The notes under the pieces: generated by a model | Databases searched by the model: none | Told to the model about the DNA's origin: nothing | Seen by the model: only the letters and a program-made list of their open reading frames with translations | Assembly (NCBI GenBank): GCA_040754075.1 | Contig: JBFMDH010000004.1 | Span: forward strand, 62,001-126,000 | DNA: 64,000 nt | DNA from: Acidobacteriota bacterium | Lineage (GTDB): Bacteria; Acidobacteriota; Blastocatellia; UBA7656 | Direction of reading: 5' to 3' | Translations under genes and position numbers: made by a program | Shown: piece after piece, positions 1-64,000 of the stretch | Layout of the letters: every line of letters starts with the position of its first letter | Numbering within the stretch: position 1 is the stretch's first letter

Positions 1-2
1 AT

Positions 3-1730
3 TGCGGCGCGAACGAAAACCAGTCCGACCTTCGCTATTGCGAAAACTGCGGTGTCAAACTGGGTTCCGCGCTCATCCTGCATCCCGCGCCGCCTGTGCC
101 GCGTCCGAATGAAACGCTGATTGCCGATAAATTCCGCGTCGAATCATTGCTGTGGACATCGCCGATTTATAATGTCTATGCCGCAACCTTGAACGATTCG
201 CCCGATGAACACTTCACCATTTTTGAACAGGTCGAAGAGTTGGAAGAATCTCAGGAGAGCAGTTCATCCGTACAGAATGCCAATAAACTGCTCGGCAGAA
301 TTTCCGGCAGCCTGGAAGGCGCGGCTCCGGCGTTTGAAAAATTCGGCTTCTTTCGTCCCGTCGAACAAATCATCGAAGGCAGCAGCATCTTCACTGTCTT
401 TGAACAGATCGAAGGGCAGATCGTCGCGCACCTCGATCAACGCGATGAAAAAGAGGTGCGCGCCATCGGTTTGCAACTCTGCATGCTGGCGGAACGCTTT
501 CACAATCACGGCTGGTCTTATAACGGCTTTGAACCCTACGGCGTGGTCATTGACCTCGACGGACATGTGCGGCTCCTCAGTTTCGATAGGGCGAGACAAA
601 TCGGACTGCCGGTTGCCGATGCGCCGATTTATCCGAGTCGCGGTTACACGGCGTTGGAATTATTTGAACCCGAGGCGCGTTTCGATGAACGCAATGATGT
701 CTATGCGATAGGCGCTTTGTTGCAATCCTTACTTGCAGGTGAATCTTTGGGTGAAAGCGCCAGCATCTATCCGGTCGCCACGGTCTTTCCGAATTTTGAA
801 AGGCTCTTGGCGCAGGCGCTTGCCGAAGACCCCAAAGAACGCTTTCAAACGGTCAGGGAATTGAGCGATGCGCTGGCGGATTTGAATCTGCCGGTGGTTT
901 TACAGGCAGGGCAGTTTACGGACGTTGGCTTGCTTCGTGAACTCAACGAAGATTCGATTCTGGCGCTCACCTTGACGCAATATTACGAATCGGTGCAAAC
1001 GCAAATCGGTCTGTACATCGTATCGGATGGCATGGGCGGAGAAGCCGCAGGCGAAGTCGCTTCGCGTGTGACGGTGCGCGCGGTTGCCGAATGGGTTACT
1101 GAGAAATTGATTTCCGCATCCTTGAAATCCACCAAAGAAGAACGCATCGCTGCGCCAACCATGACCGGCGGGTTGCGATTATCGGTGGTCGAAGGCAATG
1201 AAATGGCGACTACGGAAATGCTCAGAAAAGCCGTTGCCTATGCCAATCAGGAAGTGATGAATTATGCCAAGCGTCACCCGGATGAAAGCGGATTGGGCGC
1301 GACCTGCACGGTGGCGATGCTGGTTGGCGATGTATTGACCATTGCGCATGTCGGCGACAGTCGTTGTTATCTATTATCGGGTGATAATCTCGAACAGATT
1401 ACCGAAGACCATTCGGTGGTTCAGAAAATGATTAACACCGGCAATCTGACGCGCATAGAGGCGCGCGTGCATCCTTATCGCAATGTGATTTATAGGTCAA
1501 TCGGCGCGGATGAAATGGTCGAAGTGGACATCATTCGTCGCAAACTGAAAATCGGCGATACCTTGTTGCTGTGCAGCGACGGTTTGAATGGCATGCTCAG
1601 TGACGACCAGATTCGCGATGTGTTAATGATTAACCCTGACCCGAACATTGCGGCTAAAGAACTGGTGGTTGCGGCAAATGCCGGGGGCGGCGAAGACAAT
1701 ACTTCGGTCATTGTGGTGCGTATTTCCTGA
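3..1730 (+). CDS. Zinc-ribbon / pseudokinase / PP2C phosphatase protein (5' partial)
   Basis: The reading frame is open from the window edge, so the start lies upstream. A GTG at 96 could start translation, but the preceding codons encode two CxxC/CxxN-type pairs ending in RYCENCG, a zinc ribbon that belongs to the protein. Next comes a kinase-like fold (about residues 35-290). It appears catalytically dead: the HRDxKPxN loop reads YNGFEPYG, the DFG position reads SFD, and no beta-3 lysine is visible. The C-terminal 270 residues are a PP2C-type Ser/Thr phosphatase with its metal-binding motifs intact: RELNED, SDGMGG, GDSR, CSDGL and GGEDNTS. The likely role is dephosphorylation of signalling proteins, with the pseudokinase as a regulatory or scaffold module (inference). 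The PP2C assignment is firm. Confidence 0.9.
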   Translation, partial: CGANENQSDLRYCENCGVKLGSALILHPAPPVPRPNETLIADKFRVESLLWTSPIYNVYAATLNDSPDEHFTIFEQVEELEESQESSSSVQNANKLLGRISGSLEGAAPAFEKFGFFRPVEQIIEGSSIFTVFEQIEGQIVAHLDQRDEKEVRAIGLQLCMLAERFHNHGWSYNGFEPYGVVIDLDGHVRLLSFDRARQIGLPVADAPIYPSRGYTALELFEPEARFDERNDVYAIGALLQSLLAGESLGESASIYPVATVFPNFERLLAQALAEDPKERFQTVRELSDALADLNLPVVLQAGQFTDVGLLRELNEDSILALTLTQYYESVQTQIGLYIVSDGMGGEAAGEVASRVTVRAVAEWVTEKLISASLKSTKEERIAAPTMTGGLRLSVVEGNEMATTEMLRKAVAYANQEVMNYAKRHPDESGLGATCTVAMLVGDVLTIAHVGDSRCYLLSGDNLEQITEDHSVVQKMINTGNLTRIEARVHPYRNVIYRSIGADEMVEVDIIRRKLKIGDTLLLCSDGLNGMLSDDQIRDVLMINPDPNIAAKELVVAANAGGGEDNTSVIVVRIS

Positions 1731-1962
1731 GCCATTGTGTCAGTTTGGCAGGTAATTTGTGGTATTTATGTCAGCTAAAACTGACTGGGCAAACGCTTAA
1801 TCATTTTTCTTTCGATTAATTTGTCTCCTTAACCTTCCTGAAACAGGTAAGTGACGAGAATTGTTATCCGTGTGATTCCATAATCTGTTACCCGCACAGG
1901 TAGTGTCGATTGATTTCGTTGCATTTTAACGGTTTAGGGTTCCCCGAAGTAGGCAAAGCGGC

Positions 1963-1977
1963 TGGCACGGGTGTTGC
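1963..1977 (+). promoter_or_regulatory. Sigma-54 (-24/-12) promoter
   Basis: TGGCACG-GGTG-TTGCA fits the RpoN consensus TGGCACG-N4-TTGCW completely, with the GG and GC dinucleotides at the required spacing. Transcription should start near 1987-1990, about 208 nt before the next ORF at 2197. An enhancer-binding protein would be needed. None is encoded in the window and no upstream activator site was recognised. Confidence 0.8.
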
Positions 1978-1987
1978 AAAACGGAAG

Positions 1988-2125
1988 GCTGAGCTTCGAG
2001 AGCAGTAAAAGCCAATGAGGTTACGGGGGCAACGTTGTTGGCAGTTAAGCAGTAAGGAAGCTCAAGCATCAAGGCTGTGTCAGCGGAGATAACGGGGGCT
2101 ATGTCAGCTTTCACAGCCTTTTCAT
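1988..2125 (+). ncRNA. Candidate sigma-54-driven structured small RNA or leader with tandem hairpins
   Basis: The segment begins at the predicted sigma-54 start. Hairpin 1 is closed by GAGCTTC (1991-1997) with GAAGCTC (2057-2063), extended by GCT/AGC across a one-base bulge. It contains GCCAA (2011-2015) with TTGGC (2038-2042) and a 3-bp stem GTT/AAC around the loop ACGGGGGC (2023-2030). Hairpin 2 is closed by AAGGCTGTG (2071-2079) with CACAGCCTT (2112-2120) and has the same loop ACGGGGGC (2092-2099) on a different stem, ATA/TAT. A short T run follows hairpin 2, as in an intrinsic terminator. It could be a free small RNA or the 5' leader of the ORF at 2197. No known RNA family was recognised. 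Confidence 0.5.
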
Positions 2126-2196
2126 AAAACAGGCTCTTCCTTCCCCGAAAATTTAGCAATTATTTTAGAAAGAAAACTCTTTAATGGGGGATAACT

Positions 2197-2442
2197 ATGC
2201 TTAAAAAGTGGGATTTGAACAAAGAAGCCGGTTCGTTGGAGATGTTAATCACCGCTATATCAACCGACCTCGTCAAAGAAAAAAATGTTACCGCACAAGG
2301 CACAAGCCGCGAAAAGGTTGTGAGAGAAATGGAAGAAGCTTTGTGTGAATTGCGTCAAGCACGCGGCATGACCAAATTTTTGTTGTATACCCTGGAACAT
2401 CATCGTCTGAGCAGAAGAATAAACAAACGTACCAGTCACTAG
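2197..2442 (+). CDS. Small hypothetical protein (81 aa)
   Basis: The start is supported by a purine-rich ribosome-binding site (GGGGG, 2185-2189) ahead of the ATG. The product is charged and mostly helical by composition, with no signal peptide, membrane segment or recognised motif. The gene lies downstream of the sigma-54 promoter and candidate RNA, and a hairpin follows it before rpoD, so it may be its own transcription unit. The leader contains TTCCCCG near 2141-2147, which could pair with the GGGG of the ribosome-binding site and hide it (inference). Function unknown. Confidence 0.55.
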   Translation: MLKKWDLNKEAGSLEMLITAISTDLVKEKNVTAQGTSREKVVREMEEALCELRQARGMTKFLLYTLEHHRLSRRINKRTSH

Positions 2443-2450
2443 AAAGAACC

Positions 2451-2481
2451 AACAGTCTCCTCATCCCGGAGAACTGTTTTG
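2451..2481 (+). terminator. Intrinsic terminator candidate after the small ORF
   Basis: AACAGTCTCC (2451-2460), a 7-nt loop, then GGAGAACTGTT running into TTT. The stem carries one bulged base. It separates the small ORF from rpoD. Confidence 0.55.
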
Positions 2482-2566
2482 AATGAAACGCAGTATCTCA
2501 CCCCAATCATAAAATAAAAAAGCTGCGTTTGATTCACCACCTCATACAAAAATAGGAGAACAGGAA

Positions 2567-4222
2567 ATGACCAGCTTGAGTGAAAATTATGCAGTTGAAC
2601 TTGAATCTTTTATCCCCACAGACAAAAAGATTATCGAAAACTTTGAAACCCCTTTCGGGTCCACTACTACCGCCAGCGAATTGGAAAGCTTATCCCTTGA
2701 TGAAAGCGAAGAATTGTTAGCCGTCGCCGGCGGCATTGAAGACACTTTTGAAAACGAGGTTGATGCCGAAATCGTTGCCGAAGAAAAAGACCGCACAGAT
2801 GACCCTGTGCGCATCTACCTTTGCGAAATGGCGACCGTCGCCTTGTTTTCCCGCGAAGAAGAAATATCCGTCGCCCGTCGCATCGAACGCGGAAAAATCC
2901 GCGCCATCAAAGCGGTTTTTCGTTCGCCGATTTGTATCGAAGAAGTGATTGCGCTCGGCGACCGGCTGCGCAACTATGAAGTGCATATTCGTGAAGTCAT
3001 CAACATTAATGAACAGGAAGGTCTCACCGAAGAGATTTATGCAGAGTTTCTCAACACCACCGTCGAACAGATTGCCGAGATCAAAAAAGCCTATACGAAA
3101 ACCCTGAAACTCCGCAGGACGCTTCTAGAGCAACCCAAACGCTCACCGAAAGCCGCCAGGTTGCGCCTTAAACTCGCCCGTGCTCGCGTAGATGTGAGTT
3201 GGCAACTGAGAGCCATTGATTTCACCAATGAACATCGTAACCGTCTCGTCGAAGTGATGCGTCAGGCTATCGAACAGGCGAGGCTCGCGAAATCCGCCAT
3301 CGCCAAAGCCGAACGCGCCATCGAACGCAAATATAAAAATAGCGATGAACGCCAACTCAAACGTAATTTGCGCGAAGCCAAAAACCGTTTGCTCGAACTC
3401 GAAGAGAACTGGCATATCGATGTCGCCGAATTGCAACACCTCTACCTGTCACTGGTTCGCGGCGAAGACGAAGCCAATCAAGCCAAACGCGAAATGATTG
3501 AAGCCAACCTGCGACTGGTGGTTTCGATTGCCAAAAAATATGTGAATCGCGGATTGCAACTTCTCGATTTGATTCAGGAAGGCAACATCGGATTGATTAA
3601 AGCGGTCGATAAATTTGAATGGCGACAGGGCTTCAAATTTTCAACCTATGCGACGTGGTGGATTCGTCAAGCCATCACCCGCGCGATTGCCGATCAGGCG
3701 CGCACCATTCGCATCCCGGTTCATATGTTCGATACCATCAGCCGACTGACGCGCCTTACACGCGAAATGACTCAGGAACTCGGACGCGAACCAAGCCACG
3801 AAGAACTCGCTGACCGCATGGAAATGCCGATTGCGAAAGTTCGTCAGATTCTCAAAATCGCCCAACAACCCGTATCACTTGAAACGCCCGTTGATGAAGA
3901 AGAGGGTTCACACCTTGCCGATTTCATTCAGGACAAATCCACCATTCACCCGGCGGATTCACTCATCGGCGAAAGTTTGAAAGAGGTCACCAACGATGTT
4001 TTACGCACACTCACACCGCGCGAAGAAAAAGTTTTGAAGATGCGTTTCGGACTTTGCGCCAACGGCAATGAACACACACTCGAAGAGGTCGGTCATTACT
4101 TTGATGTGACCCGCGAGCGGGTTCGTCAAATCGAAGCCAAAGCCTTGAACAAATTGCGGCAGGCAGCGCGCTCGAAGAAATTGATGCCGTTTGTCGAAAG
4201 CGCGATTTATTGCGGATTTTAA
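2567..4222 (+). CDS. rpoD: RNA polymerase principal sigma factor RpoD (sigma-70)
   Basis: Directs core RNA polymerase to housekeeping promoters. Region 1.2 starts near residue 78 (DDPVRIYL...). A long charged helical non-conserved region follows. Region 2 lies around residues 305-385 with [30 protein letters not shown] and the -10-binding [10 protein letters not shown] stretch. Region 3 comes next, and region 4 at the C-terminus has [14 protein letters not shown] and the -35 helix-turn-helix [18 protein letters not shown]. At 551 residues the length suits a primary sigma factor, and all conserved regions are present. The ATG is preceded by AGGAGAACAGGAA. The downstream hairpin at 4246 separates it from the convergent gene. 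Confidence 0.95.
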
Positions 4223-4245
4223 ATTTTTTTTACTCTGAGCTGGAA

Positions 4246-4276
4246 AAGGGCGGATGAAAGTCCGCCCTTATTTTTT
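4246..4276. terminator. Convergent intrinsic terminator between rpoD and the zinc-ribbon gene
   Basis: AAGGGCGGA (4246-4254), TGAAAG loop, TCCGCCCTT (4261-4269), then ATTTTTT on the plus strand. The right arm overlaps the stop codon of the minus-strand gene. The T run favours termination of rpoD. Confidence 0.8.
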
Positions 4277-5206
4277 AGCCTGTAAAAAAAGCAGGCGCGA
4301 ATAACGCTCGAATTGATCGCGGTTGTCGCTTGAAATGGTCGAAAGCGAAACCCGCTTAAACATCGAACTGCGTTTCACGCCGCGCGCCTGAGTATGTGAA
4401 CGTGGCGGCCAGGCTCTTGCAAGCAGGGATTGGATTTCACCAAACTCCGAATCAATGATGGCATGTGGAACTAGCGCTTTTAATCTGTTGATGACCTCTT
4501 TGAAATTCAACTCGGTTCTGAAATAGAGCGGCATCACCAGCGCCGAATAATCGAACGCCTCGGCGCGTATGCGAAAACTGTCATCGAGACTCGCCGCGTA
4601 AACATCCAGCAATAATTCATCCGAACGAAACTCTGCGGTATCGACCACCCCGCCGGATTTTTTGCCAAGCCCTTTGGGATTTTCCGCGAAATCGGTTTTG
4701 ATATTTCTGATGCCGCCCACCACCATTAAACGAATCCCGGCAATCGGAACCTCGAATTCGCCGTTGAAATGTTGAACCTGTAAAGCCTCGCCCATAATCG
4801 AAACCCTGCGCGCGCGCGTGAGTTCCCGTTCGATTTGCAGTTCATCATCAGCAACCACATAGGCTGTGAGGCCAAATGAGCGCACCAGTTCGGCAATTAA
4901 TTCGGCTTCCTGCCTGGTCTGGCATCGTGAAATCGGCACCGGGCGAGTTGCCGCCAGGAAAGGTTGCGCTTCGGCAAGTTCGACCTGCATGGCTTCGGCA
5001 AGTTGCAAAGCGGTATCGCTGGTCAGTCGCGATTTATAAGGCTCAATGATGGTGTTAAAGGCGTGCTCGAAACTTTCGAGAATGCGTTGTGTGGGAATCG
5101 CGGCAATTTTGGTGACTGGCAACGCTGCGCCACAATACAGGCAAACGGCGCGGGCTGCCGGTGTGCGCCTATCGCAAACAGAACAATTGATCACATCTTG
5201 GCTCAA
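4268..5206 (-). CDS. Zinc-ribbon hypothetical protein (312 aa)
   Basis: The N-terminus has two CxxC pairs (CSVCDRR... and CLYCGAAL), a short zinc ribbon. A long soluble region of unknown function follows, with no signal peptide or membrane segment, and the C-terminus is basic. The reading frame begins at a TTG codon; no in-frame ATG was found just upstream, and a purine stretch (AAGCGAG) precedes the TTG at a suitable distance. The middle of the protein (an ARRVSIMGEALQV-like stretch, FRTELNFKEVI) suggests a compact beta domain, but no family was recognised. It is convergent with rpoD. Confidence 0.7.
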   Translation of the reverse strand: MSQDVINCSVCDRRTPAARAVCLYCGAALPVTKIAAIPTQRILESFEHAFNTIIEPYKSRLTSDTALQLAEAMQVELAEAQPFLAATRPVPISRCQTRQEAELIAELVRSFGLTAYVVADDELQIERELTRARRVSIMGEALQVQHFNGEFEVPIAGIRLMVVGGIRNIKTDFAENPKGLGKKSGGVVDTAEFRSDELLLDVYAASLDDSFRIRAEAFDYSALVMPLYFRTELNFKEVINRLKALVPHAIIDSEFGEIQSLLARAWPPRSHTQARGVKRSSMFKRVSLSTISSDNRDQFERYSRLLFLQAKK

Positions 5207-5290
5207 AGGATTCTCGCTTTCCCAATGAGAAATCTTGGAGGGCTTGCGGGCATTATAACAGCAGTCGATAGTAAGCGGTAAAAAAAAGTA

Positions 5291-5431
5291 GGCAGTCGGC
5301 AGTCGGCAGTCGGCAGTAAAAATTCGTTTACAACGAATTGGACATCATGAATTTAAACTTGGAAAGTGTAAACGATTATCCTTAGATTCTCAGGCAGCAA
5401 AAAGACTGCCTGCCGCCTACTGCTTACTGCC
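5291..5431. repeat. Heptamer-repeat element with inverted arms, copy 1
   Basis: The left arm holds four tandem heptamers of the type GGCAGTC (5291-5318). The right arm holds four heptamers of the reverse-complement type ACTGCCT (5404-5431). About 85 bp of unrelated sequence separates them. It lies just upstream of the gene at 5458 and could fold into a long hairpin. The architecture matches the element at 7221-7370, although the heptamer sequence differs. Confidence 0.7.
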
Positions 5432-5457
5432 TGCTCTCTATGTTAGGATTTCATTGC

Positions 5458-7221
5458 ATGGACTTTCGCAAATTTTTAACTGGGAAAAATCTATTAATCT
5501 CGATTGTCTTAGTCGCCTTGGTTTTTTCAACCGCCGGGTATTTTCTGTTTCGCAAACCGCCGCGTGTGCCAATGGAACCCTATGTTCCTGCTTCGGCGCT
5601 TGCCTACCTTGAAATCAACAGTCTTACGGATTTAATGGACGGACTCACAGACACCAAAGCCTGGCAGGAGATCGCCCCTGTGCTTGGTCTGTCAAGTCAA
5701 CTCAAACAACTGGGTTCGGGTATCGATTTGATGAGCCGCACGGGAATTGGTCCCGATGAAATCGTCACCCTTGGACGCGCGCAATATGCCATCGTGGTGA
5801 CCGGCATCGAAGCTAAAGCGACATCGACGGAAGAAGGGGCGGCGCTCAATATCAAACCGCAGTTCGCGCTGATTGCTGAAACCCACGCCAGCCCCGAAAC
5901 CGCCGCAAAACTGGTCAGTGACCGCGCCGCAATACTGGCGAAAAGAATTTTCGGCGAAGCCACCAGAGAAGAAACCGCAGATTACCAGGGCACCAGTGTT
6001 TTAATTTTTCGCGGCGAACCGGAAGGCCGCCAACTGGTCGCTACTTCATCGGGAAGCGTCGTTATCCTTGCCAATCACGAAGCGGCTGCAAAAGTTTGTC
6101 TCGATGCGATAGCCCGTCGCACAGCTACGCTTGCCGAAGATGAATTGTTGAAACAACGTAGAAGCGAAGTCGACGCCGATGCCGGAATTTTCGCTTACGT
6201 GACCAATGCCGGAATCGAGAAATTGACCCAAGTCGGTCCGGCATTGTTTGCTACGCGATTCACCAATGACCCGGATAAATTGAGCATGGTGGCAAACCTT
6301 TTCGGAAATATGTCGAAACAGACTGCCGAAGCGTTTTTTTATAGCTTAACCTTTAATGATAAAGAAGGCGTGACGGAAAAATATTTCACTCTGTTGCGCC
6401 CGCAACTTGCCAGGGGGCTTGCGGAAACCATGCGCCCTGCAAACAACGGTAATGATTTCGCGGTTCTCGCGCTGATTCCGCAAAATGCTCAGGAATGCAC
6501 GGTTTTGAAAGTCGAGTCCGCCGGGGCGCTGCCTGAAAATTTACTTAAAGGATTATCGCCGGGACTCGATATTGTCGCGGGGCTTGCGCTCAGAGAATTT
6601 GTCATTGGCTTTCGTAAAGAACTCGGTTTAGAGCCGGGTGAAACCCTCAATAACTCGATTGGCAGCGAAGTCGCCATTGTCAAAACCCAGGAAGATGAAC
6701 CGGTGGCATTGGTGTTTCGCGTGAAAGACCGCAACGCGCTCTCTGCGGCAGTCAATAAATATCTCACTCAGGACAAGGCAACGATTACAAAAGAGAACTA
6801 CAACGGTGTAGAGATTCAAATTTCTTCCAAAGCCGACGGCAGCAGCGCAGCATTCGTCGGTGAGTATCTGATTTTAGCCACGAGAAATCAGATTGCCGGA
6901 ATGATTGACGCGCAAGCAAACGGGCGTTCAATTGAAAAAGATGAGCAGGTGAAATCGGCGTTTGCGAATGCGCCGCGCTTTGCTTCGGTTTTATCTTTTG
7001 AGGATGATTCGCTGAAGACCGCAAAAATGTTGCTGGCAATTTCCAAACTCACGCGGGTTACCGATGGTGCGCCTGAAATACTCGAACGCGGCGAGGTGCG
7101 AGCATCCCTGGAACGTTTACCGAAATTGCAAAGTTACACGGTCTTTCGCGATGCGGGCGTTTATGCTGAAACCCGTTCGGCAATCGGGGTGTTTAAACGT
7201 TTGGGCGAGTGGCTGGAGTAG
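5458..7221 (+). CDS. Membrane-anchored DUF3352-like exported protein (587 aa)
   Basis: Starting at ATG 5458, which has AGGA about 8 bp upstream, gives a short basic N-terminus and one hydrophobic segment (about residues 12-30) acting as an uncleaved anchor or signal. The rest is a large extracytoplasmic region of alternating strands and helices. The opening VPASALAYLEINSLTDLM resembles DUF3352-type proteins, whose function is unknown. The protein at 22036 has a similar layout and opening (RGAMVYLQARDLSLLM), so the two may be distant paralogues. Inverted heptamer elements lie on both sides. A GTG- or ATG-initiated form from 5440 is possible but less likely. Confidence 0.75.
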   Translation: MDFRKFLTGKNLLISIVLVALVFSTAGYFLFRKPPRVPMEPYVPASALAYLEINSLTDLMDGLTDTKAWQEIAPVLGLSSQLKQLGSGIDLMSRTGIGPDEIVTLGRAQYAIVVTGIEAKATSTEEGAALNIKPQFALIAETHASPETAAKLVSDRAAILAKRIFGEATREETADYQGTSVLIFRGEPEGRQLVATSSGSVVILANHEAAAKVCLDAIARRTATLAEDELLKQRRSEVDADAGIFAYVTNAGIEKLTQVGPALFATRFTNDPDKLSMVANLFGNMSKQTAEAFFYSLTFNDKEGVTEKYFTLLRPQLARGLAETMRPANNGNDFAVLALIPQNAQECTVLKVESAGALPENLLKGLSPGLDIVAGLALREFVIGFRKELGLEPGETLNNSIGSEVAIVKTQEDEPVALVFRVKDRNALSAAVNKYLTQDKATITKENYNGVEIQISSKADGSSAAFVGEYLILATRNQIAGMIDAQANGRSIEKDEQVKSAFANAPRFASVLSFEDDSLKTAKMLLAISKLTRVTDGAPEILERGEVRASLERLPKLQSYTVFRDAGVYAETRSAIGVFKRLGEWLE

Positions 7222-7370
7222 GATACAGGATTCAGGATTCAGGATATAGGAGTCAGGGTTTAAGCTGAATAGGAAACTCGAACTTTCCATAATCAACTAT
7301 TTGACTGGGCATTTACTTCGTTGCTCATCTTTTGCGTCAACCTGAATCCTGAATCCTGAATCCTGATTCA
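7221..7370. repeat. Heptamer-repeat element with inverted arms, copy 2
   Basis: The left arm runs from the last base of the preceding gene through six GGATTCA-type heptamers (to 7262). The right arm has TGAATCC-type heptamers (7343-7370), the reverse complement. About 80 bp lie between, matching the spacing of copy 1 at 5291-5431. Confidence 0.7.
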
Positions 7371-7506
7371 GTAGCATCCGTCGAGACTAACCGTAGTAGC
7401 CACATTGTCAGTTTAAGTAAACATGAAGAAGATAGTCGCGAAAGGCAGAAAGCAGCTTTAGCTTTATGGATGCTTTTGAAATAGGGGATAAAGCCTGTAC
7501 TCGAAA

Positions 7507-8334
7507 TTAGCTTTCTGCCTTCATACTTCCGTTTTCGTCTTTCACTTTTAAACGGGTTTGAATGCGGTTTCTCAGGCGCAAACGCCAGGTCGCGGCATTC
7601 AACCGACGTTGACGACGACGCAGAAGGCGAAGCTTGCGACGTTCGCGCACCTGTATGCGGTCACGAATCTTGCCGTAAAACTTCACAAAGTAGTCATACA
7701 TTGACCACAAAGCGAAGACCACGACAATCCACAACATTGCGCGACCCGCGCCGAAACTGAGCACCCGCAAATCATCGAAGGTAATCGCTCTGGCGCGCAC
7801 CATCGTCACCAGCGTATTACCCATTTCAACGAATGAGGAAAAAGCGATTTCGGGATGAACATTGGGCGGCGGTTGCAAACCATAAGCGCCACCGGGTCGG
7901 CTGCCGAGAATGAGTAAGGTGATGGCGACAACCTGCGACAGCATTTTGAATTTGCCTTTTTTCGAGGCAGCTATTGCCAAGCCTTCGGAAGCCGCAATCG
8001 AACGCAGTCCCGACACCGCGAATTCGCGACCGATGATAATTACGATTGCCCAGGCGGGCGCGAGATGGTTTTCGACCAGGGAGACGAGCGCCGCTGAAAT
8101 TAATAATTTATCGGCAATCGGGTCAAGCAGGGTGCCAAGCGTGGTAATTTGCGCGTTTTTTCTGGCGAGATAACCGTCAAGCCAGTCGGTTATCGATGCG
8201 CCGATAAATAAGGTCAGACCCAAAGCGACCTGTGAGATACCTATCCAATCGCTCGCAATGTTGGTCAGCAAAACGACAACCAGCAATGGAACCAGAAAAA
8301 TTCTCAACAGTGTTAAAGCGTTCGGTAGATTCAA
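7507..8334 (-). CDS. pgsA: CDP-diacylglycerol-glycerol-3-phosphate 3-phosphatidyltransferase
   Basis: Catalyses the committed step of phosphatidylglycerol synthesis: CDP-diacylglycerol plus glycerol-3-phosphate gives phosphatidylglycerophosphate. The CDP-alcohol phosphotransferase signature is complete near residues 50-76: DWLDGYLAR, eight residues, G, three residues, D, three residues, D. The N-terminus MNLPNALTLLRIFLVP and GREFAVSGLR are typical of PgsA. It is a multi-pass membrane enzyme. It is longer than usual (275 versus about 180-200 residues) because of an insertion before the last membrane helix and a very basic Arg/Lys-rich tail of about 60 residues, which may contact acidic lipid heads (inference). 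Confidence 0.92.
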   Translation of the reverse strand: MNLPNALTLLRIFLVPLLVVVLLTNIASDWIGISQVALGLTLFIGASITDWLDGYLARKNAQITTLGTLLDPIADKLLISAALVSLVENHLAPAWAIVIIIGREFAVSGLRSIAASEGLAIAASKKGKFKMLSQVVAITLLILGSRPGGAYGLQPPPNVHPEIAFSSFVEMGNTLVTMVRARAITFDDLRVLSFGAGRAMLWIVVVFALWSMYDYFVKFYGKIRDRIQVRERRKLRLLRRRQRRLNAATWRLRLRNRIQTRLKVKDENGSMKAES

Positions 8335-8629
8335 GTCGCTTATCCTAAGTTAGAGTTGTGGGCACGGTTCAAAAATTATTTGGGAGATACATCCTTTTTC
8401 GTTGTGTAACTCGGAACTTTCAATATATTTTGTGCCTTCACTCAAAGTCAAGGAAAGCTTTTTGAGTGGCTGAAGGGGAATAAGGATAGCCTAAGAGACA
8501 ACTTGCGCATTCTCTACGCTTCGATGTTTCCTCAGAATCCTTTTTTAGTTTTTTGCATCTAAGGGCGCGCAATTTCAAATGCAAATTTGAAATCTGACAT
8601 TTATAGTACCCAGTCGAGGTTTTTCGTAG

Positions 8630-10639
8630 ATGACCAAGTTGATTCAAAGCCTCAAAGCCAACAAGCGGCTCGCCCTGATTTCGGTTAGCGTCATTGCTGT
8701 CCTGCTGATTTCACTGCTCACCTTTTTCATCATTCGATTTAATAATCGCATCAAGGCTGAACGCGACCACGCCGCCGAAGCCGTGCGCGTCGAAGTACAG
8801 GAAAGCCAACTGCGCGCCCCTGCGACCGATGGACTCACGGCGTTTTTGAATTCATCGGAAGTTCGCGCAACCGCTGCGTTCAACGGCACACGCTACTTTG
8901 CGACATCAGGCGGACTGCTGGCTGTGGATGAAAATGGCAACCTCAAACGTCGTTACACTACGATGGACGGGCTGACGGATAACGACTTGACGACGCTTGC
9001 CATCTTTCGCGGGCGACTATTTATCGGCACCGCGGCAAACGGCATGATGGCATTTGATGGCAATGGGTTTACGGGCTTTCGGTTCAACAAACCGAAAGCC
9101 ACGCGAGTCAGCACCTTGCTTGCAACCGACACCGAACTTTTAATCGGCACGCTCGATGGCGGACTCTTCGAGTATGACGGAGAAAAATTCACCCGTCGGC
9201 TGAATTGGGCTACAGGAGCCGATTTCGAGCGCATCACCGCTTTGCTGGCGAATCAATCGCGCATCTACATCGGCACTCAGGACAAAGGCTTGTACCTGTG
9301 GCGCGAGGCGCAATTTCAACGATTCAGCGAAGCCGAAGGGTTGCCTTCGCCGCGTGTGACGGCGATTGCTTTGATGCCAACGGGCGACGCTATCGCCATC
9401 GCTACCGATTTCGGCATCGTGACCTTAAATGATGCCAACGAAATCAAAGCGTTATCCACACAACCGAACATCACATCATTGGTTTCAAGCAAAGGAAAAT
9501 TATTCGCAGGCTTATTTACCGACGGCATCACGCAAATTGGTGATTCAACAAAAAGAGAAGGCGCAACGCAAATTATTGACACCGGACATCGGACACCAGA
9601 TACCAGACCTTTGCCATCCGACTCCCGACTCCCAACTCCAGACTCCCGACTCTTCGTCGATGACGGAAGATTGTGGATGCTCACCGCCGCAGGCGCTTTT
9701 GCGCGTGATGAATCCTCAAGCAGTCCCACGTTTGAACCTATCCCTGCAACGATTGCCAAAGACGCTATCGTATCTGCCGCGCACATCACCACGCTGGCGC
9801 TCGATAATCAAAATCGCTTGTGGATTGGATATTTTGACCGTGGCGCGGATGTGTTATCGCTGGAAACCAACACGCGCCTGACGCATATCGAAGATGACCG
9901 GATTCGTGAAGTCAATTTCATCGCTTTTGACAAGGCGAGTAATCGCGCGTTGATTGCCACTTCGCGTGGCTTGGTGGCGATGGGCGCGGACGGCAAACAA
10001 ACCCTCACAACTAAAGAGCAGGGCTTGATTGATAACGCGATTGCCCACCTTTCTTTTGTTGAAGATGACGCAAGCGCACGCGGCAATCGCCTGATACTGG
10101 CAACCGCCGGGGGACTGACGGAAATTTCGCCAGGTCGGGCGCGTTCGCTCACCGCTTTTCATGGATTATCGAGCAATCACCTCTACACCTCCGCGATTGT
10201 CGGTTCACGCGCTTTTGTCGGAAGCCTTGCGGGTCTTGTGGAACTTGAAGGGTTGCGGGTCACGCGGGTTTTCAAAAAATCGAATTCCAAACTATCGGAA
10301 GATTGGGTGACGGCGCTCGCTGAGGCAAATGGCACGTTGTATGTCGGCACGATTGGCGGCATAGATGCGTTGCTGCCGACCGGCGAATGGGTAAACTTCG
10401 CCGATGAATTGGGCAAAATCGAAGTCAATCAAAACGCCATGTATTTTGACGGCGAACGATTGTTCGTCGGCACTAGCGATAGCGGATTATTGGCGTATAA
10501 TGTGCGCGAACGTCGTTGGTCAAGTATTCGGGCAGGACTCACCTCAGCAAATGTCACCGCGATTACCAGCGATGACCGCTATGTTTACGTCGGCACCTTA
10601 AACGGAATGACGCGCATCGAAAAGCGCGTACTGAATTAG
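8630..10639 (+). CDS. Membrane-anchored two-component-regulator-propeller-like protein (669 aa)
   Basis: One N-terminal transmembrane helix (about residues 14-35) anchors a long extracytoplasmic beta-propeller. Repeated units of the form GLTDNDLTTLAIFRGRLFIGT and VTAITSDDRYVYVGT resemble the Reg_prop propeller blades of hybrid sensor kinases, but no kinase or other output domain follows. A likely role is ligand sensing or a binding scaffold (inference). ATG 8630 has GAGG about 11 bp upstream. Around residues 317-342 the propeller is interrupted by a Pro/Asp/Arg-rich stretch (TPDTRPLPSDSRLPTPDSRL) encoded by 11 consecutive heptamer repeats at 9579-9655, which looks like a recent in-frame insertion. 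Confidence 0.8.
   Translation: MTKLIQSLKANKRLALISVSVIAVLLISLLTFFIIRFNNRIKAERDHAAEAVRVEVQESQLRAPATDGLTAFLNSSEVRATAAFNGTRYFATSGGLLAVDENGNLKRRYTTMDGLTDNDLTTLAIFRGRLFIGTAANGMMAFDGNGFTGFRFNKPKATRVSTLLATDTELLIGTLDGGLFEYDGEKFTRRLNWATGADFERITALLANQSRIYIGTQDKGLYLWREAQFQRFSEAEGLPSPRVTAIALMPTGDAIAIATDFGIVTLNDANEIKALSTQPNITSLVSSKGKLFAGLFTDGITQIGDSTKREGATQIIDTGHRTPDTRPLPSDSRLPTPDSRLFVDDGRLWMLTAAGAFARDESSSSPTFEPIPATIAKDAIVSAAHITTLALDNQNRLWIGYFDRGADVLSLETNTRLTHIEDDRIREVNFIAFDKASNRALIATSRGLVAMGADGKQTLTTKEQGLIDNAIAHLSFVEDDASARGNRLILATAGGLTEISPGRARSLTAFHGLSSNHLYTSAIVGSRAFVGSLAGLVELEGLRVTRVFKKSNSKLSEDWVTALAEANGTLYVGTIGGIDALLPTGEWVNFADELGKIEVNQNAMYFDGERLFVGTSDSGLLAYNVRERRWSSIRAGLTSANVTAITSDDRYVYVGTLNGMTRIEKRVLN
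9579..9655 (+). repeat. Heptamer array inside a coding region
   Basis: Eleven back-to-back heptamers: ACACCGG, ACATCGG, ACACCAG, ATACCAG, then two diverged units, then ACTCCCG, ACTCCCA, ACTCCAG, ACTCCCG and ACTCTTC. The array preserves the reading frame of the propeller protein. Confidence 0.75.
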
Positions 10640-10727
10640 GAAGATTTTTAGACATCGGGCAATTTTGATTCGGTTGGATGTTGGGCAGTTTGAATCACTT
10701 CAATTTGTTAATCCGTGAGTGAATTTT

Positions 10728-13118
10728 ATGAATATTGAACGCCGGAAATTTTATTCGTTGGTTTGCAAGAGCGCCGTTTTACTCTTGTTATTGATGGCTG
10801 CTGAGAGCGCGCGGGCGCAATCAGGGGTGTTGATTCCTTCGAGCGCCGATAAGCCTGACCCGAAGATTCTCACCCTGGATGAAATGTCCGTGCATATCGT
10901 CATTGATAATCAATTCGCCCGGGTGCGCGTGGTGCAGATTTTTGGCAATCATACAGACCGCGCCGAAGAGGGCAAATATGTTTTTCTCATCCCGACGACT
11001 GCCGCGATTGCCGATTTCGCCATCTGGGACGGCGATGTGCGTATCCCTGGCGTCATTATGGAAAAACGTCGCGCCGAGGAAATCTACAAAGACCTCGCGC
11101 TGCAAGCCATCGACCCCGGACTCGTGCAACAAGCCGATGAAGATGAAGGCGCAACCGCTTTCACCGTCAAAGTCGCGCCGATTCCCGCTTACGGTACGAA
11201 ACGTCTGGAGATGGAATATACTGAACTTCTGCGCGTTGAAAATCTCGAATCCTACTTTTCGTTTCCCTTCAAACCCAGCCAGTACGGCACGCAAACCGTC
11301 GGACGGTTGGATGTGCGTTTGCAGGTGCTTTCAAAATTTCCGCTCACCGATTTGAAATTCAAAGGCAATGCGTTCCCGCTGAACTGGATTGATAACACCG
11401 CGACCTACAAATCGGCTTCGTTTGCAGCGTCGAATAAAGAACTCACCGAGGATTTCGCTTTCAGTTATGGCTTGAACGTGCCGCGCACGACGCTCGAATT
11501 TTTAGCCTATCGCGCCCCCGAACGCATCAGCGCAGACGATTTGCGCGACCCCAGACTGGCGCAGGAAAACCCCGACGGCTATTTTGAAGCTGCCGCTTTA
11601 TTTAACGAAGCGGGACGCGCGCCCGGCGATGCAACGCCGCCGCCGCCGCGCTCGGTGCTGGTCATGCTCGACACCTCGCTTTCGATGAATTGGGAAAAAT
11701 TGGATAAATCTTATGAAGCGGTGGAAAGCGTTCTCAAATCACTCTTGCCGCAGGATTCTTTCAATTTAATTTTATTCAATGACGATATTCTCGCATTCAG
11801 CGACAAAGCGGTAGATGCGCGACCCGAAGCCATCGAACGCGCTTTGCAATTTATTAAATCAAGCTTTCTTTCGGGCGGCACCGATTTCAATGCGGCGCTT
11901 GCCCGCACGACGCAGTTAATCAAAACGATGCCGGCAAAGAGCGAAAGCGCCGTGGTGTTGATTTCCGATGGCAATCCGACGATGACCACTACAAAAACCA
12001 GTTCGGTGATTGAAAACTTTAAAAAAGCCAATGAATCGGTAAAAACCCGGCTCTATGTTTTCGGCATCGGTTCGGATAGCGATGTGTTTTTATTGCAGGA
12101 ACTGGCGCGGGCTTCGCGTGGCTATTTCGACTGGTCGCGCGAAACCGACGACCTCGAATTCAAATTAAAATCCTTCGTCAGCAAAGTCGGGCGCAATCCG
12201 ATTGATTCACTGGCATTGCAAAATTCCGATAGCGCCAATTTTTATCAGGTCTATCCCGATTATGCAGTGACCGCATACGATGGCACACGTTTATCATTTG
12301 TCGGGCGTTACCGGCGACCGGGTGCAACGCAACTTGTGCTTACGGGAAATTCTAACGGCAAAGCGGTGCGGCTTACCGAGCAGGTGCAACTTCCCGAACG
12401 CAACGATGAGCATCCGCACATTGCGAGGTTGTGGGCGCGGGCGCGCGTCGATGCGTTGCTCCGGCAAATTGCGCTCACGGGCGAAACTCAGGAAGCGATT
12501 AACGAAATCATCGCGCTCTCGAAAAAATATAAATTCGTCACGCCATACACCTCGTTTTTAGCCGCGCCGCGTTCACTGCTTCGCCCGCGTGTAATCAGAC
12601 CAGGCGACCCTGTGCTGAGAGTGCGCACAGACGAAGCAATTAAAGAAGTCACCGCCGTTTTTCCATTCGGACTGACGAAACGATTGATGTACCTTAAAGG
12701 CGAAGATGTCTGGGAAACCCGCTTCATTGCGCCGAAAGAAATGAAAGACGGCGCGTACACCTGCCGGTTGATTTTACTTGATAAACAAGGGCGCGCTTAT
12801 CAGGAATCCAAGAGCTTCATCATTGACAGCCGCCCGCCTTCGGTTAAAGCCACAGTTGATAAAGCGGTAGTGAACGCCGGCGATGAACTGACAATTACGG
12901 CGCGCGCCGATAGCGATACGCGCCGCATTGCTGCGCGCATATACGGAGCCTTGCCGGTGGCAATTGTCTGGGACGGGAAAGCCAAAGCCAGCATCGGACG
13001 TTTGCAAATTCCCGAAGGCTTGCCGTCGGGGACTTACACGATTGAAATCACCGCCGAAGATTTCGCCCACAATTCAAGCGTCACGGAAGTGACCATCGAA
13101 GTGATGAGCGGCGGTTGA
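10728..13118 (+). CDS. VIT domain / von Willebrand factor A domain exported protein (796 aa)
   Basis: A signal peptide (hydrophobic core LLLLLMAA, cleavage near SARA-QSG) is followed by a VIT domain (about residues 45-175) like that of inter-alpha-trypsin inhibitor heavy chains. A vWA domain (about 305-490) has the MIDAS motif DTSLS, the downstream threonine in SGGTDF and the aspartate in LISDGN, so metal-dependent ligand binding is likely. The C-terminus (about 690-790) looks like an Ig-like beta domain ending in a typical Ig-fold strand. A GTG at 10719 is an alternative start; ATG 10728 places the signal peptide normally. Probably a cell-surface or periplasmic adhesion or scaffold protein (family knowledge, not shown here). 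Confidence 0.88.
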   Translation: MNIERRKFYSLVCKSAVLLLLLMAAESARAQSGVLIPSSADKPDPKILTLDEMSVHIVIDNQFARVRVVQIFGNHTDRAEEGKYVFLIPTTAAIADFAIWDGDVRIPGVIMEKRRAEEIYKDLALQAIDPGLVQQADEDEGATAFTVKVAPIPAYGTKRLEMEYTELLRVENLESYFSFPFKPSQYGTQTVGRLDVRLQVLSKFPLTDLKFKGNAFPLNWIDNTATYKSASFAASNKELTEDFAFSYGLNVPRTTLEFLAYRAPERISADDLRDPRLAQENPDGYFEAAALFNEAGRAPGDATPPPPRSVLVMLDTSLSMNWEKLDKSYEAVESVLKSLLPQDSFNLILFNDDILAFSDKAVDARPEAIERALQFIKSSFLSGGTDFNAALARTTQLIKTMPAKSESAVVLISDGNPTMTTTKTSSVIENFKKANESVKTRLYVFGIGSDSDVFLLQELARASRGYFDWSRETDDLEFKLKSFVSKVGRNPIDSLALQNSDSANFYQVYPDYAVTAYDGTRLSFVGRYRRPGATQLVLTGNSNGKAVRLTEQVQLPERNDEHPHIARLWARARVDALLRQIALTGETQEAINEIIALSKKYKFVTPYTSFLAAPRSLLRPRVIRPGDPVLRVRTDEAIKEVTAVFPFGLTKRLMYLKGEDVWETRFIAPKEMKDGAYTCRLILLDKQGRAYQESKSFIIDSRPPSVKATVDKAVVNAGDELTITARADSDTRRIAARIYGALPVAIVWDGKAKASIGRLQIPEGLPSGTYTIEITAEDFAHNSSVTEVTIEVMSGG

Positions 13119-13119
13119 A

Positions 13120-13160
13120 GAAGAAAGGGAGACCGGGAGTGAGGGAGAAGGGGAAAAGAA
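13120..13160 (+). repeat. Degenerate purine-rich heptamer tract
   Basis: GGGAGAC, CGGGAGT, GAGGGAG, AAGGGGA-like units right after the stop codon of the VIT/vWA gene. It resembles the other heptamer tracts but is more degraded. Confidence 0.35.
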
Positions 13161-13243
13161 GCAGCACAATTAGAAGCGTTCGTTGCGCTTCTGGCGTGAA
13201 GGAAAACAGCGGAGCAAGTCGCCGACGCAAGCGCACTGTGCAG

Positions 13244-13430
13244 TTGCGCCGGAGACGCCAGGAAATTAGCCTGCGGTGAGCCACAGGTATTTTAGGCGGA
13301 AAATCGAATCATCGCGCCGCAGATGCGGAGGATATTAGCCTGTGGTGAAGCCACAGGTATTTTAAGCGAAGAATTGAATCATCGCGCCGGAGGCGCGAAG
13401 GATATTAGCCTGTGGTGAAGCCACAGGTAT
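13244..13430 (+). repeat. REP-like palindromic repeats, 5' cluster (three units)
   Basis: Three head-to-tail units about 70 bp apart each contain a hairpin of the form CCTGTGG-TGAAG-CCACAGG (13266-13290, 13335-13360, 13405-13430; the first has one mismatch). Between them lie GC-rich hairpins, for example CGCGCC-GGA-GGCGCG at 13383-13397. The first 79 bp (13244-13322) recur exactly at 13966-14044 on the far side of the transposase. They are probably the substrates of the adjacent transposase. Confidence 0.8.
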
Positions 13431-13478
13431 TTGGGTTGCAAAATTCCATTGCGCTCTGAAAGAGCGCAGGAGAAACCG

Positions 13479-13925
13479 ATGCCGTCAACGCATTTGAGTT
13501 TGCATTACCATTTAATTTTCAGCACCAAAGACCGCTATCCGTTTATCGCAAAAGAATGGCGCAATCGATTACATTCATTTTTAGGTGGAGAAGTGCGAAA
13601 GCTTAAAGGCGTTCCTGAAAGTATTGGCGGCACCAATGACCACGTTCATCTATTGATAGGACTTCGCGCCACGCACCGTTTATGCGATGTTTTGGAAGAC
13701 ATCAAATCAGGTTCTTCAAAATGGGTTCACGAAGAGTTAGGTTTAGATGAATTTGCCTGGCAGGTAGGATATGGCGCGTTCACCGTGAGCGCGTCGAAAA
13801 TCGAAGCAGTTAAAAAATATATTGAGAATCAGGAAGCGCATCATCACGTGAAGACTTTTCAGGAAGAGTATCGGAAATTTTTAGAAGAAAGCGGCGTTGA
13901 GTTTGATGAGAAATATTTGTGGTGA
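13479..13925 (+). CDS. REP-associated tyrosine transposase (IS200-like, RAYT)
   Basis: A Y1-family HUH single-strand nuclease of 148 residues. The divalent-metal HUH motif is HVHLL near residue 50, and the catalytic tyrosine lies in VKKYIENQEAHH near residue 120. LHYHLIFSTKDRYPFI at the N-terminus is the usual opening of IS200/IS605 TnpA relatives. The ATG at 13479 follows GGAGAAACCG. It is a single gene with no accessory tnpB and is flanked by REP-like palindromes instead of subterminal IS ends, which is the RAYT arrangement. It probably cuts and spreads the REP hairpins. The frame is intact. Confidence 0.92.
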   Translation: MPSTHLSLHYHLIFSTKDRYPFIAKEWRNRLHSFLGGEVRKLKGVPESIGGTNDHVHLLIGLRATHRLCDVLEDIKSGSSKWVHEELGLDEFAWQVGYGAFTVSASKIEAVKKYIENQEAHHHVKTFQEEYRKFLEESGVEFDEKYLW

Positions 13926-13965
13926 TTTTGGATGTCGAATAATTTAACAATGCAAAAATCATATT

Positions 13966-14141
13966 TTGCGCCGGAGACGCCAGGAAATTAGCCTGCGGTG
14001 AGCCACAGGTATTTTAGGCGGAAAATCGAATCATCGCGCCGCAGGCGTGGAGGCGTGTAGTTATAAACAATAATCCTGCGCCCCTTCAGGGCGCGAACAG
14101 TTGGAAGATTGTCGTTACCCTGTGGCTTCACCACAGGCTAA
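13966..14141. repeat. REP-like palindromic repeats, 3' cluster with an inverted unit
   Basis: 13966-14044 is an exact copy of 13244-13322, with its REP hairpin at 13988-14012. A GC hairpin (GCGCCCCTTCAGGGCGC) sits near 14079-14095. An oppositely oriented REP (14116-14141, CCTGTGG-CTTCA-CCACAGG) closes the cluster, giving a BIME-like pair of inverted REPs. Confidence 0.78.
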
Positions 14142-14247
14142 TCTCCAAAGCCCCTTCGGGGCAAACAGACAGGCTTGGGACTTGATTGGGCTGCGGAAGA
14201 AATCAGATTAGCCAAAAGAGAGGCTAATAAACGATAGGTTGAAAACT

Positions 14248-17200
14248 ATGCGAAGACGAATCTATTTAGCGGCGATATTGTTGATTGCGGTGACGTCCGT
14301 TGCGGTGGCGACACTGGTGGCGGTGCAAAAAGCTAAACCGAAATCAACCGGAACTTCTTCAACGGCGGCGCAGAAAAATGCTGCGCAGAAAGGCGCAACT
14401 CCGGCGAAAGGCGCTGCCACAGCGCAAGCGCCGATTCGACCTGCTGACCCGAATCGCGCGCCGCAAGCGCAAGTCGATGAGGCGCTTTTCACCAATGAAG
14501 ACTTCTTCGGCGTGAACGCATCGGTTGCGCGTCCTTATGCGGTTGCCCTTGAACGTGTCGGAACACTTGCAACCCAATATCCCAAAGATGCGCGGCTCAG
14601 ATTATATTCGGCGCGACTCGCTGAACGCCTCGGTCAATTCGATAAAGCCACCACTGAAATGAATCAGTATGCCGAACTCAAAGGTCGCTCGCCCGACGCA
14701 CTCAGAAGACTGGTTCAGTTTTATCACAACCGCGCCCTTCACACCGACGAAGTAAAAACCCTTCGCAGTCTCGCACAGGCAATGCCGGTCAGCGAACGCG
14801 CGCCGATTTATAAACAAGCCGCCACCCTGGTTCGCACCTACGCGCTCAAAGAATTCAAACCCGCAGATTTTTTTGCCGAACTGGTCGCCGCCGATTCGTC
14901 AAATGTTCAACCCGTCAAAGATTATGTTGAAGAGTTGAGACTGGCCAAACAGAACCGCGAGGCCTTAGCGGTTCTTGCCGAATTTCAAGCGAAATTTTCA
15001 AGCGACCTCGCCTACTTTTTGAAAACCCGCGCCGCAATTTACGAAGAACAGAATGACCGCCGCGCCGCCGAAGCGGTTTATGCGGATTCATTCGACCCCA
15101 ACTGGTCGCGCAAAATCAGTGGCGATTACTATGAACTGCTCCGACGATTCGGGCGTTATCGCGTGGCGCGTCGCGGCTTGCAGGAGCGTGTGAAAGCGGG
15201 GGCGACCGATTTACCAACTACGGCGCGGCTTTTCAGTTTTCTTTCATACGAAGGTAACTACGCGCAGGCTTCACAGGTCTTGCGCGATCTGGAAGCGCGT
15301 CGCGCCGGTCGTAACCTTGCTTCAACGACCAATACCAATCAACCGCAACCGGTGCGCGCCGCATCCTGGACGGGGCAGGAACTCGAACAGACCGCCGCGA
15401 TGTTTGCCTCCATCGGTCATTTCGATCAAGCCTCGCGTTATCTTTACACCCTTTATTTACTGGGCAAATTGCAACCCGCGACAGTCTCGCGCGAAGCCGC
15501 GCTTTTTCGTCTGTTTAAAGTCATGATTGATGCCGAAGGCACGCCCACGCGAGTCGGCGCTGGCGACCTGTCGTTTTACAAAGACATTGCCGAAGTTGAC
15601 CGTCATCCCGGTTTTATGAACGGCGTGCTATCGTTGATTCTGGCGAATACCGAACCGGCGATGGAATTTGCTACCGAAGAGAAAGCCGCCGCAGGCTATT
15701 TCAATCGCGCCTTCGCTTACCGAATTTTCAATGCCTTCAAACTTGAATTTCCACAATCGAAAAATTTGGGTGAAATGTATCTCGGCATCGTCAACGTCTT
15801 TGCGACGATGGGCGAACACAAACTGGCGATTGCCACAGGTCGCGAATTCCTCACGAAATTCCCCGATTCATCAAGCTACATTGAGGTGTCGCTCAAAATC
15901 GCCGATTCATACGTGGCGCTTGATGACCGCGTAAACGAACGCGCAACGATTTTGCCATTGCTCGACCGGTTGGCGAAAAATCGCCCGCGCGGCACCCCAC
16001 TTATTCCTTCGTCGGCGAAGCGTTGGGCTTACACCATCTCACCGGGCTTCGATGCAATGTTCGATAAAATCAAATACACGCTTGAAGCCTATAGCGACAC
16101 TTACGAGCCGTCGAGTGACAAATCCGATTCGGGCGGTGATGAAGAGTACGACGAAGAAGAGGGCAGTTATTCCAATGCCTCAACGCCGAAACCGGGCGTC
16201 AGTTATAGCCAGGTGCTTGAGCGTTATGTTTCGTCGCTTGCCACCGATGATAAACAAAAAGAGACCGTCGCCTTTTTCTGGGCGGAAATTAAAAAGCATC
16301 CGAAAGATGAAGGCTTATACGAACGCTTTCTCAGTTGGCTTGGACAGGCGCAACTCATCAATGAACAGCTCAAGGCTTACAATCAGGCGATTCGCGAATT
16401 CAATTCCAATACCTGGTATCACCGACTGGCGCGTTGGTACGTGCGGCAAAAACGCGGCAGAGAGTTGCAGCAATATGCCAAACAGTTAATCGGCGTTTTC
16501 GATGAAGAAGAGATTTCCGATTATCTCTATCGCTTCGCCGGATACGGCGGCACCGCCGAAGGCGATTCGCTCAACTGGGATCAAAAACTCGCTTTCGATT
16601 TGTACGATTACGCCCACAAACGTTTTCCGCGCAATCTCTTTTTTGTGCGCGGCATGCTCACCTATCTCTGGAACAACCGGAATACGGCGGAATGGGAAAA
16701 ACTCTCGCAACAATATTATTTCGCCGACCGTTCGATTCGCGAACCGTATCTGGCATGGCTCTCGAAACAGAATCAACTGCGCGATAAGTACCAGCAATCA
16801 AGAAATCAGAAGTCAGAAGCCACAGGTCAAAATAATTCGACCAATATCCCGAAGAATTTCGCTTATCAAACATTCGCTGCCGATGCGGCGTTGTGGCTCT
16901 CACATCACGATGAATCGTTGGATGTCTATCGTCAATTGAACGCGCTCTATCCCGGCGAAACCCAATATGCCGACCGTCTGGCGGATTTGACGCGCTCGTT
17001 TGGACAGACCTCCGACAAACTGTTTGAAGAATCGGCGAAGACCTTTGAACAAATGGCGGCGGTCTATCCGGCAAATCATGACTATCGCATCAAAGCCGGT
17101 GAAGTGTACGCCCAACTTGGCGATTTCAAACGCGCAGGCGAACAGTGGGATAAACTGATTCAAATCGAACCCGGCGACCGCGAAACCTATCTGGAAGTCG

Positions 17201-20200
17201 CAACGGTGTACTGGGATTACTATCAATTCGAGCAAGCCTTGCGGGTCTTTGGCGATTTGCGCCAAACGACCGGCGACCCGAATATTTATGCCTACAGAAT
17301 GGGCGCGGTCTATGAAGGCAAAGGCGATATGGACTTGGCGATTGCCGAATATGTCAAAGTCTTGAATGAAGCGGGCGCTGGGCGCGACACGGTTTCAACC
17401 AGGCTTGCGCAACTGGCGCGACGCAAAGGACTCGAAGAAAAAATTGTCGCGACTTATAACCGCGCGCATTCAGCGAATCCTAATGACTGGCAACTGGTGA
17501 TTGGTTATGCGAGTTATTTAGCCGAACGCGAACGCACCGCCGATGCTTTAGCATTGATTCGCCGCGAGATTGATAAATCCGCCGACATCGCCTTTTTAGA
17601 GACCACACGCGACCTGTTCCGTTCGATTCTTCGCCCCGAAGATGAACTGCAAGTGATTGCGCGACTCGCGAAAGCGGCGCGCGATGAACGCGAAGCGATG
17701 ATGTATAGATTGCAGAACGCCGCATTTCTGGAACGGCGCGGCAAGGTTGATGAAGCCATCGCTATCGTTGATAAGTTGGTCGCCGAATATCCGACCAATG
17801 TCGGCGTTGTTGAAGAGTCCGCGAAATTTTATTGGCGCGCCGGACTCATCGACCGTTCGCTCGATTTATACAAGAACACGCTGGCGAAAGCGCAAGGCGA
17901 AAACCTGCGCACCGTCACCTTGCAACTGGCGCGGCGTCAGGCTGAAGCGAGTCGTTTGGATGATGCGGAAAAAACTTTGCGGACGTTTTATGAAACTCAC
18001 CGCACCGATACCGAAGCGTTTGCGAAACTCGCGGAAGTGCTCGGCACTGCTAACAAACTTGATGCGCTCACAGAACTGTACAAAGCGGGCTTGAAAGATA
18101 TGCGCGAAGTCGGCGGCGATGAGGCGAGAGATAAAATCGCGGAACTGCGCGCCGGGATGATTCAAACCTACGACAAACTCGGCAAGTACACAGATGCCAT
18201 TGACCAGCACATCGAAATCATCAATCAATTTCCCGAAGACGAAGCGAAACTCGCGGCGGCATTCGATTATGCGGAAAAGCGTCAGCAAGTTGACCGCTTG
18301 ATTGGTTACTATCAAAAACTCAGCAAGGATGCGTTCAAAAATTATCGCTGGCAACTGGTTTTGGCGCGAATGTACGAACGCACAGGCAACGTCGCGGGCG
18401 CTTCCGAACAATATAAAAATGCGGTGGCGAATGAACCCTCACGCGCCGAGTTCCGTTTCTCGCTGGCTTCGACACTCGCTAGACAACGGCGATTCGATGA
18501 AGCGATTGCCGTGTTGCGCGATGGGTGGACAATTTCGGGACGTGACCCGCAGTGGTTGGTTGAAGTCGCGCGTTTGCAGGTTTCGCAAGGCAAACGCACA
18601 GACGCCGTCGCCACCATTCGTCAGGCGCTTGCGGCAAAGAAAAATCCCAAAGCCGAAGATGAACTCGCGATGGCAGGAAAACTTTCTTCGTGGGGACTCA
18701 ATGCGGAAGCCACAAGGTTTTACGAAGAGATTTTTGCGCGACTGCCGAAAGTGTTAAAAGACGAATACGTTTCCGCTGATACGAGTGTTAAAGGTTATGT
18801 CTTTTCGTTGATTCGCACTGACGCGATGCCCACGGTTTATCAAAAACTGCAACGCATGCGCGAACAGTACAAAGCCATCAGCGATAACTCGAAAGAGACC
18901 GATGCCTACAAAGCAAGAAATTTCGTCAATGCCCTGGATTCGGCTCTGAGAGCCGATTTCGGGCAAGGGGTGCTGGATTTTGCGAGCGCCCAGGATGCCG
19001 TGGCGATTGCCTCGGCAATTCAAACTGCGACGCAAAAATATCAGCTTTACACCGATAAAGATGAATTGTTGCGTTATATCGGAATTGCGCATGGCGCAGG
19101 GCTTGTGGAAACCGAAGAGAGCTTGCTTGCGCGCATCAAAGACCTGGCATTCAAAGCCCGCGCCAAACCCGAAGACACCAAATGTTACGCGGAACTGCGC
19201 GCCTTGATGAGTTTTTACAATCGCCGCGCGCAATACGCCCGCGCGGCTGAAGTGTTAAAGAATGAATTTGCAAACGATAGATATAAAGAGCGTTTCGACT
19301 ATCAAAATCAAATCGCTAATGAATACGCCTTGGCGGGCGATAAAGCGAAAGAGACGGATGCCTTGCGCATTGCCTATACCAACGCAAGCGGCGCGTTAAT
19401 CAATGCCGGTGAAGTGGATTGGGTCAAACGTTACTACACGTTGTTGTACGAAACCGGCAATCGCGATGAACTGCAAAAACTGGCTTCGGCTTATAATCCA
19501 TACCAATTGCAACTGGCGAACTTTTTTATTGAAAAGAACGAAAAAGATTTGGCGCGCATAGCGATTGCTCATGCCAATCAATCAGCCGCGTGGGTCGCAT
19601 CAAGAAGCGCCGAAGTCGGTCTTTTCCTGAAAGACAATTCGTCGCAAACCGAAAACTTTTTCAAGACCGCGTTGGACATTCGCCCCATCGGGCAGATGCT
19701 CGGACGCAAAGTTGATCAAAATGCCACCTTGCTGGGTGATGACTGGTTTTACGCGGCGCGCAATTACGGATACTGGCTTGGCAACAACGGGCGTGATGTT
19801 GAAGGTCGCAAACTGACGCCTGCGGAAATCGAAGGCAATCCGTCGGATGAGGCGGCGCAACTGGAACTCGCGGCTTATTACCTCGACCGCAAAGATACCA
19901 AACGGGCGTTAAGTCATGTCGCGCTTGCCGCCGAACTTGCGCCCAATGAAAATCAGGTGGCATTGATGCGCGGGGCGGTGTTGCTTGCGGAAGGCAATAA
20001 ACAGGGGGCATTTGAGGCGTGGGGGGCGATGATGAACGGGCGCGTCAGTGTTGATGATGCCGAGAGTTATTTGAAGGTCATGGCAGATAACGGATTTTTG
20101 AAAGAGTCATTGCCACTACTGGAAAACTTCATCATCGCTTATGTCAATCGCCCTGTAAAAAACAGTCAATACGAAACCCGCATGGAAGCCCTTGAGCCGT

Positions 20201-22023
20201 TGATTCGCGAAATCGTCAATCGCGCAAGCGCCGGTACGCTTGGCGCGGTGGCGGCGTCTTTGGACAAAGTGATGAGCCAGACGCCCAACGATATGAGCAT
20301 CGGGCGTTTGATTGTTGAAGAACGTTTGTTACCTGAAAATCAACTGCTCGGTATCTATCGCACGATTCATCAGAAATTCGCTGATGCGGCGACGGCAACT
20401 TTCGGCACGCCGGAATACGAAGACGGAACTTATGTTGGCGGCGTGTTTGTGTACCCTGCGAGAGATTTGAGCGAATGGCGGAGAATGTTTCTCGACCATC
20501 TGATTCGCGCCAAATTGCTCGATGAAGCGAAACTGCTGGTGACGACCATCAAACAGGAACAGGCTGATATTGATTTGGCACTGGAAGAAGCCGATGAAGA
20601 AGCCACCGATTATTATGAATGGTTGCCGCTGGCTTCGGCGCTGGTTGAACTTCGTCGCGGGCAAAACGCGCAGGCAGCGATTGCCGAGTTGCGCGATTAT
20701 TGCGGACTGAGCAGCGAAAATCAGGAAGCCGATGAAGGATATGAATCATCCGACCAGGCGACCTTGCACGAGCATTGCTTGAAAGCTTATGCGTTGCTGG
20801 TTCAGGAAAAACGTGAAACCGAGGCGGAGAGTTTGTTGTATGACGCTTATCGCAAAGCGGCGCGTAATCGTTATGCCAGTGACGCAAGCCTCGCGGGACT
20901 GGCGGAAATCGAAGCGCGTCGCGGGCAAACGAGCGAAGTCTCAAGACTCCTGAAACTCATTGTTGAGCGTTCAACCGATAATTTGCGGGCATTGAAACTT
21001 GCAGCCGAAACCGCCGCCAGACTCGGACGCTTTGCCGATGCCATTGACTTTCGCGAACAGATTGCCATCTCTACTCCCGATGATGCGACCAACAAAACTG
21101 AATTGGTGCGCCTGATAGCGGCTGCCGGTCGCAACGCCGAAGCGGTTGACCGCGCCATTGCCTTGTTAAATGAACGGACGACCCCGAACAGCGCGCGCGC
21201 GCAGATTGCCGAAGTGATTGGCGAAATCGCTAAAGTTGACCGCGCAGCGGGTGAGCGGGTGATGCGAATGTCTCAACAGGAAGCCGGAGCCATGCTTGCA
21301 CGCGCGGCGTATGAAGAAAGCACCGGCAATCTCGACGGCGCACGGACAATACTTGAACGCATTAAAGGACCGCTTGAAGCAGTCGCGCAACTCAAACTCG
21401 GCGTGATGATGCGAAACAGCAATCGTGATGCCGAGGCGGTTAAAAATCTGGAACGCGCATTGTACCTTGATGCCGATGGTTTGTTGACTTCGGCAATTCA
21501 ATATCGCGCATCAACGACGCGGGCGCATTTGATTATGGCTTACAGTCGTTTGCAACGTGACACGGCGGCAATCCGTTTGACCGAAGGTGAAACCAGCGGC
21601 TCAGTGTTGAGCGCAGCGGCGCGGCAGATTTTAAATGCCGCAAACAGTAGCGACGAGGATGAGCAACAAACGATTGAAGGCATGGTGTTTGAACCGGCGC
21701 TTGCGGTGGTTTCCGGCAAAGTGCAGGGCTTGCCGACGCTGGCAGACCTCAATCAAACGGTGTCTGTGAAATTGCAAAGCGAACTGCTTGCGGCGCTTGC
21801 CGATTCATCCGCGCGACTCGGAAGACTTGACCGCGCCCTCGCGCTGGAACGTCTGCGTGTGGCAGATGAAAAACAACCGCAGGAAAAAACGGCGATAGAA
21901 AAACGCATTGAAACGTTTCTGGCTGCACTTCGCCAACGCGAACAGGCGAATACGGCGCTGCTGCGTGTGAATACCGCAAACGCCACAACCGCGATTTATT
22001 CAGCGCGTGTATTGGGGAATTAA
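14248..22023 (+). CDS. Giant exported tetratricopeptide-repeat protein (2,591 aa)
   Basis: A basic N-terminus and a hydrophobic segment (about residues 5-25) give Sec export or membrane anchoring. A low-complexity Ala/Lys/Pro linker follows (about 30-80), and then TPR-like helical pairs fill almost the whole length (for example YAQLGDFKRAGEQWDKLIQIEPGDRETYLEVA and GKVDEAIAIVDKLVAEYPTNVGVVEESA-type units). An acidic low-complexity stretch (DEEYDEEEG) lies near residue 633. No catalytic domain was seen, so it is likely a large protein-interaction scaffold outside the cytoplasm. ATG 14248 is preferred over TTG 14239. The next gene starts 12 bp after the stop, so the two are probably co-transcribed. 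A short heptamer tract (16794-16828) is inserted in frame. Confidence 0.85.
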   Translation: MRRRIYLAAILLIAVTSVAVATLVAVQKAKPKSTGTSSTAAQKNAAQKGATPAKGAATAQAPIRPADPNRAPQAQVDEALFTNEDFFGVNASVARPYAVALERVGTLATQYPKDARLRLYSARLAERLGQFDKATTEMNQYAELKGRSPDALRRLVQFYHNRALHTDEVKTLRSLAQAMPVSERAPIYKQAATLVRTYALKEFKPADFFAELVAADSSNVQPVKDYVEELRLAKQNREALAVLAEFQAKFSSDLAYFLKTRAAIYEEQNDRRAAEAVYADSFDPNWSRKISGDYYELLRRFGRYRVARRGLQERVKAGATDLPTTARLFSFLSYEGNYAQASQVLRDLEARRAGRNLASTTNTNQPQPVRAASWTGQELEQTAAMFASIGHFDQASRYLYTLYLLGKLQPATVSREAALFRLFKVMIDAEGTPTRVGAGDLSFYKDIAEVDRHPGFMNGVLSLILANTEPAMEFATEEKAAAGYFNRAFAYRIFNAFKLEFPQSKNLGEMYLGIVNVFATMGEHKLAIATGREFLTKFPDSSSYIEVSLKIADSYVALDDRVNERATILPLLDRLAKNRPRGTPLIPSSAKRWAYTISPGFDAMFDKIKYTLEAYSDTYEPSSDKSDSGGDEEYDEEEGSYSNASTPKPGVSYSQVLERYVSSLATDDKQKETVAFFWAEIKKHPKDEGLYERFLSWLGQAQLINEQLKAYNQAIREFNSNTWYHRLARWYVRQKRGRELQQYAKQLIGVFDEEEISDYLYRFAGYGGTAEGDSLNWDQKLAFDLYDYAHKRFPRNLFFVRGMLTYLWNNRNTAEWEKLSQQYYFADRSIREPYLAWLSKQNQLRDKYQQSRNQKSEATGQNNSTNIPKNFAYQTFAADAALWLSHHDESLDVYRQLNALYPGETQYADRLADLTRSFGQTSDKLFEESAKTFEQMAAVYPANHDYRIKAGEVYAQLGDFKRAGEQWDKLIQIEPGDRETYLEVATVYWDYYQFEQALRVFGDLRQTTGDPNIYAYRMGAVYEGKGDMDLAIAEYVKVLNEAGAGRDTVSTRLAQLARRKGLEEKIVATYNRAHSANPNDWQLVIGYASYLAERERTADALALIRREIDKSADIAFLETTRDLFRSILRPEDELQVIARLAKAARDEREAMMYRLQNAAFLERRGKVDEAIAIVDKLVAEYPTNVGVVEESAKFYWRAGLIDRSLDLYKNTLAKAQGENLRTVTLQLARRQAEASRLDDAEKTLRTFYETHRTDTEAFAKLAEVLGTANKLDALTELYKAGLKDMREVGGDEARDKIAELRAGMIQTYDKLGKYTDAIDQHIEIINQFPEDEAKLAAAFDYAEKRQQVDRLIGYYQKLSKDAFKNYRWQLVLARMYERTGNVAGASEQYKNAVANEPSRAEFRFSLASTLARQRRFDEAIAVLRDGWTISGRDPQWLVEVARLQVSQGKRTDAVATIRQALAAKKNPKAEDELAMAGKLSSWGLNAEATRFYEEIFARLPKVLKDEYVSADTSVKGYVFSLIRTDAMPTVYQKLQRMREQYKAISDNSKETDAYKARNFVNALDSALRADFGQGVLDFASAQDAVAIASAIQTATQKYQLYTDKDELLRYIGIAHGAGLVETEESLLARIKDLAFKARAKPEDTKCYAELRALMSFYNRRAQYARAAEVLKNEFANDRYKERFDYQNQIANEYALAGDKAKETDALRIAYTNASGALINAGEVDWVKRYYTLLYETGNRDELQKLASAYNPYQLQLANFFIEKNEKDLARIAIAHANQSAAWVASRSAEVGLFLKDNSSQTENFFKTALDIRPIGQMLGRKVDQNATLLGDDWFYAARNYGYWLGNNGRDVEGRKLTPAEIEGNPSDEAAQLELAAYYLDRKDTKRALSHVALAAELAPNENQVALMRGAVLLAEGNKQGAFEAWGAMMNGRVSVDDAESYLKVMADNGFLKESLPLLENFIIAYVNRPVKNSQYETRMEALEPLIREIVNRASAGTLGAVAASLDKVMSQTPNDMSIGRLIVEERLLPENQLLGIYRTIHQKFADAATATFGTPEYEDGTYVGGVFVYPARDLSEWRRMFLDHLIRAKLLDEAKLLVTTIKQEQADIDLALEEADEEATDYYEWLPLASALVELRRGQNAQAAIAELRDYCGLSSENQEADEGYESSDQATLHEHCLKAYALLVQEKRETEAESLLYDAYRKAARNRYASDASLAGLAEIEARRGQTSEVSRLLKLIVERSTDNLRALKLAAETAARLGRFADAIDFREQIAISTPDDATNKTELVRLIAAAGRNAEAVDRAIALLNERTTPNSARAQIAEVIGEIAKVDRAAGERVMRMSQQEAGAMLARAAYEESTGNLDGARTILERIKGPLEAVAQLKLGVMMRNSNRDAEAVKNLERALYLDADGLLTSAIQYRASTTRAHLIMAYSRLQRDTAAIRLTEGETSGSVLSAAARQILNAANSSDEDEQQTIEGMVFEPALAVVSGKVQGLPTLADLNQTVSVKLQSELLAALADSSARLGRLDRALALERLRVADEKQPQEKTAIEKRIETFLAALRQREQANTALLRVNTANATTAIYSARVLGN
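16794..16828 (+). repeat. Short heptamer tract inside the giant TPR gene
   Basis: AGAAATC, AGAAGTC, AGAAGCC and ACAGGTC follow a GCAATCA unit. They encode an SRNQKSEATG-type linker that breaks the helical repeat pattern. Confidence 0.5.
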
Positions 22024-22035
22024 GGAGAGCCATTT

Positions 22036-23874
22036 ATGAGAATATCGAAAATTTTATTACTGATTGCCATTGCCGTGTTGGCGCTGTCGCACAAGTCTGA
22101 TGGACAACAGGCGCGACCGGTCAGTGAACAACTCAGGCTGGCTGCGGTGATGCCGCGCGGCGCGATGGTCTATTTGCAGGCGCGTGATTTGAGTTTGCTC
22201 ATGAAGACGTGGCTCGCTTCGCCTGTACATAATAATTTTTACGAAAGCGCCAGTTTTAAAAATTTCGAGAAGTCGAATGTGGCGCTCAAATTTCAATCGC
22301 GCAAAGAGGAGTTTGAAAAGGCGCTCGGTTTCAGCGTCGATGAAGCGCGACTGGCGAACTTGGCGGGCGGCGCTTCGGCGGTAGCGATTTATGACATCGG
22401 CAAACTCGAACTGGTGTTCGTTACCGAGGTCACACGCGAAAAGGCGCTCCTTAATACGCTGTTTCAGAATCTGCCGCAATTTCAGGAACGCCCGGCAAAA
22501 GATGGCTCTTATTATGTTCGCGAAGTCACAACCGATGCCGGACGCTTAACGCAACAATTCTGCTTTGCCCATGTTGACGGCAAACTGATTGTCACGACCA
22601 CCGAAGGCTTGATGATTCGCGCGCTGGCAAATGCCAAAGCCGCAGGTGAAGACGCCTTGCTTTCGGATGTCCTGGCAATCACCAATCAGGCGCGGAGTTT
22701 CAATGCGCAGGATGTGACGCTCTGGTTAGACCAGACAAAACTCAATCGCAATCAACTTTTCAGAAGCTACTGGATTTACGGCAATATCAAAGCGCAATCG
22801 GCGGATTCGCTTGCAAAAATCGAAAGCGGCCTGATCAATTTGAAATTTGAAACCACGGGCATCACCGAGCAACGTTGGTTTAAACTCGCAGGCAGCGAGC
22901 GCGTCGGGCATTTGAACAGCGAGCAATCAACGGCGTTTTTGAAATTCGCGCCCCGCGATGCCCAACTGGTCGAAATGCATGCAAGCAGCGGCGCGGCATT
23001 AAATGAAATCGCTTCGCAGACCCTGTTTGGCAAAGCCTTCGATGAAAAGGCAGTGGTTCCTGAAAACCAGGATAACGAAGATTCCGATTCGGATGAAAGC
23101 GAAAGCCGCAGCGCCAGACGCGCCGAACGTTATGCCAATCTCGATGCGCGATTCGATAAAGATGTCGATGACGCCCAGGCAAAATCAAAAAATAAAAATC
23201 CGCAATCCGCCGAAGGCTTGAGCCTCTCCCGCAATCCGCAAGTGACTAATCCGCTTGAGCCGATTCTCAACCCCGCCGTTTCTTATGCAGAGATGGCGCG
23301 TTCCAAAGATGAAGTCGGCAAACCGTTTGTCCATTTTGAACGCGCGGTGGTCATCGAGATGAACGGAACGATTGATAAAGCCGCGCTTGAACGAACGATT
23401 GCCGCAGAGATGCGCGAACGATTTGTAGTCGCAGGCATTGACCCGCAACTTGTCTGGCAGGATGAAGGCAGCGTGCGGTTCCTTGCCCAATCCCTGTTGG
23501 AACAGGGCGCGGCTTATGCGATTTCCGGCAAATATCTGGTCTTGTCTTCAAGCAAGGAATTCGCGCGTGACATTTTGCAGGCTGCGCAAACCGCCGATGC
23601 CAGAAACCGCTTGGATGGCGACCTGGAATTTTATGCCATTGTCAGGCTCGCCGCCGCCAAGCCGGTGTTTGATAAACTGATGAGAAAGCTTGATGGCAAA
23701 GTTGACAAACCGGTCGCCAAGAAAACTGATGATGAAGAAGCGGGCGACGAAGAGATTAAATTTTTCAGCGATAATCTCTCAAGTTTTGTATCGGCTTCGG
23801 CGATTCGCGAAATGCGCGTTCGTCGTAACAGCGCCGCAGGCATTCTTGCCGAGCGTGTGGTTTATACCTATTGA
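22036..23874 (+). CDS. Exported hypothetical protein, companion of the giant TPR protein (612 aa)
   Basis: AAGGAG lies 6-8 bp before the ATG and only 12 bp separate it from the TPR gene, so the two are likely translated from one message. The N-terminus is a signal peptide (ISKILLLIAIAVLALS, cleavage near SDG-QQ). The mature part opens with RGAMVYLQARDLSLLM, similar to the opening of the DUF3352-like protein at 5458. A charged low-complexity segment (DSDESESRSARR) lies near residue 355 and an acidic one (DDEEAGDEE) near 565. No enzyme motif was recognised. An extracytoplasmic partner of the TPR scaffold is the simplest guess (inference). Confidence 0.8.
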   Translation: MRISKILLLIAIAVLALSHKSDGQQARPVSEQLRLAAVMPRGAMVYLQARDLSLLMKTWLASPVHNNFYESASFKNFEKSNVALKFQSRKEEFEKALGFSVDEARLANLAGGASAVAIYDIGKLELVFVTEVTREKALLNTLFQNLPQFQERPAKDGSYYVREVTTDAGRLTQQFCFAHVDGKLIVTTTEGLMIRALANAKAAGEDALLSDVLAITNQARSFNAQDVTLWLDQTKLNRNQLFRSYWIYGNIKAQSADSLAKIESGLINLKFETTGITEQRWFKLAGSERVGHLNSEQSTAFLKFAPRDAQLVEMHASSGAALNEIASQTLFGKAFDEKAVVPENQDNEDSDSDESESRSARRAERYANLDARFDKDVDDAQAKSKNKNPQSAEGLSLSRNPQVTNPLEPILNPAVSYAEMARSKDEVGKPFVHFERAVVIEMNGTIDKAALERTIAAEMRERFVVAGIDPQLVWQDEGSVRFLAQSLLEQGAAYAISGKYLVLSSSKEFARDILQAAQTADARNRLDGDLEFYAIVRLAAAKPVFDKLMRKLDGKVDKPVAKKTDDEEAGDEEIKFFSDNLSSFVSASAIREMRVRRNSAAGILAERVVYTY

Positions 23875-23949
23875 GATTGTTGCGCGTTAAGCTGACAGGC
23901 TGGTATTTTCTTTGTTTCATAAAATCAGCTTTTTATTAACGAGGGTTAC

Positions 23950-24360
23950 ATGTATCGAGTAATGATTCTGTTTATTGGTCTGGCAATTTTGCCGGCCTGT
24001 TCATTAAAACCGCGCCAAGCCCCCAATGATGATGTGGACAAAGCCGCCATTCTGTTTTTTCAACGACTGGAAAGCGAACAATACGACAAAATTTATAATG
24101 ATGCCGCAGAGTCTTACAAAAAGACTTATGCGAAAAGTGATGCGATAGAGGCTTTCAAACAGATTGCCGCAATGGGCAAGACCACTCAACCCAATCGCGT
24201 GGAAATGCGTTTGGAAACCGAAGATGGCAAACGTGTGGCATTCCCGAAATTCGCGATTCAGTACGGACAGGTTCCCGGTTCGATTATTTTCAAATTTGTG
24301 GATGAAGGCGGCGAATGGAAGTTGGGCGGCTTTGATGTCAGACAAAAAGGACTCAGCTAA
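23950..24360 (+). CDS. Small predicted lipoprotein (136 aa)
   Basis: The signal sequence ends in a lipobox, LPAC (cysteine at about residue 17), so the mature protein should be lipid-anchored. The remaining ~120 residues have an N-terminal helix pair followed by strands ending in GGEWKLGGFDV, a pattern found in DUF4019/DUF3887-like small NTF2-fold lipoproteins; this family link is tentative. GAGGG precedes the ATG. It lies 75 bp after the exported companion and may belong to the same transcript. The residues around the lipobox are the firmest evidence. Confidence 0.75.
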   Translation: MYRVMILFIGLAILPACSLKPRQAPNDDVDKAAILFFQRLESEQYDKIYNDAAESYKKTYAKSDAIEAFKQIAAMGKTTQPNRVEMRLETEDGKRVAFPKFAIQYGQVPGSIIFKFVDEGGEWKLGGFDVRQKGLS

Positions 24361-24396
24361 GCGCGCGAGTCGTTCACCTGAAAATCATCACATCTT

Positions 24397-25017
24397 ATGA
24401 TCAAACCCAAAATCGGCATCTTAATTTCAGGGCGCGGCTCGAACCTGGTGGCTTTGCTTGAAGCTTGTCGTGACGGAAGACTGTCAGCCGAATGCGCGCT
24501 GGTGATTAGCAATATCGAATCGGCTGCGGGGCTTGGGAAAGCTCGCGAATTTGGCGTTGAAACGCTGTTTATCAGTCATAAAGGTCGGGGACGCGAAGAC
24601 CACGATGGCGAGATAGTCGGGGAGTTGAAAAAACGCGGCGTGTCACTTGTTTGTCTTGCGGGTTATATGCGGCTCGTCAGCCCGTATTTCGTGCGCGAAT
24701 TTCCCAATCGGATTTTAAATATTCACCCGTCCTTGCTTCCGGCTTTTCCGGGACTCGATGCGCAGAAGCAGGCGCTCGAATACGGCGTAAAACTCACCGG
24801 CTGCACCGTGCATATCGTGGATGAAGAGCTAGACCACGGGGCAATCGTTTTACAGCGCGCCGTTGAGGTTCTGGATACAGATACGGTAGAGAGCTTGTCT
24901 CAACGTATCTTGGAACAGGAGCATCAAATTTACCCGGAAGCGGTGGCGCGCGTTTTGAGTGAAGGATTTCAGGTCGCCGGTCGCCGGACGTTTTTCAATT
25001 CAGCGGAACAAAATTGA
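24397..25017 (+). CDS. purN: Phosphoribosylglycinamide formyltransferase (GART)
   Basis: Transfers a formyl group from 10-formyltetrahydrofolate to glycinamide ribonucleotide, the third step of de novo purine synthesis. GRGSNL near residue 11 binds the phosphate of the nucleotide. The active site contains the conserved Asn and His of LNIHPSLLPAFPG (about residues 107-119) and the Asp of ELDHGAIV (about 145). At 206 residues the length is typical. It is cytosolic. It lies 36 bp after the lipoprotein gene, but no other purine genes are in view. Confidence 0.95.
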   Translation: MIKPKIGILISGRGSNLVALLEACRDGRLSAECALVISNIESAAGLGKAREFGVETLFISHKGRGREDHDGEIVGELKKRGVSLVCLAGYMRLVSPYFVREFPNRILNIHPSLLPAFPGLDAQKQALEYGVKLTGCTVHIVDEELDHGAIVLQRAVEVLDTDTVESLSQRILEQEHQIYPEAVARVLSEGFQVAGRRTFFNSAEQN

Positions 25018-25708
25018 GTTCATTTAGCTGTATAGACTGATTCATCATTGACGCGGTCAGAGACCGCTTATTCAACGGAAATAACTGTTTTGAAACTCTC
25101 GAAGAGAGCGCGGCTCAATTCTATGATGTCGTAGTTGAGAAAAAATCTTTGACCGCATCATTCATTGGTCGGAACCCGACGCTAAATCGATTGCGGTTAA
25201 TATGTCACGATGCAGGTTGATTGAGTCTATAAAAAGATTAAGGCAGCGACCCAAGTGTCGGACTGCCTCGAATGAATGATTCTACCAGCGTTAATTTTTA
25301 AGTGGGTCGCTGCTCGTTTGATTAGAGCTTTTGAATCAGCAAATCCGTTGCCTGCGCCAATAAAAATTTCTATTCCTTTTTATTCTTGGAGTACGGTTGG
25401 GGCAAACGGAGTTAATTTAATCATTTGCCAACGCGCCATCGCTCGGAAATTCCTCGAATATATTTCGGCGAAAGAATAGCAAAAGCGGATGACCCATCTA
25501 AAGCAGATGGCAATTGTTTGTCTGAAAATCAAGGCGAAGCGTTTGAGAGTGCGGCGACTGGTCGCAGCTTTTCGTTTGCCGCAAAGCGGTCAGGTTCTCG
25601 CCAGGCTGAGTGATTCTTTTGCCAATGAAAAGCGGTAATCGTAGCGTATCACTCAACGGTTGCCGCACTCCAAAGCAGATGCATACCTATACGCAATTGA
25701 TTGTACGG
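25018..25708. other. Gene-free stretch with decayed palindromes
   Basis: No convincing gene. The region holds several imperfect inverted repeats: GCAGCGACCCA (25243-25253) against TGGGTCGCTGC (25303-25313), a GAGTGCGGC-type arm near 25548-25560 against TTGCCGCACTCC near 25660-25672, and GCGGTCAGAGACCGC near 25052-25066. These look like remnants of miniature inverted-repeat elements. Short ORFs here lack ribosome-binding sites and recognisable protein patterns. Confidence 0.4.
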
Positions 25709-27895
25709 TCATTTGATTTTATACAGAATATAACCCATTTGATCCGTATAAATGGGTTCGAGAAAGTTCCGGCTATAGATGTCGAAGGTCGTCCAGTTTC
25801 GCAGTTGCACCCGATAATCCGGCATCGACGTTGACCGCTTTCCGGAGACATTCGGGTAATTATCGCGCCCCATCAGCGCCACCCATTTGAACAGACTGTC
25901 GGTGAAGAGAATATGGGTCACGCCTTGTCGTTTCAAATCTTCGCTCACCTCGTTGAAGGATTGATTACGAATCAGCAAACGCCGCCATTCGGTTGAATCC
26001 CAGTTCACTTCCGCCAGATAGTCGCGTTGCAGACCGTAAGACATCTGCGCGCCAAGCATGAGAATGCGGGCATTCGTTGGCAGTTGATGGTTGATGAAAT
26101 CGAGCGGCGGGAAGTAGAACTGTGATTTCATAAATGCGCGCCTGGAAATTTTACCGCCGATGAAATCCACAGCGCGCGCTTTTTGCATCTGCTTAAAATT
26201 CAAGTAACCGCTATAGCCAACCGCTGTGCCAACGATTGCGCCAATCAACAAAGTCGTGATCGGAACCAGAATTTTTCGCCACTTGAATTTTTCACTCCAC
26301 TCGATGGGTTTACTCAAAAGATAGGCAACAATGACGGTGAGCGGCGGATAAACCGGCAACAGAATACGCCCGACCCATGAAGTCGAAGTCACCGATAGAA
26401 AAAACGCGACGCTGAAAAACGCCAGCCATAGTAACCGGCGGCGTTTGAAAAACAGCAATGCCAGCGGGGTGATAACGAATAGATAATTGGGATAATGAAA
26501 CTCCTCTGCCATGTTATACACATCCGGCTTGGTGAAATACTCCCACACTCTCAACGGATGCCGTTTGATCCTGAGCATGGCTTCCCGCGCCAGTTGTTGT
26601 TGTCTGAGGCTTGCAAGTCCCATATCCTCGGCGCGCGCATCTTGATAAAACTCCTCCAGTTTTTTTTCGTCTTCGGCATTAAAATAGCGAACCTCTGACG
26701 CCTTCATCTCGGCGACTTCACCGGTGACGAATGGATAGACGGGATTGTGAAACCAGAAGGCGTTTTTAATAAACCACGGCGAAGCGACCGCTGCCGCGAT
26801 TGCCGCATAAACCAAGCCGCGTTTGATAATGGTCAGAAAACCGGTTGACCGCCGGATGAAACTTTCGACCAAATACATCACCGCAAGCAAGAGTAGCCAA
26901 ATTCCTGCGGTGTATTTCACCCCCAGGCTCAGACCGGATAGGGCTGCCGAAATGTACAGCCAGGCTGATTTTTGCGACTCGAAATAAACCATCATGGCGT
27001 AAGTGGCAAGGAAAACTCCCAAGGCAAGGGTTACATCTACGCGGGCGGTTACCGCGACTTCGACGACCATCCCCGCGCCAAAGAAAGCCAACATCGCAAT
27101 GACGCCTACACGATGCCCGAAAAACCGTTTGCCAAACGCATAGAGCGCCAGCAAGCCAAGCACAGCTAAAATCAAACTGAATAGCTTGCTGGCAATATCG
27201 GCTTTCGCCAGCAGGCAAACCGCATAAATCATCTGAATCAGAAAGGGACCATTGCCTGCCCAGTTATCCAGAACCGGATAGACGCGACCCTGGTCAACGA
27301 ATTTCTGAGCGACGGACAGGTGATAAATCGCTTCATCGAACGAATGAATGGGAGTTGCCGCGCGCAACAACAGATTGATGATTAAAGCAGCCAATAAAAG
27401 TGCAAGCCCGATGCGCCATCTGGTTTTGATGGCGGCAAAAAACAGGCGCTCAAGGGTGTTGAATAATTCGGGGATTTCGCGAAATGCCACGGCGAGTAAA
27501 AGCGCCAGTAAAATGATGACGGGTGCGAGGCGAAGTAAGCCCATCAAGCCGAGAAACAACACGCCAAGCCCGATGACCCCGATGCCTGATAGGGATGAAA
27601 AAGCCAGCTCTTCTGCGGGGCTGTCAAAGACGATACCCAATAGACGAAAAATCCGGCGACCAACACAAAAGCCAATAGCGGTAAGCAATAATGCCAGCGA
27701 TAAATCAAAGACCCGGTCAAGCGTTAATAGCGCGCCAACATAATCTTCGTTCAGCTTGATGACTTGCAGGTGCACAGTCAACGCGGCAATAAAAACCAAA
27801 CCTGGCGGCAGGGTGAAAATTAAACGGCGAGTCAGGCGCAAGCGTTTATCGGATTGATCAGCTTCGTTGGTATTCGCAGCAACCATTTCATTCAT
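25709..27895 (-). CDS. GT39-type (ArnT/PMT-like) membrane glycosyltransferase (728 aa)
   Basis: A polytopic membrane protein with about 12 hydrophobic segments in the first 560 residues and a soluble C-terminal domain of about 130 residues. The first external loop carries HSFDEAIYHLSVAQKF near residue 190, the acidic motif of GT-C glycosyltransferases that use polyprenyl-phosphate sugars. KYTAGIWLLLLAVMYL and the VYPFVTG segment also fit this family. It probably transfers a sugar onto protein or lipid on the outer face of the inner membrane; donor and acceptor cannot be told from sequence. A second ATG nine bases in (27886) is an alternative start. It stands alone, divergent from the sigma factor gene. 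Confidence 0.82.
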   Translation of the reverse strand: MNEMVAANTNEADQSDKRLRLTRRLIFTLPPGLVFIAALTVHLQVIKLNEDYVGALLTLDRVFDLSLALLLTAIGFCVGRRIFRLLGIVFDSPAEELAFSSLSGIGVIGLGVLFLGLMGLLRLAPVIILLALLLAVAFREIPELFNTLERLFFAAIKTRWRIGLALLLAALIINLLLRAATPIHSFDEAIYHLSVAQKFVDQGRVYPVLDNWAGNGPFLIQMIYAVCLLAKADIASKLFSLILAVLGLLALYAFGKRFFGHRVGVIAMLAFFGAGMVVEVAVTARVDVTLALGVFLATYAMMVYFESQKSAWLYISAALSGLSLGVKYTAGIWLLLLAVMYLVESFIRRSTGFLTIIKRGLVYAAIAAAVASPWFIKNAFWFHNPVYPFVTGEVAEMKASEVRYFNAEDEKKLEEFYQDARAEDMGLASLRQQQLAREAMLRIKRHPLRVWEYFTKPDVYNMAEEFHYPNYLFVITPLALLFFKRRRLLWLAFFSVAFFLSVTSTSWVGRILLPVYPPLTVIVAYLLSKPIEWSEKFKWRKILVPITTLLIGAIVGTAVGYSGYLNFKQMQKARAVDFIGGKISRRAFMKSQFYFPPLDFINHQLPTNARILMLGAQMSYGLQRDYLAEVNWDSTEWRRLLIRNQSFNEVSEDLKRQGVTHILFTDSLFKWVALMGRDNYPNVSGKRSTSMPDYRVQLRNWTTFDIYSRNFLEPIYTDQMGYILYKIK

Positions 27896-28354
27896 AGTAG
27901 TGGCTCTGATTTCTTACCGGTTGTTACCTTCCGGTTGAGATGCGGCATTCTACACCGATTCATAAATCCTATACAAAGTGGCATCCGCTTTTTTGAATCA
28001 TCATTAACATCAATTAACACATCTGAGCCAGACAGGGATGATGGAGTTGGTTGATAAAATTAACCCGCGTAAATTTTTTTGCAAAATCTGTTACTTTTTT
28101 GCAGAATATCTTCCGCGATTGTTGTCCTATAAAATCAGCGGGGAATACTTTCGAGTATCGGGTGACTATTTTTTGTTACCGGTTGGGTAAACCATAGCCA
28201 TTCTCACATTCACTAAAATTTATTATAGACCCGTATTTCAAAGGTTTTAGAGCGCCATAGGTTTCTCGCCCATCGGTAGCGTAGAGCATTTTTGGCTCCA
28301 CCTCACCGTGCACAGGTTAGACCGTTGATTTTTGATTTTGTGGAGGCAGATTTA
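27896..28354. promoter_or_regulatory. Divergent intergenic region with a repeated TTACCGGTTG motif
   Basis: No gene seen. The 10-mer TTACCGGTTG occurs at 27914-27923, close to the glycosyltransferase start, and at 28176-28185, upstream of the sigma-factor gene. Near 28069-28110 two T-rich tracts each end in TTTTTTGCA. The repeated 10-mer could be a binding site for a shared regulator; no promoter was assigned. Confidence 0.3.
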
Positions 28355-29233
28355 ATGACGGACCTTCTCCCAGCCGGTCTGGATGCTTTGATCATTGAAG
28401 CTTTTGAAGCAGGACGCAAGTTTTACCCCCAACTGGAACTTGAGCTTCCAGTCTATGGTTCGCGGATTGTTAAGGTGTTGCAGGAACGTGACGAGGTGAC
28501 GGACGAGGCGTTTTCCGCCCTGTCCCGTTTCGCGCACTTGCACACCAATGATTTGTTTCTGGCGCAAGCCTGCGCCCAAGGCAACAATGAAGCCTGGCGC
28601 ATCTTTAATCGGCAATATGCCAAACTGATTTTTAATACCGCTTTTTATCTCTGTAATCAACGCCAGTTGGCTGAGGAGATTGCGCAAAGCGCCATTGGTC
28701 ATCTATTCCTCACGGATGATTCGGGGTTGCCGCGCATTCACTCTTATGACGGGCGCGGGTTGTTGAGCAGTTGGGTGAGAGCCGTAGTCGCCCATCGCGT
28801 GTATAACGAAGTGCTCCTGAAGCACCGGCAGTTCCTAAGCCTTGAGGCGCTCAGACAAACCCCGGATAGCGATGGCATCCGACGATTGGAAACCGGCATT
28901 CGCGCCAGTCGTTACGAAGCGATGATTCGCGAGACGCTGGCGACGATTGGCGAAGGGCTGAGCGATAAAGAACGCTGGTTTCTGATTCTCTATTATGTTG
29001 AAGCGTTTACCGAGCACGAGATAGCCGGACTTTATAACAGCAGCCGTGCAAAAGTGAACTATCAACTGAGTCAGGCGCGTAAAAAACTGCGCCAGGAAAT
29101 CACCGGCAAACTCCAGCATGCCTTTCAACTCAGCGAAGCGGCTTTACAGGAATGTATCATCGAGTTGTGCGAGAATCCGACGTATGCCTTGCAATTCCTG
29201 TCAGGGGCAACCGGTGACCAAGTAACCATCTAA
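28355..29233 (+). CDS. Sigma-70 family (ECF-like) RNA polymerase sigma factor (292 aa)
   Basis: ATG 28355 follows GGAGG at the right distance; an upstream extension of the frame lacks a ribosome-binding site. Residues ~50-140 resemble sigma region 2 (LFLAQACAQGNNEAWRIFNRQYAKLIFNTAFYLC, then a divergent WVRAVVAHRVYNE). Residues ~205-255 resemble region 4 with a helix-turn-helix (LSDKERWFLILYYVEAFTEHEIAGLYNSSRAKVNYQLSQARKKLR). An extra N-terminal segment of about 45 residues and a C-terminal tail are unusual for ECF factors. The next gene encodes a zinc-finger protein of the anti-sigma type, so the pair probably controls the exported-protein and RHS genes downstream (inference). Confidence 0.8.
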   Translation: MTDLLPAGLDALIIEAFEAGRKFYPQLELELPVYGSRIVKVLQERDEVTDEAFSALSRFAHLHTNDLFLAQACAQGNNEAWRIFNRQYAKLIFNTAFYLCNQRQLAEEIAQSAIGHLFLTDDSGLPRIHSYDGRGLLSSWVRAVVAHRVYNEVLLKHRQFLSLEALRQTPDSDGIRRLETGIRASRYEAMIRETLATIGEGLSDKERWFLILYYVEAFTEHEIAGLYNSSRAKVNYQLSQARKKLRQEITGKLQHAFQLSEAALQECIIELCENPTYALQFLSGATGDQVTI

Positions 29234-29241
29234 TCTGATCA

Positions 29242-29264
29242 GCGACCCCTAACCTTGGGGTCGC
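29242..29264 (+). terminator. GC-rich hairpin after the sigma-factor gene
   Basis: GCGACCCC, 7-nt loop, GGGGTCGC, then CGATTTC. The stem is strong but the T run is poor, so it may attenuate rather than end transcription into the anti-sigma gene. Confidence 0.45.
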
Positions 29265-29354
29265 CGATTTCATCATGCAAACCTTCTTGGGGTGAGCCAT
29301 TTTGACGAGCCGCAGGGTCGAGAAGAAAACCTCCATACCGGAGTGGGGGCGATT

Positions 29355-29648
29355 ATGATAAAGTTGCAGACCTTGAAGCTCAGAGTGGCAGCGCGACTGG
29401 AAGATGTTTTCCTCAGACGATGGCTGCGGTGGCGCGGTCGCTCAATCAAAGGAGAGCGCGTGAAAGAGGAGTGTGCCAGCCTGGAAGCTATCGCCGCCTT
29501 TGTTGACCATGCCTTACCCCCCAGGGAACAAGCTCAACTTGAAACTCACATGATTTATTGCGCGCGTTGTCGTCAGATTTTAGTGATGGTGTTTCGCAGC
29601 AAACAGGCAGTGCCTGACCCCGATCCGTTTGAAGCCGAATCCCGATAA
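29355..29648 (+). CDS. Putative zinc-finger anti-sigma factor (97 aa)
   Basis: ATG 29355 is preceded by GTGGGGG. The product contains HMIYCARC (H-x3-C-x2-C) preceded by an upstream Cys/His-bearing helix (EECASLEAIAAFVDHALPPREQAQLE), the arrangement of zf-HC2 anti-sigma domains. There is no membrane segment, so it would be a soluble anti-sigma or a truncated one. It lies about 120 bp downstream of the sigma factor, which supports the pairing. The assignment rests on the metal motif and position. Confidence 0.65.
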   Translation: MIKLQTLKLRVAARLEDVFLRRWLRWRGRSIKGERVKEECASLEAIAAFVDHALPPREQAQLETHMIYCARCRQILVMVFRSKQAVPDPDPFEAESR

Positions 29649-29825
29649 AATCTTTTGCGGTTGATACCCAACGTTTCGCTTCCAAAAATATTTGCCAAAA
29701 AAGTAAATAAAATCGCAGCAAAAACCCAAGTCATCTGTCTATATCCATGAAGGGCAAAATTGAAATTCCAGTATGGCGAGCTTAGGAGTAGTGTGTGTGC
29801 AATCAACTGCCCTTCCATAAATTCG

Positions 29826-29848
29826 GATTCAACCGCTTAGGTTGAATC
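29826..29848 (+). promoter_or_regulatory. Hairpin upstream of the BACON-repeat gene
   Basis: GATTCAACC, 5-nt loop, GGTTGAATC: a perfect 9-bp stem about 90 bp before the ATG at 29936. It is followed by CTATTCAACTTTTAAATT, so it could end a preceding transcript or be an operator. Confidence 0.4.
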
Positions 29849-29935
29849 GGCTATTCAACTTTTAAATTTCTGGTCGTGTGGTCAATCGCTGAAGTCAGGG
29901 CGAGTCAGTCGAGGTGTGTCTGTAGGAGAAAATTT

Positions 29936-31264
29936 ATGTCAAAGAGAACGCGTCGTAGCGCCAGTTTGCTGATTAAGAAACCGGTCACCCGAAAACAACA
30001 ATTGCTGTTAATCGGTTTGCTCATCAGCTTGGTGGCAGCCGGAGGGGTATTTGCGAAATTCGGATGGGGTTTGCAAAAAGATGGCGCGCAGAATGCGACG
30101 GTATCGCCACAGAGTTTGACTTCGCCGGATCGCGAATATGTCTATGCGGGCGGGCGGTTGGTTGCAACCGAAGAACCCTCAACCGGAGGCGGTGGTTGCA
30201 CCTATGGTATCAACCCGACGAGCCAGAATTTTGCCAGCGCCGGCGGCAGCGGCAGTGTGACGGTGACGACGCAAGCCGGGTGTACGTGGGCAGCCACCAG
30301 TAATGACGGCTGGATAACCATCACTTCGGGTTCAAGCGGCAGCGGGAGCGGCAGCGCCGGGTTTTCAGTTGCTGCAAACAGCGGCGCGCAACGCACCGGC
30401 ACCATGACCATCGCTGGTCAGACATTTACGGTCACGCAGGATGCCGGTGGCTCCTGCACTTATTCAATCAATCCCACAACACAGAACTTTGTTGCAGCGG
30501 GCGGATCAAGCAGTGTGACGGTAACGACGCAAGCCGGGTGCAATTGGACGGCGACCAGCAATGCCGCATGGATCACTATCACTTCCGGCAGCAGTGGCAC
30601 AGGAAGCGGCACAGTGAATTATTCGGTGACAGCTAATTCGGGAGCGCAACGTAGCGGCACCATGACGATTGCCGGACAGACTTTCACGGTTACACAAGAT
30701 GCGGCGGCAAGTTGCACCTATTCCATCAGTCCCACGAGCGCGTCTTATGGCTCAAGTGGCGGCAGCGGCAGTGTGACGGTGACGACGCAAGCCGGGTGTA
30801 CGTGGGCAGCCACCAGTAATGACGGCTGGATAACCATCACTTCGGGTTCAAGCGGCAGCGGGAGCGGCACGGTGAACTATTCGGTGGCGACCAATAGCGG
30901 GGCAGCCAGAAACGGCACGATGACGATTGCCGGACAAACCTTTAGTGTTTCGCAAAGCGCCGGTGGCGGCGGCGGCGGAAATTGTACCAGCGCCGGCTTC
31001 ACGCCTACGAGTAGAAACAATATTCCCCATGCGGGAGGCACATTTACTGCCACTGTTGGCGCAACTCCGTCAGGTTGCAATTGGACAGCCACCAGCAATG
31101 CCAGTTGGATCACCATTGTCTCAGGAGGAAGTGGCACAGGCGGCACCAATGTCACTCTTACGTATAGCATCCCGGTAAATAACACGGGGGGATATCGAAC
31201 TGGAACCATCACCATTCCCACTGCCAATGGGACAGTGACTCATCTAGTAAAACAGCTTCCTTAG
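29936..31264 (+). CDS. Exported BACON-repeat protein with an RHS-like motif (442 aa)
   Basis: ATG 29936 follows AGGAGAAAATTT. A basic start and a hydrophobic helix (about residues 21-42) give export. Residues ~64-78 read DREYVYAGGRLVATEE, the strand signature of RHS/YD-repeat proteins, although no full RHS core is present. Four BACON-type domains of about 85 residues follow. Each begins with CTY or CTS and contains GCxWxATSNxxWITI and GTMTIAGQTFTVTQ. Such Ig-like domains often bind carbohydrate or mucin in other bacteria; the ligand here is unknown. The first and third domains share an exact 112-bp repeat. It sits between the anti-sigma gene and the RHS gene. Confidence 0.83.
   Translation: MSKRTRRSASLLIKKPVTRKQQLLLIGLLISLVAAGGVFAKFGWGLQKDGAQNATVSPQSLTSPDREYVYAGGRLVATEEPSTGGGGCTYGINPTSQNFASAGGSGSVTVTTQAGCTWAATSNDGWITITSGSSGSGSGSAGFSVAANSGAQRTGTMTIAGQTFTVTQDAGGSCTYSINPTTQNFVAAGGSSSVTVTTQAGCNWTATSNAAWITITSGSSGTGSGTVNYSVTANSGAQRSGTMTIAGQTFTVTQDAAASCTYSISPTSASYGSSGGSGSVTVTTQAGCTWAATSNDGWITITSGSSGSGSGTVNYSVATNSGAARNGTMTIAGQTFSVSQSAGGGGGGNCTSAGFTPTSRNNIPHAGGTFTATVGATPSGCNWTATSNASWITIVSGGSGTGGTNVTLTYSIPVNNTGGYRTGTITIPTANGTVTHLVKQLP
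30242..30353 (+). repeat. 112-bp exact repeat within the BACON gene, copy 1
   Basis: Identical to 30758-30869. The 516-bp offset is a multiple of three, so the frame is kept. Confidence 0.85.
30758..30869 (+). repeat. 112-bp exact repeat within the BACON gene, copy 2
   Basis: Identical to 30242-30353. The intervening second BACON domain is clearly diverged, which points to recent gene conversion or duplication of one domain. Confidence 0.85.
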
Positions 31265-31343
31265 AAGTCAATAGGAAAGACCTTTCAAGCGGGTTTGAAT
31301 AGAAGTGCGAAAACAAAGCAAGTTAAAGGTTATTGAGGACGTT

Positions 31344-32207
31344 ATGAATAAGAAAAGAATTTGGTTGATTGCGGGATTATCACTGTTGGTTGTTGCCGGA
31401 TTTACTACACGGGCTTGGCTGGCGTCGGCAACCCAACCGGCAATGCCACCAGCGACCTCTTCGGGCATTGAATATGTGCCGCAGGCGTTGCCGCGACAGG
31501 ATCGCAATATCCTGGGACTGCTGCAAAGAGGCGCGCTGCCCTCTCGATTACACACGGCGCTTGACGCGCTGGGAGACCGACTCGAACGCCGTGGCAGAGA
31601 ACGCGCCTTAATCGCCGGACGCTTGCAATATGGCGATGGCACGCCGGAAATCAACTTCACCGCGATTCTGCAACTGCCAAGGCTTTTGCGGCTCACTGAG
31701 TCTGTCGGCAGCGTTACGCGCACGATTGTCTTTGATGGCAAAACCGTCGCTTCTTCGGAAGGCAAGTTAGCGGCTCGCGATAGCGACCTCTTGGAGACCT
31801 TGCTTTACGATACCGCCGAGCATCTGCTGTTAGAGCAAGTCGGCGGAACGTTGGCGATGCGCTTTCTCGGCGAACGCTTCCACACCAGCGAAGCGTTGGA
31901 TAGTCCGGCATACGATATTTTCGAGGTCACCGATACAGTGATGCGCGATACCATCCAGCAACCGCGCACCAAGAATTTTTACTTTAACTCGGCGTCGCAC
32001 CTGCTTGAGCGCATCGCTTATGGGGCAGAGGAACAGGGCGCGCCGCTCATTGAAGTGCGTTTGAGCGATTGGCGCACAGTGGACGGTCAGCGCGCGCCGT
32101 TCCGCTTTGAGCGATTGGAAAACAACGTTGTGACGTTGCGTTTGCAGTTCACTTCGATGGCTTATGTTGGGGCAGTCGAGGATGGCGCGTTCTCCGTCAA
32201 TCGCTAA
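31344..32207 (+). CDS. Exported hypothetical protein between BACON and RHS genes (287 aa)
   Basis: ATG 31344 follows GAGGACGTT. A hydrophobic segment (about residues 6-24) gives export; the mature part is a single domain of alternating strands and helices with no enzyme motif recognised. The second half (RTKNFYFNSASHLLERIAYGAEEQGAPLIEVRLSDWR) has the look of an outer-membrane lipoprotein-sorting or DUF-type beta sheet that scores how a substrate changed, but no family is claimed. It is 130 bp before the RHS gene and in line with it, so it may be a secretion or assembly partner (inference). Confidence 0.7.
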   Translation: MNKKRIWLIAGLSLLVVAGFTTRAWLASATQPAMPPATSSGIEYVPQALPRQDRNILGLLQRGALPSRLHTALDALGDRLERRGRERALIAGRLQYGDGTPEINFTAILQLPRLLRLTESVGSVTRTIVFDGKTVASSEGKLAARDSDLLETLLYDTAEHLLLEQVGGTLAMRFLGERFHTSEALDSPAYDIFEVTDTVMRDTIQQPRTKNFYFNSASHLLERIAYGAEEQGAPLIEVRLSDWRTVDGQRAPFRFERLENNVVTLRLQFTSMAYVGAVEDGAFSVNR

Positions 32208-32336
32208 AGACCACATCAACCAGGCGTCACTCCTGGAACTTTGTATGGGAGTGATGGTGTGAGTGAGTTACCGAACCAGACTGGCTGGCATCAGCCGCAG
32301 AGTTGAGTGCCAATGTTATTCGAGAGGAATCCGGTT

Positions 32337-35300
32337 ATGTCAATGAAGAGAATCTCTTTGTTTCGTCGTTCGCTAGTGAGACTGATGATCTTTGGCGCGC
32401 TCTTTAGCCTTGGGGCGTTTGCAATCCGGGCTGCCGATAAAAATAAAGCCCCTGAGCGGGGCTTTCATCCGGGAGGCTCGTATGCGTTATCGGAGATCGA
32501 AACCATCAGTCGCAGCAGTGGTGAGCTCTCGATTAATCTGCCGCTTGGCAGCCTGCCGTCGGGTCGCGGCGGATTGAGCGCCGGACTCAATCTGCTCTAC
32601 AGCAGCAAAGTCTGGGATACGGCTGAAATGATTGATTATACCGCTCAGGGGCTTCCTTATGACGCCTCACGATTAATCCTCAGTGAAGAGGGTGGCTGGC
32701 GTTATGGTTTTCAATATCGCTTGAAAATCGACTATCTCAAACTCGGCGAACTGCAAGGGTATTGCGATGCCTCCTATGATTATCCCTATAAACTTGTGCT
32801 GATCACCCCGGATGGTGGCAAGCATCCTCTGTGGCTCGACAATCATACCAACAGTGATGGGTATATGGACGTGTGGCCTGATGGCCGCCCGGCCTGCGGC
32901 GGTAACGGCACTGGCGGCGGGGTGCTAACCTATTACACCTATGATGGCACCTACATGCGCTTGGATTTCGTGACCGATGGAGACGATAATTGGATGAATA
33001 ACTCCTGGACGCTTTCTCTGCCCAATGGTATGCGCGTTTTGGGTGGACCGATTGCCGGCACTACGGCTATTCAACGCATCATTGATCGCAACGATAACTA
33101 CCTTGATATTTTTGATATCGCCAGCGACAGCAATTATAATTTTCATCCCACCATCACCCTCAAAGATCAATTGAATCGTTCAATCGTTCTTGAATACAAC
33201 TACGCGACAAACCAGGATGCCATTCATGTTAAAGGAATAAATGCAGTTGAGATGCTGGTCATCGTGCAATGGAAAACGATCACGGTTCATAAGGTCTATA
33301 ATTCCAGCAATGTTTATCCGAACTTCTCTTTAAATACCAATATTCGCGTCGTTGATAAAGTTTATCTGCCGAGTCAGGCAGGAAATCTCTTTTATACCTT
33401 TGACTACAATGCTGACGCGGTGAGCAATCCTTCGGTGGGCTGGGGAGAATTGAGTTCCGTCACTCTGCCGTCGGGAGCGGGCGCGACTTACAATTATGAG
33501 CAGGACAATGCCAGTGGCAGTACGATTTATACCTATCATGTATTAAGAAATCGTCCAACTCAGAAGACCCTCGGTTATAACGCCGAATATGACGGCACTT
33601 CAACGCCGGTAACCGAGACCTGGACTTATGGGACAACCTATGCAACACCGGGCGATAGCGCAGTCATCGAAACCACCATCACTGGGCCGGATAATGGCAT
33701 CTCAAAGGAGTATCCCAATAAAGGCGCAAACGGCGCAGCCATACCCACTGAAACCGGCAAGACCATAAATCTTGATGGCACGGTCATCGAACGGGTCTAT
33801 GCCAATAACTTCCCATCCGGGATGGCGGTTTTCTCAAATCTATTGGTGAATCGGTTCGTCAAATATGAGTTCACCTCGATCAAGAACGCCGCCGGGACGC
33901 TGACGAAGACCGCGATTAAAGAGTACAAATACGATAAAAACGGCAATGTCACTCAGGTTAAGGAGTATGACTGGGCAAGCTATGGCAATGTGCCGCGCGA
34001 TACATACGGGCAACCGACTGGCTTACCGGCAGGCGCAACTCCACTGCGAGTCACTATTAATGATTATTACAATCAAACGCCGGATTCGGCAGTCACCACA
34101 GTTTCGCCTTATGCCTACAGTCAACCGGCTTCGCCGCGTCTGCGCACCGCTATCAAATCAAGTGAAGTTCAGGACGGCGGCGAAACTGCCTTCACACGTT
34201 CGGAATCGTTTTATGACAATGCCTCAACCACCGGCAATCTGACCACCGCCAAAAGTTGGGATTCGACTAAAGGTAGCATCACCCGACCGTTGACCGCAGG
34301 CAATTCGATTTCCGTCACCAATACCTACAGCGCTTCCGGTAATGTGCTGACCTCAACCGATGGGCGCAACATTCAAACCCAGTTTACCTACGGCAACATC
34401 AATGGCTTTACCGACCTCTATCCGACGCAAGTTGTGGCGGCATTCGGCAGTGCGGTTGCTCGAACCACCACCACTGAATACGACTTCACCACTGGCTTGG
34501 CAACCCGGGTCACGGACGCCGATAACAACGTCGCGACTGCCACGACTTATGATGTTTTCGGCAGACCGACTTTGGTAAAAGCTGCGGAAGGTAAAGCGGA
34601 AGAGACGCGCACGACGATGGAGTATTCCGATACCAACCGGCGGGTTATTTCAAGGTCGGATTTAACCACGCTCGGCGATGGCAAACTGGTATCCATCAAG
34701 CACTATGACCAACTGGGGCGGTTGCGACTGTCGCGGCAGTTGGAAGATGCCGCAACCCAATCAGCGACCGATGAGATGCAAGGCATCAAGGTGCAGACGC
34801 GCTATGCGTTCAGTGGGGCAAACTCCTATGCGCTGTCCTCGAATCCCTATCGCGCGAATACCAGCGGTCAGGCGACCACCGAAGAGACGATGGGCTGGTC
34901 GCGCAGCAAGAGCGATAATGGCGGAAGGCTCATTGAAGCCGAAACCTTCAGCGGCACGGCATTGCCCGCGCCCTGGGGCAGCAGCGCCGCCTCAACCGGC
35001 AAAGTGGTGACCGGGTATGATGCCAACGTCACCACCGTAACCGATCAGGCATCGAAGAAACGCCGCAGCACGATTGACGGGTTGGGCAGGCTCACCCAGG
35101 TTGAAGAGTTATACGAAAACGGCACGTTGTATGCGACGACCAGTTACCTCTACGACACCCTCGATAATCTGGCGAAGGTCACTCAGGGCACCGCGCCCAA
35201 CACGCAAATCCGCTATTTCATGTACGATTCGTTGAAGCGTTTAAGACGCGCCAAAAACCCGGAGACCGATGTCAACAGCGGTTTGAATTTGTTCGACCTG

Positions 35301-37454
35301 GTGACTGGCAATAGCTCCTGGTCAGCGGGTTACAGCTATGACAATGATTCAAATTTAACCGGCAAAGTTGACCCGCGCGGCATCACCACAACTTACAGTT
35401 ACGATTCGTTGAATCGGGTTGTGAGTCGCAGCTACACCAGCGACCCGCAATTCACGCCGACTGTGACTTATACCTATGATGATGTCAATGTCGCCTATGC
35501 CAAAGGCAGATTGACGCGGGTGAGCAGCAGTGTGAGCGCCTATGATTATCTCGAATACGATGCGCTCGGACGGGTGAAGCAGAGCAAGCAGACGACGGCT
35601 GGCAATGAGTACCCGATGTTGTATCAATACAACAAAGCCGGGGCGATGACTTCGGAGACCTATCCATCGGGGAGAGTCATCACCACGAGCTATGACGCGG
35701 CGGGGCGGTTGTCGAACCTTAGCGGCGCGAAAACGGGCGAATCGGCGAAGACCTACGCTTCACAGTTGAACTACACCTCACATGGGGCGGTGGCATCGAT
35801 GAAGATTGGCAATCATCCAACCAACCCGCGCTATGAGCACACCAGTTTCAATTCGCGATTGCAACCGACGCAGATTGGCTTGGGGACGACCGCCAGCGAT
35901 GCCAGTTTGCTGAGGCTGGATTACACCTACGGCACGACGACCAATAACGGCAACGTGCTCAGCCAGCGCATCGTGTTGAGCGGCTTGGATGTGACCCAGA
36001 CCTACAGCTACGACCAAGTCAACCGCTTGCTCACTGCCGAGGAGAAGACCACCAGCGGACAGGTGCAGCAGTGGAAGCAAGCCTTCACCTACGACCAATT
36101 CGGCAATCGCAATTTCGATGTCGCCAACACGACTTTGCTCGAAGCCAACCCCTCGATTAGCTCATCAACTAATCGTATCAATGCTGCTAATTATCTGTAC
36201 GACAACGCGGGCAATGTCACCCAGGAGCCGAGCGCGCCGACTCATAAGGCGTATGTCTATGACGCCGAGAATCATCAGAAAGAGTACAGCTACAACTCAC
36301 AGACCTGGCGCTATGAATATGACGGCGACGGCAGGCGGGTGAAGAAGATTAAGCCCGATAACTCCTCTCTGGTGTGTGTCTATGATGCGGGCGGACGGTT
36401 GGTTGCCGAGTACGATTCGGGGACGAGCGCGCCATCAGCCTACCAGACGAATTTCCTGACCCAAGACCATCTGGGTTCGACTCGTGCGGTGAGTGATGCG
36501 ACGGGGGCGGTGACTTCAAGGTTGGATTACCTGCCGTTTGGTACGGAAATCAGCGCCGGGATTGGCGGTCGAACGACGGCGATGATGTACTCGGCTTCGA
36601 CGACCTTGCGGCAGAAGTTCACCGGACACGAGAGGGATGAGGAGAGCAAGCTGGATTTCGCTCAGGCAAGGTATTGCTCAAGCGTGACAGGCAGGTTTAT
36701 GAGCGCGGATGATTTTCTAAATGATACCCATGTTTCTGACCCGCAAAGTTGGAATCTTTATGTATATGTGAGAAATAATCCCCTTCGATTTGTTGACTCT
36801 GCGGGCGAAGAAATAGAAAAGAAAGATGGAAAAGTTAAATTTGACTCCAGTGGGAAAACCGTTACTGCCACCTTTGAAACTGGAACAAGGGAGGTCGTTA
36901 TTAATGGCAAAAAAGAAACGCGCACTGTAACTATCAAAGGGAAATTTGTAGAAGGCACAGTTTATTCAACAAACAATGGCAAAACAACAGAAATACAAGC
37001 ATATCAGTCCAAAGGTCCTTTACAAGTTGTCGAAACAAATGAAAAAGGCGAAACGACTTTTTCTGGCACTGTTGACGAGTACGAACAATATTCAAATATT
37101 ACCCATTTTCGAGGTTGGAATAATACCTCAAATTGCCACGGAACAACTTTTGCCAATGGAGAGGTTTGGATACAAGATAATCAAGTTAAAAAATTGATGA
37201 CTGCAGAAGGTTACGATATTAATAATCCTAGCTCAATACCAACGAAGGACGCAGTGGGGATTTTTTCGACCGATGGAGGGCTTGCTGACCCTCGACATAG
37301 TGTTAAAGTCTTAGACCTGAACCCAACTATGGTAGAAAGCAAAGGAGGAGTTTATCCAAAAGAAATAACAACGCCAGCTAAATCGTGGACAGACACTGAT
37401 CCTTCCCGAAAAAATCACAAATTATTATACTATACAAAGAAGGTGACGAAGTAA
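32337..37454 (+). CDS. RHS/YD-repeat polymorphic toxin protein, active copy (1,705 aa)
   Basis: ATG 32337 has GAGAGGAA upstream. A signal peptide (about residues 6-28, IFGALFSLGAFAIRA) replaces the PAAR domain of type VI-linked Rhs proteins. A unique N-terminal region (to ~500) is followed by YD repeats (YDxxGR, YTYD motifs) up to the RHS core end near residue 1480 (DFAQARYCSSVTGRFMS...NPLRFVD). The last ~225 residues are the variable tip, AT-richer than the core. The tip has NCHGTTFANGEVW and a later DPRHSVKV, a Cys-His pair as in papain/NlpC-like folds. The DPxGL cleavage motif is degenerate (DSAGE). The next gene starts 4 bp later. Confidence 0.9.
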   Translation: MSMKRISLFRRSLVRLMIFGALFSLGAFAIRAADKNKAPERGFHPGGSYALSEIETISRSSGELSINLPLGSLPSGRGGLSAGLNLLYSSKVWDTAEMIDYTAQGLPYDASRLILSEEGGWRYGFQYRLKIDYLKLGELQGYCDASYDYPYKLVLITPDGGKHPLWLDNHTNSDGYMDVWPDGRPACGGNGTGGGVLTYYTYDGTYMRLDFVTDGDDNWMNNSWTLSLPNGMRVLGGPIAGTTAIQRIIDRNDNYLDIFDIASDSNYNFHPTITLKDQLNRSIVLEYNYATNQDAIHVKGINAVEMLVIVQWKTITVHKVYNSSNVYPNFSLNTNIRVVDKVYLPSQAGNLFYTFDYNADAVSNPSVGWGELSSVTLPSGAGATYNYEQDNASGSTIYTYHVLRNRPTQKTLGYNAEYDGTSTPVTETWTYGTTYATPGDSAVIETTITGPDNGISKEYPNKGANGAAIPTETGKTINLDGTVIERVYANNFPSGMAVFSNLLVNRFVKYEFTSIKNAAGTLTKTAIKEYKYDKNGNVTQVKEYDWASYGNVPRDTYGQPTGLPAGATPLRVTINDYYNQTPDSAVTTVSPYAYSQPASPRLRTAIKSSEVQDGGETAFTRSESFYDNASTTGNLTTAKSWDSTKGSITRPLTAGNSISVTNTYSASGNVLTSTDGRNIQTQFTYGNINGFTDLYPTQVVAAFGSAVARTTTTEYDFTTGLATRVTDADNNVATATTYDVFGRPTLVKAAEGKAEETRTTMEYSDTNRRVISRSDLTTLGDGKLVSIKHYDQLGRLRLSRQLEDAATQSATDEMQGIKVQTRYAFSGANSYALSSNPYRANTSGQATTEETMGWSRSKSDNGGRLIEAETFSGTALPAPWGSSAASTGKVVTGYDANVTTVTDQASKKRRSTIDGLGRLTQVEELYENGTLYATTSYLYDTLDNLAKVTQGTAPNTQIRYFMYDSLKRLRRAKNPETDVNSGLNLFDLVTGNSSWSAGYSYDNDSNLTGKVDPRGITTTYSYDSLNRVVSRSYTSDPQFTPTVTYTYDDVNVAYAKGRLTRVSSSVSAYDYLEYDALGRVKQSKQTTAGNEYPMLYQYNKAGAMTSETYPSGRVITTSYDAAGRLSNLSGAKTGESAKTYASQLNYTSHGAVASMKIGNHPTNPRYEHTSFNSRLQPTQIGLGTTASDASLLRLDYTYGTTTNNGNVLSQRIVLSGLDVTQTYSYDQVNRLLTAEEKTTSGQVQQWKQAFTYDQFGNRNFDVANTTLLEANPSISSSTNRINAANYLYDNAGNVTQEPSAPTHKAYVYDAENHQKEYSYNSQTWRYEYDGDGRRVKKIKPDNSSLVCVYDAGGRLVAEYDSGTSAPSAYQTNFLTQDHLGSTRAVSDATGAVTSRLDYLPFGTEISAGIGGRTTAMMYSASTTLRQKFTGHERDEESKLDFAQARYCSSVTGRFMSADDFLNDTHVSDPQSWNLYVYVRNNPLRFVDSAGEEIEKKDGKVKFDSSGKTVTATFETGTREVVINGKKETRTVTIKGKFVEGTVYSTNNGKTTEIQAYQSKGPLQVVETNEKGETTFSGTVDEYEQYSNITHFRGWNNTSNCHGTTFANGEVWIQDNQVKKLMTAEGYDINNPSSIPTKDAVGIFSTDGGLADPRHSVKVLDLNPTMVESKGGVYPKEITTPAKSWTDTDPSRKNHKLLYYTKKVTK

Positions 37455-37458
37455 AAAT

Positions 37459-37977
37459 ATGAAATTAAATATTAAAAGAAAAATTAGCTTCTTTTTGATT
37501 TGTTTAAGTCTTTACATTTTTGTATGTATTGACTCATTTGCGCAAAGTAAAAATCCAAAATGTGATGCTTGGCACAATAGGATTGCTCCACAAACACACT
37601 TGAATTTAAGCGGCGTAAGCAACATGACTCAGGAGGAAATTTTTGACGGGATAGCGTGTTTAATGAAGTTGAAGGGGAAAAAAAATAGTTCTAATGTAAT
37701 GGGTGCAAGTCGAGGTGATGTCTCCAACTTTTTTGGCGCAACAAGCGTAGAAGTTGCAGCATTGTATTACATTTCATTTCTTTTTTATCAAAAATGGGAT
37801 CATGCGGATGCTCCATTTCTTGTTGATAAGAGCAGGAAATTAAATTCTATTAAAGCTGTATCCAAAGCCTATAAAAGCTATGAGAAATGGTTTAAAAGAG
37901 TGAAAACATTGGGACTGGATAAAGCAAGAAAGCAGAAACTAGATCCATTGGACGGATCAGGTGTTAGTTGGTATTGA
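37459..37977 (+). CDS. Candidate immunity protein for RHS tip 1 (172 aa)
   Basis: The ATG is 4 bp after the RHS stop, so the genes are translationally linked. A signal peptide (FFLICLSLYIFVCIDSFA) indicates an extracytoplasmic product. The mature part is small, basic at the C-terminus and contains one tight helix pair (VSKAYKSYEKWFKRV). No homology was recognised. Position, size and low GC fit an immunity gene for the toxin tip. Export of the product would fit a toxin acting outside the cytoplasm. Confidence 0.6.
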   Translation: MKLNIKRKISFFLICLSLYIFVCIDSFAQSKNPKCDAWHNRIAPQTHLNLSGVSNMTQEEIFDGIACLMKLKGKKNSSNVMGASRGDVSNFFGATSVEVAALYYISFLFYQKWDHADAPFLVDKSRKLNSIKAVSKAYKSYEKWFKRVKTLGLDKARKQKLDPLDGSGVSWY

Positions 37978-38110
37978 GAGTTAGAAGGTGTCAGAGTAAT
38001 TGTGTAAACGAGTTCTGGATGGCGTAAAAGATTTTGATGGTATGAAGCAGGCAATCTCCAGCCAGAAGTTCGATAAATTACCGACGAGCATAAAGCTAAA
38101 AAAATCCCAG

Positions 38111-39782
38111 CAACCCGCGCTATGAGCACACCAATTTCAACAATCGCTTGCAACCGACGCAGATTGGCCTCGGCACGTCATCAAGTGATTCGTCGCTGCT
38201 TAGGCTTGATTACACCTACGGCACGAGCGACAATAACGGCAATGTGGTGAGTCAGCGCATTGTATTGACGGGCTTGGATGTCACGCAGAGCTACACCTAC
38301 GATCAGGTCAATCGCTTGCTCAGCGCCGAAGAGAAGACGACCTCGACACAAGCGCAGCAGTGGAAGCAAGCCTTCACCTACGACCAATTCGGCAATCGCA
38401 ATTTCGATGTCGCCAACACGACTTTGCTCGAAGCCAACCCCTCGATTAGCTCATCAACCAATCGTATCAATGCTGCTAATTATCTGTACGACGCGGCGGG
38501 CAATGTGACCCAAGAGCCGTCGTCACCAGCCAACAAGACCTACATCTACGACGGCGAGAATCACCAAATCAAATTCACGGTCAGTTCACAGACGACGAGC
38601 TACGAGTACGACGGCGACGGCAGACGAGTGCGCAAGGTCAACCCCAACGCTTCGTATCTGATATTCGTCTATGATGCGGGCGGACGGTTGGTTGCCGAGT
38701 ACGATTCGGGGACGAGCGCGCCATCAGCCTACCAGACGAATTTCCTGACCCAAGACCATCTGGGTTCGACTCGTGCGGTGAGTGATGCGACGGGGGCGGT
38801 GACTTCAAGGTTGGATTACCTGCCGTTTGGTACGGAAATCAGCGCCGGGATTGGTGGTCGGACGACGGCGATGATGTACTCGGCAAGTTCGACCTTGAGG
38901 CAGAAATTCACCGGATACGAGCGCGATGAGGAGAGCAAGCTGGATTTTGCCCAGGCGCGGTATTGTTCGAGTGTCACGGGTAGGTTTATGAGCGTTGACC
39001 CAGCTTTGGAAAGTGTGACAGTAAATAATGCTCAATCATGGAACCGTTACGCCTATGTATTTAATAACCCTTTAAGATTTATCGACCCACTAGGGTTATG
39101 GACTATTGAGACCTATGGTGTTTTCAGGGTAACCGAAGTAGAGGAAAATGGGAAGAAGGTTCAAAAGAAAGAAAGAATCGGAACTAAAATAGTTGTGACT
39201 AGGTCAAAAGGTGATGACGGAGAGAGCTTATTAAAGCAGTTGGGTATAAGCAAAAATAGTGAGCAAGGGAAAGCCATATTGGAGTCAGTTGGAAATGCAA
39301 ATGAGGTACAGCTTTCAACCTTAGGAGGGTATGTTGGAGAATTCTTTTCAGCAGTAGAAAATTTCTTGACCAAACAGGCACAAGGGCCGTTGACAGATAA
39401 AGGCGGACCTAAAGTTCAGGGCTATTTCAATTGCGCTGAAACCTGTGCGAGGCTTGCTTTTCCAGGACAAACCTTGGGTGGTGATCTTTACTCCGGCCCT
39501 GATTATATAGATAGTCTCCTAAAGAAACAGAAGAATATCAGTGCTGATGAAGCAGGGGTAGGTGATCCCATCAGATATGCTGATAAGAATAATTTGGGGC
39601 AACACTATGCTTCTTTTGCTTTCAGAGAAGAAAATGGCAATATAAAAGTGTTTAGTCGAAGCGGGCAAAATGGGCCATTTGAGTTTGTAGACGCTAAGTT
39701 GCTAGAAGGCTCCAGCTATGGAACCATTAGAGGTATAGGAAAAGATCGAACAGGATTTTATAGTCGAACTACTCGGAGGTAA
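38111..39782 (+). pseudogene. Orphan RHS core end with tip 2 (silent cassette)
   Basis: Homology to the main RHS core starts abruptly at 38111 (match to about 35823) with no start codon or ribosome-binding site of its own. It contains the last ~290 core residues and a different ~235-residue tip. The core part is almost identical to the main copy, including the stretch 38345-38490. The tip begins after IDPLGLW, an intact DPxGL motif. It contains NCAETCARLAF and VGDPIRYAD...QHYASFAF: a Cys, a glycine-aspartate turn and a His spaced as in NlpC/P60- or papain-like enzymes. Probably unexpressed until recombined with the main gene (inference). A TTG at 38148 is the first formal start. Confidence 0.75.
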
Positions 39783-39784
39783 TT

Positions 39785-40450
39785 ATGCTACAAATCAGCA
39801 TAGTTTTTATATCACTGATGATGTTGTTAAATGCCAACTCAACTTTTAGGTTTAGTTCACCTATTGAAAGAAGAGCGTTAGGAGAAAAAGGCTTAGTTCT
39901 CACGGCTGTTGTTTTGCGAGTAAGACTAAATCAGGATGATGATAAAATCCACTCACGATTACGATTGAAAGTCCGCTTCAAATTAGAAAATACTCAGGAT
40001 CACGCAGTATTGATCGTGCCAGGCGCAGTGAAGGTAGTAGGAATTCGTCTTGCACAATCGATAGCTGATTTTGAAGCAGAAAAATTGCTTTATCACCAAG
40101 AACATTACCCGTCATTCAAACAAAAAGATTTGATGGGAAAACTTCCTGACTCTCCCAGCTCCAGGGTGAAAGTTTTAAGCTCTCAGTCATCATGGGAATG
40201 GACTACGGATTACCAGATAGTGCTTAAAGACGATAATGAAAAAGACTGGATGGTTCCGCATCAGGAGTTAAATGCGGTAGCGAAAAAAAAGGAAGTATGG
40301 GGGGGATTTATCGTCATGTTTTGGCCCAGTACGATGACAGAGGAAGGAGTTAAGGTTTCATCCAGGTGGAAAAATTATGGGGAGTTGGTTGTCGAGTCGC
40401 TAACTTCAAAACCGGCTCCTTTTGCAATTCCACCAAGAGGTGAGAAATAA
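39785..40450 (+). CDS. Candidate immunity protein for RHS tip 2 (221 aa)
   Basis: Begins 2 bp after the tip 2 stop. A hydrophobic start (ISIVFISLMMLLNA) suggests export or membrane anchoring. The rest is a beta-rich domain (VLTAVVLRVRLNQ, LRLKVRFKLENTQ, SSWEWTTDYQIVLKDD), with no recognised family. Its position directly after a toxin tip is the main reason for calling it an immunity candidate. Confidence 0.55.
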   Translation: MLQISIVFISLMMLLNANSTFRFSSPIERRALGEKGLVLTAVVLRVRLNQDDDKIHSRLRLKVRFKLENTQDHAVLIVPGAVKVVGIRLAQSIADFEAEKLLYHQEHYPSFKQKDLMGKLPDSPSSRVKVLSSQSSWEWTTDYQIVLKDDNEKDWMVPHQELNAVAKKKEVWGGFIVMFWPSTMTEEGVKVSSRWKNYGELVVESLTSKPAPFAIPPRGEK

Positions 40451-40483
40451 CCGTCGAACTGATGACTGGGCTTGTATAACCAG

Positions 40484-40825
40484 TTAGGGCGCAAGAATTA
40501 CTCGCAAGGCTTGCTCAACTGCTTGTCGGTCAACTTCACAAAGTTCGCCCAGTTTGCGAATCACCAGCTTTTTTTCGACGGTCGTCAAGACCGCTTTAAC
40601 CACCGAAGGCGCAAGCAATCCCGCTTGCTGCCAGTTGGTTATCATGACTTCACCCGTTCTAAGCAAGCCGCTCACCTGTGAACTCACTCCCATCAACATC
40701 AGATTGATGTGGGCAGCATGAAAAGCGGCGCTGCTGACAACTACCGCCGGACGTTTCTTGCCGCTACTTTGGTCGGTAAAGGGAAAGGGCACCAAGATAA
40801 CATCGCCAAACTTATAATCGGTCAT
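40484..40825 (-). CDS. MazF/PemK-like toxin (113 aa)
   Basis: ATG 40825 gives the canonical family start MTDYKFGDVILVPFPFTDQSSGKKRPAVVVSS, with the basic K/R-RPAVV signature of the MazF/PemK RNA endoribonuclease fold. The product would cut mRNA when unopposed. The frame is intact. It overlaps the end of the antitoxin gene by 14 bp on the same strand. An upstream extension to 40936 lacks a ribosome-binding site and is not used. Confidence 0.85.
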   Translation of the reverse strand: MTDYKFGDVILVPFPFTDQSSGKKRPAVVVSSAAFHAAHINLMLMGVSSQVSGLLRTGEVMITNWQQAGLLAPSVVKAVLTTVEKKLVIRKLGELCEVDRQAVEQALRVILAP

Positions 40826-41006
40826 AAGCCGCATCCGCCTCATTATCCCAGATTTTTCGGAAGGGTTCTTCGGCAAGCTTACCTGCCGCCTGAGTAATGC
40901 GATGGGTTTGTTCACGTTGGCTGAGGAAATCAACAAAATCCTCGACCTCAGAAATTTTGTCCATCGGCAGTTGACGAATTTTTTGGATGAGTGTTTCTTC
41001 TTGCAT
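40812..41006 (-). CDS. DUF2281-like antitoxin (64 aa)
   Basis: ATG 41006 follows AGAGGAATCACT. The product is a short helical protein (IRQLPMDKISEVEDFVDFLSQRE) with an AAGKLAEEPFRKIWDNEAD tail, the pattern of DUF2281/VapB-like antitoxins paired with MazF-type toxins. It overlaps the toxin gene and is co-transcribed with it. The pair sits between two RHS cassettes, on the opposite strand to them. Confidence 0.8.
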   Translation of the reverse strand: MQEETLIQKIRQLPMDKISEVEDFVDFLSQREQTHRITQAAGKLAEEPFRKIWDNEADAAYDRL

Positions 41007-41056
41007 ACAGTGATTCCTCTTATCTGATGAATGCCTAATGATAACGGCTGAAAGCA

Positions 41057-42837
41057 AATGACGGCAACTATGATTGCGACACCACGCCGGATGTCAGTTA
41101 CAGCTATGACACGGCGACCAAAGGCGTCGGCAGACTCGCCAGCGTGACGGCGGCAGCCACCTCAACGACCAACTATACGAGCTATGACGCGCTCGGCAGA
41201 GTGCTCGCCTATAATCAGGTGACACAGGCGACGACTTACGCGATGAGCGCCGCTTACAACAAAGCCGGGATGCTGAGTGATGGAGGCTATCCCTCGGGCA
41301 GAAGCGTGCATACCGATTACGGTGGGGCGGGCAGAATCAGCCAGGTCAGCAGCAGTGGAAGCAAGCCTTCACCTACGACCGCTTCGGCAATCGCAATTTC
41401 GACACCCTCAACACGACTTTGCTCGAAGCCAACCCAACAATTAGCTCATCAACCAATCGTATCAATGCCGCCGGTTATTTGTACGACAACGCGGGCAATG
41501 TCACCCAGGAGCCGAGCGCGCCGACCCACAAGGTGTATGTCTATGACGCCGAGAATCATCAGAAGGAGTACAGCTACAACTCACAGACCTGGCGCTATGA
41601 ATATGACGGCGACGGCAGACGGGTGAAGAAGATTAAGCCCAACGCTTCGTATCTGATATTCGTCTATGATGCGGGCGGGCGGTTGGTTGCCGAGTACGAT
41701 TCGGGGACGAGTGCGCCGTCAGCCTACCAGACGAATTTCCTGACCCAAGACCATCTGGGTTCGACTCGGGTGGTGACGGACGCGACGGGGGCGGTGACTT
41801 CAAGGTTGGATTACCTGCCGTTTGGTACGGAAATCAGCGCCGGGATAGGCGGTCGAACGACGGCGATGATGTACGCGGCGAGTTCGACCTTGAGGCAGAA
41901 GTTCACCGGACACGAGAGGGATGAGGAGAGCAAGCTGGATTTTGCCCAGGCGCGGTATTGCTCATCACCGACGGGCAGGTTTATGAGCGTTGACCCTTTG
42001 CCTTCTAGTGGAAAAGTTGCAGAACCTCAAAGTTGGAATAGGTATCCATACACCATTAATAACCCAATGAAGTACATTGACTCAAGTGGTCTGATATGGG
42101 GTTCAATACAAACCCAATCTGGGGATACAACGATCACCAATTACTACTGGTATGAGACTCAGGCTGAATTAGAAAAGGCTGGTGCTACCGCTGTACAATT
42201 TGATGACTCAGGTATCTATGCCTATCAAGCAAATACCGGAGAGTATATTCGACTGGAAAAAGATAGCCAAAATTGGCAAGGCCATTTTACATCAAGGGAT
42301 GATGCCATTTTAGGACAGGGCGCAGTGGAAGCTCGGCGAGCAGCTCGAGAGGCTCTAGACAGAGAATTGTTGAGTATTGAATTGGCGATGGTTTTTGGTT
42401 CATTCGGTAATGTTGGAGCAGAAATATCGGAAGGTGGGAATTATGGAAATCTTTCTCCAAGAAGAGGCATAGCATTAGGTGCAGATCCGTGGTACAAGGA
42501 TATTGCTAGGCAAACGGGGTCATTTCACTATAAACAATGGGGAGATGTTGGGCTTTCGAGGAGGACGAGAAATTTTGGGAGTAGATTTAATCAGGCTTCT
42601 AGGAGAGCTGATGAAATTAACTTTGAACTGAGAGGTGTCTTAGATGGTCGAGGTATGGAAGCCGCAGTTAGAGCAGGAAGAGCAGGTTTTTTTCGAGGAA
42701 ATTTTACAAATGCAGAACTCTCAACTATCTACCAAAACCCGAGCTTATTTAGTAAAACCAATTTTTTCTTTGAAGGAAGACCTGTTAGCCCTATATTTCG
42801 TCCAACTTGGTTGTCGTCACCACCATCATCCAAGTAA
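41057..42837 (+). pseudogene. Chimeric RHS core fragment with tip 3 (frameshifted junction)
   Basis: 41057-41350 encodes YD-repeat sequence (YTSYDALGRVLAY) from a diverged RHS core. At about 41345-41352 it is joined out of frame to the shared core end (QQWKQAFTYD), probably through the short repeat CAGCAG. The core end then runs intact to 42000. The tip (about residues 252 onward of the second frame, from IDSSGLIW) is ~254 residues of unknown type. Its tail has RADEINFELRGV, ELSTIYQNPSLFSKTNFFF and FRPTW. A nuclease of the BECR kind is only a guess. The cassette has no start codon of its own. Confidence 0.7.
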
Positions 42838-42859
42838 AATAGAATAAAGGTGCATTTCA

Positions 42860-43183
42860 ATGAAGCAGGATGTTTTCAACAAAATAATCAAGGTAATTTC
42901 CAAGTGGAAAGGAGGAGAAGTTTCCATTTGGTCATATTCTGTGTCGCATAAAAGTTTAACGATTAGGGTTACTTCTAAAGGTAAATTTGGCAATCTTCAC
43001 ATAATCTGTGGTGATTGTGAGTATCTTATGGGTTATTTAAAATGGTCAAATTGCAACTTTGAAGTTTCACACAAAGTTACTGAAAATGGAGAAGAACAAT
43101 TGGATTTGAGAGATAAGAGTAATAGATTTCATGTGATTTGTGGGATAATTGATGTTAAAAAAAATGTAAGTCCAATATATTAG
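42860..43183 (+). CDS. Candidate immunity protein for RHS tip 3 (107 aa)
   Basis: Begins 22 bp after the tip 3 stop with a weak AAAGGTG ribosome-binding site. It is a compact alpha/beta protein (LHIICGDCEYLMGYLKW, RFHVICGIIDV) with no signal peptide, so a cytoplasmic antagonist is expected. AT-rich like tip 3. No family recognised; the call rests on position. Confidence 0.55.
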   Translation: MKQDVFNKIIKVISKWKGGEVSIWSYSVSHKSLTIRVTSKGKFGNLHIICGDCEYLMGYLKWSNCNFEVSHKVTENGEEQLDLRDKSNRFHVICGIIDVKKNVSPIY

Positions 43184-43221
43184 ACATCAATGTGACCTGC
43201 CCCCGAAATCTGTACCACCTG

Positions 43222-43356
43222 TTATGAGAGTCGGGTTAAAATTCTGGCAACATCCGCAACCTTGACCGCAAAGCGATTTAACGCCGCTCGCCAATCCTTC
43301 ACCGGCATCGTCCACCGTTCGCTGATATTTTGCAATGCCAGATAAATCAATTTTCA
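43222..43356 (-). mobile_element. IS256-family transposase C-terminal remnant
   Basis: On the minus strand the frame reads LIYLALQNISERWTMPVKDW, then RAALNRFAVK and a stop (TAA complement at 43222-43224). RWTMPxxxWxxALNxF is the conserved end of IS256/Mutator transposases. An in-frame stop lies just upstream at about 43356, so only ~40 codons remain. GACCTGCCCCC at 43193-43203 may be part of the element's terminal repeat. Confidence 0.75.
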
Positions 43357-43378
43357 ACGCGACCTTATCATAATAAAT

Positions 43379-43975
43379 ATCGGCGAAGACTTATGCTTCG
43401 CAGTTGAGCTACACGGCGCACGGGGCGGTGTCGGCGATGCAGTTGGGTAACGGCAAGTGGGAACACACCAGTTTCAATTCGCGCTTGCAGCCGACGCAGA
43501 TCGGGTTAGGGACGACGGCGGCTGATTCGAGCTTGCTGCAACTCGATTACGGATACGGCACGACCGACAACAACGGCAATGTCTTGAGTCAGCGGATTCA
43601 ACTGACGGGTTTGGATGTGACGCAGAGTTATGCCTATGATGGCGTCAATCGCTTGCAATCAGCCGAAGAGAAGACCACCTCAACGCAGGCGCAGCAGTGG
43701 AAGCAGACGTTCACCTTTGATAGATTCGGCAACCGCAATTTCGATGTCGCCAACACGACTTTGCTTGAAGCCAACCCGACGATTAGCTCATCAACCAATC
43801 GCCTCACCACTGCCAATTATCTGTACGACGCGGCGGGCAATGTCACCCAGGAGCCGAGCGCGCCGACTCATAAGGCGTATGTGTACGACGCCGAGAATCA
43901 TCAGAAGGAGTACAGCTACAACTCGCAAACCTGGCGCTATGAATATGACGGCGACGGCAGGCGGGTGAAGAAGAT
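43379..43975 (+). pseudogene. Truncated RHS core fragment with no tip
   Basis: Matches the main RHS core from SAKTYASQL to GDGRRVKK (about 35740-36345) with moderate divergence. It then breaks at 43975 in the middle of a YD repeat. No tip, immunity gene or start codon belongs to it. It lies directly after the IS256 remnant and is followed out of frame by an unrelated tail. Probably a recombination relic or homology donor. Confidence 0.8.
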
Positions 43976-44188
43976 GATGTCAACCATCACGCAAAATCCA
44001 AGCCTGCATTAACGCCAACCGAAATTGAGCGACGAAAGCGAAAACCCGGGCTTGAACTTGAACGCGCCGGATTAAAACGAGAAATCGAAAACGGGCACAA
44101 GCGCCGATACCTCAGCCAGCTCAAACAAACGCTCGCTCAGGTGGAAGCCGAAATCACCAGGATAGAAAAGGCGATTGAAAAATCCTGA
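43976..44188 (+). pseudogene. Orphan coiled-coil C-terminal tail fused out of frame to the RHS fragment
   Basis: A 71-codon open stretch begins at the RHS breakpoint in another frame and ends in a TGA at 44186. It encodes a charged helix (ERRKRKPGLELERAGLKREI, then LSQLKQTLAQVEAEITRIEK). With no start codon it is read as the 3' end of a deleted gene. Origin unknown. Confidence 0.45.
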
Positions 44189-44224
44189 TCGTCGATAAAA
44201 ACAGGTGTAGGTTGAACCAACCGA

Positions 44225-44268
44225 TTTAAATAAAAATCGGGTCGCAAGTTAATCCTCGCGACCCGATT
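44225..44268 (-). terminator. Intrinsic terminator of the glycine-zipper gene
   Basis: ATCGGGTCGC (44235-44244) pairs with GCGACCCGAT (44257-44266). Read on the minus strand the hairpin runs into TTTTTATTTAAA, a good terminator 50 bp past the stop of the minus-strand gene. Confidence 0.75.
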
Positions 44269-44317
44269 GGATGCAATTTTCAGGAGAAAAATTCAGACTC
44301 AAATCGACGCTACGAAC

Positions 44318-45136
44318 TCAACGGGTTTTATCTGCACGAACGGTGAATTCGATGGGTTGGGCGGTCACCAGCCCGATTTCCGTGCCGCCTCTTAATGTCA
44401 CTTCATTGCCTTTGGTCATCAGGACGCCCGCAACGCCTGCGCCTGCGCCAATCGCGCCGCCAATGGCAGCGCCTTTACCGCCGCCAATCACCCCGCCTAA
44501 AATTGCCCCGCCGATGCCGCCGCCGCCGACATATTTGACATTGCGGTCATCCGATGAACGTCCCTTGACGCCGCTTTCGCTATCGACATCGCCGGCTTTC
44601 TGGTCTTGTACCTCGGTTAAATCGCCTGTCAATTGTTTACGGGTTCCGTCGGGTAACAACAGGGTATCGAATGCCAGCGAGAGTTGCCCTTCGCGTCCGC
44701 GTGTGCGCGCTGCGACGGCTGAAGCGACGCGACCCTCGATGGTTGCCCCTGCCGGTATGACTTCGATGCCGCTGGCATAAACCGGCGTGATGACCGTGGC
44801 TGTGAACCGGTCACCGGCGCGCGAGATTGCCGAACCGACGGTGCTGTTTAAACGCAAACGGATGTATTGATTTTCAGGCAGCGTATAGGTTGCATAAGCG
44901 GGACCCAAGACACCCGCAGTTGCGGTGGGGTCAGCATACGCATCGCCTTGAACCGCGACGGTTTTTGCCGGGGTAGCTTTTTTCGTGGCGCGACGCGCTT
45001 TTTTCTTAATCGTCGGTTTGCTGCACGAACAACTGCTTTTTTTGGTTGCCGCAATTGCCGTTGATTCAGTTAAGGGAGAGAGGGAAATCAATAACAGAGC
45101 CAGAATTGCAAGGGCGCTAAGCGAAAGCTTTTTCAT
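44318..45136 (-). CDS. Exported glycine-zipper protein (272 aa)
   Basis: ATG 45136 follows TAAGGAGTAAACC. A signal peptide (LSLSALAILALLLISLSPL) is followed by a Lys-rich linker, a beta domain (YTLPENQYIRLRLNSTVGSAIS, DRFTATVITPV, AGATIEGRVASAV), and a C-terminal glycine-zipper hairpin (GGGGIGGAILGGVIGGG, AAIGGAIGAGAG) that can insert in or cross a membrane. The beta domain resembles TrbI/conjugation-type or peptidoglycan-related carrier domains, but this is weak. Probably an envelope protein. It marks the return to ordinary chromosomal sequence after the RHS region. Confidence 0.75.
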   Translation of the reverse strand: MKKLSLSALAILALLLISLSPLTESTAIAATKKSSCSCSKPTIKKKARRATKKATPAKTVAVQGDAYADPTATAGVLGPAYATYTLPENQYIRLRLNSTVGSAISRAGDRFTATVITPVYASGIEVIPAGATIEGRVASAVAARTRGREGQLSLAFDTLLLPDGTRKQLTGDLTEVQDQKAGDVDSESGVKGRSSDDRNVKYVGGGGIGGAILGGVIGGGKGAAIGGAIGAGAGVAGVLMTKGNEVTLRGGTEIGLVTAQPIEFTVRADKTR

Positions 45137-45459
45137 GGGTTTACTCCTTATTTTCAGGCGATTTGTTCGGGAGAATCTACGGATGTTCGGATTCCCGTTG
45201 CGAGCGTGTGATGAAATTGGCGAGGCGTGGTGTTGCCCTGTTCGCGAAAAAATCCTGAGATTTTTAGTTGAACCGATTTGAGAAAGGCACCACCGAAAAT
45301 GTTTTGAAAGTTTCCTCACAAATACCTTTCAGTTTTCGAGTCGCCTTGTTATTATCAGCGATTATTATGATGCTATTGTGGCTAACTTTTGAGTCCTCTA
45401 CGAAAGGCTTTTACAGCGCACGGTAGTTTGAAACACAAAGAAAGCAATTAAAGTTACAT

Positions 45460-46494
45460 ATGAGATTTTCTCTGACCGATATGTTTTCCGAAGACATGGC
45501 CGTTGACCTGGGCACCGTTCATACCTTTATTTACGGGCGCGGGCGCGGGCAGGTGGTCAACGAACCTTCACTGGTCGCAATGGATAAAATGACCGGCGAA
45601 GTGATTGCCGTTGGCAACGAAGCTCTGGAAATGTTAGGTCGTTCACCGGAAGATGTGGAAGTCGCTTACCCGATGCGCGAAGGCGTGATTGCCGATTCCG
45701 AACTTGCACAGAAGATGCTTGGCAAGTTTTTGCGTAAAGCGCGTGGCGGAAGACCGAGACTTTCGCGGCGCATGATTATGAATGTGCCTTCGGGTATTAC
45801 CTCTGTCGAAAAATTTGCCATCAACGAAGTAGTCAAAGGCATCGGCGTGAGCCGTGTTTATCTGGTTGATGAAGGCATGGCGGCGGCTATCGGCGCGCGC
45901 CTGGAAGTCGATGTCATGCGCGCCTGCATGATTGTTGACATCGGCGGCGGCAAAACCTCGATTGCGGTGATTGCCAATGCCGGAATTGTCGAATCGGAAA
46001 CCCTCAGACTCGGCGGACTCGATATGGATCACGCCATCATTGAATACATCAAACAAAATCGCCGGGTGCTCATCGGTGAACGTACCGCCGAACGGTTGAA
46101 AATGGTTCTCGGTTCGGCGACGACTCCGATTGAAGAACATAAAAGCATGGTCAAAGGGCAAAGCCTCAGCGAAGGCGGACCCGAAGTTATCGAAGTCACC
46201 GCCACCGAAGTTCATAAAGCCATCGATACCCATGTCAAACAGATTGTCGAAGCGGTGCGCAATGTTTTAGAAAGCATCCCGCCCGAAGTCGCAGGCGATA
46301 TTCACGACACCGGATTGGTATTAACCGGCGGCGTGGCGCTGCTTGCGGGAATGGATGCGCGGGTCTCGCAAGCCACCAAACTGCACGTCACCATCGCCGA
46401 AAGCCCTTTGCAATCCGTAGGGCGGGGCTTGGTGATGCTTTACGAAAAGCCTTTGCTGTTAAGGCGGGTGGCGCGCAACCTCGATATGAGTTAA
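45460..46494 (+). CDS. mreB: MreB-like actin homologue (344 aa)
   Basis: A full-length bacterial actin of the MreB type, which polymerises under the inner membrane and guides wall synthesis. Visible motifs: VDLGTVHTFIYGRG at the N-terminus (phosphate 1), REGVIADSE, VPSGITSVEK, DIGGGKTSIAVIA (phosphate 2), DEGMAAAIGA (connect region) and LTGGVALLAGMD (adenosine). Several positions differ from the usual MreB (DLGTANTLIY, DIGGGTT, EEPMAAAIG, TGGGALL), so it may be a paralogue. No mreC or mreD follows. No clear Shine-Dalgarno precedes ATG 45460. Confidence 0.87.
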   Translation: MRFSLTDMFSEDMAVDLGTVHTFIYGRGRGQVVNEPSLVAMDKMTGEVIAVGNEALEMLGRSPEDVEVAYPMREGVIADSELAQKMLGKFLRKARGGRPRLSRRMIMNVPSGITSVEKFAINEVVKGIGVSRVYLVDEGMAAAIGARLEVDVMRACMIVDIGGGKTSIAVIANAGIVESETLRLGGLDMDHAIIEYIKQNRRVLIGERTAERLKMVLGSATTPIEEHKSMVKGQSLSEGGPEVIEVTATEVHKAIDTHVKQIVEAVRNVLESIPPEVAGDIHDTGLVLTGGVALLAGMDARVSQATKLHVTIAESPLQSVGRGLVMLYEKPLLLRRVARNLDMS

Positions 46495-46505
46495 TTCGCC
46501 GATGA

Positions 46506-46856
46506 ATGACGACACCTGACCCAGACAAACTCACCGGCGCGTATCACACAGCCGCCAACGGGCATCTCTCTTACGAAATCTATCGAGCCACGCCCGACTT
46601 TCTTTTATATGCCGCCGAAATCCTGCGCGACCATTTTGGCTTTTCCGAAGCGACCAAACCAATCATCGGTCTTGACCAAATCATCAGCGAATGCACCAAA
46701 GAAGAGGTGACGTTAATGCTCGGCTGGGACATCTGGTCAGGCTTTTACATATTGGCGGACAGCGATGCGGGCGACGAGTGGGTTAAAACAATCGGCAAGT
46801 TTTTCGACTCAACGATTCAACAACCGGAATTCGCGCCGTACATTCATCGTTGGTGA
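46506..46856 (+). CDS. Hypothetical protein (116 aa)
   Basis: Starts 11 bp after mreB and reads in the same direction, so it may be co-transcribed. A soluble, acidic protein without signal peptide. LSYEIYRATPDFLLYAAEILRDHFGF and LDQIISECTKEEVTLMLGWDIWSGFYILA suggest one alpha/beta domain. No family recognised. Confidence 0.6.
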   Translation: MTTPDPDKLTGAYHTAANGHLSYEIYRATPDFLLYAAEILRDHFGFSEATKPIIGLDQIISECTKEEVTLMLGWDIWSGFYILADSDAGDEWVKTIGKFFDSTIQQPEFAPYIHRW

Positions 46857-47133
46857 AGCAGGGAAATAAAAAGCACCGATAAAAATTACCGGATATTTGT
46901 CTGATGAATTACTGAATCTACCAGCCGGGGTCTTTGATAACTTGGTTTTCGCGGATGAACCGTTGACTTGCAAAATCGCTTCCGCCGACCTGCGCTGCGC
47001 TTTGAAATTTGAGCGACAGCTATGTCAAAGGTTCGCCTCGAATCGAAAAAACAAGCATAGCTGACCATTTTCATTAGCTTAATCTGGGGGGCTGTTTTGA
47101 TTTGCCGCAAATTTACCCTTCGTTTATTTTTGA

Positions 47134-47952
47134 ATGATGCACATGGATTTAAAGAAAATCGCCCCGCCGATTCATCTCAAAAATTATGTCCGGTATTTTT
47201 GGACGTTGGATAATAACGCTCGGCAATCCGCTAAAACATTCAGAATTTTTGCTGACGGCTGTCCGGGACTGATCTTCAATCAATCCGAAAAGTGCATCAT
47301 TTATCAAAATAATGAAAAACGATTACCCGATATTTTTTTATACGGGCAGGCAACAACCCATAATGAACTGAATCTGACGGGGCATTTGAGCCTTATCGGG
47401 GCTTATTTTTATCCGAATGCCTTAAAAGCAATCTTCGGTCTGGATGCCGATGAGCTTACCGATTCCTGCGCCGACTTGAATCCTCTTGCCGAAAAGCAGG
47501 GCGTTTGCCTTGCGGAAAAACTTTCGGGAGCCACTTCTACACCTCATCAAATCGAAATGATTTCGCGGTATCTGTTTCAGCAACTACAAAAAAATGCGGC
47601 TTCTCAAAGCGCCGTCATTCAATATGCCATATCGCAAATCGTTGAATCAGCGGGAAAGATTGCTCTTGGTGATTTGCGCAAAGACCTGGGGTTGTCGGAA
47701 AGAAGTCTTGAGCGCAAGTTCAGGCAAGAGGTTGGCATTTCGCCCAAACTGTTTTCGAGAATCCGGCGTTTTCAAGTGTCTTTAGAGCAAATAAGAAAAA
47801 ACCGCTATCGCAATCTTTCCGACATTGCCTACGACAATGATTACGCCGACCAATCGCATTTTATCCGCGCCTTTCGTGAATTTAGCGGATTCTCGCCTTA
47901 TCAATTTCAAAAATCGTCTAACGAAATCATCGAAAATATGTCCGAATTGTAA
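47134..47952 (+). CDS. AraC-family transcriptional regulator (272 aa)
   Basis: The N-terminal ~160 residues are a cupin-like sensor (APPIHLKNYVRYFWTLDN, LNLTGHLSLIGAYFYPNAL). The C-terminal ~100 residues carry two helix-turn-helix motifs: LGDLRKDLGLSERSLERKFRQEVGISP and LSDIAYDNDYADQSHFIRAFREFSGFSPYQFQ. The second is the classical AraC/XylS signature. The protein should bind DNA and respond to a small ligand. The NAD(P)-binding gene 80 bp downstream in the same direction is a likely target. Confidence 0.9.
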   Translation: MMHMDLKKIAPPIHLKNYVRYFWTLDNNARQSAKTFRIFADGCPGLIFNQSEKCIIYQNNEKRLPDIFLYGQATTHNELNLTGHLSLIGAYFYPNALKAIFGLDADELTDSCADLNPLAEKQGVCLAEKLSGATSTPHQIEMISRYLFQQLQKNAASQSAVIQYAISQIVESAGKIALGDLRKDLGLSERSLERKFRQEVGISPKLFSRIRRFQVSLEQIRKNRYRNLSDIAYDNDYADQSHFIRAFREFSGFSPYQFQKSSNEIIENMSEL

Positions 47953-48034
47953 AGCTGAACGGCTGTCGGTTTTGTTCTATTTTTTTCGTTTCAGGTGTCG
48001 TAAGTTCCCAAACGTGAGGGAGGCTTAAAAGATT

Positions 48035-48670
48035 ATGAATACGAAAAATTTGTTGATTGTTGGAGCAACCGGCGGCACCGGTCGCCAATTGGTCAAGCAG
48101 GCATTGGAACAAAATCAGACGGTGACGGCGTTTGTTCGCAACCCTGCAAAACTCGGTCTTGAACACAAAAATCTATCTATTCTTCAAGGCGATGTGACAG
48201 ATTTTGAAGCGGTCAAACGGGCGGTGAAAAATTGCGATGCGGTGTTATCGGCGCTTGGCGCGCCTGCGAAAGTAAAAGACAATGTGCGTTCCATCGGCAC
48301 ACGAAATATTATTCGGGCGATGGAAGAAACCGGCGTGCAAAGATTTATCTGTATGACGACTCTGGGAATCGGCGACAGTCGTGAAATCCTGCCTTTTTAT
48401 TTTAAATATTTGATTGTGCCGTTGATTTTAAAGGAGGCTTTTGCCGATTCCGAACGGCAGGAAAATTTAATCATGCAGAGCCGCCTCAATTGGACAATCG
48501 TGCGCCCGGCAAATTTAACCGACGGGGCGCGAACCGGAACCTATCAACACGGATTTGCGGCGACCGCTAAAACCAAACTCAAAATTTCCCGCGCTGATGT
48601 TGCCGATTTTATGTTGAAACAATTGAACGATGATAACTACCTGCGGAAAACCCCGGGGATTTCCTACTGA
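48035..48670 (+). CDS. NAD(P)H-binding protein, atypical SDR (NmrA-like) (211 aa)
   Basis: A Rossmann fold with glycine motif VGATGGTGRQLV at the N-terminus and the NADP-favouring TVTAFVRNPAKL stretch. The region ICMTTLGIGDSRE and RLNWTIVRPANLTDG match the flavin-reductase/NmrA-like atypical short-chain dehydrogenases. The catalytic Tyr-x3-Lys is absent, as in this group. GAGGGAGG precedes the ATG. Possibly regulated by the AraC protein upstream. Confidence 0.85.
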   Translation: MNTKNLLIVGATGGTGRQLVKQALEQNQTVTAFVRNPAKLGLEHKNLSILQGDVTDFEAVKRAVKNCDAVLSALGAPAKVKDNVRSIGTRNIIRAMEETGVQRFICMTTLGIGDSREILPFYFKYLIVPLILKEAFADSERQENLIMQSRLNWTIVRPANLTDGARTGTYQHGFAATAKTKLKISRADVADFMLKQLNDDNYLRKTPGISY

Positions 48671-48857
48671 TAAGAAATTATCTATGCGGAGGCAAAATCA
48701 ATAATCAAATTCGATGATTGCTATCAGATACAGCAATCGACGATAAACCTTATTGCCTCAAAGCAACGAGCCTGAGAAGCTTTGACCAATTCCGAACTTG
48801 TCAAACGTTAGCCATAAGACAGTGACCCGATGTGGATTTACGCAGTCTGAGCGCAAA

Positions 48858-49355
48858 TTATCGTTTGAGGGCGAAAAATTTTTCAACGACCTTCGCGTGC
48901 AGCGGGAAAGCCATTTCTTCGGATTGAAAATTTTTTACCACTACACATTCGACGGTTTCTTCGGAAAGCGTGAAATCAGCAAACTCGGAAAGCGCCTGTG
49001 GGTTTGCCAGTCCGAAAATCAACAACGTATTGTCGGGGGCGCTCAACACATTGAAAAGCTCAATCGCATTTGCAGAAATCTCTACACCGGTCTCTTCAAA
49101 GAGTTCCCGCGCCGCTGCCGGTTGCCAGTCTTCACCGGCATTGATGTACCCGCTCGGCAAAGCGAGCTTGCCTTTTTGCGGTTCGATGTTGCGGCGAATC
49201 ATCAACAGTCCGTCATCAACCGGCAATAATAAAACGGCAACCGGCAGCGGATTGATATAGGTGATGTTTTGACAATTGCTGCAACGGCGCGGAAAGTTTT
49301 GCCCTGAGTCAAAGGCTGCGCCGCAATACGAACAATGAGCGTTTTTCGTGTGCAT
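48858..49355 (-). CDS. Nudix hydrolase with N-terminal zinc ribbon (165 aa)
   Basis: Residues 1-32 hold two CxxC pairs (CSYCGAAF, CSNCQN). A Nudix domain follows with the full box GYINAGEDWQPAAARELFEE then TGV (GX5EX7REUXEEXGU). It hydrolyses a nucleoside diphosphate linked to another moiety; the zinc-ribbon layout is typical of NADH-pyrophosphatase-like members. The substrate is not determinable. Intergenic distances are wide on both sides. Confidence 0.9.
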   Translation of the reverse strand: MHTKNAHCSYCGAAFDSGQNFPRRCSNCQNITYINPLPVAVLLLPVDDGLLMIRRNIEPQKGKLALPSGYINAGEDWQPAAARELFEETGVEISANAIELFNVLSAPDNTLLIFGLANPQALSEFADFTLSEETVECVVVKNFQSEEMAFPLHAKVVEKFFALKR

Positions 49356-50060
49356 AGCGCCCTCCTGTTTATCACCCCTGAGGTTAGTGCGGTCAAGTTT
49401 AAAGCTGAAAAAAAATTATTTAGCAAATTTGCAGAATTTTTTTTCTATCTTCCGTCTTCAAATTTCGTGGGCAATTGGCGCATAGCAGTAACTCGAAAAT
49501 GAAATAGCAGTATGGAAGTTTGCATACGACCTCCTTTCCGTCAAATCCTCCAATACCGACGGGCAACAGCTCTTCCACTTCCGATGATTCACCACCTTCA
49601 ATGCAACGCGCCGACAAAAAACAGGTGAAGATGGGCATCTTCAAAATTGCAGATTAAACCGCTTTACGCATCAGACCCGATAAAGCGGCGCGCGATGCCA
49701 TCTTCAAAAATAAACCAATAACCCTGGAGCCAGAGGTTCAATCCGGTTGAACGGCTCGCCAGTCAGTAGGAGTTTGTGCGCAAGTTCGGACGGGGAACTC
49801 TCTTTGAGGTGTAACTACGGAGCCGGGGCGGCGTCGCGTTGGTTTTTTATTCACTGTAAAGCCAGGCGGCTATCGCAATCAGGATTCCGGTGTTAGGCGT
49901 CTTTCAAGGAGTGGTTTGTCCGGTTGTATTTGCACACACCGTTCTCCTGCACCCTTTCGCTTTTCATCACAGAATAACCATTCGAGTGATTTCCCGGAAA
50001 TCGCTCAGATTAACTTTATCAATAACAACTCACCAACCGGTGAGGAAGGAGTAAACGATT
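49356..50060. other. Long intergenic stretch with one doubtful small ORF
   Basis: No confident gene. A minus-strand ORF (49420-49644, 74 aa, six cysteines, KEVVCKLPYCYFIFELLLCANC) has a weak start context and is listed separately. CCGCTTTA (49658 on) against TAAAGCGG forms a hairpin. GTTCAATCCGGTTGAAC lies near 49736. No promoter was assigned. Confidence 0.4.
49420..49644 (-). CDS. Doubtful small Cys-rich ORF (74 aa)
   Basis: Open frame with several Cys residues and a glycine-rich centre (LLPVGIGGFDGKEVVC). No family, and only a poor ribosome-binding site upstream of the ATG. It could be a real small protein or chance. Confidence 0.2.
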   Translation of the reverse strand: MKMPIFTCFLSARCIEGGESSEVEELLPVGIGGFDGKEVVCKLPYCYFIFELLLCANCPRNLKTEDRKKILQIC

Positions 50061-50462
50061 ATGGCTACAATTACCAACGCGAAACTTACATTGACCCATG
50101 ACCACAATAAAAAAACGGTGCGCGCGGTCGTCACCTGCAATGTCAATTTTACAGCTTTGGAGCAATGTCAGATGAAAGCTTGCCCGCAGGCGCGATTTTT
50201 TAAATTGAAATGTCAACTCTGGGGCGAGGACTCCGGGCTTACCGGAGCCGATGATTTCCTCTTCACTTATGCAACGGTGTTCTTCTTCCCAGACCCCTCG
50301 CCCGCTGCAACCGAAAGTCGAACCTTTGACGTGCTGCTTGGAGAAGGCGTTTTGGATGAAGATTGGGGACAAGATGAGGTCTATGGGCTGCTCAGACTCA
50401 CCAACCTCGGCACCCTGGTTGAAGTGAAGAAAAAAACCAACGTCGTTTCACACCACTTTTAA
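50061..50462 (+). CDS. Hypothetical protein (133 aa)
   Basis: A strong ribosome-binding site (GAGGAAGGAG) precedes the ATG, so it is likely expressed. A soluble protein with alternating beta strands (TITNAKLTLTHDHNKKTVRAVVTCNVNF; FTYATVFFFP; DEVYGLLRLTNLGTLVEVKK) and no signal peptide. The strands suggest a beta sandwich. No family recognised. A good terminator follows at 50614. Confidence 0.65.
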   Translation: MATITNAKLTLTHDHNKKTVRAVVTCNVNFTALEQCQMKACPQARFFKLKCQLWGEDSGLTGADDFLFTYATVFFFPDPSPAATESRTFDVLLGEGVLDEDWGQDEVYGLLRLTNLGTLVEVKKKTNVVSHHF

Positions 50463-50613
50463 TCGCAGACTGGAAAACCCGCGGCGATAAAGCGAATGAC
50501 AAAACCACGCAGTTAATGAAAAATTCGCAAAATTGTCTTCGCCTTCTGCGGCTGAAAAAAGGCAAACCATGTATCGATAAATTGCCGGTTTTGTGAAACC
50601 GAATCTATTTTCG

Positions 50614-50661
50614 AGTCTTGTGCAGGCGAGGGCTTTACCGGGTTGCACAAGACTCTTTTTA
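50614..50661 (+). terminator. Intrinsic terminator after the 50061 gene
   Basis: AGTCTTGTGCA (50614-50624) pairs with TGCACAAGACT (50644-50654), followed by CTTTTTAT. The 11-bp stem is perfect. It also separates this gene from the convergent regulator at 50668. Confidence 0.8.
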
Positions 50662-50667
50662 TGTTGA

Positions 50668-52668
50668 TCAATAATTGGCTACCAGATTTTGAATGTCCTG
50701 AAAATTCGGGTCTTCGAGTAAAGGTTTAATTCGTGGGTCAAAGCGTATATCGAATCGCGCCACCGATTTTTTCTCAAGCACTTTTTTTAACCACTCTGCC
50801 GCTTCGACTCGTTTACCCAACCCGCATTTGATAATGACGATGCTGAGCAGCGCGCTGCCGTCTTCAGCGGCAAGTTTTTCAAGTTGCGCGATTCGTCTTT
50901 CTGCTTCGTCGGCTTTGCCGAGCACCCCGTACAGATGACCGAGCGATTCCAGTGAATAGAGATTGTCTTTCTGCCGCGCATCATATTTTTGCAGATAATC
51001 GAGCGCCTGTTGATACTGACCTTTCTGCTCATAGGATTGCCCCAGGGTTAAATAAGCGTTATAGAAATTCGGATCAACTTCCAGAATTTTCTGGCATTGT
51101 TCAATTGCCTGATCGTACTGCCCGGTTAAATAGAGCAGGTTGGCATAAGCTGAACTGTTGATGACCGCGACAGGGTCTAACTCTGCGGCTTTCTGCATTT
51201 CATTCAACGCCAGATTGAGTTGCTCGCGATTTAACAGAAACCAGCCGTAACGCACGTGCGCCGTCGAGTAGTTGGGGTCTAATTGCAGAGCCTTCTTGTA
51301 AGCCTTCTCGGCATTTTCAATGTCGCGTTTATACGAAGTCAACACCAGCGCCTTGGCGGTGTGCGCTTCGGCGAGCGTATCATCAATCGCTAATGCTCGA
51401 TTGGCAGCGGCTTCGGCTTTCTCAAAATAGTCGCGCCGTTTTTCCATATCTGATGAGCGAATCGCTAACAGTCCGTAAGCGTCCGCAAGCATGGCATAGG
51501 CTTTTGCGTAGTTGGCATCGAGCGCGATGGCTCTTTGAAATTGTTCGATGCCTTTTTCAATGCCGCCCTGTTCGCGCCGCGTCCAGAAAAAAACGCCGCG
51601 AATATAAGTGTTATAGGCTTCGAGATTATCTGTGTGATTGCGCCGCAGTTTTTGTTTGTCGTCGTTGTTGATTCTGAGGGTCAACGCCTGGGCGACCTGT
51701 TCGGAAATCGAATCCTGCACGCGGAAAATATTGCCGATTTCTTCATCGAATTGCTCAGCCCAGAGATGCCTGCCATCTTTAATGTTGATGAGTTGCACGC
51801 GAACCCGAACCCGTTGATTGACTCGTTGCACGGTGCCTTCCATCACCACATCAACGCCCAGTTCGCGTCCCGCCGCGAGCGGGTCAACCTGGCGTTCATT
51901 GTAAGTTAAGATGGCGCTTGTGGGGCGCACCGAAAGATTTTCGAGTTTACTCAGTTTGGCAATCAAGGCGTCAGCCATTCCGAGTTCAAGACAACCATCA
52001 CAATCGGAATTGGAGTTGAGCAATTTGAAAGGCAATATGGCAATCGATTTGAACTCTTCGCGTGGCGCAGCCAGTTTTTTAATTAACCAAAAGCCCGCAA
52101 CCATGATGAGTAAAATCAAGGCGGCAATCATGGCTGCCTTTTTCAGATTGAATTTAGGTTGCGGATGGCTTTCAGCTTTGAGGGTTTCACTTTGAACCGG
52201 GGTTTCGTCGTTCACGGTTGGCGCGAGGTTAGTAACCGGCGTTGCGCCGGATTTTGCCAGCCCTGGCTCCGTTGATTTTTCATTTGCGGCGATGGTCGCA
52301 ACCCCGTTTTGACTGAACCTCAGCGCCGATGGCGTAGCAAAAATTTTTCTCACCTCGGCAACAAAACTATAACCGCGTTTCGGAATCGTGACGATGAATT
52401 TATGTTCGCCGGGAGTTTCGCCGAGCGATTTTCTGACCAGTGAAATGTAATAGGTTAAATTGCCTTCTTCGACGAAAGTGTCAGGCCAGACCTTTTTAAT
52501 GATGGTCTCTTTTTCAAGTACGGTGCCGTGATGTTCGATGAGCAGCAATAAAATGTCGAAAGCTTTGGGCGGCAAATCCACCGGCGATTGCTCGCTGAGG
52601 AGCAGTCGCTTGACGACATCCAGTCGATAATTTGCAAATTCATAATAGAGCGGATGTTCTTGCGCCAT
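50668..52668 (-). CDS. Membrane-bound winged-helix / TPR regulator (666 aa)
   Basis: Residues ~8-105 form a CadC/OmpR-like winged helix (PPKAFDILLLLIEHHGTVLEKETIIKKVWPDTFVEE..., IVTIPKRGYSFVAEV). One transmembrane helix (about 175-198) follows. Residues ~205-340 resemble the FlgO/TolB-type domain seen after such helices (SIAILPFKLL, MADALIAKLSKLENLSVRPTSAIL, GREL-GVDVVMEGTVQR, LWAEQFDEE). The last ~300 residues are TPR units (YAKAYAMLADAYGLLAI; NFYNAYLTLGQSYEQKGQYQQALDYLQ). It is a one-component sensor that would bind DNA from the membrane. Such architectures are frequent in Acidobacteriota. Confidence 0.88.
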   Translation of the reverse strand: MAQEHPLYYEFANYRLDVVKRLLLSEQSPVDLPPKAFDILLLLIEHHGTVLEKETIIKKVWPDTFVEEGNLTYYISLVRKSLGETPGEHKFIVTIPKRGYSFVAEVRKIFATPSALRFSQNGVATIAANEKSTEPGLAKSGATPVTNLAPTVNDETPVQSETLKAESHPQPKFNLKKAAMIAALILLIMVAGFWLIKKLAAPREEFKSIAILPFKLLNSNSDCDGCLELGMADALIAKLSKLENLSVRPTSAILTYNERQVDPLAAGRELGVDVVMEGTVQRVNQRVRVRVQLINIKDGRHLWAEQFDEEIGNIFRVQDSISEQVAQALTLRINNDDKQKLRRNHTDNLEAYNTYIRGVFFWTRREQGGIEKGIEQFQRAIALDANYAKAYAMLADAYGLLAIRSSDMEKRRDYFEKAEAAANRALAIDDTLAEAHTAKALVLTSYKRDIENAEKAYKKALQLDPNYSTAHVRYGWFLLNREQLNLALNEMQKAAELDPVAVINSSAYANLLYLTGQYDQAIEQCQKILEVDPNFYNAYLTLGQSYEQKGQYQQALDYLQKYDARQKDNLYSLESLGHLYGVLGKADEAERRIAQLEKLAAEDGSALLSIVIIKCGLGKRVEAAEWLKKVLEKKSVARFDIRFDPRIKPLLEDPNFQDIQNLVANY

Positions 52669-53081
52669 CGGGAGACCTGACCAACCAAATGAAAAAAACA
52701 GACCTTCATCAGAGCTATTTGTTTAAGCCTCTGAAAAATTTAACGGTGTGAAGGCACCGGTTTTGTGAGCATATCGGGCTGTCGCGCCAGTTTATCAGAA
52801 TTCGATGGTTGAAAAAAGAATCCCTCGCCAAGCGACATGAGAGATTTACACTTTTACAACTTTTTACAAGTTTTTCAAGAAAATGACGGTTTTAACCAAT
52901 GGGTTGCCAAACAAAGAAAAATTAAACTTTCCTGAGTGCCGGATTAAGGACATTAAAGCGCGCCTTCCTCTATGTTGCTAAAGCGATAAACGCAACGGCG
53001 GTTTCATCAGGCTTTCAGGAAAGCGTGATCTATCGCTGGCTACATTTTAGTAATGATGAAAAAAATTGCCGATGCGTTAGA

Positions 53082-53210
53082 TGTTTGAAAGCCATCGGTT
53101 TCAGCCTGAGCGGATAGTTTGGGTGTGAGCGAAATAAGAATAGAAACAAGGTCCTCCCTGTTGATAATCTTGTGTGTAATCTCAGGCTGAAACCAATGGC
53201 TTTGAAACCG
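53082..53210. repeat. MITE-like inverted repeat
   Basis: Left arm GAAAGCCATCGGTTTCAGCC to about 53110 and right arm CTCAGGCTGAAACCAATGGC from 53181 match as a reverse-complement pair over 29 bp with three mismatches. About 70 bp separate them. No transposase lies inside, so it looks like a miniature element or a large stem-loop. Its arms contain a GGTTTCAGCCTGAG core. Confidence 0.55.
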
Positions 53211-53245
53211 AGAGCAAAAATTATTTTTCCAGCCAGTAAATCATC

Positions 53246-53273
53246 AAAGGGAGGAGTGCATTCCTCTCCCTTT
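53246..53273. terminator. Hairpin upstream of the Fis-like gene
   Basis: AAAGGGAG-type left arm (53246 on) pairs with CTCCCTTT (ending 53273), with a short loop. It is followed by ATGGCATAATG rather than a T run. Confidence 0.3.
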
Positions 53274-53363
53274 ATGGCATAATGCAGAGCGTACCTTTAA
53301 TGGTGTCCCAGCTAATAACACCTCCAGCCGAAAACCTAATCAAGAAGAGGATGATGACTGATA

Positions 53364-53696
53364 ATGAACTTGAAGGAAGTAAATCAAGCGTCAGAAACAG
53401 AATTGAATGAGCCACAAGAGCTTCAAATACTGAGAGAAAAAATCGAGAATCTGAGGAAAATGGCGATGAGTGTGGTTGCCGAAGTCGAAGCCTTGGGCAA
53501 CGTTAAAATTATTGATGTGAATTCCGGCATCAATATTCAGGATGAAATGCGCGACTATGAAAAGTATTTGATTCAGCGGGCGCTCTGGCATACCAGCGGT
53601 AATCAGGCGCGCGCTGCCGAACTTCTGGGCTTGCGGGCGACGACGCTCAACGAAAAAATCAAACGCTATAATATTCAAGCGCCGGTGCGACATTAG
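53364..53696 (+). CDS. Fis-type helix-turn-helix protein (110 aa)
   Basis: The C-terminal ~40 residues are a Fis/NtrC-type HTH (YEKYLIQRALWHTSGNQARAAELLGLRATTLNEKIKRYNI). The N-terminal half is a helical coiled-coil-like region (LQILREKIENLRKMAMSVVAEVEAL). Unlike NtrC proteins there is no AAA+ or receiver domain, so it would be a stand-alone DNA-binding protein. GAGG lies 14 bp before ATG 53364, a slightly long spacing. Confidence 0.8.
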   Translation: MNLKEVNQASETELNEPQELQILREKIENLRKMAMSVVAEVEALGNVKIIDVNSGINIQDEMRDYEKYLIQRALWHTSGNQARAAELLGLRATTLNEKIKRYNIQAPVRH

Positions 53697-53727
53697 GGCG
53701 ATTGGCGGATGCCATCATCAATAACCG

Positions 53728-53753
53728 GTTGGGGGTGGCTGGCCACTCCCAAT
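53728..53753 (+). terminator. Hairpin after the Fis-like gene
   Basis: TTGGGGGTGGC pairs with GCCACTCCCAA with one G-T pair, 30 bp past the stop. No T run follows, so termination would be weak. Confidence 0.35.
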
Positions 53754-53940
53754 CAACAATAATGAATAAACGTTTCGTCGGGGCGAAGGTTTGGTCGCCT
53801 GAGCGCAGCCGGCACAAACGATAGCCCTATCGCCGCTAATCCATCGTTGGTTTTGATTTCAACTTGCCAAGCAATCGCTGTTTTGCAAACCGTATGAATG
53901 GCTGGCAACCTTTAAAGCAAAAATAGAAAGTGAAAAACCG

Positions 53941-55239
53941 ATGAGCAAAAATTTTTGGAGAGGGTTGCTTTGTCTACTCGCTTTTTTTATCACCCTTCCA
54001 TTTTCAGTTGTCCAATCGGATGGTCCCACTAAAGACGCGCGCTTCTATCGCCAACAGGCAATGGCGGCATACAAAGCGAAAAACTATGCGGCGTTTGCCG
54101 AAAATCTGGAAAAGGCGTTGCAATTTACTCCTGACCATCCGACTCTGCTTTATAACCTCGCCATCGCTTATGCTTTGTTGAATAGACCGCAAGCGGCTTT
54201 GCAAACCCTCGCGACCGTCGCCGACATGGGACTCATTTATCCGGCAGAAAAAAACGCCGATTTTGATGCGCTCAAAAATAGCGAAGCCTTCCAAGCCATC
54301 ATCAAACGCTTTGCCGGTAATCGCGCGCCGCTCGTGAAAAGTGAATGGGCATTTGGCGTTGAGGAAAAGGGGTTGATTCCCGAAGGGCTTGCTTATGACC
54401 CGACAAGCCAAACTTTTTATCTGAGCAGCATTCATCAACGAAAAATTTTCGCTATCAACCGCCAAGGCGAAGCGCGAGTTTTTGCCGAAGAATCACAAGG
54501 GCTATGGGCAGTCGCAGGCATGAAGGTTGACGCGAAACGAAAAATTTTATGGGCAGCGACAGCGGCGGTCGGGCAGATGGTCAATCTCAATCGCGAAGAT
54601 GAAGGGCGGTCGGGCGTTTTGCAATTCGATTTGCGAACCGGAAAATTATTGAAACGCTTTGAAATTCGCGACCGCGCGAAAAAACACTGGCTCGGCGATG
54701 TGGCAATCAACTCGCGCGGCGAAGTGTTTGCAACCGACAGCCTCGCACCGGCGCTTTACCGGATTCGCCCGCATCAGCGTGAAATCGAACCGGTGATCGA
54801 AGGCGAGCCGTTCGTTTCACCGCAGGGGTTGGCGTTTTCAAGCGACGAAAAACATCTTTTCGTTGCCGATTATGCGAAGGGCATCTTTGAGATTGAGGTG
54901 ACAGCGAAACGCGCCATCAAACTTGCGCCGCCGGTGAATGCAACGCTGCTCGGTATTGACGGCTTATATTTTTATCAAGGCGATTTGCTTGCCGTGCAAA
55001 ACGGTGTGAATCCGCATCGCCTGATTCGCCTGAAATTAAATGATAAGTTAAACGCGATTACCAAAGTTGACCTTGTCGAAGCCAACAATCCGCAGTTCGC
55101 CGAGCCGACGCTTGGCGTGGTGGTCAAAGATGCGTTCTATTTCATCGCCAACAGCCAATGGGATTTGATTGATGACCACGGAAAATTTGCCAGCCTGGAA
55201 AAACTGCAACCCGTCAGGGTGTTAAAGATGAAATTATGA
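53941..55239 (+). CDS. Exported TPR / SMP-30-like propeller protein (432 aa)
   Basis: A signal peptide (RGLLCLLAFFITLPFSVVQS) is followed by a short TPR section (about residues 30-130; YRQQAMAAYKAKNYAAFAENLEKALQF) and a six-bladed-type beta-propeller (about 140-430). Its repeats PEGLAYDPTSQTFYLSSI, SPQGLAFSSDEKHLFVADY and GIDGLYFYQGDLLAVQNG resemble SMP-30/gluconolactonase or NHL sheets. A lactonase role would need metal ligands that were not checked. It probably binds a small molecule or partner outside the cytoplasm. Confidence 0.75.
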   Translation: MSKNFWRGLLCLLAFFITLPFSVVQSDGPTKDARFYRQQAMAAYKAKNYAAFAENLEKALQFTPDHPTLLYNLAIAYALLNRPQAALQTLATVADMGLIYPAEKNADFDALKNSEAFQAIIKRFAGNRAPLVKSEWAFGVEEKGLIPEGLAYDPTSQTFYLSSIHQRKIFAINRQGEARVFAEESQGLWAVAGMKVDAKRKILWAATAAVGQMVNLNREDEGRSGVLQFDLRTGKLLKRFEIRDRAKKHWLGDVAINSRGEVFATDSLAPALYRIRPHQREIEPVIEGEPFVSPQGLAFSSDEKHLFVADYAKGIFEIEVTAKRAIKLAPPVNATLLGIDGLYFYQGDLLAVQNGVNPHRLIRLKLNDKLNAITKVDLVEANNPQFAEPTLGVVVKDAFYFIANSQWDLIDDHGKFASLEKLQPVRVLKMKL

Positions 55240-55482
55240 AGACTTGATTTAGTGGACTACAGTGATTGGCTATCAAACTTTTGGCGGCTGTGTCGCCAAG
55301 CATTTATAACTGCACGGCGGTATATCAGGTTTGAGTAAGCGCATTAAATTGAGTGACCCTATTCAATCTGCAACTTTCGCCTCCTGGGGGTTGAGGTCGA
55401 TTACTTTATTCGCCATCTTTGGCATTCTTTCCCGGTTTTCGATGAACGCAAAACCGCAAGCAACCCCGCTTTTTAAAAAACC

Positions 55483-55498
55483 TACCTACCGGTCGGTA
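55483..55498 (+). promoter_or_regulatory. TetR-family operator-like palindrome
   Basis: TACCTACC followed by GGTCGGTA is a 16-bp palindrome with seven of eight matched pairs, centred on ACCGGT. Operators of TetR-family repressors often have this form. It lies about 230 bp before the receptor gene; no repressor gene is in the window. Confidence 0.45.
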
Positions 55499-55552
55499 AT
55501 TTTACCTTGACAGGATTTTTTCAGAGGAATAGAGTTTTCCCCCCTGAACAAA

Positions 55553-55591
55553 AACGCCGCCAACTCAAAAGGGATTCCCCTGAGCGGCGTT
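55553..55591 (+). terminator. Hairpin upstream of the receptor gene
   Basis: AACGCCGC (55553-55560), 23-nt loop, GCGGCGTT (55584-55591), followed by TCTTGG. It may end a short upstream transcript or attenuate the receptor gene. Confidence 0.4.
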
Positions 55592-55728
55592 TCTTGGTGG
55601 GGAAAGTAAGCTTGATAGTTATCAGTCAAAAAAACAATCGAACACGATTTTTCTACAGGTGACAGGTTGCTGCCGTGCGAACAACCTGCACCGCTGACGT
55701 CAGGGAGAGTTATCCCTTGGGAGGCTAT

Positions 55729-58700
55729 ATGTTAAAAAAAGTTCTAACATTCTTGCTCATTTTGACGTTACCCGCTCCGTTGTTTGCGCAGGCATCAACC
55801 GGAACCCTGGCGGGCACCGTCACCGATCAGGCAGGAGCTGTGGTGGTCAATGCGACCGTTACCCTTACCAATCGAACCACCAAACAGACCCGCATCGTCA
55901 ACACCGGAAATGATGGCATCTATTCTGCCGCTTCATTGCCCGCAGGCACCTATGATGTGACCATCGAAGCCGCAGGCTTTTCGACAGTCAATACCACTGC
56001 CGAAATATCAGTCGGCGCAACCACCACGCTCAATGTTCCTTTGCAGGTCGGTGGCAAATCCGAACGCATCGATATTCAAGGGGCGGCTGCCAATATCAAT
56101 CTCGAATCGAACACCATTCAAGGCGTCATTACCCGCACCAAGATTGAAAATCTGCCGCTCAATGGGCGCAGCTTTTTAAACCTCGCGCAACTCGAACCGG
56201 GCGTCACCGTAGCCGCAGGCAACCCCGCGCAATTCAACGCGCAATTCAACGTTTCGGTGCTTGGCGGTCCCGCCTCGCACACCTCGATTACCGTTGATGG
56301 CGGCAACATTCGCAATCCCATTGAAGGCGGCACCGGGCAGAATTTTTCTCAGGAAGTGGTGCAGGAATTTCAGCTTTCGAGCACCAATTTTGATCTCTCG
56401 ACCGGCATCACCGCTTTCGGCGCCATCAATGTCGTGACCCGACAGGGCGGCAACGATTATCACGGCGCAGGCTATTTCTATTTCCGCGATCACAACATGG
56501 CGGCTTATCCCAGCCTGGCGCGCAACTCATTTACTGCCGAACCGTTTTTCGCGCGTCGGCAAGGCGGATTCTGGATTGGCGGGCCGATCAAAAAAGATAA
56601 GCTGCAATTCTTTTTCAACTTTGAAAACACCAATCAATCGGGGGTTTATATTGTGCAACCTGACTTGCCTTCGGTTGCCGAATTCGGAACCATCGCCACC
56701 GCGCCCTATCGCGGCAAACAGACCAGCGTGCGCCTCGATTACACCATCAATCCCAGCCATTCGGCTTTTCTGCGCTATTCGCATGATGGCAACACCAACG
56801 CCGGACCCTTCGGTATCCCTGTGCCGCCGTCAAATTTCGTCTCGAACAAAAATTTCGTTGACCAGAGTTTGCTCGGTGTGACCAGTCTTTTAGGTCCGAA
56901 TGTGGTCAACGATTTTCGCTTCTCCTATTTCTACTGGCAGAACCGCAACATCCCCGCGCCGTGTGATGGCGACATCAACCGCAATTGTTTAGGCGCGGGT
57001 GGGCCTGAAGTTTTTTATCTCAACTCAGTAAATTTTGCGCTCGGCAATAACTTCAACTCGCCGCAAGGACGCGACCTTCGCCGTTTCCCGCTTTCGGATA
57101 ATGTGAGCTGGCAAAAAGGCGCGCATCGCATCAAGTTTGGCGGCGAATGGGAGCATTTCACCGGCACCGGATACTGGGGATTTTTCGACCCGGCGCGCGT
57201 TTACCTGCTGTCGCCGGAATTCTTAGCTGCCATCAATCCGATTCTTCCGACCTTATTCGGATTACCGGACGGCAAAATTCACAATTTCAATGACCTCAAA
57301 AAACTTCCGGTGGTCGCTTTCCTCTTAGGCATCGGCGACCGCGCCCAACCGTCTTACAAATTGGAGAATGCCAAGGTCAATGACCGTTTCCATTTCTATG
57401 CGCAGGACACCTGGAAAGTGACGCCGAAATTTACATTCAACTATGGCGTCGGCTGGGAACATGAAACCAATGTCTTGAATCACGATTTGCCGAAACCGGC
57501 ATACATCGCGCCGATTTACGGGCCGGATTTGAACCCGACCGAAAAGCAGTACAAGAATTTCTCTCCGGCTCTGGGCTTTGCCTGGTCACTCGGTAAAAAC
57601 GATAGAACCGTGATTCGCGGTGGCGTCGGCGTTTTTTATGATACGCAACTCGGTTGGTGGCGGCTTGGCGAGCGCGCCGTGATTGGCGGCTCAGGTCGCC
57701 AGTTCATCGGCAACAATGCGGTTGCCCGCATCACCGGCACCGGCAATTTCACTTCTTCGTACCTGAATACCTTGACCTACAACTACGGAACTTTCCTCGC
57801 ACAACTTCCGGCGTTGCGCGCCCAACAGGATGCCAAGTACCCCGGAACCGGCGACCAACCGCAGATTCTGCTATCGAAACAGGCGAATGCGCTCGGCGCG
57901 CTATACCCGCAAGATTTTCCGACCACACAGGCGCAACATTTCAATTTAGGCATTCAACATGAAATGTTCGATAATCTGGTGGTGCAGGCAGACATCGTGC
58001 ATCGGCACATGATTCACGGAACGCCGGGCGGATTTTTCGGAGCCAGCGTTGATTACAATAAATTCAATTCAATCGGTGGACCCATCATTCCGCGTTGCGC
58101 TTCAACCGCACAGGCGAATGACCCGACGGCGCAATGTTCCGCAGGCCCGATCAATTTCTGGTGGCCCGGCGCAACCTCGAAATACACCGCGTTGTTATTG
58201 AAAGTCGATAAGCGGTTCTCGAGTCGCTATCAATTCACCGCGTCATATGCCTTCCAAAACAGCAAGAGCGTTTTGGATGTCACACAGAACCTCAACAATT
58301 TCTTTGCGACCTATGGGGCGGATTTGCCCAGGCATAATTTGAATATTTCAGGGATTGTCAGTGTGCCCTGGGACATTCAGGTGTCGTTGCTCTCGGCTTT
58401 TTCAAGCCATCCGCCGGTGGCGTTGACCATACCGGGTTTCAATGATGCGGGAACCGATGTGACCAGCAGCGGTTACAGTTCACTTACGTACCTGCTTGGC
58501 AAAGAGTACAGCGGGTTTATCAGCAAGAATGAACTGCATGCATTGGTGAGCGAATATAATCTCAAATATTCCGGGCAATTGACTCCTGCCGGAAAAGCCG
58601 GTGTCGTGCCCAATCAGAAGTATCCCTTCATCACTTTGCCGAACAATTTTGCGCTTGGCGATTTATTCAGTTCGCAGGATTTGCGAGTGACGAAAAATAT

Positions 58701-58893
58701 CAAGTTCGGTGAACGGGTTGGTTTGAGATTGATTGGCGAAGTTTTCAATCTGTTTAACGTGAGCAACCTGACGAACTTCAATTTCAACCTGCTCAGCCCG
58801 GCGTCATTCGGAAAACCGAATCAACGTGTCGGACAGACGTTCGGTTCAGGCGGGCCACGCGCTTTCCAATTCGGCGTGCGGCTAGCGTTCTAA
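55729..58893 (+). CDS. Oar-like TonB-dependent receptor with carboxypeptidase-regulatory domain (1,054 aa)
   Basis: ATG 55729 follows GGGAGGC and opens a signal peptide (LKKVLTFLLILTLPAPLFAQ). Residues ~25-110 are the beta-sandwich regulatory domain (GTLAGTVTDQAGAVVVNATV, YDVTIEAAGFSTVN). A plug domain follows (LPLNGRSFLNLAQLEPGV; GGPASHTSITVDGGN). The remaining ~800 residues are the outer-membrane beta barrel, ending in FGVRLAF with the terminal aromatic residue of barrels. This protein class moves large ligands across the outer membrane and is expanded in Acidobacteriota. No TonB box was identified. A strong hairpin ends the transcript. Confidence 0.92.
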   Translation: MLKKVLTFLLILTLPAPLFAQASTGTLAGTVTDQAGAVVVNATVTLTNRTTKQTRIVNTGNDGIYSAASLPAGTYDVTIEAAGFSTVNTTAEISVGATTTLNVPLQVGGKSERIDIQGAAANINLESNTIQGVITRTKIENLPLNGRSFLNLAQLEPGVTVAAGNPAQFNAQFNVSVLGGPASHTSITVDGGNIRNPIEGGTGQNFSQEVVQEFQLSSTNFDLSTGITAFGAINVVTRQGGNDYHGAGYFYFRDHNMAAYPSLARNSFTAEPFFARRQGGFWIGGPIKKDKLQFFFNFENTNQSGVYIVQPDLPSVAEFGTIATAPYRGKQTSVRLDYTINPSHSAFLRYSHDGNTNAGPFGIPVPPSNFVSNKNFVDQSLLGVTSLLGPNVVNDFRFSYFYWQNRNIPAPCDGDINRNCLGAGGPEVFYLNSVNFALGNNFNSPQGRDLRRFPLSDNVSWQKGAHRIKFGGEWEHFTGTGYWGFFDPARVYLLSPEFLAAINPILPTLFGLPDGKIHNFNDLKKLPVVAFLLGIGDRAQPSYKLENAKVNDRFHFYAQDTWKVTPKFTFNYGVGWEHETNVLNHDLPKPAYIAPIYGPDLNPTEKQYKNFSPALGFAWSLGKNDRTVIRGGVGVFYDTQLGWWRLGERAVIGGSGRQFIGNNAVARITGTGNFTSSYLNTLTYNYGTFLAQLPALRAQQDAKYPGTGDQPQILLSKQANALGALYPQDFPTTQAQHFNLGIQHEMFDNLVVQADIVHRHMIHGTPGGFFGASVDYNKFNSIGGPIIPRCASTAQANDPTAQCSAGPINFWWPGATSKYTALLLKVDKRFSSRYQFTASYAFQNSKSVLDVTQNLNNFFATYGADLPRHNLNISGIVSVPWDIQVSLLSAFSSHPPVALTIPGFNDAGTDVTSSGYSSLTYLLGKEYSGFISKNELHALVSEYNLKYSGQLTPAGKAGVVPNQKYPFITLPNNFALGDLFSSQDLRVTKNIKFGERVGLRLIGEVFNLFNVSNLTNFNFNLLSPASFGKPNQRVGQTFGSGGPRAFQFGVRLAF

Positions 58894-58906
58894 AAATATG
58901 AGAATC

Positions 58907-58939
58907 GTTGAGGTGAGGGTCTCAGCCCTTCACCTCAAC
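58907..58939 (+). terminator. Hairpin after the receptor gene
   Basis: GTTGAGGTGAGGG, short loop, CCCTTCACCTCAAC. The stem is nearly perfect, but the run after it is AATGTG, not T-rich. A second hairpin follows at 59056. Confidence 0.55.
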
Positions 58940-59055
58940 AATGTGTAAATTTTGAGAGGTCTTAGCCGCCTTTCAACGACGATGAATTTGCTGATGTGAA
59001 TTTTCTTGTGACGGGTGAGTTATCCGATTGAGATTTGATGATTCACTCTCTTGTG

Positions 59056-59093
59056 GCGGAATCCGATGAGAAAGTCGGGTTCCGCATTTTTAT
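59056..59093 (+). terminator. Intrinsic terminator between the receptor and phosphatase genes
   Basis: GCGGAATCCGA (59056-59066) pairs with TCGGGTTCCGC (59075-59085) apart from a one-base bulge, followed by ATTTTTATTT. It ends the receptor transcript and overlaps the convergent gene's stop. Confidence 0.8.
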
Positions 59094-60328
59094 TTCACTT
59101 TGATCACCGCGATGGTTAAATCGTCTTCGGGTCCGCCGATGCCCGAAGCGTATGAGTGAACCGCATCGGCAATCGTTTCGGCAATCGCTTGCGCGCTCAA
59201 GGATTCATTTTCGCGCACCAGTTTTTCCAGACGATTAACCCCGAATGGTTCTTCGCATTCGCTACAGGCTTCGGTAACGCCATCCGTATAGACAATCAAA
59301 ATATCGCCCGATTTGAAATTCACCACCGATTCCGAATATCGCGAATCTTCAAAGATGCCAAGCGGCAAGCCACTGGTTTCAAGCAATTGACTGCTGCCGT
59401 CGGCTCTCAACAGCAGCGGCGGATTATGCCCGGCATTAATATAAAGCAGACGCCGATGTTCCGGGTCAATGAGTCCGTAAAATGTGGTGATGAACCGCTC
59501 GCCGTAGGTTGTCTGATGAATCAAGCGCCCGACCCGCGCCATCACCGCGCGCATCGCCAGTTCATTAACCAAGGTTGCGTGAATGTAGGCGCGAAAGGTC
59601 ACCATAATCAAAGCTGCCGCCAAGCCTTTGCCGGAAACATCGGCAACCAGAAAAGCGATGCGGTCGGTGACCGAATCAATGAAATCGAAATAATCGCCGC
59701 CGACTTCGCGCACGGGAATGGTCATGCCGTAAAACTCGAACCCTTCGGCTTTGGGATATTGGCGCGGCAACAAGGTCTCAACCACTTTGCGCGCCAGTTC
59801 CAACTCGCTTTCGGCGCGACGTTGGGTCATCACTTTGCGATAGAGCAGGGTGTAATCAATCGCTGAAGCCGCAAGCGACGCAAACATGGTGAGCATTTTT
59901 AAATCGTTTTCATCATAACCGTTGACATGGTCGGCTTCGAGATTGATAACGCCGATGACTTTATTGTCGGAACGAATAATCGGGGCGGCGATTTCCGACC
60001 GCGTCTCCGGGCGGGCTTTGACATAGCGCGCATCATTGATGACATCATTGATGATTTGTTCGCGTCCGTTTTCCAGCACCCAGCCGATGATGCCTTTGCC
60101 CGATTCCAGAAAATCTTCGCCAATGGCGTCTTTCGGATAGCCACGGGCTTTGAGGTCTTGCACGATGCCGGTGCGCGCATCCACGACACAGATGACCGCA
60201 GCGGAATAACCGAGCAATTCCTGCAACGAATCAAAAATGGTTTCCAAGACCTCTTCAAGGTCGAGTGAAAGGCTGATTTTGCGGACGGCTTCGATTAAGG
60301 TCTCAATGGTTTGTTCTTTTTCTGACAT
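59090..60328 (-). CDS. GAF-SpoIIE (RsbU-like) PP2C-type phosphatase (412 aa)
   Basis: An N-terminal GAF sensor (about residues 15-165; ICVVDARTGIVQDLKARGYP, VLENGREQIINDVINDARYV, GVINLEADHVNGYDE) is followed by a SpoIIE/PP2C phosphatase (about 185-412). Its metal-binding residues are visible in GGDYFDFID, VADVSGKGLAAAL, NAGHNPPLLL, YTDGVTEA and GGPEDDLTIAV. Family members remove phosphate from anti-sigma antagonists in partner-switching pathways. The partner is not encoded in the window. GAAGAG lies just before the ATG. Confidence 0.9.
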   Translation of the reverse strand: MSEKEQTIETLIEAVRKISLSLDLEEVLETIFDSLQELLGYSAAVICVVDARTGIVQDLKARGYPKDAIGEDFLESGKGIIGWVLENGREQIINDVINDARYVKARPETRSEIAAPIIRSDNKVIGVINLEADHVNGYDENDLKMLTMFASLAASAIDYTLLYRKVMTQRRAESELELARKVVETLLPRQYPKAEGFEFYGMTIPVREVGGDYFDFIDSVTDRIAFLVADVSGKGLAAALIMVTFRAYIHATLVNELAMRAVMARVGRLIHQTTYGERFITTFYGLIDPEHRRLLYINAGHNPPLLLRADGSSQLLETSGLPLGIFEDSRYSESVVNFKSGDILIVYTDGVTEACSECEEPFGVNRLEKLVRENESLSAQAIAETIADAVHSYASGIGGPEDDLTIAVIKVK

Positions 60329-60494
60329 GACGGTCGGCTCTTCCGGTTTGTTTGCAAAGCGAATATGCTAGAGGCTGGCGTGATTTATAGCAAGCGTTTA
60401 TGCGCTTTTGCCCTTCGCTCTGAAGGCGCGCCATCAATAAGAGATGGGGCAGCAACATCGCTCATATCCGGACATCGCAAAACAGGAGGCAACC

Positions 60495-61430
60495 ATGCAT
60501 TTAAACAGGCGCATGACCATCGTCATCATTCTTCTGTGCGGTTATTCGGCAATCGCTCAACAGACTGCTTCACCAGGCAAATCTGCGCCACAGTGGGTCA
60601 CCCCTGCGGTCAGCGCGCCGCATCTTCAACATCGCGTCTTTGACAGCGCGGCGGTGAAAGCAAAGGTCAGCTATCACATTTACACGCCGGAAATTTACGA
60701 CAAGGAAACGAAACAACGCTTTCCGGTGCTCTACTGGCTGCACGGTTCGGGCGGCGGACTGAACGGCGTAGCGCGACTGGTAATGCATTTCGACACTGCC
60801 ATTCGTGAAGGCAAAATACCGCCTATGTTGGTCGTCTTCGCCAACGGACTCGCGGATAGTATGTGGTGCAACTCGAAAGACGGACGTGTGCCAATGGAGA
60901 CTGTGGTCGTGAAAGAATTGTTGCCGCGCATAGACGCTGACTTTCGCACGATTGCTTCACGCGAGGGGCGATTGATTGAAGGGTTCAGCATGGGCGGCTA
61001 TGGCGCGGCGCGTCTGGGTTTCAAATACCCCAATCTGTTCAGCGCGATTTCCATCCTCGGCGGCGGTCCTTTGCAACAGGAGTTCAACGTCAATGACACG
61101 CCGCGCGCCAATCCCGGCGAAGCCCGCAGGCTCTTTGAAACGGTTTACGGAAATGACCAGGAATATTTCAAAGCGCAAAGCCCCTGGGTGTTGGCTGAAC
61201 AGCAGGTTGATGCGGCGCGAAAAAAGCTGCTCATCCGCCAGATAATCGGCGACCGTGACGCCACGCTGGCTAACAACCGCATATTTGACGAACGTTTGAC
61301 GCGGCTGAAAATCCCGCACACCTTTACCGTGCTGGCGGGCGTGCCGCACACTGCCCCGGCGGTTTTCGAGGCGCTGGGCGAATCCAACTGGCAATTTTAT
61401 CGCGCCGTGTTTGGTAATCTGCGCCGCTAA
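60495..61430 (+). CDS. Exported alpha/beta-hydrolase esterase (311 aa)
   Basis: AGGAGG followed by CAACC selects ATG 60495 over one at 60444. The signal peptide (TIVIILLCGYSAIA) precedes an esterase fold. LYWLHGSGGG forms the oxyanion hole, GFSMGGYGA holds the nucleophile serine, and an aspartate (GDRDATL) and histidine (VPHTAPAV) complete a triad. It resembles the putative esterase/enterochelin-esterase-type family that acts on acyl esters of sugars or siderophores; the substrate is unknown. Confidence 0.85.
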   Translation: MHLNRRMTIVIILLCGYSAIAQQTASPGKSAPQWVTPAVSAPHLQHRVFDSAAVKAKVSYHIYTPEIYDKETKQRFPVLYWLHGSGGGLNGVARLVMHFDTAIREGKIPPMLVVFANGLADSMWCNSKDGRVPMETVVVKELLPRIDADFRTIASREGRLIEGFSMGGYGAARLGFKYPNLFSAISILGGGPLQQEFNVNDTPRANPGEARRLFETVYGNDQEYFKAQSPWVLAEQQVDAARKKLLIRQIIGDRDATLANNRIFDERLTRLKIPHTFTVLAGVPHTAPAVFEALGESNWQFYRAVFGNLRR

Positions 61431-61790
61431 AGTTCAGCGGCTGTTTGAAAAGCCCTGAAAGGGCAAGGGCATGAAGTTAAGGATGTAGAGCAGGCGGTCG
61501 AGTCTGCGCCGATTTGGAAAAGTCCGTCCTCGAAATTTCAGGGGGCTTCGGCGAAGATTGCCTTAGATAAGCGGCGCGGATATAGCGTCGCTTAACTTTA
61601 TTCAAGATGGCGTTCGTTTGACTCTTTTTAGTTTTTATTTGCCTTTTGAGTTGAATCACCAACAGCAAAGCGTATAATCAAAGCACGGACGAAGCAGATA
61701 ATTTCTATGAAGCGACGGCAAAACCTCTTTTCGATTTCCGTGCGATAAACGCTTTCGCTTTCATCAATCCTTTGAGGGAGGAATTCTCAC
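61431..61790. other. Intergenic region with a promoter for the FecR gene
   Basis: No gene seen. It holds the promoter at 61651-61678; otherwise nothing was recognised. Confidence 0.5.
61651..61678 (+). promoter_or_regulatory. Sigma-70 promoter upstream of the FecR gene
   Basis: TTGAAT (61651-61656), 16-bp spacer, TATAAT (61673-61678). The -10 hexamer is exact. A leader of about 105 nt would precede ATG 61791. Confidence 0.6.
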
Positions 61791-62816
61791 ATGAGAATAG
61801 GCAGACTGACGCTGTCATTACTGATTATTTTCAGCGCCGCGCTGGTTGTTTTGGCAGACGATAAAAAGAAAAGCATTCCGGATGAAGGGTTATACACGGT
61901 TTCGGCAAAAGCCGGAATCGTCAGCATCATCAGCGGCGATGTGACCTTTAAACGTGACGCCAGTGATTGGCAAACCTTGATTGAAGGCGATGACCTCAAA
62001 CCCAACGATATGATAAAAACCGGGGCGACCGGTCGCGCAGAAATTCTGCTCAATCCCGGAACCTATCTGCGAATTGGCGAAAACAGCGAGGTGGTATTTC
62101 CAGACCTCAGCAATTTCCGTTTGCAGGTGAACTTGCTGAAAGGTTCGGCGATTCTGGAAGCCGGACTCATCGATGTCTCGCTCAGAATGAAGACTCCGCA
62201 ATATGTGTTTACGATTGCCCAAAGCGGTATCTATCGTTTCAATGTTGACCCGAACGGCAAATCCGAAATGCTGGTTCGCAAAGGCAAAATCAAAGTCGCC
62301 GGCGCGGAGGTTAAATCCGGGAAAATCGTTTCCATCGATAATGCGCCACCGACAATTCAAAAATTCGATAAAAAGGTCGAAGACACTTTCGATACCTGGA
62401 GCAAAGACCGCGCCAGGACTATCATTGCCGCAAACCGCAAACTTTCAAAAGACCGCATGCGCTCATCCTTGAGAAGCGCGCATTTTAATGGACTGTGGGT
62501 TTATGACCCGTTCTTTCGCAGCTATACCTTCCTGCCCGGTTGGAACGGTTTCAATTCGCCTTATGGCGGAAGCTATTCGTTCTATAATCCCTATTACAAC
62601 CCCTGGGCTTACAATGGTAATAACAATGGCAATAACGGCGGCTGGAACGGCGGCGGCAATACCGGAGGCAGCGGCACCACTTCCGGCAATACCGGCAGCG
62701 GCGCAAACCGACCGGGTGGCAGTTCAAGCGGTGGCATGAACGGTGGTCCCATGAGCGGAGCCGGTCGCGGTCGCATCACCGACAGCACCCGCAAAGGTTC
62801 GCCCAATGATAATTAA
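61791..62816 (+). CDS. FecR-domain exported protein (341 aa)
   Basis: GAGGGAGGAA precedes the ATG. A signal peptide (LTLSLLIIFSAALVVLA) is followed by a FecR-type domain (about residues 35-190; VSIISGDVTFKRDASDWQTL, DMIKTGATGRAEILLNPGTYL, LRIGENSEVVF, SLRMKTPQYVFTIAQSG). The C-terminal ~100 residues are Asn/Gly/Ser-rich low complexity (NPYYNPWAYNGNNNGNNGG). FecR domains sense signals in the periplasm or attach to the envelope; there is no sigma factor next to it, and the low-complexity tail is likely flexible. Confidence 0.85.
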   Translation: MRIGRLTLSLLIIFSAALVVLADDKKKSIPDEGLYTVSAKAGIVSIISGDVTFKRDASDWQTLIEGDDLKPNDMIKTGATGRAEILLNPGTYLRIGENSEVVFPDLSNFRLQVNLLKGSAILEAGLIDVSLRMKTPQYVFTIAQSGIYRFNVDPNGKSEMLVRKGKIKVAGAEVKSGKIVSIDNAPPTIQKFDKKVEDTFDTWSKDRARTIIAANRKLSKDRMRSSLRSAHFNGLWVYDPFFRSYTFLPGWNGFNSPYGGSYSFYNPYYNPWAYNGNNNGNNGGWNGGGNTGGSGTTSGNTGSGANRPGGSSSGGMNGGPMSGAGRGRITDSTRKGSPNDN

Positions 62817-62847
62817 TCGTTAAGGCTCATCAGCAAGCTGTATCGCC

Positions 62848-62884
62848 AAGGCGTTCGAGTTTAGACTTGAACGCCTTTTTGATT
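62848..62884 (+). terminator. Intrinsic terminator of the FecR gene
   Basis: AAGGCGTTC (62848-62856), 12-nt loop, GAACGCCTT (62869-62877), followed by TTTGATTT. A clear factor-independent terminator. Confidence 0.8.
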
Positions 62885-62952
62885 TGTTGGCACGGTTTTC
62901 AATGCCGTTCAAAAAGGCGTAAAATCGGATGGCAATCGGTGAGCGATAAATC

Positions 62953-63429
62953 ATGGCGATAATCGTGGATGGCAATAATGTGATGGGGCAGACAGTTGGC
63001 TGGCATCGCGACAAGCCCGCAGCGCGCCGAAATCTTTTACAACAACTTGCCGAGTATGCCCGCATCAAAAAAGCCCGTATCACAGTGGTGTTTGATGGCA
63101 GTCCCGATAGGGAATTGCCCGACGGCGCGGGTTTTCGTGGCGTCAAAGTATTATTTGCCGAGCGCGGTTCGGACGCCGACACCCGCATTCAAAAACTGGT
63201 TGAGTCGGCAAAAGATAAACGCGGACTCACGGTAGTGACTTCGGATAATCAACTCATATTCAGAGTTCGGGCGCGCGGCGCGTCGGTGATGCGTTCAGGC
63301 GAATTTCGCAAACAGATGGAAGCGGCTTTTTTGAATGCGCCAAAAAAGCAAGACGGCGAAGATGATGAAATTGATGATGTGAACGCCTGGCTCAGATACT
63401 TCGGCAGATTGCCCGAAGACGAAGATTGA
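62953..63429 (+). CDS. YacP-like NYN-domain nuclease (158 aa)
   Basis: A PIN/NYN-type nuclease fold: IIVDGNNVMG at the N-terminus gives the first catalytic Asp and Asn, ITVVFDGSPD the second acidic site, and FAERGSDADTRIQKLVE plus VVTSDNQLIFRVRARGA the later ones. The family (YacP/Rae1) cleaves RNA in association with ribosomes or RNA turnover. Intact. The next gene starts 14 bp later and may be co-transcribed. Confidence 0.88.
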   Translation: MAIIVDGNNVMGQTVGWHRDKPAARRNLLQQLAEYARIKKARITVVFDGSPDRELPDGAGFRGVKVLFAERGSDADTRIQKLVESAKDKRGLTVVTSDNQLIFRVRARGASVMRSGEFRKQMEAAFLNAPKKQDGEDDEIDDVNAWLRYFGRLPEDED

Positions 63430-63443
63430 AAAGGAGCAAGGAA

Positions 63444-64000
63444 ATGCAGCCAAAGGAATATGCAAGACTTGAAGAGAAACTCTTCCCGAATCAAGACGGC
63501 TACTTCTCGCGACGCAAAGGCTTCTGGGCGCGACAATTTCAAAACAATCCCACCCGCCCGCAGATAATTTTTGACGCTCTATTCGGCATCCTCGCGCCGG
63601 TTCTTTGTTTCTATTTTGACCCGATAGTTTTTCGCAGTTTTTACAGCGTAAACTTTTTCGGATTTATGCCGCGTTTCAAATTTCTGGTTTATGCAATCAG
63701 TGTGATTGCCATCATCACGCTTTTGTTTTGGCTTGCCGGTATGTTGAAAAAATATTCAGCAATCGTAGCGGGGATATTTCTTGCCGGATTTTTATGTTCA
63801 TTTTCAATCGGAGTTGCGATATTGCCGCTTTCGTTTATCGGATTACTTTTTGGTATCGGTGTATTGGGCTTTGTCCCGTTTGTGACGGCGACGGTTTACT
63901 GGCGAAATCTGAAAAAAGCCTTAGAGCATTCCAAACACATCACCTTTAAAGAATCGCAAGAACTGCCGGTTTTTTTAGGTTTTTTACTGGCGGCGTGTCT
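63444..64000 (+). CDS. Polytopic membrane protein, 3' partial at window end
   Basis: AAGGAGCAAGGAA precedes ATG 63444 and the frame stays open to the window edge. A ~40-residue hydrophilic start (QPKEYARLEEKLFPNQDGYFSRR would be cytoplasmic) is followed by at least four hydrophobic helices (FGILAPVLCFYF, FLVYAISVIAIITLLFWLAG, IVAGIFLAGFLCSFSI, LSFIGLLFGIGVLGFVPF). No family recognised. It is 14 bp behind the NYN nuclease gene. Confidence 0.7.
   Translation, partial: MQPKEYARLEEKLFPNQDGYFSRRKGFWARQFQNNPTRPQIIFDALFGILAPVLCFYFDPIVFRSFYSVNFFGFMPRFKFLVYAISVIAIITLLFWLAGMLKKYSAIVAGIFLAGFLCSFSIGVAILPLSFIGLLFGIGVLGFVPFVTATVYWRNLKKALEHSKHITFKESQELPVFLGFLLAAC

Follow-up and report, generated by a model that had tools for sequence, protein, structure and literature searches.

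The STRR heptamers of heterocystous cyanobacteria and the heptanucleotide repeats of the Nostoc tRNA-Leu intron form degenerate arrays that, in the intron, take part in stem pairing. The Rickettsia palindromic elements are mobile palindromes of approximately 100-150 bp that also occur inside protein genes, in frame and at positions where the protein tolerates them. Among long simple repeats, heptamers are the most frequent kind in many bacteria, and an interaction with DNA polymerase together with slippage has been proposed for them (summarised in PMC4679880). The GGGNATC / GGGGA(C/T)T heptamers of Xanthomonas and Nostoc are intergenic, depleted from coding sequence and preferentially found between co-oriented genes, and in Xanthomonas they also occur as inverted pairs (Rehm et al. 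2015, PMC4692102). The TAACTGA direct repeats of Beggiatoaceae are likewise intergenic and consist of a single invariant heptamer, related heptamers being rarely repeated; in this case the stop codons of the unit govern its placement with respect to coding sequence (MacGregor 2015, PMC4679880). In the Borg elements, tandem repeats give rise to amino-acid repeats, and the unit lengths in coding DNA are divisible by three (PMC9879509). Heptamer units are usually expected to be absent from genes, given that one unit gained or lost shifts the reading frame.

The DNA analysed here is a stretch of 64,000 nucleotides (the window) from an Acidobacteriota bacterium of the UBA7656 lineage (contig JBFMDH010000004.1, positions 62,001 to 126,000 of the forward strand); no paper on heptamer arrays in this bacterial group was found in the open-access literature. 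One of its genes encodes a propeller protein that carries such an array (Table 1). The protein begins with a hydrophobic segment, matches PF07494 Reg_prop with an E value of 1.5e-10 and 40.4 bits, exceeding the curated cut-off of 20.4, and shows sequence similarity to designed or natural propellers in the PDB. A match was found in 51 of the 58 genomes searched, and approximately 25 of these cover most of the length; among near relatives the gene order pgsA - propeller - VIT/VWA - TPR is conserved. The flanking propeller sequence stays in frame on both sides of the array and can be aligned with the orthologues, in agreement with the sequence-only reading, in which the array sits between two blades of an intact protein whose neighbouring blades continue. 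This placement in an inter-blade loop is based on the alignment and the Reg_prop motif, because the AlphaFold model of the protein as a single sequence was unusable (mean pLDDT of 42).

Period-7 DNA extends from 9578 to 9655 within the open frame. Read from 9579, it can be divided into eleven 7-mers (ACACCGG, ACATCGG, ACACCAG, ATACCAG, ACCTTTG, CCATCCG, ACTCCCG, ACTCCCA, ACTCCAG, ACTCCCG and ACTCTTC), each of which agrees with their joint consensus at 3-6 of 7 positions. The repeat is thus degenerate, and not the exact array that had been described; Tandem Repeats Finder resolves it into two blocks, one of 4.4 copies with a 79% match and the other of 5 copies with an 85% match. The Leu-Pro encoded by the middle stretch, from the units ACCTTTG and CCATCCG, aligns opposite a GLP motif of the orthologues. 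The best lag-7 segment of the gene has a score of 18.0; across 2000 codon shuffles the mean was 5.5 and no score exceeded 15, and these shuffles together with the control lags exclude chance or codon bias as the source of the array. No inverted partner was found within 300 bp, the best inverted match having a score of 7 on both sides. An antisense ORF of 158 residues that overlaps the array was dismissed as a shadow frame.

Table 1. Features discussed in the text. Positions are those of the window, except for QueA.
Feature	Position	Strand	Description	Evidence
Array AGTCGGC	5287..5317	+	Intergenic; inverted partner at ~5404-5434	
Array AGGATTC	7220..7251	+	Left arm of an inverted pair; overlaps the stop of the DUF3352 gene	
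Array CCTGAAT	7341..7369	+	Intergenic; right arm of the inverted pair with the AGGATTC array	
Host gene	8630..10639	+	669-aa protein; N-terminal membrane anchor and Reg_prop-type beta-propeller	Open frame, PF07494, class-wide orthologues, synteny
Block 1	9578..9607	+	~4.3 degenerate heptamers, consensus GGACACC-like; encodes DTGHRTPDTR	Tandem Repeats Finder (9578-9608), lag-7 score 13
Middle stretch	9608..9617	+	In phase, poor match; encodes Leu-Pro	Unit comparison, protein alignment
Block 2	9618..9652	+	Five heptamers, consensus GACTCCC; encodes SDSRLPTPDSRL	Tandem Repeats Finder (9618-9652), lag-7 score 18.0, protein alignment
QueA	L086 14551-15675 (G000 C3)		Queuosine synthesis; carries a heptamer array	Orthologues L126, L128

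The inter-blade region varies in length and sequence in all the relatives aligned. Between fixed anchors the loop measures 210 nt in the window, and 189, 192, 192, 180, 189 and 189 nt in six family members (L002-L006 and L020, respectively), so that the net gain is 18-30 nt. This does not fit the insertion of 77 bp initially proposed, since the remainder of that length falls within a loop that varies in every relative and in which nucleotides could not be aligned reliably. With respect to the nearest relative, G001, the gain is exactly 21 nt, i.e., three heptamers or seven codons. The frame is therefore preserved for the loop as a whole, but not for a clean insert of 77 bp, which is not a multiple of 3. 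Likewise, the length steps of 21 bp anticipated among relatives agree with the comparison with G001, G002 and G005 (189 nt), but not with the others (180 and 192 nt).

The anticipated absence of the array from relatives was borne out for most of the aligned orthologues, where no period 7 was detected at this site, the exceptions being G001 and L014, the latter with a weak, GC-rich stretch; no counterpart of block 2 was found in any aligned orthologue. G001 is the only other family member with a marked period 7 at the loop. The top lag-7 stretch of its entire gene, GACGCTGGACACAGGACTACGGACAACGGAC, lies at the homologous place, comprises approximately four degenerate heptamers and encodes DAGHRTTDNG, opposite block 1 of the window; its score was reached by 18 of 2000 codon shuffles, and by 4 of 300 in a second run. 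A wholly new insertion is hence not supported. Block 1 probably predates the split between the window and G001 and is common to both genera, and the GACTCCC block was probably added in the lineage of the window. Because the units are degenerate, a shared old array is hard to separate from independent convergence, which may also have produced the stretch in G001.

A census of 1.264 Mb, one sixth of the 7.58 Mb genome (G000), revealed that the propeller array belongs to a genome-wide class, as the sequence-only reading had proposed. Lag 7 gave 118 segments at threshold, versus 0-14 for each of the lags 4-6, 8-11, 13, 16 and 17 (none for 5, 10, 11 and 13, one for 17, and 4-14 for 6, 8, 9 and 16), and heptamers are therefore in excess over other unit lengths; the signals at lags 14 and 21 echo the period of 7. 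The units are diverse and include AGGCAAA, GATTCAG, GACTACC, GACTCCC and GCAATCC, among others. At a lower threshold, 134 merged arrays were obtained, 83 of them intergenic, 29 at gene edges and 22 inside predicted genes, in DNA that is 87% coding; this split is approximate, since the genes were predicted with an in-house method based on hexamers, and some of the 22 intragenic arrays adjoin doubtful gene starts. An inverted partner is present within 300 bp of 85 of the 134 arrays, compared with 1 of 134 random places. There are 58 inverted-pair elements, with spacers of 13-237 nt, and 44 of the 51 that are non-genic lie between co-oriented genes; gaps of this kind account for 288 of the 448 gaps of at least 100 nt. 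In sampled stretches of relatives, G003, G004 and G013 were rich in heptamer arrays, and G001, G002 and G007 were poor. The persistence of heptamer pairs at the same intergenic sites gave Fisher p values of 0.33-1.0, with at most 10 conserved gaps per genome pair. The gap upstream of the DUF3352 gene (5207-5439) and its counterparts in G003 and G004 all contain inverted heptamer arrays, the units of which are unrelated (AGTCGGC, AGATGTC and AATTGAA).

In several respects this class resembles the systems described above. Degenerate heptanucleotide arrays are shared with the STRR and the Nostoc tRNA-Leu intron repeats, although the latter are in an RNA gene context, and the presence of repeat DNA in frame at tolerant positions of protein genes is shared with the Rickettsia palindromic elements, although the propeller array contains no mobile palindrome of that kind. 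The closest likeness in distribution is to the heptamers of Xanthomonas and Nostoc: units of 7 nt, genome-wide occurrence, an intergenic excess with a deficit in coding DNA, a preference for co-oriented genes and, as in Xanthomonas, inverted pairs. However, those have a G-rich consensus and prefer four units, whereas here many unrelated and degenerate units occur, not all of them G-rich, and in-frame arrays are found within conserved proteins. Block 2 of the window array is GGGAGTC-like on the minus strand with three GGG tracts, instead of GGGNATC with at least four, and the array has no nearby inverted partner, although the class as a whole does. Intergenic direct repeats of heptamers are also shared with Beggiatoaceae, although the single unit there contrasts with the diversity of units found here. 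As in the Borg elements, tandem repeats of DNA make new in-frame protein segments; nevertheless, the unit here has 7 nt, and divisibility by three applies only to the overall change in length. In sum, the window array is a heptamer simple-sequence repeat of an already known type, tolerated in a permissive loop; what is unusual is that the units are so varied and that one loop of QueA has been used repeatedly.

How a gene may tolerate such arrays follows from the arithmetic of the frame. Because 7 and 3 have no common factor, a period-7 array encodes one cyclic heptapeptide in all three frames (DSRLPTP for GACTCCC, GHRTPDT for GGACACC); therefore a unit that lacks stop codons can be read through in whichever frame it falls, and the one constraint on length is that the overall change be divisible by 3. 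For this reason heptamer arrays can be tolerated in genes, and the propeller array is an example of a mostly non-coding type of DNA repeat turning into protein.

Four further array-bearing genes (O-antigen ligase, PMT_2 transferase, QueA and a ComEC-like protein, assigned with Pfam) were compared with their family orthologues, and the entry of the repeat class into coding sequence, also claimed by the sequence-only reading, is cleanest in QueA. In 24 genomes outside the family (G007 and 23 others) the loop that follows GTTTTRALE has 30-42 nt and lacks a marked period 7, and the solved structure 1yy3 has nine residues there. Inside the family the loop has 48-162 nt, and every length is a multiple of 3. 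Four members carry heptamer arrays, with units that differ, in loops of 87-162 nt: the arrays of G000 and G001 are of the AGGAGTC type, that of G004 is weak, and G003 has an ACCTGTC array, which is preceded by an in-frame block of complementary (inverted) type. No heptamer array was detected within the QueA insert of the family members G002, G005 and G006. Loop length differs between genera in QueA as it does in the propeller. The QueA loop of this family offers a clean natural series in which the passage of repeat DNA into protein, and the turnover of such sites, could be followed. An octamer array of approximately four copies, TCACCTCT, adjoins the heptamer array in the QueA loop (L086 15424-15458, i.e., G000 C3:275424-275458).

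The explanation that we consider likely is that the propeller array belongs to a class of degenerate heptamer arrays spread over the genome, which would arise when units of 7 bases are duplicated locally, most probably through replication slippage or short-range template switching. Such arrays would build up mainly in intergenic DNA and persist in coding DNA only where the protein tolerates them. In the propeller, the array would have grown within an already variable loop, where a second block, of GACTCCC units, was added to an older one that is present in degenerate form also in G001, which lengthened the loop by about seven codons net. Two features would have rendered this harmless, the frame-independent heptapeptide and selection for length changes in multiples of 3, and the product would be a short linker rich in Pro, Asp, Ser and Arg. 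The period-7 enrichment, the mostly non-coding location of the class, the intact and syntenic gene, the hypervariable loop, the stretch in G001 and the parallels in QueA all support this explanation. On the other side, many arrays are inverted pairs, for which simple slippage is not a sufficient explanation; their frequency suggests that fold-back copying may take part. A bolder version, which we put forward only tentatively and regard as doubtful, is that an active process in this lineage generates 7-bp arrays with a wide range of unrelated units, frequently as inverted pairs, and has repeatedly placed such arrays in the same tolerant loops of conserved enzymes, QueA for example. The site would remain while its unit is exchanged in the course of time, and new protein sequence that does not depend on the frame would be supplied continually.

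The inverted pairs also bear on the possibility that the array was brought in by a mobile element (MITE- or REP-like), copies of which would spread heptamer arrays to further sites, genes among them, much as the Rickettsia palindromic elements do. Arrays built from units of the same family occur at many sites, the census contains 58 inverted-pair elements, and an array at G000 C1:129940-129997 has a similar order of unit types on the reverse strand. However, among the elements listed the spacers differ and the similarities inspected lie in the heptamer arms, the units vary widely in sequence, the window array lacks a nearby inverted partner, and the site in G001 is occupied by a related degenerate array rather than being empty; therefore, we find this improbable. 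Still less credible is that the linker was selected at the protein level as an adaptive Pro/Asp/Arg-rich loop, for example for binding a partner. The intact host gene and the recurrence of the class in envelope proteins, as well as in QueA, are compatible with it, but a period of 7 nt, instead of 21 nt with synonymous changes, indicates a repeat of DNA and not of protein, the QueA loop peptides vary by species, and the array is missing from most propeller orthologues. The least probable is that the array works as a nucleic-acid structure, such as a minus-strand G-quadruplex of GGGAGTC repeats that affects gene expression, given that, although GGGNATC-type heptamers are known to fold in vitro (PMC4692102) and block 2 has three GGG and two GG tracts on its minus strand, four GGG tracts are missing, the G-rich strand is the template strand and many arrays of the class are A/T-rich (AGGCAAA, AATGGAA) and incapable of forming a quadruplex.

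Aside from the local duplication of heptamers favoured here, other repeats were noticed in the same genome. Octamer arrays, some of them as inverted pairs, form a second and rarer class, and a 5.8-kb open frame (L077, G000 C3:82717-88488) contains three heptamer arrays, two of which are an inverted pair. In the window, the region 13246-13925 looks like a REP/RAYT-type neighbourhood: it contains a 70-bp repeat with the palindromic core CCTGTGGTGAAGCCACAGG, the 2.7 copies of which end where a gene for an IS200-like Y1 transposase (PF01797) begins, and G001 and G003 have close relatives of this transposase at the same place.
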